Origin: a virus
IMG/VR virus record: IMGVR_UViG_3300032132_000755
Coordinates: 1-27,083 of that record
Length of the DNA: 27,083 nt
Reading direction: 5' to 3' (one strand)
Position numbers and translations under genes: made by a program. Under the pieces are notes generated by a model. The model was given only the letters and a program-made list of their open reading frames with translations, did no database searches and was not told where the DNA came from. Below are positions 1 to 27,083 of this stretch, piece by piece. Every line of letters begins with the position of its first letter. Positions within the stretch are counted from its first letter, which is position 1.

Positions 1-1194
1 TTACGTGGCTTCTTCGCAGCTACGGACCAATTTCGGACCAATTTGGAGCTTTTCCAGCTCCTGCCAGTCGTTGGACGAGTTAATCCAGCGCGCATAAGTC
101 GATAAGAGCATCTGCACGCTATGCCCGAGCTGTTGGGCGATAAATGCGGGGTTGAGACCAGACATTAAGCATATTGTCGCATAGGTGTGGCGGCAGTTAT
201 ACGGGGGGCGGTATCTGATCCCCAAGCCTTTAAGGATCGGGCGCCACTGGTGGTGCAGGTCCGACGTCTGCTTGACGTGCTCCCCATTCTTCCCAGGCGG
301 GAAGACGAACGGCGATTCGGTGAATTGCCCTTTGCCCAGCCTGCGGCGCTCTGCGTACTGCTTGGCGAACTCCAAGGCGTGCAAGGCCCTGTCGTTGAGC
401 AACACAAACCTATCCTTCCCTGTCTTCGTCCTTTCCTCAAGTACCCCGAGCGCGATCGTTCGCCGCACGTGGGCCGTCTTCCTGGTCGTATCGACCGCAT
501 CCCATCTCAATGCCAGGCCTTCGGACAAGCGTAGGCCAGTGAAGAATATGAACTCGAAGAACGCTGCATAGATCTGGCTCGGCCAATGAGGATGCTTGTA
601 CAGCTCGGCAATGATCAGATTCGCCTCGTCCAATGTAAAGGGATCGACCTCTTTCCTCGAGCGTGCTGGCAGCTGTATGGCTTCAGCCGGGTTCCTCGTG
701 ATCAGCCCGTCCAGTACCGCTGAGCGCAGGATGGTCGACAGCTTCACCATTGCGTTGCGTTTGACCGACGGTGAAGTCCAGGTTATGGAGGCGACGATTC
801 GCCTCAGGAGCGTCGACGTAATCAGATCAATACGCACCAAGGCGAGGTGGGGCACCCAGTACAGGTTCAGGGTGCCCTTATAGTTCAGCCTGGTACCAGC
901 TGCGATCTCACGACTGTCCAGCCACAACTGGGCGTATTCACCGAATGTTGGAACGCCGCCCACAACCGCGGCGGAACTGGGGAACAACTCCGCGTACTTG
1001 TCGTGGTCGAGGAGGTTTAGCTTGATCAGGCTGTTTACTTTATCGCGAAGCTGGGATGCAGCCTTGATGCCTTTTTGTGTCGGGGGGTAGGGAAGGGTCT
1101 CACTTCGGCGAGTACCTTCCCACATGAACCTGAGCCGGAGCGAGCCATAGTGGACGTCGATTCCAGGGGGTAAATCCATTGGCTTTCCAGCCAT
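1..1194 (-). CDS. int: Prophage integrase (tyrosine recombinase)
   Basis: This 397-aa site-specific tyrosine recombinase should catalyse attP x attB integration and, with the excisionase, excision. The N-terminal part (about 1-60) resembles the arm-binding DUF3596-type domain, a SAM-like core-binding domain follows (about 80-175), and the catalytic domain is C-terminal. Visible catalytic residues are Arg222 (TGLRLSE), Lys257 or Lys260 (TKTGK), Arg335 followed by His336 (NCRHTYAT), His358 (QLGHS) and the nucleophile Tyr367 (STYARW). The first His of the usual HxxR box is Tyr332, a variant I believe occurs in this phage subgroup. The ATG at 1192-1194 is preceded by AAAGAGGT at good spacing. The stop is at bases 1-3, so the gene is complete. 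The ribosome site and first 160 bases lie inside the upstream excisionase-like frame, so the two are translationally linked. It is the last gene of the leftward operon. The attachment site is presumably just left of the window. Confidence 0.96.
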   Translation of the reverse strand: MAGKPMDLPPGIDVHYGSLRLRFMWEGTRRSETLPYPPTQKGIKAASQLRDKVNSLIKLNLLDHDKYAELFPSSAAVVGGVPTFGEYAQLWLDSREIAAGTRLNYKGTLNLYWVPHLALVRIDLITSTLLRRIVASITWTSPSVKRNAMVKLSTILRSAVLDGLITRNPAEAIQLPARSRKEVDPFTLDEANLIIAELYKHPHWPSQIYAAFFEFIFFTGLRLSEGLALRWDAVDTTRKTAHVRRTIALGVLEERTKTGKDRFVLLNDRALHALEFAKQYAERRRLGKGQFTESPFVFPPGKNGEHVKQTSDLHHQWRPILKGLGIRYRPPYNCRHTYATICLMSGLNPAFIAQQLGHSVQMLLSTYARWINSSNDWQELEKLQIGPKLVRSCEEAT

Positions 1195-1367
1195 TCGTCA
1201 TACCTCTTTTTGCTGTAGATGATGCGTCCGCCGTGCTTCATCCAGACGCCCTCGGGGATCGCCCCTCGTAAGCGCCGGCCTTCCAAGGCGCGTTTGGTGC
1301 AGCCGAGCAAGTCGGCCATTCGCTGTTCGGTGACTTTGTCGACGTCACCGGTGCTTTCGGTTTCCAT
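1035..1367 (-). CDS. Excisionase-like HTH protein
   Basis: This 110-aa protein has an N-terminal MerR/excisionase-like helix-turn-helix (about residues 14-65: a DLLGCTKRALEGRR recognition segment, then a wing with GGRIIYSKKRYDEWL). It probably bends attachment-site DNA and directs the integrase toward excision. The start ATG is at 1365-1367 with GGAGA about 7 bases upstream. It lies immediately upstream of int, and the last 160 bases overlap the integrase in another frame. The overlapping C-terminal tail, about 52 residues and rich in Ser, Arg and Lys, has no recognisable domain and may be tolerated read-out rather than functional sequence. The position next to int and the fold support the call. 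The family assignment is inference from short motifs. Confidence 0.72.
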   Translation of the reverse strand: METESTGDVDKVTEQRMADLLGCTKRALEGRRLRGAIPEGVWMKHGGRIIYSKKRYDEWLESQWIYPLESTSTMARSGSGSCGKVLAEVRPFPTPRHKKASRLHPSFAIK

Positions 1368-1406
1368 GGGATGGTCTCCACGCCGCCGGTGGCGGCAGGT
1401 TGGTGG

Positions 1407-1763
1407 TCAGGCTGCTTTCTGTGAGTGCGCAGCGTCACGCCGGCGGCAGATTTGCACCTGCAGTCGATAGGCTCGGAAACGGCGGCCGTCACCTGGTGAA
1501 ACCTCCGGAGCCAGGTTGGCCAAATCCTCTTCCAGCATGCCGAAGTAGTACAGGTGCTCTCCGTCACCCATCCACTCTGGTTGGGCTGTCGCCCAATCGC
1601 GGGCCTGAACGCACGGAAGGCAGGTCTTGAAGCTTTCCATCGAGCCTTCCCAGCAGCCAGCCACCAGCTGGTACCGTTGCCCGGGATCGATGTGCCCGCG
1701 GCATTCGCAGCAGGTATGGCGCTTCCGGGCCACGGCCTCGGTCGTGGTCTGAAAATCAGACAT
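1407..1763 (-). CDS. Small cysteine-rich (zinc-binding-like) phage protein
   Basis: This 118-aa protein of unknown function begins MSDFQTTTEA. Four to six cysteines in the first half (CCEC at about 17-20, then CLPC about 30 residues later) form a probable zinc ribbon of the CxxC-x(n)-CxxC kind. A longer in-frame start exists at 1784, but GAGGAG sits 6 bases before the ATG at 1761-1763, so I use the shorter form. It is a leftward early operon gene between the 181-aa protein and the excisionase. The C-terminus is basic (RRRD). Zinc binding is inferred from cysteine spacing only. Confidence 0.7.
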   Translation of the reverse strand: MSDFQTTTEAVARKRHTCCECRGHIDPGQRYQLVAGCWEGSMESFKTCLPCVQARDWATAQPEWMGDGEHLYYFGMLEEDLANLAPEVSPGDGRRFRAYRLQVQICRRRDAAHSQKAA

Positions 1764-1840
1764 GGTTGCTCCTCGCCCGCGCATGTCGGCGGGCTTGAGT
1801 AGTAGGGGGAGGGGTTAGGGCATGTACATCAGGGGCAGGA

Positions 1841-2386
1841 TCATGGCTCCACCTGCTTGCGGTAGCCGGCGTCGTAGATCTTGGCCGCAGCTGCAGCTAC
1901 TTCTGGGTCGTCTACGTCAAAGGCCTCGTCCGCGCAGATGTGCTGAACGAGAGTGGCGATGGATTCACGCCGCTCCGCCTCCGCGATCTGCTCAGGCGTG
2001 CGGATGGGGCTGAAGAAGGCCATGCGCAGGCAAGTCTCGGAGTCCTCTGCGCCCTTGCGACGGAACCATGTTTCATCGCCATCACGGCCCAGGATCGTCA
2101 CAACTATGACCTGGTCGCTACTGGGGTGCCATTCGCATGTGGTGCCAACCGGCGGACTGCCTTCGCCAGCCCAGTGCGCCGGGCGCGGCGTGATGTACTG
2201 GATCTGGCCCTGCGTGAAGTTATGCCGGTGATCGCCGGTGCCGCCGCCGTAGGGATAAGCGCGATCCTCGGCGCCGACCACGGCGTACTGGTCCATGTTG
2301 ATCCACACCTCGGTGATGCCGTGATGGGCAACCAGGCCGTGGCCGTCTGCCCACTCAGGCGCCTTGCTCCAATCGATCTTGCTCAC
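1841..2386 (-). CDS. Hypothetical phage early protein (GTG start)
   Basis: This 181-aa protein starts MSKIDWSKAPEWADG and I recognise no catalytic motif. The first half is rich in Trp, Tyr, His and Gly and looks like a compact beta-rich domain. The C-terminal third (about 128-181) is acidic and helical (PEQIAEAERRE onward). The WSKAPEWADG-type opening is common in early proteins of temperate phages of Pseudomonas and enterobacteria (recollection, not a search). The start is GTG at 2384-2386 with GAGAGGT 8 bases upstream, and no ATG in this frame fits better. It overlaps the small upstream frame by about 32 bases. The function is unknown. Confidence 0.8.
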   Translation of the reverse strand: MSKIDWSKAPEWADGHGLVAHHGITEVWINMDQYAVVGAEDRAYPYGGGTGDHRHNFTQGQIQYITPRPAHWAGEGSPPVGTTCEWHPSSDQVIVVTILGRDGDETWFRRKGAEDSETCLRMAFFSPIRTPEQIAEAERRESIATLVQHICADEAFDVDDPEVAAAAAKIYDAGYRKQVEP

Positions 2387-2510
2387 AGCTGATACCTCTC
2401 ATCAATCCAGCGCCCAGGCGCCAGTGCGGGTGTAGGTTCGGGTTGTGTTTCGTGCGGGGAGAGCTGGCGCCGGTGGCCAGCAGCAGGAGGCAGAGGGCGA
2501 GGCGGGTCAT
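2355..2510 (-). CDS. Possible small secreted/lipoprotein-like peptide
   Basis: This 51-codon frame begins with a short basic start and a hydrophobic run (MTRLALCLLLLATGASS) that resembles a signal peptide, followed by a short polar tail. Its ATG overlaps the stop of the upstream gene as ATGA (2507-2510), and GAGGTG lies 5 bases before it, a typical coupled start. Its 3' end overlaps the next gene's GTG start region. The tail has no recognisable motif. It could be a spurious frame in an otherwise non-coding 120-base gap, but the coupling and ribosome site favour translation. Confidence 0.4.
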   Translation of the reverse strand: MTRLALCLLLLATGASSPRTKHNPNLHPHWRLGAGLMRGISCEQDRLEQGA

Positions 2511-2803
2511 GGCTGCACCTCAGCGTTGTAGCGCTTGTAGTCCTCGCCGAACTCCCAGCAGTAGGTCGCTGGCCATGCGCCTGGTGTGTCTTCCTCGACG
2601 AAAACGTATCGGTGCGCGAACTCTCCCGAGCGATCAGGCACCGTCTTGCACCATTTGTGCTGAGGCCCGCCCAAGAACCGGCCGGGGCATTCCTCGACGG
2701 CGGCGGCCATGAACTGTTCAAGGTCGTGGTGACCCTTGCTCATTGCGATGTAGGTATCGCTGCCGACGCTTATGATTTCCAAAGGATACTGAATTGTGGG
2801 CAT
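2507..2803 (-). CDS. Hypothetical phage early protein, 98 aa
   Basis: This small acidic protein starts MPTIQYPLEIISVGSD. It has no known motif but carries several aromatic residues and two cysteines (CPGRF, WCKTV). I chose the ATG at 2801-2803 rather than an upstream in-frame one because AGGAAAGGA sits about 7 bases before it. Its TGA overlaps the ATG of the following small frame. The sequence reads as a real folded protein (regular hydrophobic spacing), but I cannot name a function. It belongs to the leftward early operon. Confidence 0.72.
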   Translation of the reverse strand: MPTIQYPLEIISVGSDTYIAMSKGHHDLEQFMAAAVEECPGRFLGGPQHKWCKTVPDRSGEFAHRYVFVEEDTPGAWPATYCWEFGEDYKRYNAEVQP

Positions 2804-2867
2804 AGTTTTGTCCTTTCCTGACAGGTTTGTCTGGGTGCCAGTGGCTAGGGAAAGTGGCAAGATAGAG

Positions 2868-2890
2868 CCTCGGCGCTCTTGCCGAGGTTT
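2868..2890. terminator. Hairpin upstream of the lipoprotein gene
   Basis: This is a perfect 7-bp stem (CCTCGGC at 2868-2874, GCCGAGG at 2881-2887) with a 6-base loop, followed on the plus strand by only TTT. It lies 13 bases before the plus-strand lipoprotein start, so it could be a weak terminator or a 5' UTR element of that mRNA. The U-run is too short for a confident terminator. Confidence 0.35.
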
Positions 2891-2902
2891 CCGGAAGTAA
2901 TT

Positions 2903-3151
2903 ATGAAAAAAGCTGTTTTGATGCTGGCGCTCGCGGCCGTATCCGCCTGCAGTTCACATGATTCGAAAGTGACCTCGACCGATCCAAACTGGTTGAGAAT
3001 CGGTGACGAGCCCAAGGGCTATCCAAGGACGTACATCGAGAACATCAATGGCAACTGCAACAAAGTCACCGAGACATGGCTCAAGGGCCCGTATAAAGAT
3101 CAGTCCATGTGGACGAAACAGCAGCGGCGAGCTCCGGTGGCGTGCCAGTAG
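2903..3151 (+). CDS. Small prophage lipoprotein (candidate lysogenic conversion factor)
   Basis: This 82-aa predicted lipoprotein has a basic n-region (MKK), a hydrophobic core and a lipobox V-S-A-C with the lipidated Cys at residue 16, followed by SSHDS. The mature part is about 65 residues, polar, with two further cysteines (NGNCNK and the penultimate residue of VACQ) that could form a disulfide in the periplasm. The ATG at 2903 has GGAAG upstream. An earlier in-frame ATG at 2879 would put eight residues ahead of the signal peptide and is unlikely. It is transcribed against the surrounding leftward operon, as expected for a gene expressed in the lysogen. Small lipoproteins of this kind in prophages can block superinfection or alter the surface. 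That role is inference, and no family was recognised. Confidence 0.75.
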   Translation: MKKAVLMLALAAVSACSSHDSKVTSTDPNWLRIGDEPKGYPRTYIENINGNCNKVTETWLKGPYKDQSMWTKQQRRAPVACQ

Positions 3152-3201
3152 TTCCGCCATATCGCGGCAGTGAATAGAGGGGAGAGGGGTTACAGCTGGG
3201 T

Positions 3202-3219
3202 GGAGTACTTTTGTACTCC
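3202..3219. terminator. Hairpin between convergent genes
   Basis: This is a perfect 7-bp inverted repeat (GGAGTAC, TTTT loop, GTACTCC) in the 73-base gap between the plus-strand lipoprotein gene and the minus-strand Lar-like gene. Its convergent position suggests a bidirectional terminator. Neither side carries a clear U-run, so support is structural only. Confidence 0.35.
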
Positions 3220-3224
3220 GAATG

Positions 3225-3767
3225 TCATGATGGTTTGCAGGTGACGTTCGGCTGGAGAGCAAGACCCTTCACGGCCTCGCTGTAGATGAATTTGATCTGT
3301 TCCCATGGGATGGTGTAGCGCTGCGCGTATTCACCCTCACCGTCGCAGATCTCGCAGCCCTCTACAGGCTCGTCCAGTTCCAGGCATTCGGGGCACTCGC
3401 GCGTGACCTCCAGCTTGAACTCGCCAAGCAGCAGGGCTTTGGCTCCGTTCTCGGCAGTGAGTCGCCTTGGCATGAGGCAGTAACCCTCGGGGATCGATAC
3501 AGCCGGCTCGCCCTGGTGCTGCTCGGCTCTCGCATTCCACAGCTCGACCGCCTTGTCGCGGCCTGGCTGCTCCTCGCCTTCATTCTGCGCCACGCCCACT
3601 GGCCCACGGGCCAGACAGGCTTCATGCGGTCCGGTCAGGCCTTGGCAGATCACCACTGAGGCATCGCTGTCTAGGCGCTCGATGAGGAAGTCCTGCTGGC
3701 CACAAAAGGGGCACGGCAGTAGTTCGCTGACCATCTCTGTGTTGCTGGATCGGTTTTCTGTGGGCAT
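3225..3767 (-). CDS. Lar-like restriction-alleviation / zinc-ribbon protein
   Basis: This 180-aa protein has an N-terminal Lar-type zinc ribbon: LLPCPFCG with Cys19 and Cys22, two more cysteines downstream (VICQG, EACLARG), and the characteristic end KAVELWNARA. Rac-prophage Lar proteins modulate host type I restriction so that unmodified phage DNA survives. Whether this member does so is inference. A second cysteine cluster (CPEC about 25 residues into the C-terminal half, then CEICDG) suggests a second zinc site. The ATG at 3765-3767 has GCGAGG 7 bases upstream. The longer open frame to 3863 overlaps the divergent small gene and lacks a ribosome site. It lies in the same operon just after the cytosine methyltransferase, which fits an anti-restriction pair. 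Confidence 0.72.
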   Translation of the reverse strand: MPTENRSSNTEMVSELLPCPFCGQQDFLIERLDSDASVVICQGLTGPHEACLARGPVGVAQNEGEEQPGRDKAVELWNARAEQHQGEPAVSIPEGYCLMPRRLTAENGAKALLLGEFKLEVTRECPECLELDEPVEGCEICDGEGEYAQRYTIPWEQIKFIYSEAVKGLALQPNVTCKPS

Positions 3768-3783
3768 GGGGATACCTCGCGGG

Positions 3784-3789
3784 TATATT
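3784..3789 (+). promoter_or_regulatory. Possible -10 element of the 70-aa gene
   Basis: TATATT lies 25 bases before the start of the plus-strand 70-aa gene. I find no convincing -35 at 16-18 bases, so this is a weak prediction. It is supported mainly by the need for a separate promoter for a gene opposed to the operon. Confidence 0.25.
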
Positions 3790-3813
3790 TGAGGCCATTT
3801 TTCAGGAGGGTCT

Positions 3814-4026
3814 ATGAGTACTACTAGAACCAGAAACGGTGTAACCGTCACGGTTGGCAACATGACCGGGAAGCCTGATGCTCTGGGTGGCTGGGTTGTT
3901 GAGGAGATCTTGATAAATGGCGAGAAGATCGATCACAAATCACAGGCTTGGCAAACTGAAGAGGACGCTTTCCTGCGAGCCTTCAGTATCGCCAATACCG
4001 AAATAGACAAGCTCAAGCGGCGATAG
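3814..4026 (+). CDS. Small unknown cargo protein, 70 aa
   Basis: This 70-aa protein begins MSTTRTRNGVTVTVGN. It shows an N-terminal beta-rich stretch and a C-terminal helix ending in basic residues (KLKRR). There is no signal peptide, membrane segment or known motif. A very strong ribosome site (CAGGAGGG) lies 6 bases before the ATG. It runs opposite to the leftward operon, and its last 14 bases overlap the 3' end of the methyltransferase gene tail to tail. It is likely expressed separately in the lysogen. The function is unknown. Confidence 0.72.
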   Translation: MSTTRTRNGVTVTVGNMTGKPDALGGWVVEEILINGEKIDHKSQAWQTEEDAFLRAFSIANTEIDKLKRR

Positions 4027-5872
4027 CACTCTCTCGGGCTGATCGCCAAGGGTCGTTGGCACGGGCCAAGGCGGCCATCGGTGGCGGGCTGACACTGTTG
4101 CCGCACATGTGCACCTGTTCAGTCTTGGTGAACGGCTTGCGGTCGGCGCCCTTGTCGATGATGTAGCTGGCCGGGAAGCCTTGGGCGCGGTAGAGCTCGT
4201 GCGGCTGCAGCATGCGCAGGCAGATGTCGACGATGACGTACGGGGTGCCCTTCACGAAGACGGTGACCAGGCCCAGGCGGTCCTTGGTGGTCACGGTCGG
4301 CGCCGGCGCGTCGCAGGCGCTGATGTTCTCTGTGCCGTAGTAGCTGATCAGAAACGCGGCCACGCGCAGGGCGCCTTCCTCATGCTCCTGCGACAGCTTG
4401 TACTCGACCAAGGCGTGGTGCTCGGCGCCGGCGGTCATTGTCGGCACCAGGTCATCTACGGGACGGCCTACGCAGTTGCGCCGGAGCGTGGCCAGGCTGG
4501 CGGTCACGAGGCGCTGCTGGCTGCCGGTGTTGGTGACCGTGGTCAGCGGCTCGTCCGCGCCCTTCGCTGGCGTGGTGTTGAACCCGGCGTTGGCCTGCTC
4601 AATGAACGCGGTGCAGACGCCCATGGCGTGCGCGGCGCCTGCTGGCCGCTTGTAGTTACCGCCACTGGTAACGGTGGGCACTGGTTCGGTGATGGCCGAG
4701 CCTTCGCTGTTGAAGCGGAATTTGACCAAGTGCGCCGATGCTAGGGCATGCCCGTTGCTGGCTGTGATAGTGCCAAGCGGTGAGCCCGCATCTTTGCAAC
4801 CATCCCCCCAACGCAGCACCCCGCCTGCTCTCCCATCGCCATGGGCAGCGTTAATCATGACGGGGCTTGCCATGGCGAAGGAGCCGCCGCGCGGCCAGGA
4901 GGTCACAGTGCGAAGTGGCTCATGCGCCGACTGGGCCAGTTCGCCCGACCAGTTGGCTATCGGCACGATGAAAGGCTGCGGGTTGTCCAGCACGAACTTC
5001 TTCATGCCCTTGGCCACACGGCGCAGCGTTGCGGCTGCCAGCTCCTTCTTGCGGCCGAAGATGCTCTTGCTCGGCACGCTCCAGTCGATGCAGTCGGCGG
5101 CTGTGCGCCACTTCTGCTGGCCTTTGGCTGGGTTCTTAGCGTGGGTCGGCTCAGGCCACACGATGGGCTGGCCGTCGCAGCGGGCGATCATGAACAGGCG
5201 CTCGCGGCTGGTGGGCGCGCCGAAGTCGCAGGCCTTGATGACGCGCCATTCCACCTGGTAGCCCATACCTTCGAGCAAGTGCACGAACCGGCGCCAGGTG
5301 ATGCCGCGACGTTTCGGGTCGGGGACCAGGAACTGCTGCTGCACCGGCACGCGTTCGCCGATGGCAGCCACGGTGCCGTCCAGCTTCATCACCCGCCCGG
5401 TAGCCTTGTCGCGCTTGGCGATCAGCGGACCCCACTGCAGGATCTGCTTCACGTTCTCCAGGCTGATGACCCGCGGCCGCTTCTTGCCGGCCCACTTCAG
5501 TCCAATCCAAGACAGGTTGCGGATCTCGCGCTTTCGCGGCTGGCCGCCGGCGGCCTGGCTGTGGTGGGTGCAGTCTGGGCTCATGTGGAACCAGCCAACT
5601 GGTCGGCCCTGGCATTCCTCATCCGGGTCACCCTCGAAAACGTCGGTGGTGAAGTGGCGCGCTGCAGGGTGGTTGGCGGTGTGCATGCTGATGGCTGCGG
5701 GGCTGTGGTTCTTGGCCACGGTCACCGGCCGGCCCAGACCTATTTCCAGGCCGGTGCCGGCGCCGCCACCACCGCAGAAGAAGTCCACCACGATTTCATC
5801 GTCTTGCGGGTCGAAGCCGAGGGCGTACTGGGTTTTGAAGTCGAGCGGGTTCTTTTTCTGGAATGCAGACAT
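4013..5872 (-). CDS. C5-cytosine DNA methyltransferase, phage type
   Basis: This 619-aa enzyme transfers a methyl group from S-adenosylmethionine to cytosine C5 in DNA. Motif I is DFFCGGGGAGTGLE from residue 30. Motif IV has the catalytic Cys101 in SPDCTHHS, so it reads PDC instead of the textbook PPC; this belongs to the SPDC subfamily seen in phages. Motif VI is ENV (139-141), motif VIII is RERLFMIA (223-230) and motif X is MCGNSVSPP (589-597). The region between VIII and X is long (about 350 residues) and carries six copies of a (V/L/A)PxTVTs-type motif starting near 318, 364, 396, 441, 474 and 522. Canonical enzymes have a single equivalent, so the target-recognition region is probably built from repeats. 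GAGGA precedes the ATG. It likely protects phage DNA from host restriction. The recognition sequence cannot be read from the protein. Confidence 0.95.
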   Translation of the reverse strand: MSAFQKKNPLDFKTQYALGFDPQDDEIVVDFFCGGGGAGTGLEIGLGRPVTVAKNHSPAAISMHTANHPAARHFTTDVFEGDPDEECQGRPVGWFHMSPDCTHHSQAAGGQPRKREIRNLSWIGLKWAGKKRPRVISLENVKQILQWGPLIAKRDKATGRVMKLDGTVAAIGERVPVQQQFLVPDPKRRGITWRRFVHLLEGMGYQVEWRVIKACDFGAPTSRERLFMIARCDGQPIVWPEPTHAKNPAKGQQKWRTAADCIDWSVPSKSIFGRKKELAAATLRRVAKGMKKFVLDNPQPFIVPIANWSGELAQSAHEPLRTVTSWPRGGSFAMASPVMINAAHGDGRAGGVLRWGDGCKDAGSPLGTITASNGHALASAHLVKFRFNSEGSAITEPVPTVTSGGNYKRPAGAAHAMGVCTAFIEQANAGFNTTPAKGADEPLTTVTNTGSQQRLVTASLATLRRNCVGRPVDDLVPTMTAGAEHHALVEYKLSQEHEEGALRVAAFLISYYGTENISACDAPAPTVTTKDRLGLVTVFVKGTPYVIVDICLRMLQPHELYRAQGFPASYIIDKGADRKPFTKTEQVHMCGNSVSPPPMAALARANDPWRSARESAIAA

Positions 5873-5945
5873 GGGCGGTCCTCGCCGGTGCGGCGTGATC
5901 GTTATCGTTCAATAGGGGAAGGCGCTGGCGGGCAGCGCTGGAGGA

Positions 5946-6500
5946 TCAGGCGGCTTTGCGCGCGCTCATGACGCCTTGGCGAGCAGCCTGGTATTCGCTA
6001 CCAAGCACCTCGACCAGGCCTTCGACATGATCTGCGGAAGAAGCTGAGCCGAGTTGCAGGTACACGGCGCCGTCGTACTCGAAGCACACCCCGCCGAAGA
6101 ACCACACGTTCCCTCGCTCGACACCTACGCCTGCCCACATTTCGTCGCTGTCGATATCGGCCGGGCAGTGTTCCTTCCACTTCTCCAGCAGCCGCTCGTG
6201 ATTGGCCTTTTCGAGTGCACGCGCTTCTTTGGTGATGCCTTTGGCATGCTTGGCCGAGCTACGCAGCGCGCGGTAGCCATGTTCATCAGGTCGCCGCCAA
6301 TGCACATCCAGGTCGGCGCTGGCGCTGAGCTTGATACCGCCAACGAAGTTGCGTGTGCCGCTGTACATCGGTGATGCGTGGCCGCCGAACACTTTTCCGA
6401 GTTCGTCGCGCTGCGCATTCCATGCCGCTCGCTTTTCGTCCCAGGCGCGCACTGCAGCCAGGACCTTGGGTGATTCGGTTTTGTAGAAGAAGTGGCTCAT
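5946..6500 (-). CDS. Hypothetical phage early protein, 184 aa
   Basis: This protein begins MSHFFYKTESPKVLAAV. It has a helical, charged N-terminal half (two probable helices, AWDEKRAAWNAQRDEL and a Lys/Glu-rich stretch around 90-115) and a beta-rich segment near 125-150 (WAGVGVERGNVWFFGG). No catalytic motif was recognised. Several in-frame ATGs exist upstream; GGAGA placed 6 bases before the ATG at 6498-6500 selects this start. The protein type is common in Pseudomonas temperate phages as an uncharacterised early gene (recollection). It precedes the methyltransferase by 73 bases in the same orientation. Confidence 0.75.
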   Translation of the reverse strand: MSHFFYKTESPKVLAAVRAWDEKRAAWNAQRDELGKVFGGHASPMYSGTRNFVGGIKLSASADLDVHWRRPDEHGYRALRSSAKHAKGITKEARALEKANHERLLEKWKEHCPADIDSDEMWAGVGVERGNVWFFGGVCFEYDGAVYLQLGSASSADHVEGLVEVLGSEYQAARQGVMSARKAA

Positions 6501-6652
6501 GGCTTTCTCCATGCATGCGCCGCCCTCCGTGGCCGGATGCGGCATGGTGGCAATTTGGGTTAATTTGGTGTAAGAGGTTCCTAGGGACGTTTCGTTCATT
6601 CATCGCCCTTGTTGAAAAAATTGACTAGCGCTACTTTTCTGAGGGTAAGGAT

Positions 6653-7267
6653 ATGGCGGGAGCTGATTTTATAGATTGTGTGTTTCATGGTATTGGAGGT
6701 ACAGCAATAGATGCTGAGGGTGCTGGGGATTGTACCTTTACTAACTGTTCAATGGTTGGTAGTGTCGATTTAAATAGCAGCCAAGGTAATGTTTTTCGCA
6801 ACTCAAATATATACTCAAAATCTAAGCTAGAGCTGCCGTTCAATATGGGGCTTAATAAGTCGTGCTTTTGCGGTTCCGGAAAAAAATTCAAACGCTGTCA
6901 TGGGAGTGAAAAGAGAGTGGCTACAGGAATTAAAAGCTACAACAGCGATGCGACATTTGAGGGGACGAAAATCGTGACCGACGGCGTAGGCATCGATCTG
7001 GATAGTGACAGAAGCAAATTTAACGACACAGTGATTATTGCTGGTTCGGAGATTGACTACGTTGCGCTCGCTAAGGGTTGGGGTATTCCTGATAGTGTCC
7101 CGATCGACCATGTGAAGGAGGCTGTTGAAGATGTCAAGAGGACTAAGAATCCGGGTGTCCTCGATAAATCTAGGCTGAAAGTTTTCCTGGCTAACAATGG
7201 GTTCGATATGGCCTGCTGGGCTCAGATCGCACTTTCAATTGTTACGTACTGCTTTGCCCCTTCTTGA
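6653..7267 (+). CDS. SEC-C motif protein with beta-helix-like repeats (cargo gene)
   Basis: This 204-aa protein contains a textbook SEC-C zinc motif, CFCGSGKKFKRCHG, with Cys71, Cys73, Cys82 and His83 as ligands. Segments on both sides (about 4-60 and 92-132) show short beta-repeats with regularly placed Phe, Asn, Gly and Asp (for example FIDCVFHG, TFTNCSMVG, VFRNSNI, TFEGTKIVTDG, KFNDTVIIAG), typical of right-handed beta-helix or pentapeptide-like coils. A helical segment (about 147-185) and a hydrophobic C-terminus (WAQIALSIVTYCF) follow. AAGGAT precedes the ATG. Codon and base use are clearly AT-richer than the neighbours, and it opposes the leftward operon, both signs of recently acquired cargo. 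SEC-C motifs are known as appended metal-binding modules (SecA and others). The function here is unknown; defence or interaction with host nucleic acids is speculation. Confidence 0.78.
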   Translation: MAGADFIDCVFHGIGGTAIDAEGAGDCTFTNCSMVGSVDLNSSQGNVFRNSNIYSKSKLELPFNMGLNKSCFCGSGKKFKRCHGSEKRVATGIKSYNSDATFEGTKIVTDGVGIDLDSDRSKFNDTVIIAGSEIDYVALAKGWGIPDSVPIDHVKEAVEDVKRTKNPGVLDKSRLKVFLANNGFDMACWAQIALSIVTYCFAPS

Positions 7268-7288
7268 TCTCACCTCGTTATAGCTGTG

Positions 7289-7348
7289 CCCTCGGGGGCT
7301 TTGAAAAGACAAGGCTCCCGAGTCGCTAAACAGCTAGGCGGCTGTTTG
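7289..7348. terminator. Two hairpins downstream of the SEC-C gene
   Basis: An imperfect 9-bp inverted repeat (CTCGGGGGC and GCTCCCGAG, about 7291-7323) is followed by AAACAGC-TAGGCG-GCTGTTT (7329-7348). They lie between the plus-strand SEC-C gene and the convergent minus-strand Rmf-like gene, so they may end transcription in either direction. U-runs are short; the second hairpin carries its T residues in the stem. Confidence 0.35.
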
Positions 7349-7394
7349 ATCTATTACTGACGCCGGCCGTGCCGGACGCGCGCGGTGATGCGTT

Positions 7395-7556
7395 TCAAGC
7401 GGAAAGCTCCATGTCTCGGTCATGCCAGCCCGCAAGCCACCAGCCGCAGTCCACAGTCATCCAGCCATAGGGCTGGGCATCGCGTGACTGGCTGTTGTCG
7501 CGGCAGGCGCGGCCGAGGTAGTAGGCGGTGGGGTGAACCTGCTGCCTGCGCTTCAT
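7395..7556 (-). CDS. Rmf/CrpP-like small protein
   Basis: This 53-aa protein begins MKRRQQVHPTAYYLGRAC. The pattern AYYLGR-(x)11-QPY-(x)9-WWLAGWHDRDME matches the short G...NPY...W..GW signature shared by ribosome modulation factor (Rmf) and the phage/plasmid CrpP family. The start ATG lies two bases after the ssb stop, so it is translated from the same mRNA. The ribosome site is weak, which suggests coupling to ssb. Members bind ribosomes (Rmf) or have been linked to fluoroquinolone modification (CrpP, disputed). The function here is inferred from a short signature only. Confidence 0.55.
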   Translation of the reverse strand: MKRRQQVHPTAYYLGRACRDNSQSRDAQPYGWMTVDCGWWLAGWHDRDMELSA

Positions 7557-7558
7557 CG

Positions 7559-8056
7559 CTACGCACCGGCGAGGTACGGAAGGGGCGCGAACGGTATGTC
7601 GTCGTCGAAGCTGTCGTGATCAGGTGGCGCCGCCTGTTGGCTCGGCTGCTGGCGCGCCGGCCGGCGTTGTTGCGGTTGCCGATCTGGTACCTGGCCTGGC
7701 TGCTGACCCTGCGGCCGGCTGCCGAGCAGCTGCATCGTGCCGTTGATGTCGACGATGATTTCCGTGGTGTAGCGCTTGATGCCATCCTTCTCCCACTCGC
7801 GGGTCTGAAGCTTGCCCTCGATGTAGCACTGGGAGCCTTTGCGCAGGTACTCGCCGGCGATCTCGGCGACCTTCCCGAACAGCGACACACGGTGCCACTC
7901 GGTGCGCTCGACCTTCTCGCCCGAGCGCTTGTCCGTCCACTGCTCGCTGGTGGCCAGGCTGAGGTTTGTGACGGCATTGCCGTTGGGCAGGTATCGCACT
8001 TCCGGGTCTTGGCCGCAGGTGCCGACCAGGATCACCTTGTTCACCCCGCGACTCAT
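7559..8056 (-). CDS. ssb: Single-stranded DNA-binding protein
   Basis: This 165-aa SSB coats single-stranded DNA during replication and recombination. The OB-fold spans about residues 1-112 and opens with [19 protein letters not shown]; conserved blocks such as [23 protein letters not shown] and the Gln/Pro-rich linker (112-145) are clear. The acidic tip DSFDDDIPF is present but is followed by nine more residues (APLPYLAGA), whereas bacterial SSB ends at the Phe. I use the ATG at 8054-8056, which overlaps the previous stop as ATGA with GGAG upstream. The longer open frame has no ribosome site. The position in the PL operon suggests it supports phage DNA replication together with the O- and DnaC-like proteins. 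Confidence 0.95.
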
Positions 8057-8385
8057 GACGAGAACGCTCCGGCCATCACGATCAGCACCAGTGCCCACAG
8101 AGCCGCCCAGCGGGTGCGTGCGTCATCAGGCGGGCTGACTTTCAGCACCGGCACCGACTTTGCGTTCACCGCGCGCTCCAGGCTTTCGGCGTAGGTCACC
8201 GCGTCGAAGTAACGGCGGCGCTGGCCGTACAGGCGGTTGTCGTCGGAGCCGACGATGGCCCAGCTGTTGTTCTCGCCCTGCTGGACGAAGAACCGGGAGT
8301 TGCTGCGGAACTGGGCGGCGGCGGCTTCGGCCTGCTGCTGCACCTGGGCGTATTGCACACGGCTATTGCGGATGGCTGCGTTCAT
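8053..8385 (-). CDS. Small phage membrane-anchored protein, 110 aa
   Basis: The protein starts [16 protein letters not shown] helical Gln/Ala-rich N-terminus (about 8-30) is followed by a short beta-like segment ([20 protein letters not shown]) and one C-terminal transmembrane helix (about 92-108, [16 protein letters not shown]). AAGGA lies 7 bases before the ATG at 8383-8385. Its stop overlaps the ssb start as ATGA, so expression is coupled. I recognise no family. The C-terminal anchor with an N-terminal cytosolic domain suggests a membrane-associated early phage function. Confidence 0.75.
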
Positions 8386-8402
8386 GGGTTGGTCCTTGTT
8401 GG

Positions 8403-8786
8403 TCAGGCATGGAGTTCCAAGGCTTCGGCCTTGCGAACGATTCGAACTTGGGCGGTGCGGCGCTCCGGCGCGCGGCGGTCGCGGCGCATTGGGTCGCTGT
8501 CGTCGATAACCGCGTGCATGGTGATGAGGGCGGCCAAGGCGATGCAGAGCGGGCTGATGATCTGGCGGCGCATGGCTTCGGCTACGGCCGCCGCCCGGCG
8601 GGCAACGCCGAGCTTCAACATGGCGTCGCCGATACGCTTCTCGACACCGCTTTCGCTGATGCCGAAGTGCCTGGCTATCTCCTTGGTGGTGAAGCCCTGG
8701 GCGACATCGAGGATGCATTGCAATTCGCGAGGCGCCAGGCCTCGGCCAAGGTGGCCTATCCATGCGCCGATAGTGATCGTGTCCAT
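8403..8786 (-). CDS. LuxR-type HTH protein with membrane segment
   Basis: This 127-aa protein has a LuxR/GerE-type helix-turn-helix at about 18-65 (LAPRELQCILDVAQG then TTKEIARHFGISESGVEKRI, with the usual SxxxVxxH/R spacing). A hydrophobic segment at about 75-93 (IISPLCIALAALITMHAVI) follows, then a basic C-terminal tail. There is no receiver or autoinducer domain, so it resembles the stand-alone HTH proteins frequent in Pseudomonas phages. DNA binding is well supported; the target is unknown. Membrane tethering through the single hydrophobic helix is inference. The ribosome site is weak (AAGAGC). Confidence 0.8.
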   Translation of the reverse strand: MDTITIGAWIGHLGRGLAPRELQCILDVAQGFTTKEIARHFGISESGVEKRIGDAMLKLGVARRAAAVAEAMRRQIISPLCIALAALITMHAVIDDSDPMRRDRRAPERRTAQVRIVRKAEALELHA

Positions 8787-8933
8787 GATTTGCTCTTGCG
8801 GGGTGGCTGCATTGGTCGTGACGCTCGCTGCCGTCTACCTCCCGGACCAAGGGGAGGGCGAACGCCACGACCGAAACAGCCTGGTGATGGGGAACCAGGT
8901 GAACCGGGCAGTTCTCGTCAGGCTGACGTGGTG

Positions 8934-9128
8934 CTACTGCTGGGTGCGCAGTTCATTGCGAGGCACCCATCCGCTGCTGGTCTTCACCATGCAGCCGACG
9001 AATGCGGCGTAGCGGGTGTCGCGCTCTGTCTGGTGGCCGTACAAAGCGCAGGTGCCGTAGTCGATGCCGCGCAAGGCCAGCCACACGACGGCGGCGGCCA
9101 TGATCGCGAAAGATCCGATTCGGATCAC
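8934..9128 (-). CDS. Small membrane protein, 64 aa (GTG start)
   Basis: The start is GTG at 9126-9128, overlapping the upstream stop as GTGA, with AAGGA 6 bases before it. The first 20 residues form a single hydrophobic helix (MIRIGSFAIMAAAVVWLALRG). The remaining 44 residues are polar with two cysteines (YGTCALYG, VGCMV), giving a probable N-terminal anchor or uncleaved signal. No family was recognised. The following 147 bases (8787-8933) hold no convincing gene. Confidence 0.7.
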   Translation of the reverse strand: MIRIGSFAIMAAAVVWLALRGIDYGTCALYGHQTERDTRYAAFVGCMVKTSSGWVPRNELRTQQ

Positions 9129-9562
9129 AGGTAGTCCTTGAGGCTGAGGCCCATCAGCTTCGCCGACTTCTCAAGGACGGCCATTTCCTTGTCGTCGATG
9201 TCGCCCGATGCCTCAGCGATGGTCAGCATGACGTTGAGCACGATGGCCGCCTCTTCCGGCGAGTGCGCCAGGTCCTTCAGCTCCTTCTCGGCGTTCATGC
9301 GCAGGATGCGGTGACCACCATCGTGGAAGTCCTTCTCGGCGCGGTCCATGGTGTTGGACAGCTCCGGCCCGAAGCCCTTGAGCTGAGGCGTGTTGGCAAT
9401 CAGCTTCTCGGTCTTCTTGATCTCGTCTTCGCCGATATCGCCGTCGGCGGCCGCTACGTAGAAGGCGCCGTACACGATCGCCTGCATCAGGTCGCGGTTC
9501 TGAACTACCTGCATTGCAGCGCGGGCTTCACGACCTTTCTTGCCGAACAGTTTTCCAAGCAT
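9125..9562 (-). CDS. TerB-like helical protein
   Basis: This 145-aa all-helical protein of the TerB/DjlA-like superfamily carries two acidic metal-binding-like motifs, AADGDIGEDE (38-47) and ASGDIDDKE (118-126), each at the start of a helix in the same repeat register as TerB. TerB domains are linked to tellurite resistance, metal sensing and phage response modules. In Pseudomonas prophages such a gene commonly leads the PL operon (recollection). GGAG precedes the ATG. It is the first gene after the PL leader and would be the earliest made on induction. The role in the phage is unknown. Confidence 0.8.
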   Translation of the reverse strand: MLGKLFGKKGREARAAMQVVQNRDLMQAIVYGAFYVAAADGDIGEDEIKKTEKLIANTPQLKGFGPELSNTMDRAEKDFHDGGHRILRMNAEKELKDLAHSPEEAAIVLNVMLTIAEASGDIDDKEMAVLEKSAKLMGLSLKDYL

Positions 9563-9744
9563 GGGGTGTTGCTCCGTGGGGTTGATTTCCCGTCTGGCCC
9601 TGTTGCCAAGGCCAGCCAGTGAAATCGGTGTTGCTCAGCAAACCTGCGGGTCGACATGTCGAGCGAGGAAGCTTGCTGCGTTGTGTACTGTCCGCCAGGG
9701 CTCAACGGCCGGCTTAACTCGGCGCCTGGTGGCTCATCTGCTGG

Positions 9745-9757
9745 TTTTTAAAGAGCG
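9745..9757 (-). promoter_or_regulatory. boxA-like antitermination site in the PL leader
   Basis: Read on the minus strand this is CGCTCTTTAAAAA, which contains the ribosomal boxA core GCTCTTTAA. It sits about 35-45 bases downstream of the predicted PL start, inside the untranslated leader of the first operon gene, where lambda has nutL. boxA recruits NusB/S10. I cannot identify a matching boxB hairpin or an N-like protein with confidence. Confidence 0.5.
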
Positions 9758-9776
9758 GTGGCTGCCGGAGCTGCCA

Positions 9777-9790
9777 ATAACCTGTGTTAT
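9777..9790. promoter_or_regulatory. Operator OL (site 1)
   Basis: ATAACCTGTGTTAT is a perfect 5-bp-arm palindrome of the form ATAACNNNNGTTAT. It lies just downstream of the PL -10 element, over the predicted transcription start, and matches the other five sites of the immunity region. It is a probable CI/Cro binding site. Confidence 0.75.
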
Positions 9791-9797
9791 GAATCGA

Positions 9798-9825
9798 ATG
9801 ATAACTCATGTTTTTACGCTGTCAA
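9798..9825 (-). promoter_or_regulatory. PL promoter
   Basis: On the minus strand TTGACA (9820-9825), a 16-base spacer and TATCAT (9798-9803) form a strong sigma-70 promoter. It fires left into the TerB-like to integrase operon. Operators overlap the -10, the spacer and the base just upstream of the -35, so repressor binding would block it. Confidence 0.78.
9801..9814. promoter_or_regulatory. Operator OL (site 2)
   Basis: ATAACTCATGTTTT differs from the ATAACNNNNGTTAT consensus at one base. It lies inside the PL spacer and overlaps the -10. Start-to-start spacing to each neighbouring site is 24 bases. Confidence 0.68.
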
Positions 9826-9838
9826 TAACTCAAGTTAT
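9825..9838. promoter_or_regulatory. Operator OL (site 3)
   Basis: ATAACTCAAGTTAT has perfect ATAAC/GTTAT arms. It abuts the PL -35 and is the exact reverse complement of the OR site nearest Cro (10989-11002). Confidence 0.75.
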
Positions 9839-9848
9839 AAATCCAGTC

Positions 9849-9872
9849 AAAAAAAGCCCGCACATGGCGGGC
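9849..9872 (-). terminator. Rho-independent terminator after the DUF1654-like gene
   Basis: On the minus strand a GCCCGC stem with a 5-base loop and GCGGGC (9856-9872) is followed by seven T residues. It lies 7 bases beyond the stop of the DUF1654-like gene and insulates PL from that transcript. Confidence 0.85.
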
Positions 9873-9878
9873 AGGTGT

Positions 9879-10127
9879 TTATGCTTCGGTAAATCCTCGC
9901 CATCCGATCCGGACGAGGCCTGATTCCAGGGTTTCGATCGTGATGCCTGAAGTCTCCTCCAGGTCGGAAATCAAGCGCTTCCAGTCCGCAGGTGATTCAT
10001 CTGCGCTCGGCTTGACTTCAACAAACTGTCTTTTCTGGACGTGAGGTGAGGCGATCGCTTGCTGGATGCGGTATCCGAGCCGTTCGTAGGACAGGGGTGG
10101 GGAATGTGAGAAGGCGGGCTGAAGCAT
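9879..10127 (-). CDS. DUF1654-like protein under LexA control
   Basis: This 82-aa protein begins MLQPAFSHSPPLSYERLG. The core LSYERLGYRIQQAI...SPHVQKRQ..VEVKPSADESPADWKRLISDLEE, with an acidic and basic-balanced helical body and a C-terminal beta strand (GLVRIGWRG), matches my memory of the DUF1654 family of Pseudomonas and its phages, whose function is unknown. GGGAG precedes the ATG at 10125-10127. A LexA-type box overlaps its predicted promoter, and a terminator follows the gene, so it is a single-gene unit. This arrangement, independent of CI, predicts induction by DNA damage, before or in parallel with prophage derepression. The family assignment is from pattern memory. Confidence 0.75.
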   Translation of the reverse strand: MLQPAFSHSPPLSYERLGYRIQQAIASPHVQKRQFVEVKPSADESPADWKRLISDLEETSGITIETLESGLVRIGWRGFTEA

Positions 10128-10146
10128 GATTGGAAACTCCCTTTTA

Positions 10147-10162
10147 CTGTATGTGCATACAG
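10147..10162. promoter_or_regulatory. LexA (SOS) box
   Basis: CTGTATGTGCATACAG matches the Pseudomonas/E. coli LexA consensus CTGT-N8-ACAG, including the inner AT...AT. It overlaps the -10 element of the DUF1654-like gene promoter and ends 20 bases from its start codon, an ideal repressor position. Confidence 0.82.
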
Positions 10163-10188
10163 TTATCCGTTGCGGAAGGAAATTTCAA
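10160..10188 (-). promoter_or_regulatory. Promoter of the DUF1654-like gene
   Basis: On the minus strand TTGAAA (10183-10188), a 17-base spacer and TAACTG (10160-10165) read toward the DUF1654-like gene. The -10 overlaps the LexA box. Confidence 0.6.
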
Positions 10189-10231
10189 TAGCCTTGAGCT
10201 AATTTTATTTAGCTTTCGCTTACTGCTTGCG

Positions 10232-10257
10232 AAAAAAAGCCCAGCATTACGCTGGGC
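10232..10257 (-). terminator. Rho-independent terminator of the cI transcript
   Basis: On the minus strand the 7-bp stem GCCCAGC/GCTGGGC with a 5-base loop (10239-10257) is followed by seven T residues. It lies 17 bases past the cI stop codon. Confidence 0.9.
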
Positions 10258-10273
10258 CATCTGGAAGGGCGGG

Positions 10274-10930
10274 TTAGAGCTTGATGGTAGCGCGTACCAC
10301 AACCCCTACGATTCTGCAGCCTTCCATGCACATTTCCATGGGGTAGGCCGGATTGAGGGGCTTCAAGAACCTTCGCCCCCCGTCTTCTACCAGTTTCTTG
10401 AACGTCGCTTCGTTGCTATCAGCAAGCTTGGCAACGACAAGCTTCCCTGGAATGGCCTCGGCTTCGGTGTCGACCAGGATCAGCATTCCTTCCGGGATGC
10501 TTGTGCCGACAGGGGAGGTCATCGAGTCGCCTTTAACCTCTAGCCAGAATGCGACCCCTTTCGAATCGTAATCTGACATTTCATAGCGATCCGAGAAGCC
10601 TGGCGGAAATGGCTCGACAGCTTCTGCCCAAGCGCCCGCAGCTACCCAGCTGATCACCGGATACTTGAAAGACTCGGGCTGCTCACTCAGCTCCCTGACA
10701 TTACTCGCTTCACGCTGCGCGCTCTGGCCGGATGCCAACCATTCGGCAGTAACTCCAAGAGCCCTCGCTATTTCAAGCAGCTTTTTGGAGGTCGAGTTCC
10801 GACCGCTTTCAAGGTGCTGGATCGTGACCTGGCTTACTCCCGATTTCTCCGCTAGCTGAGCCTGGCTGAGGCCAAGTGCTGTGCGTCGTTCAAGGATTCG
10901 GTCTTTGAGCATTTCGGAAGGTTTGTTCAT
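10274..10930 (-). CDS. cI: CI-type phage repressor (S24 autopeptidase)
   Basis: This 218-aa repressor maintains lysogeny by binding OL and OR. The N-terminal HTH_3 domain (about 8-62) includes LSQAQLAEKSGVSQVTIQHLESGR. The C-terminal LexA/UmuD-like peptidase has the scissile Ala98-Gly99 (SWVAAGAW), the nucleophile Ser136 (GDSM) and probable Lys178 (ATFKKL). RecA filaments should therefore stimulate self-cleavage after DNA damage. The open frame extends far upstream, but the homology begins at MNKPSEML, and that ATG (10928-10930) lies about 7 bases past a candidate PRM -10 with almost no room for a ribosome site. This resembles the leaderless lambda cI mRNA. Three operators lie between this start and cro. 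Confidence 0.93.
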   Translation of the reverse strand: MNKPSEMLKDRILERRTALGLSQAQLAEKSGVSQVTIQHLESGRNSTSKKLLEIARALGVTAEWLASGQSAQREASNVRELSEQPESFKYPVISWVAAGAWAEAVEPFPPGFSDRYEMSDYDSKGVAFWLEVKGDSMTSPVGTSIPEGMLILVDTEAEAIPGKLVVAKLADSNEATFKKLVEDGGRRFLKPLNPAYPMEMCMEGCRIVGVVVRATIKL

Positions 10931-10937
10931 GCCTGCA

Positions 10938-10966
10938 AGGGTAAAACACACGTTATTACTCATCAA
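10938..10966 (-). promoter_or_regulatory. Candidate PRM promoter for cI
   Basis: On the minus strand TTGATG (10961-10966), a 17-base spacer and TACCCT (10938-10943) place the start of transcription at about the A of the cI ATG. The weak -10 fits a promoter needing activation. It overlaps the OR site nearest cI. Confidence 0.45.
10943..10956. promoter_or_regulatory. Operator OR (site nearest cI)
   Basis: AAAACACACGTTAT has one mismatch to ATAACNNNNGTTAT. It covers the PRM spacer and touches its -10, as lambda OR3 does. Confidence 0.6.
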
Positions 10967-10980
10967 ATAACATGTGTTTG
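10967..10980. promoter_or_regulatory. Operator OR (middle site)
   Basis: ATAACATGTGTTTG has two mismatches in the right arm. It lies just upstream of the PRM -35 and overlaps the PR -35 (10978-10983), the place where a bound repressor could activate PRM and block PR. Confidence 0.55.
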
Positions 10981-11005
10981 CCTTATCTATAACTTGAGTT
11001 ATCAT
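10978..11005 (+). promoter_or_regulatory. PR promoter
   Basis: TTGCCT (10978-10983), a 16-base spacer and TATCAT (11000-11005) read rightward into the cro-like gene about 30 bases on. Spacing and -10 are identical to PL, and an operator fills the spacer. Confidence 0.7.
10989..11002. promoter_or_regulatory. Operator OR (site nearest cro)
   Basis: ATAACTTGAGTTAT is a perfect palindrome, including the two central dinucleotide bases apart from the centre. It is the reverse complement of OL site 3 and lies in the PR spacer and -10. Confidence 0.75.
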
Positions 11006-11035
11006 CGAGTGTACGATCCATTGAGGCACGCAGAC

Positions 11036-11269
11036 ATGCCGAACACAGAAAGACCAATTGACCAGGTCGTGCGCTTGGCCGGAGGCCAGGCAGAGCTCGC
11101 ACGAAGATGCAAAACCAGCCAGCCGCGCATTTGGCAGTGCGTACATCGTAACCAGAAGGTACCGGCAGATCTGGTGATCCCATTTGAGAAGGCGGTGGAC
11201 GGGAAAGTCACTCGCCATCAGCTAAGGCCAGACCTTTATCCGACAGAGGATCAGGCCGCTTCGTGTTGA
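11036..11269 (+). CDS. Cro/YdaS-type transcriptional regulator
   Basis: This 77-aa protein begins MPNTERPIDQVVRLAGGQAELARRC. The single HTH (about 8-55, GGQAELARRCKTSQPRIWQCVHRNQKVPADLV) and short C-terminal tail are of the YdaS/Cro type encoded opposite cI in many lambdoid phages. It should compete for the same operators and favour lytic growth. I start at the ATG at 11036, which has GAGG about 9 bases upstream. The open frame before it runs through the PR promoter and cannot be translated from that transcript. It is the first gene of the rightward early operon. Confidence 0.88.
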   Translation: MPNTERPIDQVVRLAGGQAELARRCKTSQPRIWQCVHRNQKVPADLVIPFEKAVDGKVTRHQLRPDLYPTEDQAASC

Positions 11270-11282
11270 GCATTTTGCAACG

Positions 11283-11299
11283 ACTGGCGTTGCGCCAGT
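11283..11299 (+). terminator. Hairpin after the cro-like gene
   Basis: ACTGGCG-TTG-CGCCAGT is a perfect 7-bp stem with a tight loop, 13 bases past the cro-like stop. No U-run follows. It may be a pause or rho-dependent (tR1-like) site rather than an intrinsic terminator. Confidence 0.35.
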
Positions 11300-11347
11300 A
11301 GTGGGGCCGTCCAGCTGTTCAGGCATCCAGTAGCTAAATAGCAGACG

Positions 11348-11378
11348 AAAAAAAACCGCCTGGCAGGGCGGCTTTCTC
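11348..11378. terminator. Terminator-like hairpin before the O-like gene
   Basis: CCGCC-TGGCAG-GGCGG (11356-11371) has eight A residues on its left and CTTTCT on its right. It is a strong intrinsic terminator on the minus strand and a weaker one for the rightward transcript, at the usual place of tR1. Confidence 0.6.
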
Positions 11379-11402
11379 TACAGCTTCAAACGAGATCAAA
11401 GC

Positions 11403-12260
11403 ATGACAAACATCGTCCCACTTGACAAGTCCAGGGGGTTCACCCGGATGGACAACCAGCTCATGGATGGCCTGCTGGCTATCGATCTCCCAGCCCGGGA
11501 GATGAAGATTGTGCTGTACGTGGCCAAGGTCACCATCAACTTCGGTGCGGGCGCCCAGCGCATCCCGGCTACCGACATCGCGAAAGCCATCCACGCTCAC
11601 CCAGATACCGTGTCGAAGGCGATTTCCAGCCTGCTGCGCCGAGGCGTATTGTTCCGCGAAGGTGGTGCCCGTGGCGACATCGGTGTGAATGACCCGAAAG
11701 ACTGGGCCTATGTCACTGAGCCGAAACAGACCAAAACAGCCGAATCGGCTCAAGTGGTCCGAATCGGCGAAGACTCGAAACAGACCAAAACCGCCGACTC
11801 CCTTCTTTATTCTAAGAAAGAAACCCCCTATGTAAATCTTCCTTCGGAAGATGTTACATGCCCCCCCAGTGAATCGGGGCAGTCCCCGGCGAAGGCTGAG
11901 CGCAAGGCTCCCTTCGGCAAGGTAGCGATGCTGGCCGACAACCCGCATGACCTGAGCGAGGCGCTGATCGCTGATTACCTAGCTATCCGCAAGGCCAAGC
12001 GTGCGCCGCTGACTGCACGCATCTGGTCGGCGCTGAATTCCAAGCTCGAGCGGTGCAAGGCCTTCGGTGTTCAGCCCAGCAAAGCGATGGAGATCGCCAT
12101 CGAGAGCGGATGGCAAGGTTTCGAAGTGGAATGGGTCACCAAGCGTTTTGCATCCCAATCGCCCGCCCAGGGCAAGCCCAACAGCCGTCACCACGGCTTC
12201 AACGACCGCGACTATCACGATGGCCTTATTCCACGGGGGGATGGCTCCTATGCGTTCTGA
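11403..12260 (+). CDS. O-like replication initiator
   Basis: This 285-aa protein probably binds the phage origin and recruits the helicase loader encoded next. The N-terminal part (about 10-100) is a winged-helix domain of the phage replication protein O type (GFTRMDNQLMDGLLAIDLP, then TDIAKAIHAHPDTVSKAISSLLRRGVLF). The middle (105-150) is low-complexity, with KQTKTA at 108-113 and again at 126-131; the DNA behind these repeats looks like origin iterons. The C-terminal part (about 178-255) is helical, with an LIADYLAIRKAKRAPLT segment typical of these proteins. The ribosome site is poor (GAGATC), and translation may depend on the upstream transcript structure. It overlaps the DnaC-like gene by 11 bases. 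Confidence 0.87.
   Translation: MTNIVPLDKSRGFTRMDNQLMDGLLAIDLPAREMKIVLYVAKVTINFGAGAQRIPATDIAKAIHAHPDTVSKAISSLLRRGVLFREGGARGDIGVNDPKDWAYVTEPKQTKTAESAQVVRIGEDSKQTKTADSLLYSKKETPYVNLPSEDVTCPPSESGQSPAKAERKAPFGKVAMLADNPHDLSEALIADYLAIRKAKRAPLTARIWSALNSKLERCKAFGVQPSKAMEIAIESGWQGFEVEWVTKRFASQSPAQGKPNSRHHGFNDRDYHDGLIPRGDGSYAF
11722..11859. other. Candidate phage replication origin inside the O-like gene
   Basis: Two 22-bp direct repeats (11722-11743 and 11776-11797, one mismatch, core AAACAGACCAAAAC) and two exact CCGAATCGGC palindromic decamers (11740-11749 and 11759-11768) occupy about 75 bases. An AT-rich stretch (CTTCTTTATTCTAAGAAAG) and then a strong hairpin (11830-11859, arms ATGTAA and ATCTTCC) follow. 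Iterons, an AT-rich element and a palindrome in the middle of the initiator gene is the lambda ori arrangement. Confidence 0.6.
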
Positions 12261-13044
12261 AAAAGTGGTTCACCTGTCCAGTATTGCCGGCCCGCAGGTC
12301 ACCTCCATGGCCATGTGCGAAGAGCATGGCCCGTATGAGGCAACTACCCACCAGGTACTCAACCACACCTTTCGCTCCCCATGCCCAGGCTGCAAGGCGG
12401 CGCAGGTTGCGAAAAGCCAGGCCGAGGACGTCAAGCGTCAGCGTGTTGACCTCGCCTACAAGCTGGGTGACTCGCTGATTCCAAAGCGATTCAAGGACAA
12501 GACCTTCGACAGCTACGCGGTGAGCTGCGACGGCCAGCAAAAGGCCAAATCGCGCTGCGAACGTTACGCCGCCGAGTTTGATGCCAACCTGGCCGCCGGG
12601 CGCTGCCTGATCCTGGTGGGTAACCCCGGCACCGGCAAAACGCATCTTGGCGTGTCTATCGCCCAAGCCGTGATGGCCAATTCCACCCATACGGCTGCCT
12701 ATCGGACCCTTGGTGGAATCCTGCAGGCCATCCGCGCCACGTTCGATGGCGGTTCCGGCCAGACCGAGGGGAGCATCCTTGACGCATTGATTCGCCCGTC
12801 ACTGCTGGTTCTCGATGAAGTCGGAGCGAGCAAGGAGGCCCCGAGCGATTTTGAGCTGAGCCGGCTGTTCTCGATCATCAACGGTCGCTACGAGCGGATG
12901 CTGCCGACCATCGTGATTTCCAACCTTGGCGCGAAGGAGCTGCCAGCGACTATGGGCGAGCGATCGGCCGACCGGCTGCGGGAGGGCGGCGGGATCGTCC
13001 TGCCGTTCGACTGGGCGTCCCATCGTGGCCGGGAGGTGATCTGA
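12250..13044 (+). CDS. DnaC/IstB-like helicase loader ATPase
   Basis: This 264-aa AAA+ ATPase probably loads the host DnaB helicase at the phage origin. Walker A is GNPGTGKTH (124-132, Lys130), Walker B is LLVLDEVG (Asp189, Glu190), and sensor/arginine-finger-like residues occur in SADRLREGG. An N-terminal zinc-like cluster (Cys23, CPGC at 45-48) is common in phage DnaC homologues. The ATG at 12250 is preceded by a G-rich ribosome site; an in-frame ATG at 12241 is also possible but has no spacing to it. It overlaps the O-like gene by 11 bases, and its TGA overlaps the next start (TGATG). No phage helicase is encoded here, consistent with use of host DnaB. Confidence 0.9.
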   Translation: MRSEKVVHLSSIAGPQVTSMAMCEEHGPYEATTHQVLNHTFRSPCPGCKAAQVAKSQAEDVKRQRVDLAYKLGDSLIPKRFKDKTFDSYAVSCDGQQKAKSRCERYAAEFDANLAAGRCLILVGNPGTGKTHLGVSIAQAVMANSTHTAAYRTLGGILQAIRATFDGGSGQTEGSILDALIRPSLLVLDEVGASKEAPSDFELSRLFSIINGRYERMLPTIVISNLGAKELPATMGERSADRLREGGGIVLPFDWASHRGREVI

Positions 13045-13145
13045 TGCGCCAGTCCAAGCTGACAAAGTCCGCCCGTCAGTATCACGCCGAGGGCGTCATG
13101 CGTACTCAGGTTCTGCCACTGCGTGAGGGGTTTGTTTTTGTATGA
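13044..13145 (+). pseudogene. Internally deleted remnant of a YbcO/DUF1364 nuclease gene
   Basis: This 33-codon frame is joined to both neighbours by overlapping stop/start codons (TGATG at its start, ATGA at its end). Its first 11 residues (MRQSKLTKSAR) match the N-terminus, and its last ~20 (HAEGVMRTQVLPLREGF) the C-terminus, of the roughly 95-aa YbcO/DUF1364 family as I remember it. The middle, with the CxxC and His metal ligands, is absent. An in-frame deletion therefore left a short, still translated peptide that keeps translational coupling to the recombinase. It could instead be an unrelated small coupled peptide. Matches are from memory. Confidence 0.55.
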
Positions 13146-14467
13146 GTGCAACTGTGGCGGTGAAATTGTCCGACGCTGAAATCCGACGCCAGGCGGCTGT
13201 GCTTGGGGTGCGCGATCTGCGCGACCCTCGCCAACCCGGTTTGAGGTTTCGATTCGACCTGAACCGTCAGGCTGGTACTTGGTACTTGGTCGTTCGCCGC
13301 AAGTGGAATCGGCTGGCTCGCTTTCCCGAGTATGGTTCGGCAGCTATCTTCGCCGAACTGCCTAGGCTACGGCAGCGCTTGTTGGGACGCCCGGACGAGC
13401 CAGTAGCATTGGCTGGTCTGGTGACGTTCGCCGACCTATTGGCCTGGTTCAAGGGACGCGCCACAAGTGACGCCTCGTTGTCCGTTTCGTGGAAAAGTAC
13501 CGTTCGCACGGTGGTGGATAAGCACCTGCAGCCCCGTCTTGGTGATCTGCCGATACTCGCATTGACTCCCGCAATGCTGGACAAAACGCTGATGTGGCCG
13601 CTCCAGGCTGAATGTTCCATCTCTTACGTTCGGCAGATTTTCAGGGTGCTCAGCCTAGCCGTGAGCACGGCGCGCGGGCTTGGGCTGATCCCCAGTAACC
13701 CCATGGCTGAAATGAAGTTCACGAATTTCATCAAGACCAAGATTTCGGCGAGGGACGGGCGGCTGCGCGCCGACCACCTGCGTGAGGTTGTACCCGCGCT
13801 GGGAGCGCTCTTTGATGCCTCGCCTGTCGACGCGATGCTGGCACTGCTGATGATCTGCCACGGCACTCGAGTGGGTGAGAGCCGGCGGGCAGAGTGGCCT
13901 GACTTCGCTTTGGGGCATGCGGAGTGGTTCATACCAGCCAAACACACCAAGACGCGCACCGAGCACCGACTGCCGCTGACGGCGCAGGTGTGCGCACTAC
14001 TGCGCAGGTACCGCGCCACCCAGATCGAAAGCGGGTACTCCGGCAAATACTTGTTCCCTGGTCGTAAAGGGCAGCCGATGAGTGCCAGCCAGGCCTCGTC
14101 GGTGTTCCGTCGTTTGGCTAGCCGTAAATGGTCGAGCCATGACCTGCGCAAGGTGGCGCGCACCGCCTGGCTCGACATGGGCGTGGATGGGTTTATAGGC
14201 GAAATGCTGCTTAACCACTCACTCGGAAAGGTTGCTGATACCTACATCAAAACGAAGGGCAACGGCCTCCGTCGTGAGGCCCTCGAGCAATGGCACGAAT
14301 GGTTAGACGAGATTGGGTTTGCAGCCATTCACGGGTTGACGGGTGTGCAATCCGCAATTTCTCACAACGGGCCACAGGCCAAACCACGCAAGGCGCGCAG
14401 CCCAATCAACGAATTAGTTACAGGGGAGAATGCAGAACGTGAAAAATCGCCTTCAGGATGGCTTTAA
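13142..14467 (+). CDS. Second tyrosine recombinase
   Basis: This 441-aa recombinase is unrelated in sequence to the integrase at the left end. A DUF4102-like or arm-type N-terminus (1-85) and a core-binding domain (about 92-195) precede a catalytic domain with a complete active site: Arg243 (CHGTRVGE), Lys270 (KHTKTR), His333 and Arg336 (SSHDLRKVAR), His359 (LLNHS) and Tyr368 (VADTYIK). It lies in the rightward early operon where lambdoid phages keep recombination genes, coupled by ATGA to the YbcO remnant, so it would be made during lytic growth rather than with int and xis. Possible jobs are resolution of replicating multimers, inversion or a second integration site. The extra C-terminal ~60 residues are basic and unrecognised. 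Confidence 0.9.
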   Translation: MSATVAVKLSDAEIRRQAAVLGVRDLRDPRQPGLRFRFDLNRQAGTWYLVVRRKWNRLARFPEYGSAAIFAELPRLRQRLLGRPDEPVALAGLVTFADLLAWFKGRATSDASLSVSWKSTVRTVVDKHLQPRLGDLPILALTPAMLDKTLMWPLQAECSISYVRQIFRVLSLAVSTARGLGLIPSNPMAEMKFTNFIKTKISARDGRLRADHLREVVPALGALFDASPVDAMLALLMICHGTRVGESRRAEWPDFALGHAEWFIPAKHTKTRTEHRLPLTAQVCALLRRYRATQIESGYSGKYLFPGRKGQPMSASQASSVFRRLASRKWSSHDLRKVARTAWLDMGVDGFIGEMLLNHSLGKVADTYIKTKGNGLRREALEQWHEWLDEIGFAAIHGLTGVQSAISHNGPQAKPRKARSPINELVTGENAEREKSPSGWL

Positions 14468-14759
14468 ACGGCCGCGCCTGGACTTGGTTCAGTGCCCGGT
14501 ATGCAGGGGTAGGGCGGTCGTGAACGGAGTGTTTTATGAGTTGGTGTGCACCGACTGCAATGGCTCAGGTTGGGTTATTGAAGGGGCCAGGTTGGTGCTT
14601 TCGCTTGAGGAGCTGGTGACGCAGTTGAGTTTCAAATTGCAGCAGGCTGAAAGACAAATTGAAGCGCTAAAAAGGCCGGTCAAAATAGTCGGTCCACAGC
14701 AGCAGTACCACGAATCGAACCGCCTGGGGGCGGGGGGCACAAATTACACAGGGGATTGA
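14430..14759 (+). CDS. Zinc-knuckle phage protein, 109 aa
   Basis: This small protein carries a DnaJ-like zinc ribbon, CPVCRGRAVVNG-x(n)-CTDCNGSGWV (Cys22, Cys25 and Cys40, Cys43), followed by a predicted coiled coil (about 58-80, SLEELVTQLSFKLQQAERQIEALK). GGGGAG lies immediately upstream of the ATG. The start is inside the 3' end of the recombinase gene (38-base overlap). It precedes the Q-like gene, where Pseudomonas phages often place such a protein. It probably binds nucleic acid or a partner protein. The function is unknown. Confidence 0.8.
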   Translation: MQNVKNRLQDGFKRPRLDLVQCPVCRGRAVVNGVFYELVCTDCNGSGWVIEGARLVLSLEELVTQLSFKLQQAERQIEALKRPVKIVGPQQQYHESNRLGAGGTNYTGD

Positions 14760-14763
14760 AGGG

Positions 14764-15153
14764 ATGATGATTCGCAAACCGGCAGGGCGACCATTGGGAG
14801 ACACTGAGTACTTGTTGGAGCAGTGGGGGTGGTGGCGGATGGATGGGAGCGGAGTTCCAAACTACATATCGCCAACCTTCGCCCTGATGCGGCAGGCAGT
14901 GCCGCAGCCATCGGCGAGCAAAAACTATTGCATCACCGATGATTGGGCACTGGGCATCGACAATGCTGTTGCCCGTCTTGCGGCCCGCGATCAGCAGATG
15001 GGGGACATTATCTGGCTGTACTACGGAGCAAAATGGCCGATGGTGCGAGTGGGCAAGCACTATGGCATCAGCGAGGGGAAAGCGAGGGAGCTGGCTAGAG
15101 CGGGGGCCGCATGGATCGATTGTGCCGTCGGATCAATGCGACAAGTTTCTTGA
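14764..15153 (+). CDS. Q-type late antiterminator
   Basis: This 129-aa protein has the layout of the phage antiterminator Q family (the type with YLLEQWGWWRMDGSGVPNY, then ITDDWALGIDNAVARL, IIWLYYGAKWPM and an HTH-like GISEGKARELARAGAAWID). It should modify RNA polymerase near the late promoter and let it read through terminators into the lysis and head genes. AGGGGATTGAAGGG precedes the ATG. It is the last gene of the rightward early operon, as Q is in lambdoid phages. A DNA-binding qut site next to its late promoter was not identified. Confidence 0.82.
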   Translation: MMIRKPAGRPLGDTEYLLEQWGWWRMDGSGVPNYISPTFALMRQAVPQPSASKNYCITDDWALGIDNAVARLAARDQQMGDIIWLYYGAKWPMVRVGKHYGISEGKARELARAGAAWIDCAVGSMRQVS

Positions 15154-15271
15154 TTTATTGACGAACGCTACACACCAAGTGAGAAAATCCCCTTTTGACA
15201 TCCCATGGCAGGAAAACTCGTGGCTATAGACAAATTATGATGAACACTCGATTCTTTCCAGGCGGAGTTTT

Positions 15272-15300
15272 TTGTTCTTGAGCTAGATGTGCTGTATATT
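15272..15300 (+). promoter_or_regulatory. Promoter of the nuclease cargo gene
   Basis: TTGTTC (15272-15277), a 17-base spacer and TATATT (15295-15300) lie 87 bases before the GTG start of the 528-aa gene. Spacing is ideal and the -10 is near-consensus. It gives the cargo gene expression independent of Q and of the repressor. Confidence 0.6.
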
Positions 15301-15387
15301 CAGGCGGGAAGCGGCTTTGATCTGGGTTGTAATAAAGTCTAAGGCATTATTACAAGATTTATTTGTGATTAGGTAGGAGGCTGAGTA

Positions 15388-16974
15388 GTGTCAAGGGATA
15401 ATTTTTTTTTCAAAGATTCCTCGAGAATTTACAGGCAGGCTAATGAGCTGGCTAAATTTCTACGTCAAGGTATTCGCGATGGGGATGAATGGTTTTCAGA
15501 TGTAACTAAATTGCTGGCGTTGAATGGGCTGGACTCTCTGGGAAATGATGAAGAGCGTAAACGCGCCGTTGAACTTGCGTGGGAGCATGCTAAATCAATT
15601 GCAGGCACGATTGATCCCCGGATCGCGATTCCAGCGTTATTAGAGTCGGTGGACGATTTTTATTATCGTGACACAAGTTGGAAGCAAGAGGTTCCGATTT
15701 GCGGTTCCGCGCTGAAAAGCTCAATAGCAATGATCTGGCCAAACATTCAGTCGCAGTTCGCGGTTGATAAAAGTGCTGATCGATTGCTAAAACTGGTCTA
15801 TGCGGTCATGGCATGGGAGCAATTGGTCGGGAACGAAGAACATTGTAGCGTTTTTGGGTTCGGTCCCGTTACACTCAATTCCACCGGTTTTTCGTACTCG
15901 TCCGAAAGAGACGAAACCCTGATGGCGCAATGGAATGAAATGGCCTCGCCTTATGGCGCGGCACAGCGAACATTAGAACATTCCAAGCAGGTGATATTTC
16001 GAGATCCCCATGCATTTTCTGAGGCCGTGACGCGAGTGCTAAACGGAGAGAGGTCGAGCACGATAGAGCTATTCAGGGATACCCTGTTCGCGTCCGTGGG
16101 AGAGAACCCGGACTTCTGGCTTGGACTAAGATCTCGCGTGACTTTGCTTGCATTCGCGGCACGGTTCAAACTGGCTGGAGCCCAGGATTTTAGCGGGGTG
16201 GTCTTGTTTGAAGAGTTTGCTGCAGAACTTCAAGTCGGTCCACACGCTGCTTCGGCAAAATTGAGCACAGAAGCCTGCTTTTGGAAAGTGGATTGGTACA
16301 ATAATCGAGTGAAGGGGTCGCCAGCCAATATGTTGGTCGAAAGGCCAGTGCTGCGCATCGATAAAACAACCTTTGCTACCTCGGTATTGACCATCATGGA
16401 TTCTATTAACTGTTTTGTTGAGAACTCGGTTTTTTCCAACGTTGGTTACGGCGGCGCAACTGTAAAATCCGATGCATTTCAGCTGCATTTCTCGCGGCCT
16501 TTTGAGCAAGAAGCTGTGGATCTTTTCCTTGAGGCAGGTTGGAAAGCCAGCGGGGTTAGCGATACCGGCTACTGGGCAGCAGGAAATTGTCAATTGGTGC
16601 GTCCTGGGGGGGGGAAAGTCCCTGGAGAAATTGATGTTTTGGCGCTGCACCCTTCCGGTTTATACGCTCTAGTCGTTGAGTGCAAAGTACTTACGCAGCC
16701 TTTTTCAAGGAGCAAGCTGACAAATGTGGTTGGCAAACTAGGCCCGGATGATCAAGCGGGCTTTCATTCAAACCTTGAAAGGAAGGTCAACTGGCTAGCA
16801 AAAGAGTCTGTTTTACAAGGGACTGATGTGGTGGGAGCTTTATTGGTCGACCAAGGAAGTTTTCTCGGCGAGGGTGCAGTCAATCCAGTTATGGATCTGG
16901 AGGGTCTGCATGCATTACTCACCTACTTGAATAAGAATATAGACTCTGACACAGCAACATCAGCGAGAAGCTAA
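15388..16974 (+). CDS. PD-(D/E)XK nuclease-like protein, putative defence cargo
   Basis: This 528-aa protein has a C-terminal restriction-endonuclease-like fold: helix with Glu373/Glu375 (PFEQEAVDLFLEAGW), then Asp416 in GEIDVLALH and Glu431-x-Lys433 in YALVVECK, giving D-x14-ExK, followed by basic and hydrophobic helices. The first ~350 residues are helical and acidic, with no motif I know; they could be a sensor or partner-binding region. The start is GTG at 15388 with TAGGAGG about 8 bases upstream. The gene has its own promoter and is followed by two terminators. Base use is AT-richer than neighbouring phage genes. It lies between Q and the holin, a frequent site for anti-phage cargo in temperate phages. 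Homopolymers of nine T (15402-15410) and nine G (16606-16614) sit in the coding sequence. Nuclease activity and defence are inference. Confidence 0.72.
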   Translation: MSRDNFFFKDSSRIYRQANELAKFLRQGIRDGDEWFSDVTKLLALNGLDSLGNDEERKRAVELAWEHAKSIAGTIDPRIAIPALLESVDDFYYRDTSWKQEVPICGSALKSSIAMIWPNIQSQFAVDKSADRLLKLVYAVMAWEQLVGNEEHCSVFGFGPVTLNSTGFSYSSERDETLMAQWNEMASPYGAAQRTLEHSKQVIFRDPHAFSEAVTRVLNGERSSTIELFRDTLFASVGENPDFWLGLRSRVTLLAFAARFKLAGAQDFSGVVLFEEFAAELQVGPHAASAKLSTEACFWKVDWYNNRVKGSPANMLVERPVLRIDKTTFATSVLTIMDSINCFVENSVFSNVGYGGATVKSDAFQLHFSRPFEQEAVDLFLEAGWKASGVSDTGYWAAGNCQLVRPGGGKVPGEIDVLALHPSGLYALVVECKVLTQPFSRSKLTNVVGKLGPDDQAGFHSNLERKVNWLAKESVLQGTDVVGALLVDQGSFLGEGAVNPVMDLEGLHALLTYLNKNIDSDTATSARS

Positions 16975-17101
16975 GGCTTATAGCGTGATAGTCAATTCCG
17001 TGCAAACGCTCGAAATGACAACGAAGTACTTTTCCGCGCGGAATAGATGTGTTTTTATAGCAGAGTGTGTTGCTGTGAACGCACCACGACACCTTCAAAA
17101 G

Positions 17102-17125
17102 CCCGGTTAATGAGCCGGGTTTTTT
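17102..17125 (+). terminator. Rho-independent terminator after the nuclease gene
   Basis: CCCGG (17102-17106) and CCGGG (17115-17119), with wobble extension of the stem, are followed by six T residues. It ends the cargo transcript. Confidence 0.85.
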
Positions 17126-17138
17126 GTGCCCATTTACA

Positions 17139-17165
17139 AGCCCTGCCATCGTGCGGGGCTTTTTC
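17139..17165 (+). terminator. Second tandem terminator
   Basis: AGCCC (17139-17143) and GGGCT (17156-17160) with inner GC pairs are followed by five T residues. It lies 80 bases upstream of the holin start. Late transcripts must pass both terminators, consistent with Q-type antitermination. Confidence 0.75.
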
Positions 17166-17243
17166 GTTTTCGGCCCCATGCCTGACTCCTTGCTACGAGC
17201 GGATGCCAGCGCCATGGAGGCCGAACCTATTTGAGGACTGCAG

Positions 17244-17564
17244 ATGAACACTGAGCACCAAGCGCTCGCCGATGTACCCCTTTGGCTTTTGGTGTTGTTG
17301 AGCATGGCTGGGCTGTCTGGGGAAATGCTGAGGGCATCAGGCACTGATCTTGCTCTTCGGCAGATCCTGCAGCGTGTAGCCCTGCGCTTTCTAGCGTCTG
17401 GCTTGCTCGGCATGGCAACGCTGCTGCTCGCCATGGCACTGTGGAACAACCTCTACCTTGCGGCCGGCTTGGGTATTGTCATTGCGGTCATCGGGGCTGA
17501 TGTCGCAGGAGGCCTTTACACTCAGTTTCTAGCTAAGCGGGCAGGGGTTCAGTCTGGAAAATAA
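17244..17564 (+). CDS. Phage holin
   Basis: This 106-aa membrane protein has three hydrophobic stretches (about 12-27, 45-65 and 69-92), the class I holin topology, plus the lambda-S-like LSMAGLSGEMLRA turn after the first helix. It should form the membrane lesions that time lysis. GAGGA lies 7 bases before the ATG. It is the first gene of the late operon after the tandem terminators. No endolysin or Rz is visible in the window, so those are probably further right among the tail genes. Confidence 0.83.
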   Translation: MNTEHQALADVPLWLLVLLSMAGLSGEMLRASGTDLALRQILQRVALRFLASGLLGMATLLLAMALWNNLYLAAGLGIVIAVIGADVAGGLYTQFLAKRAGVQSGK

Positions 17565-17578
17565 CCGGAGGTGGTTAC

Positions 17579-18319
17579 GTGATTGATTTGAAACTGGCGG
17601 TCGACAGCAGCTTGCTGCTCCGCGAAATCTCGGACATTCAGCGTAAACAAATCCACTATGCGCTGATGCTCGCGCAGACGCGCCTGGCCACCCAGCGGGT
17701 GAAGCCGGGCATGCTCAAGGTCATGACGCAGCGCCTGGACCGGCCGACGCCCACCACCATGAAAAGCCTGTTCGCCCAGTCCGCGACTAAGCAGCGCGGG
17801 GCGAAAGTCTGGTTCAAGGATCAGTGGACCACCGGCATTCCGGCCGACGCCTACCTACAGCAGGCTGTCCGGGGTGGGCCGCGACCGCACAAGCGCTTCG
17901 AGAAATCGCTGATCGCGCAAGGCCTGATGAAGTCTGGGCAGTATGCGATCCCCAGTCTGGGCCTGCTCAACCAATACGGCAACGTCTCGCGCGGGGTGAT
18001 GACCCGCATCCTGTCGGGGCTTGGCGCGGCTGAGGGTGGGCGCGGCTATCAGGCCAACGCCACCGGCAGCAAGCGCAGCCAGCGCAAGGGTAATGCCGAG
18101 CGTTACTTTGCCGGCACGGTCGACGGTGAGGCGGGAGTGTGGGAGCGCAAGACCTCGGCGTTCGGTGCGGGGGTCAAGCCGGCGTTCCTCTACACCGAGG
18201 GCGCGCCGCAGTACCGGACCATTTTCCCGTTCTTCAAGATAGGCGAGAACATCGTGCAGGCGCACTACCGCGTCGAGCTGGCCAACGCCTTGCGCGAGGC
18301 GCTGAGCACGGCGCGCTAG
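17579..18319 (+). CDS. Tail-completion (gpZ-like) protein
   Basis: This 246-aa protein has an amphipathic helical N-terminus (DSSLLLREISDIQRKQIHYAL), a basic middle and a conserved-looking core (YLQQAVRGGPRPHKRFEKSL, LNQYGN, GVKPAFLYT). It resembles minor tail protein Z / tail completion proteins of lambdoid phages, but I am not certain of the family. The start is GTG with GGAGGTG 5 bases upstream, 15 bases after the holin stop. The location is odd: a virion protein between lysis and terminase genes, separated from the other tail genes. In packaged DNA it would be near the right end if cos lies just downstream. Confidence 0.6.
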   Translation: MIDLKLAVDSSLLLREISDIQRKQIHYALMLAQTRLATQRVKPGMLKVMTQRLDRPTPTTMKSLFAQSATKQRGAKVWFKDQWTTGIPADAYLQQAVRGGPRPHKRFEKSLIAQGLMKSGQYAIPSLGLLNQYGNVSRGVMTRILSGLGAAEGGRGYQANATGSKRSQRKGNAERYFAGTVDGEAGVWERKTSAFGAGVKPAFLYTEGAPQYRTIFPFFKIGENIVQAHYRVELANALREALSTAR

Positions 18320-18477
18320 GGTCGACCTGGCCTGTAAGCCCCCCGGCACCCCAGCCGGCGGGCACCCCCACCCCCGGCTAATGGGTCCTCCCGGACCCAC
18401 CGGGGCTAGGGGGTAATTCGGGCCCCGCCTTTTCGTTATGTATGACCCAAATTCGGAGGTTGGTTGTTGTTTAGTCC
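18320..18477. other. GC-rich intergenic region, possible cos site
   Basis: This 158-base non-coding gap precedes the small terminase gene, the place where lambda has cos. It contains dense GC inverted repeats, including GGGTCC-TCCC-GGACCC (18383-18398), a CCCCGG/CCGGGG pair and GGGGCTAGGGGG followed by GGGCCCC. The terminase is of the cos-cutting Nu1/GpA type. No exact cut site can be called from sequence alone. Confidence 0.4.
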
Positions 18478-19023
18478 ATGACAAATCCAACGATTACCCG
18501 ACAGCCGTTCTGGCTGAACAAGAAACGCATGGCCGAAAGCCTCGGGATTTCGGTTACAGCCTTTGACAAATGGGGCGTCGTGCCGGTCGCAAAGATCGGC
18601 CGAGAGTCGTTTTATGACGTTCGTTCGGTGGTGGATAACCGCCTGCAGCACCAGAGCGGGAAACAACAACTTGGCGGCGACGATATCGACCCTCTCGCTG
18701 AGGCCAAGCTGTTGCAAGAGCGCCTGCGCCTGACCAGAGAGCAGGCCGACGCCCAAGCGATGCGCAACGAGGTTAAGCGCCGCAACCTGGTGCCGGTCGA
18801 TTTCGTGACGTTCGCCCTAAGCCGGATCACCAGTTTGATCGGCTCAACCCTCGACACCGTGCATACCAAGGTCAAGCGCAAGCATCCCGATATCGAGCCT
18901 CGACACCTTGAGGCAGTGCAGCGGGAGGTCGCCGTTACGCGTAACGAAACGGCAAAGCTAAACGAGCGACTGCCGGAGATTCTGAATGAGTTCATTTCCG
19001 CCATGGATGACGACGGAGGCTGA
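18478..19023 (+). CDS. Terminase small subunit (Nu1-like)
   Basis: This 181-aa protein recognises the packaging site and hands DNA to the large terminase subunit. The N-terminal winged HTH (about 10-55, FWLNKKRMAESLGISVTAFDK then ESFYDVRSVVDNR) matches gpNu1/DUF1441-type subunits. A long helical oligomerisation region follows (about 70-175, rich in Glu/Arg/Lys, ending LNERLPEILNEFI), as expected for binding to GpA. The only G-rich element, GGAGG, is about 22 bases from the ATG, so initiation may be weak or structured. It overlaps the large subunit gene by 38 bases. Confidence 0.87.
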   Translation: MTNPTITRQPFWLNKKRMAESLGISVTAFDKWGVVPVAKIGRESFYDVRSVVDNRLQHQSGKQQLGGDDIDPLAEAKLLQERLRLTREQADAQAMRNEVKRRNLVPVDFVTFALSRITSLIGSTLDTVHTKVKRKHPDIEPRHLEAVQREVAVTRNETAKLNERLPEILNEFISAMDDDGG

Positions 19024-21055
19024 CCCGCCATGGCTGAAGCCGCTGGCCGAAGCGATCAAGGTCGGGCTTTCGGCGTTGTACAAAGAGCCGCCCATGACCG
19101 TCGTGGAATGGGCGGACAAGCATTTTTACCTGTCGTCGGAGTCCTCCTATCAGGAGGGGCGATGGACAACGGCGCCGTTTCAGGTGGCCATTCTCAATGC
19201 GATGGGCAATGACCTGATCCGCGAAGTCAACTTCGTGAAGTCGGCCCGTCTCGGTTACACCAAGATGCTGATGGCGTTCATCGGCTACCTGGTGCAGCAC
19301 AAAAAGCGCAATGTGCTGATGTACTGCCCCACCGAGGGTGACGCCGAGGGCGTCATGAAACGCCACATTGAGGGCATGATTCGTGACGTTCCGGTGGTCC
19401 TCGATCTGGCGCCCTGGTACGGCATGAAGCACCGCGATAACACCCTGGAGGCTAAGTGTTTCTCCAACCGCAAAATGCTGTGGTGCTTGGGTGGCAAGGC
19501 GGCGCGCAACTATCGGGAAAAGAGCCCGGACACCGTCATTTACGACGAGCTGTCGAAGTTTGACGAGGATATCGAGGGTGAGGGTGCGCCGACGTTCCTG
19601 GGCGACAAACGCCTAGAGGGCGCCACCTTCAAGAAGTCGATCAGGGGCTCAACGCCGACCGAGGCCGAGAAGTGCCAGATCACCCGTGCCGCCATTGAGT
19701 CGCCACATGACCTGCGGTTCAACATCCAGGCGCCTTGCTGCGGCAACGAGCTGGTTCTGGCGTGGGGTGGCAAAGACGAGCCGTTTGGCATCAAGTGGCG
19801 GCTCAATGACCGTCATGAGGTCGAAGCGGCCTGGTATTTGTGCCCACATTGCCAGGGCGGTACGTTCGAGTATCACGAAATGGTTACGGCGGCCGAGGTA
19901 ACCGGCCGATGGGTCTGCGAACGCTCGGGCATCTGGACGCGGGACAGCATGGAGTGGTTCGACGCTGGTAGAGCGCCGACCGTGACGCCGCGCTCGGTGA
20001 CATTCAGTGTGTGGACCGGTTATTCGACGTTTACCACCTGGGTCGATATCGCGACCGACTTCGTCAAAGTCGGCAACGACCGGGGCAAGCTGAAAACTTT
20101 CGTCAACACCACGCTAGGTGAGGTGTGGGAGGAAAACCTGGCCGAGAAAGTCGACTGGGAACAGCTGCGCGATCGTCGCGAGGTCTACGCTGCCCAGGTG
20201 CCGGCGCGCGCCTTGGTTTTGACAGGGGGTGTCGACACACAAGACGACCGTTACGAGCTTCGGGTGTGGGCGTTCGGCAAGGACGAGGAAAAGTGGCTGG
20301 TTTACCGTCGCGTGTTGACGGGCGACCCGGCCAGTGCCGAGCTGCTGCGACAAGTCGGATTGGAACTGCATCGACAGTTTACCCGCGTCGACGGCACCCA
20401 AATGGGCGTTCTGCGGTGGTGCTGGGACTCCGGCGGCCACCATTCGGAGACGGTGCGGGCGCAAAGCCGCAAGCACGGTTTGCACTGGGTGATCCCGATT
20501 TTCGGGGCCAGCACTTACGGTAAGCCCATCGCCAACTTCCCGCGCAAAAAGGACAAGAAGTCGAAGACCTACCTTACCGAGGTCGGTACCGACAACGCCA
20601 AAGAGGTCATTTACAACCGCCTCAAGCTGCAGCCGGACGGCAATCGTCCGGTACCGGGCCTGATCCACTTTCCGGCCGACGATTCGATCTGCGACGACGA
20701 TGAGCTTAAGCAGCTTACCAGCGAGACCAAGAAATGGGTGCTGGTAAAAGGGCGGCGCGTGTTGCGCTGGGATGCCAGCAAGAAACGAAACGAAGCGCTC
20801 GACTGCCTGGTGTACGCCTTGGCGGCGCTGCGTATCAGTCAAGAGCGTTTCGGCCTCGACCTCGACCTGCTGGCCAGCCAGAACCCGGACACGGGGGTTT
20901 GGGAGGTGCCGGCAGAACCTGCACAGGCGGCGGAGCCGGACGAGCCCCCAGTGCCGGCCGCTTTGCCGCCGCCGGCGCCGGTGGCGCCGCAACCAGACCA
21001 CCAGCCAGCCGCCGGCGGCTGGGTTGATACCGGAGATAACGGATGGCTGAGATAG
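18986..21055 (+). CDS. Terminase large subunit (GpA-like)
   Basis: This 689-aa packaging motor and cos nuclease has the Walker A variant KSARLGYTK (85-93), almost identical to lambda gpA KSARVGYSK, Walker B-like VIYDELSKFD (184-193), a zinc cluster (CC at 251-252, CPHC at 286-289) and the nuclease segment GGVDTQDDRYELRVW (414-428), matching gpA around its catalytic Asp. A Pro/Ala-rich tail (about 630-680) is additional. The start at 18986 has GGAG 7 bases upstream and lies within the small-subunit gene. An in-frame ATG at 19007 is possible. It is membership of the cos-type GpA family that suggests cos rather than headful packaging. Confidence 0.97.
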   Translation: MSSFPPWMTTEADPPWLKPLAEAIKVGLSALYKEPPMTVVEWADKHFYLSSESSYQEGRWTTAPFQVAILNAMGNDLIREVNFVKSARLGYTKMLMAFIGYLVQHKKRNVLMYCPTEGDAEGVMKRHIEGMIRDVPVVLDLAPWYGMKHRDNTLEAKCFSNRKMLWCLGGKAARNYREKSPDTVIYDELSKFDEDIEGEGAPTFLGDKRLEGATFKKSIRGSTPTEAEKCQITRAAIESPHDLRFNIQAPCCGNELVLAWGGKDEPFGIKWRLNDRHEVEAAWYLCPHCQGGTFEYHEMVTAAEVTGRWVCERSGIWTRDSMEWFDAGRAPTVTPRSVTFSVWTGYSTFTTWVDIATDFVKVGNDRGKLKTFVNTTLGEVWEENLAEKVDWEQLRDRREVYAAQVPARALVLTGGVDTQDDRYELRVWAFGKDEEKWLVYRRVLTGDPASAELLRQVGLELHRQFTRVDGTQMGVLRWCWDSGGHHSETVRAQSRKHGLHWVIPIFGASTYGKPIANFPRKKDKKSKTYLTEVGTDNAKEVIYNRLKLQPDGNRPVPGLIHFPADDSICDDDELKQLTSETKKWVLVKGRRVLRWDASKKRNEALDCLVYALAALRISQERFGLDLDLLASQNPDTGVWEVPAEPAQAAEPDEPPVPAALPPPAPVAPQPDHQPAAGGWVDTGDNGWLR

Positions 21056-21270
21056 AGCAAGGCGCCTACACGGCCCGGCAGATGGTCCAGTTTTATATGC
21101 AGGCTGAGGTCGAATTTGTCACCGGCGGCAAAGACGTACAGTTTGGCAATCGTCGAGTCGTCTTCGAGAGCCTGCAGCAAATCATTGCCGGGCGGATGCA
21201 CTGGGAGCGCCGCGCCGCATCTGAGGCGCGCGGGGGGCGTCCGGGCTTTGCCCTGGCGACCTTTAGTTGA
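21043..21270 (+). CDS. Head-tail joining protein gpW
   Basis: This 75-aa protein begins MAEIEQGAYTARQMVQFYMQ. It has the gpW pattern (ARQM...AEVEFVTGGKDVQFGNRRVVF...LQQIIA), including the beta-hairpin with GG between two helices. In lambda gpW plugs the portal after packaging and starts the neck. Its start lies within the terminase gene (13-base overlap), and its stop overlaps the TTG near the portal start. It is slightly longer than lambda gpW (68 aa) because of an Arg/Gly-rich tail. Confidence 0.9.
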   Translation: MAEIEQGAYTARQMVQFYMQAEVEFVTGGKDVQFGNRRVVFESLQQIIAGRMHWERRAASEARGGRPGFALATFS

Positions 21271-21275
21271 GCGGC

Positions 21276-22820
21276 ATGAACCTGCTGGACAGGGCGCTTG
21301 CGCCGCTGTTTCCGGGCATGGTGGCTGAGCGCTTGAGGGCGCGTAACGTGATCATGGCGTTTGAAGCCGCCAAGCCAACACGGACCCACAAGGCCAAAAA
21401 GCAGAACGGCAGCGCTGACCGTTCGCTGAATCACACGCTCAAGTCCATGCGCGAGCAGTGCCGCAAACTGGACGAGGATCACGACATTGTCACCGGGCTG
21501 TTTGATCGCCTGGAGGAGCGCGTGGTGGGCGGTTCGGGTATCGCGGTTGAGCCGATCCCCCTGCACCTGGATGGCACAGTGCACCGCGAGTTCGCGGCCG
21601 CTATCAATTCGCTGTGGGGGGAGTGGTCGCTAAAGCCCGAGGCCTCTGGCGAACTGACCCGGCCGCAGATGGAGCGCCTGGTGTGCCGCAGCTGGCTGCG
21701 AGATGGCGAGGCGCTTGCCCAGGAACTGATGGGCAAAGTGCCGAACTATCAGTATCTGCACGGCGTGCCTTACGCCTTGGAGCTGCTGGAGGCGGATTAT
21801 CTGCCGGTCGAATACACCGACGACTCCAAGGGCATCGTCCAGGGCATCGAGCGCAACGGGTGGCGTCGCGTGCAGGCTTACCACCTGTACAAGGCGCACC
21901 CTGCAGGGCTGCGCGGCACCTTGGCGCAAAACACCAAGCGCGTGCCAGCTGAGCAGGTGATTCACGTTGCCTACCGCAAGCGCATTGGCCAAAGCCGTGG
22001 CCAGCCGCTCCTGCACGCGGTCCTGATCCGCCTGGCGGATATCAAGGACTACGAGGAAAGCGAGCGGGTGGCGGCGCGGATCAGTGCGGCGCTGGCCATG
22101 TACATCAAGAAAGGCACCCCTGACGACTATGTGCCGGCTGGCCCTGGTGAAACGCGGGCCGAGCGAACATTCCCTATTGCGCCTGGCGTAGTGGTCGACA
22201 CCCTGTTGCCGGGTGAAGACGTGGGCATGATCGAAAGCAACCGGCCGAACCCGTTCCTTGAGGGGTTCCGCAATGGGCAGCTCAAAGCTGTAGCGGCCGG
22301 TACACGCGGCACCTATTCCAGCGTGGCGCGCAGCTACGACGGTACGTATTCGGCGCAACGCCAGGAGCTGGTCGAGGGCCAGCTGGGTTACGACCTGCTG
22401 CAGCATGAGTTCATCGACTACTGGTGCCGCCGTGTGTACCGCAACTGGCTGCGCATGGCGATCCTGAGCGGGCAGCTAAAGGTGCCGCCAGACGTGGACC
22501 CTCGGACGATATATGGCGCGTTCTATCAAGGGCCTGTGATGCCGTGGATCAACCCGGTGCACGAGGCTGACGCCTGGGAAACGCTGATCAAGATCGGTGG
22601 TGCTGACGAGGCGGAAATGGCCCGCTCGCGTGGCCGCAACCCGTCCGAGCTTAAGGCGTCTCGCAAGTCCGAGATTGCCGCCAACCGGGCAGACGATCTG
22701 GTGTTCAGTTCGGATGCCTACCACGAGTATTACGGGAGAAACCAACCCAATGAGCAAACGAAGAAAGCGGGCAAGGCTGCCCGTCCTGGGGCCGCGCGGG
22801 GCGGTGGCGACGACGGCTGA
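21276..22820 (+). CDS. Portal protein (lambda gpB family)
   Basis: This 514-aa portal forms the dodecameric ring through which DNA enters and leaves the capsid. The N-terminus (LLDRALAPLFPGMVAERLRARN) and blocks such as LNHTLKSMREQCRKLDEDHDIVTGLFDRLEERVVGG and the wing/stem region match lambda-family portals. A TTG at 21267 overlaps the gpW stop, but I prefer the ATG at 21276. The ribosome site is weak for both, and translation is probably coupled. The C-terminus ends in a short basic and Gly-rich tail (KKAGKAARPGAARGGG). The next gene starts inside it. Confidence 0.95.
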   Translation: MNLLDRALAPLFPGMVAERLRARNVIMAFEAAKPTRTHKAKKQNGSADRSLNHTLKSMREQCRKLDEDHDIVTGLFDRLEERVVGGSGIAVEPIPLHLDGTVHREFAAAINSLWGEWSLKPEASGELTRPQMERLVCRSWLRDGEALAQELMGKVPNYQYLHGVPYALELLEADYLPVEYTDDSKGIVQGIERNGWRRVQAYHLYKAHPAGLRGTLAQNTKRVPAEQVIHVAYRKRIGQSRGQPLLHAVLIRLADIKDYEESERVAARISAALAMYIKKGTPDDYVPAGPGETRAERTFPIAPGVVVDTLLPGEDVGMIESNRPNPFLEGFRNGQLKAVAAGTRGTYSSVARSYDGTYSAQRQELVEGQLGYDLLQHEFIDYWCRRVYRNWLRMAILSGQLKVPPDVDPRTIYGAFYQGPVMPWINPVHEADAWETLIKIGGADEAEMARSRGRNPSELKASRKSEIAANRADDLVFSSDAYHEYYGRNQPNEQTKKAGKAARPGAARGGGDDG

Positions 22821-24837
22821 AACGGCCGCCTCCCAGACCTGGTACACGCTGCGCGCGTCCAGTCAGCGCGGCGTGGTTGACCTGATGCTGTACGGCGAAA
22901 TTGGCGCTTGGGGTATCTCGGCCAACCAGTTCGCCCGCGATCTGAAAGCCCTCGGTGACGTGTCACAGATCAATTTGCACGTTCACTCCCCAGGCGGGGA
23001 CGTGTTCGAGGGTATGGCCATGTACAACCTCCTGCGCAACCACCCGGCGCGCGTGGAGGGCACTGTGGACGGCCTGGCCGCTTCCATGGGGAGCGTGATC
23101 CTGATGGCTTCCAACGTTATCCGCATCCCCGAAAACGCCATGATCATGGTGCACAAGCCCTGGGGCATCCAGGGCGGTGACGCGGACGAAATGCGCCGAT
23201 ACGCCGACCTGCTGGACAAGGTCGAGGATTCCCTGGTGGCGGCGTACACCAACAAGACCGGCAAGACCGCCGACGAGGTCAAGGAGCTGCTTTCCGCTGA
23301 AACGTGGATGACCGGCGCCGAGGCTGTCGAGCTGGGCTTTGCCGATGAATTGGTGGGGGCGTTGGATGCCTTCGCCGCTCTCAACTCTCAACGCATGCAG
23401 GAGTACACCAACATGCCCACCGCTGCACAACCGATGTTCGCCCCGCGCGGTCAAACCCAGCCACCGGCGCCGGTGAACCAGCCGACCCCGCCGGTCAATC
23501 AGCCGACCCAGCCCCCGGCGAACGAAACCCCGGCGCAGATCGAGGCCCGCGTGCTGCAGGCCGAAGCCAACCGCCGTACCAGTATCACCGCCGCGTTTGC
23601 CATGTTCCCCACCGTCGAGGGTGCGGCAGCCCTTCGTGACGAGTGCCTGAACGACACCAATTGCAGCGTAGAGTCGGCCAACGCCAAGCTGCTGGCCCAT
23701 ATGGGCAAGTCGACCACCCCAACCGGCAGCCAGGCGCCCGGCCAGCACGGCCATATTTCCAACGGCAACCTGGTGGGCGACTCGGTGCGCGCTGCCTTGG
23801 CCGGCCGAGTTGGCCAGGCCGAGAACGAGGCAGACAACGCCTATAACCACATGAGCCTCAAGGAACTGGCCCGCGCCTCGCTGACGGATCGGGGCCTTCT
23901 GGTGGCTTCGCTGAATCCCATGCAGATGGTCGGTATGGCCTTCACCCATGACGCCAGCGACTTTGGCAATATCCTGATCGACATTGCCGGCGCCTCGGTG
24001 CTGGCTGGCTGGGACGAGGCGCCGGAAACCTTCCACCTGTGGACCAAGCGCGGCCGCCTGAGCGACTTCCGCACCGCCAAGCGTGTAGGCATGGGGTCGT
24101 TCCCGAGCCTGCGTGAAGTGCGCCCAGGTGCTGAGTACAAGTACATCACCACCGGCGACCGTGGCGAAACCATCAGCCTGGCGACCTACGGTGAACTGTT
24201 CTCGATCACCCGTCAGGCCATCATCAACGACGACCTCGATATGCTGAGCAGCGTGCCCTACAACATGGGGCTGGCTGCACGCGGCACTATCGGCGACCTG
24301 GTCTATGCGGTCCTGGTCGACAACAAGCCGATGAGCGACAAGAAAGCGCTGTTCCATGTCGACCGCAAAAACCTGTTCACCGGTGCCGGCTCGGCACTGT
24401 CGATTGAGTCGATGATTGCCGCCAAGAACGCCATGGCCACGCAAAAGGCGCAGGTTGAGGGTGGAAAAGCCCGCACCCTGAACATTCGCCCGGCTTTCCT
24501 GTTGTGCCCTGTGGCCCTGGAAGACCGCGCCAAGCAGCTGATCCGCTCTGCCTCGGTACCCGGCGCTGACGTAAACGCCGGCGTCGATAACCCGATTCGC
24601 AACTTCGCCGAGGTGATCGCCGAGCCGCGTCTGGACGATGACTCGGCCAAGACCTGGTACCTCGCGGCGGCGCAGGGGCGCGACACTATCGAAGTGTCGT
24701 ACCTGGATGGCGTCGACAAGCCGTATATGGAGCAGCAAGAAGGTTTCGGCGTCGACGGCGTGGCTACCAAGGTGCGGATCGACGCCGGCGTTGCTGCGCT
24801 GGATTCGCGCGGCCTCAACAAGTCTGTCGGCGCGTAA
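22750..24837 (+). CDS. ClpP-like prohead protease / major capsid fusion
   Basis: This 695-aa fusion joins a ClpP/S49-like serine protease (about 28-215; GLAASMGS with Ser112, MVHKPWG with His135, oxyanion-loop HSPGGD) to a Mu-type or T-type major capsid domain (about 330-695) via a Pro/Gln/Thr-rich linker (about 228-262). The protease should cut scaffold and free mature capsid subunits. GGGAG precedes the ATG at 22750, inside the portal 3' end. An internal ribosome site AGGAG (23399-23403) lies 9 bases before an in-frame ATG at 23413 (Met222), exactly at the protease/linker boundary, so a second, 474-aa capsid-only product is possible. NCBI annotates this architecture by name in several phages. 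Fusion versus separate genes varies between relatives. Confidence 0.95.
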   Translation: MSKRRKRARLPVLGPRGAVATTAETAASQTWYTLRASSQRGVVDLMLYGEIGAWGISANQFARDLKALGDVSQINLHVHSPGGDVFEGMAMYNLLRNHPARVEGTVDGLAASMGSVILMASNVIRIPENAMIMVHKPWGIQGGDADEMRRYADLLDKVEDSLVAAYTNKTGKTADEVKELLSAETWMTGAEAVELGFADELVGALDAFAALNSQRMQEYTNMPTAAQPMFAPRGQTQPPAPVNQPTPPVNQPTQPPANETPAQIEARVLQAEANRRTSITAAFAMFPTVEGAAALRDECLNDTNCSVESANAKLLAHMGKSTTPTGSQAPGQHGHISNGNLVGDSVRAALAGRVGQAENEADNAYNHMSLKELARASLTDRGLLVASLNPMQMVGMAFTHDASDFGNILIDIAGASVLAGWDEAPETFHLWTKRGRLSDFRTAKRVGMGSFPSLREVRPGAEYKYITTGDRGETISLATYGELFSITRQAIINDDLDMLSSVPYNMGLAARGTIGDLVYAVLVDNKPMSDKKALFHVDRKNLFTGAGSALSIESMIAAKNAMATQKAQVEGGKARTLNIRPAFLLCPVALEDRAKQLIRSASVPGADVNAGVDNPIRNFAEVIAEPRLDDDSAKTWYLAAAQGRDTIEVSYLDGVDKPYMEQQEGFGVDGVATKVRIDAGVAALDSRGLNKSVGA

Positions 24838-24856
24838 CCGCGGATCACCCCCAAGC

Positions 24857-24884
24857 ACCCCGCCTATGCGGGGTTTGTTGTTTC
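24857..24884 (+). terminator. Terminator after the capsid gene
   Basis: ACCCCGC-CTAT-GCGGGGT (24857-24874) followed by TTTGTTGTTT is an intrinsic terminator or transcript-level attenuator within the head operon. It could raise capsid mRNA relative to the downstream genes. Confidence 0.8.
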
Positions 24885-24897
24885 TGGACAGGAGAAA

Positions 24898-25218
24898 ATG
24901 GCCATGGCCAAGAACTATGTACAGGGTGGCGGCAGCATCAGTCTGCCGGCCCCCACCGGCGGCTCGGTTGCCGGCATTCCCCAGGTGATCGACAGTCTCG
25001 CGGTAATGCCGTTGCAATCCGGCCCTAAAGGTACGCCCATTACCTACCGTACCTGCGACGTGTGGCGAGTGCCGTCGACGCCGGGACTCAAGGTCGGCGC
25101 CAAGGTAAGCGTACTCAACGGCACCCTGGTGGCCGACGGCACCCCGGACTCGAAGCCCTACGGCAAGCAGCTGAGCGACACCGTCGACGGCTTCGCCGAC
25201 GTGCTGATTGTGCAGTAA
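24898..25218 (+). CDS. DUF2190-like capsid decoration protein
   Basis: This 106-aa protein begins MAMAKNYVQGGGSISLPAPT. The short all-beta pattern with GG-rich N-terminus and VVEGLVKGD-like turns fits the DUF2190/decoration family that trimerises on capsids. It lies directly after the capsid gene, in the lambda gpD position. AGGAG precedes the first ATG at 3-4 bases and the second (24904) at about 9 bases, so initiation may be at either. A terminator-like hairpin precedes it. Confidence 0.75.
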   Translation: MAMAKNYVQGGGSISLPAPTGGSVAGIPQVIDSLAVMPLQSGPKGTPITYRTCDVWRVPSTPGLKVGAKVSVLNGTLVADGTPDSKPYGKQLSDTVDGFADVLIVQ

Positions 25219-25586
25219 TGGCCCGCCCGAGCTTTCGCGAGCGCATGGCTTTCCGTACAGGGCGAATCCTCGAGCGGGTAGGCGATAGCGCAACGCTTGA
25301 AGATGGCAGCAAGGTGCTGGGCGTATTTAGCAACCCGGCCCTTGATCCCCAGTTGGGCAGCAAGCGCATGGCCAAGGGCGTCGACGCGGCCGAGCTGGAC
25401 GAGCCACGGTTTACGGTGCTGTCGGCCATCGCTGAGCGTTTGCCCAGGGGGGCAGCCCTGACCGTCGAGCTACCAGCCCATGAGGGCGGTGGCCCTTACA
25501 CCGTGGTGCGGCCCGAGCCTACCGGCGACGGCATGGTTGCCCTGGTGCTGGAGGTGAAGCATGCAAGAACCGCCGATATCTTCTGA
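25218..25586 (+). CDS. Head-tail joining protein (lambda FII-like)
   Basis: This 122-aa protein begins MARPSFRERMAFRTGRILERVGDSATL. It has beta-rich blocks (GVFSNPALDP, LPRGAALTVELP, YTVVRPEPTG) resembling lambda gpFII, which joins the head to the tail, and lies in the same order relative to capsid and decoration genes. The start overlaps the previous stop (TAATG). Its last 26 bases overlap the next gene. The resemblance is by pattern and position. Confidence 0.7.
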   Translation: MARPSFRERMAFRTGRILERVGDSATLEDGSKVLGVFSNPALDPQLGSKRMAKGVDAAELDEPRFTVLSAIAERLPRGAALTVELPAHEGGGPYTVVRPEPTGDGMVALVLEVKHARTADIF

Positions 25587-26127
25587 TGACCCGCCGGTGA
25601 TCCCCAGCGAGTTAAAGCAGTTGCATGACGCGATGACTGCCACCCTGCAGGCGAATCTCCCGCAGTTTCAGCTGATCGAGGCTTACCCCAAGCTGATCAA
25701 AGAGGGCATGAAGCTGCCGGCGTTGCTGTTCGCGGCGACCAACTTTGCCCCCGGCGATGATCCGGGCGACGGGCGCCTGTGCCTCAAGGTGACGTTTGAG
25801 GCGCTGGTTATGCTGGAGTCCAGCCGTGCCTTGGCGCCGCTGCAGGCGGCCGTTCTGGCCAGCAAGCTGATGCAGCAATTGCGCCTGCAGTATTGGGATA
25901 TGGATTTCGTCGGCCCGACCGAAAACGTGGAAGCCATGCCGGCGGAGTTCGCTCCCCAGTTGGCCCGCTGCGTAGGCTGGGCGGTGCAATGGCAGCAGGA
26001 CGTTTACCTGGGTGAAACCGAATGGCCCTGGGAGAACGAGCCGCCGGGCTCGCTGGTGTTCGCCTTCGATCCTGATAGTGGTCCCGGTAACGAGGGCCAG
26101 TATCGCGAGCCGGAGGCCTTGGCATGA
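25561..26127 (+). CDS. Tail-terminator-like protein
   Basis: This 188-aa protein has a helical/beta mix with a basic start and acidic C-terminus, including LKQLHDAMTATLQANLP and FEALVMLESSRALAPLQAAVLASKLMQQLRL. It resembles phage tail terminator/completion proteins that sit between the head-tail joiner and baseplate genes. GGAGGTG lies 6 bases before the ATG, and the last four bases overlap the next start (ATGA). Tail tube or sheath genes do not lie between it and the spike, so they may be further right. Assignment is by position and general pattern. Confidence 0.55.
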   Translation: MQEPPISSDDPPVIPSELKQLHDAMTATLQANLPQFQLIEAYPKLIKEGMKLPALLFAATNFAPGDDPGDGRLCLKVTFEALVMLESSRALAPLQAAVLASKLMQQLRLQYWDMDFVGPTENVEAMPAEFAPQLARCVGWAVQWQQDVYLGETEWPWENEPPGSLVFAFDPDSGPGNEGQYREPEALA

Positions 26128-26726
26128 GTTACGCCGCGGCCCAGTTGGACCGCATGCTAGCCGGCCTGGTGATCCCCTGTTACGTCGTGGGGGTGGATCT
26201 GGTGGCCGCCAAGGTGCGGGTCACCGATGGCGGCGATTGGACCAGTGCCTGGGTGCGCTGGCATGCCATCGCCGCCGGTAAGGCGCGCCACTGGCGTGCG
26301 CCGAGCATGGGCGAGCAGGGCGCGCTGGTGAGCCCTAGCGGCGAGCCTGCGCAGGGTACGTTCATTCCTGGTTTGTATGGCAATGCCGGCGCCCAGCCGG
26401 ACAACCGCGACCATGTCGAGGTGTGGCGTTTCGATGATGGCGGTTCCCTGGTCTACGACTGGGCGGCCAATAGCTACACCATCAAGCTGCCCACCGGCAC
26501 GGTCAACATCGAGGTCGGTGGCAGTAAGGCAGTGCTGACCGACAACGCAATCACCGCCAAGTCTACCGCGATCAGCGCCGAGGCCGAGAGCATCACGGCT
26601 AAGGCAACCCAGATCACCCTGCAGGGTGCTGTCCAGATCGACGGAGCGTTACGCGTAACGGGCGACATTCTCGGCCTCGGGAAAATCATCGACACCGGCG
26701 GCAATACCGCCAACCACAAACACTGA
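26124..26726 (+). CDS. Baseplate assembly / spike protein gpV
   Basis: This 200-aa protein is a P2 gpV / Mu gp45-type membrane-piercing spike: an N-terminal OB-fold (about 15-95, IPCYVVGVDLVAAKVRVTDG to LVSPSGEP and FIPGLYG) followed by a beta-helical stalk with NIEVGGSKAVLTDN repeat-like segments and a C-terminal tip ending in HKH, which fits the HxH iron-binding tip of P2 spikes. It points to a contractile (myovirus) tail on a lambda-like head. A start of MSYAAAQLDRMLAGL overlaps the previous stop by ATGA. Confidence 0.9.
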   Translation: MSYAAAQLDRMLAGLVIPCYVVGVDLVAAKVRVTDGGDWTSAWVRWHAIAAGKARHWRAPSMGEQGALVSPSGEPAQGTFIPGLYGNAGAQPDNRDHVEVWRFDDGGSLVYDWAANSYTIKLPTGTVNIEVGGSKAVLTDNAITAKSTAISAEAESITAKATQITLQGAVQIDGALRVTGDILGLGKIIDTGGNTANHKH

Positions 26727-26727
26727 C

Positions 26728-26754
26728 AGCCCGCTCTCGCGGGCTTTGTCTTTT
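26728..26754 (+). terminator. Terminator-like hairpin after the spike gene
   Basis: AGCCCGC-TCTC-GCGGGCT (26728-26745) followed by TTGTCTTTT. It is inside the tail operon, so it is presumably an attenuator that Q-modified polymerase reads through. Confidence 0.75.
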
Positions 26755-26769
26755 CTGGAGCATGACTTT

Positions 26770-27006
26770 ATGGCAGTCAAGAAAACCGCCGCGACTGATG
26801 TGGCAGCGGATGCGGGCGAGCCCGCAGCAGTACCTAGCGTGACCTTTGCCGACCGCGCCTACACCTCGCGCTCGCTGTTCCTGCAGGCCGGTGACGACCT
26901 GCGCGAGTTAAAGGTGCTGGCCGGCCGCGTGACCGTCCAGGCCGACGACGACGAGGCGCTGGCGTTCCTGGGCGGTCACGCCGACCTGCAGCGCTTGGAC
27001 GGCTAA
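26770..27006 (+). CDS. Small unknown tail-operon protein, 78 aa
   Basis: This short acidic protein begins MAVKKTAATDVAADAGEPAAVP. It is Ala/Asp-rich at the N-terminus, then has a compact C-terminal half (SLFLQAGDDLRELKVLAGRVTVQADDDEALAFL). GGAG lies about 11 bases upstream of the ATG; an earlier ATG at 26746 lies in the terminator stem region and is less likely. It sits between the spike and the next baseplate gene. No family was recognised. Confidence 0.65.
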   Translation: MAVKKTAATDVAADAGEPAAVPSVTFADRAYTSRSLFLQAGDDLRELKVLAGRVTVQADDDEALAFLGGHADLQRLDG

Positions 27007-27008
27007 CC

Positions 27009-27083
27009 ATGATTGGCGTGGACCGGCGAACCGGCCAGCCACTTTCGGGCCTCGATCACCTGAAACAGTCGATTGAGGACATT
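27009..27083 (+). CDS. Baseplate assembly protein gpW (partial)
   Basis: Only the first 25 codons are present (MIGVDRRTGQPLSGLDHL then KQSIEDI). The opening MDRRTGQPLSG...HLxQSIxDI is characteristic of the P2 gpW / T4 gp25 wedge protein family, a baseplate component of contractile tails. The gene starts two bases after the previous stop and runs off the right edge of the window. Confidence 0.85.
   Translation, partial: MIGVDRRTGQPLSGLDHLKQSIEDI

Follow-up and report, generated by a model that had tools for sequence, protein, structure and literature searches.

The Q-holin interval of a 27 kb virus record (IMGVR_UViG_3300032132_000755), whose phage matches are nearly all to Pseudomonas, is occupied by a 528-aa open reading frame (ORF), and the question raised by this locus is what such a gene does for the phage or its host. 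A first-pass annotation of the DNA had proposed a self-contained, PD-(D/E)XK nuclease-like cargo gene with a role in defence or superinfection exclusion. We analyzed the gene within the full 27,083-nucleotide stretch (hereafter the window) and compared it with its homologues and with the equivalent intervals of sister phages. Our favored explanation, which we consider likely, is that the gene encodes a single-gene anti-phage (or anti-mobile-element) nuclease carried as exchangeable prophage cargo, its defence function being deduced from association.

The ORF starts with a GTG that lies 7 nt behind an AGGAGG (Table 1), and in an alignment of seven homologues this start falls on the ATG of those from Pseudomonas. 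The AT-rich composition remarked upon earlier was evident, with a GC content of 48.8% (48% at third codon positions, GC3) for the ORF vs 60.7% for the remainder of the window and a GC3 of 70-78% for two backbone genes included for comparison; an AT-rich gene in a GC-richer backbone indicates recent acquisition. The only homologue pair that was unsaturated yielded a dN/dS of 0.15 with constraint on both halves of the protein, and, as judged from these sequences, the gene is under purifying selection. Based on this ratio and on a motif that is invariant in the seven homologues, the ORF is not a chance frame. No family was assigned to the protein by Pfam, NCBIfam, PADLOC (E up to 10) or PHROGs (E up to 1), closely matching phage proteins of structural or metabolic function were not found, and an Rfam search of the window gave no match. 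A HigA-type antitoxin identity for residues 211-280, suggested by phmmer against the PDB at E 0.23 and worse, was dismissed as chance.

Table 1. Positions of features at and around the 528-aa cargo gene, numbered from the first nucleotide of the window.
Feature	Position	Strand	Remarks
Q-like antiterminator, left hotspot edge	14764..15153	+	PHROG 79, E 6e-28
Inserted cargo unit	15154..17028	+	From Q stop codon to first base of backbone common with L037 empty site
Near-perfect inverted repeat TTGTAATAA-N11-TTATTACAA	15327..15355	.	9-bp arms, 11 nt apart, just 5' of cargo start
AGGAGG ribosome-binding site	15375..15380	+	7 nt 5' of GTG; read from sequence
Single-gene cargo, 528 aa	15388..16974	+	N-terminal helical region and C-terminal PD-(D/E)XK nuclease (predicted)
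R319-P320 in conserved pre-nuclease motif RPvLrID	16342..16347	+	Common to Upx and 1237-aa relative
PD-(D/E)XK nuclease domain, residues about 371-520	16498..16947	+	Models, structure and profile comparison
GEID motif, residues 413-416	16624..16635	+	Predicted catalytic D416
ECK motif, residues 431-433	16678..16686	+	Predicted catalytic E431 and K433
Terminator-like hairpin, phage backbone	17102..17126	+	Conserved in sister phages
Terminator-like hairpin, phage backbone	17138..17161	+	
Holin-like small protein, right hotspot edge	17244..17564	+	PHROG 3897, weak holin matches

The C-terminal half of the protein almost certainly adopts a PD-(D/E)XK nuclease fold. A full-length AF2 model, built with four rows of the window family only, was of poor mean quality (pLDDT 47.9), and the best structural match of its C-terminal core was to residues 1123-1272, the C-terminal nuclease, of the defence protein Upx (PADLOC PDLC02221), for which a cryo-EM structure exists (9wuf; Z 10.8, 3.5 A, 125 aligned). 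A second model, restricted to residues 293-528, had a pLDDT of 80-91 in most core blocks and matched Upx at Z 12.2, with a runner-up of 8.7 (Cdn1, followed by Hjc and Can2). The extra likeness of this second model to Upx is not independent, since Upx rows were included in its alignment, while the full-length model is independent in this respect. In both models DSSP assigned the order alpha-beta-beta-beta-alpha-beta to the C-terminal core, and the structure comparisons thus agree with the nuclease assignment of the first-pass annotation; neither of the outcomes that it had named as refuting (lack of a nuclease fold, or close resemblance to a known structural or metabolic protein of phages) came about. 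The GEID-x14-ExK layout on which that assignment had been based is present as GEID-x14-ECK and was unchanged in each of the seven homologues, even at 25% identity, as were residues E373, D416, E431 and K433; the G, D, E, C and K core was also invariant between the 528-aa family and Upx. The modelled core fold and an active site composed of an acidic residue and (D/E)xK are both consistent with placement in the PD-(D/E)XK superfamily. The catalytic assignment comes from sequence and model prediction, which leaves room for a DNA-binding protein that retains the nuclease fold and is catalytically inactive; the conservation of the active-site residues among such divergent homologues, and of the core in Upx, makes this highly improbable. 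The substrate of the predicted nuclease is quite probably DNA.

Comparison of sequences also related this domain to Upx. When a profile of the family was searched against PDB sequences, Upx (9wuf) was the sole match (E 0.076), and hhalign of the family with Upx returned a Prob of 94% (P 1e-7), with P 1.2e-9 for residues 300-528 alone. The PADLOC Upx model matched one homologue (L006) at E 0.0047 over only 87 of its 1271 positions and, when searched against genomes, re-found another (G071). The C-terminal nuclease domain of the window protein is of the Upx type. A W...R...RP motif that precedes the nuclease is common to the family, Upx and the 1237-aa relative L097; the pre-nuclease stretch alone scored 19.7 against Upx, barely above the best of 60 shuffles (19.6), and similarity to Upx was not detected upstream of this motif. 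The PADLOC Upx model did not recognise the window protein (E up to 10). Thus, the two have in common a C-terminal PD-(D/E)XK domain with PG(D/E)ID...ECK, the preceding RP motif and a single-gene organization, whereas Upx is about 1270 aa (1254-1273 aa in four homologues) compared to 528 aa and has no detectable similarity to the N-terminal ~300 residues of the window protein. As neither the full-length architecture nor recognition by the PADLOC model is that of Upx, the protein was not filed as Upx, and the best reading is that it is Upx-like in its nuclease module and not an Upx member.

Gao and colleagues reportedly presented Upx in 2020 as an uncharacterised PD-(D/E)XK defence gene. Upx has been placed in a Pseudomonas island hotspot (PMC12629846) and listed under nucleic acid degradation (PMC10855318); no description of its mechanism was found in our literature search, where Upx appears as a catalogued system only. 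Two further single large genes, both undescribed, carry a similar nuclease signature and a similar stretch before it. L097:3475-7188, from Pseudomonadota, encodes a 1237-aa protein that has an Upx-like C-terminal signature and an unlike N-terminus and is matched by PADLOC Upx at E 0.007, and L106:4060-6738, which adjoins IS981 on the Lactococcus plasmid pFI430, encodes a hypothetical 892-aa protein with a C-terminus that resembles L097. The similarity of these two proteins to the window protein is weak and limited to the C-terminus, and their N-terminal parts are far longer and unlike.

More distant structural neighbours included NucS/EndoMS and other repair nucleases. With the Can2/Card1/Cdn1 CRISPR ancillary nucleases and Hjc resolvases, the PD-(D/E)XK core is common (Z 7-9) and nothing beyond the fold. 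The presence of Hjc, NucS/EndoMS and repair nucleases among the neighbours would suit a recombination, repair or packaging nuclease of the phage's own cycle, such as a Holliday-junction resolvase-like enzyme. However, Upx clearly outranks the resolvases structurally, the sister phages surveyed do not have the gene in their Q-holin intervals (one of which is empty), and lone chromosomal and plasmid copies exist outside of phages, so that we view an own-cycle nuclease as improbable.

The conserved C-terminal region is preceded by about 300 residues, which were predicted to be mostly helical (at low confidence, in the full-length model) and had no detectable match. The helical character and the lack of a known motif described by the first-pass annotation were thus retained, whereas the length it had given for this region (~350 residues) was not. 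Residues 1-364 scored 20.0 against Upx 600-1110, with a shuffle maximum of 22.9, and the full-length model is poor for fold comparison; its low pLDDT is the reason why N-terminal fold matches were left uninterpreted. A CARF sensor domain was absent by Pfam. The chances that the N-terminal region serves as a sensor or gate of the nuclease appear about even.

The location of the gene between Q and lysis, as annotated previously, was supported by the PHROG assignments of its two neighbours, and genes for a minor tail protein and terminase were found downstream of the holin-like protein. To this site in the window were added 64 unique Q-holin intervals from 80 contigs that were retrieved with the holin-like protein. 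These 65 intervals ranged from 264 to 3143 bp and were hypervariable, with many unrelated genes; one sister phage (L037) had an empty interval, and the 528-aa gene was absent from all of the sister intervals surveyed. When 30 cargo proteins from 29 intervals were scanned with PADLOC (E 1e-6 or better), 10 proteins from 9 intervals were matched and 20 intervals had no match. The matches were to an OLD/AriA-like protein, a PARIS AriA and AriB pair, DzbA (389/393 aligned), PDC-S49, PDC-M25B, PDC-S31, a GajA/AriA-like ATPase and, more weakly, DUF4238-Pers and PDC-S58, and Pfam detected in addition ApeA, GmrSD and NACHT/STAND domains. In a control, up to 4 of the 26 proteins encoded by the window backbone also matched PADLOC, by way of generic methyltransferase and HTH models. 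With this backbone rate and with 20 of the 29 intervals unmatched, the enrichment by count appears modest, and it is the full-length matches to named systems that carry the argument. The 528-aa gene is cargo in a defence-rich, variable locus, and the earlier view that related phages use this site for anti-phage genes is upheld. The antiviral hotspots of P2-like phages and P4 satellites (PMC9122126) similarly have interchangeable defence genes at a fixed backbone position, but in another phage group and at another position than the Q to holin interval of a lambda-like Pseudomonas phage. Among intervals L017-L096, recurrent cargo clusters with tested representatives that had no PADLOC match are candidate new defence families: c2 (318-357 aa), c3 (442-481), c4 (509-518), c6 (298-314), c7 (345) and c11 (512-522).

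The near-consensus promoter that had been ascribed to the gene was not recovered: no sigma-70-like promoter of at least 9/12 was found in 15100-17300 compared to 2.0 expected by chance, and the TTGACA at 15195 lacks a fitting -10 element at a distance of 16-18 nt. Two terminator-like hairpins are indeed located behind the gene; however, the backbone alignment with the empty-site phage L037 begins at window position 17029, before both hairpins, which therefore belong to the shared backbone and not to the cargo as had been thought. The TTGTAATAA/TTATTACAA inverted repeat was not seen upstream of the homologues and is a possible candidate for an operator or mRNA hairpin. A gene that lies downstream of Q on the same strand as the late genes, with no promoter of its own detected, might be expressed late as a counter-defence factor or a modulator of lysis or late genes. 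By contrast, in 21 of the 65 intervals the largest cargo ORF runs opposite to the late genes, so that late transcription is not the general driver of cargos at this site, and the plasmid and chromosomal family members have no late operon; a late function of this type is accordingly given a low probability.

Full-length homologues were identified in Pseudomonas farris (68% identity), a second Pseudomonas-type prophage (L107, 58%), two further Pseudomonas chromosomes (53-54%) and two mobilizable Lactococcus plasmids (25-27%). The prophage homologue was found only when viral contigs were scanned with a C-terminal alignment, and its own scan returned itself alone; scans of the viral contigs with the window protein, a six-row alignment and the Lactococcus and L006 homologues revealed no further relatives. 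Phage records yielded one chance-level match (E 3) for the window protein and none for a Lactococcus homologue. Genome samples of about 400 each were taken from the genus, phylum and class, and the family is rare, as the phylum- and class-wide samples added no full-length member.

The homologues reside in differing surroundings. On the Lactococcus plasmids the gene is surrounded by IS elements, mobilization genes and other accessory genes, while in the second prophage it is terminal, with tRNA-Gly and a pseudouridine-synthase-like host gene close by. In P. farris the homologue is part of an island (L003:8566-12491) that also holds a GIY-YIG-like gene related to PDC-S57 (E 3e-23) and, starting 5 bp downstream of the homologue, a gene for an HNH protein; an integrase gene adjoins. 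In the two other Pseudomonas chromosomes, the gene has been inserted cleanly, and by itself, between LysR and DUF2167, which are separated by a gap of about 100 bp in the closest relative without the gene and are adjacent in further Pseudomonas genomes. No partner gene recurs across the prophages, island, chromosomes and plasmids, and thus the gene probably functions by itself. Together with the empty L037 site and the hypervariable intervals, these insertions agree with the self-contained cargo proposed at the outset. PD-(D/E)XK homing enzymes exist, and the clean insertion between LysR and DUF2167 and the several kinds of element that carry the gene could also be accounted for by a homing endonuclease or selfish mobile gene that cuts the empty allele. 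Homing targets are conserved, whereas the upstream DNA (the only side compared) had no sequence common to the host contexts except for the two orthologous Pseudomonas chromosomes, which argues against homing. Moreover, unrelated cargos occupy the same Q-holin site, and the large conserved N-terminal region would be superfluous for homing; this origin of the insertions is, in our estimate, unlikely to a similar degree as a late function.

Other genes of the window were also of note. Two are tyrosine-recombinase-like, at 1-1194 (-) and 13142-14467 (+), the second shortly before Q, and phage PseuP_224 likewise carries a gene for a site-specific integrase close to Q. A second cargo gene of the window may be the 204-aa ORF at 6653-7267, which is beside backbone genes and has a CFCGSGKKFKRCHG (SEC-C-like) motif; its matches to PADLOC E2 do not extend beyond this motif. 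In the early region, 4013-5872 (-) encodes a 619-aa cytosine-methyltransferase-like protein, probably an orphan methylase.

Because its slot holds known anti-virus genes in sister viruses, the 528-aa gene most likely constitutes an immune system by itself, and by this association defence is its probable biological role. In a lysogen, the helical N-terminal ~300 residues would sense an infection-specific signal or restrain the nuclease in uninfected cells; upon infection, the C-terminal domain would cut DNA, either that of incoming or replicating foreign elements or, in abortive infection, all DNA of the cell. Like other defence cargo, the prophage would have to escape self-harm on induction. 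Several points count against this explanation: the enrichment of defence genes at the site is modest by count, the N-terminal region has neither detectable homology to Upx nor a confident model, no promoter was recognisable, such that expression in the lysogen is an assumption, and the failure of PADLOC to recognise the protein itself may weigh against a defence reading. A soluble nuclease is poorly suited to superinfection exclusion in its strict sense, in which entry is blocked at the envelope.

There is perhaps an even chance that this protein introduces a single-gene defence family that has gone unrecognised, as the first of its members to be described. Such a family would be sparsely distributed across phyla (Pseudomonas, Lactococcus) and would join a new helical sensor region to an Upx-type nuclease; with Upx, L097 (1237 aa) and the pFI430 protein, it would define a wider immune class of variable sensors and a shared nuclease. 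If the defence reading is true, a compact and testable relative of Upx is gained; at 528 aa it lends itself better to expression, mutagenesis and structure determination than Upx with its 1270 aa, and recognition of infection by this class of nuclease would become directly testable. The Q-holin interval of these Pseudomonas phages would, likewise, be marked as a defence hotspot, in which dozens of cargos are still unclassified.
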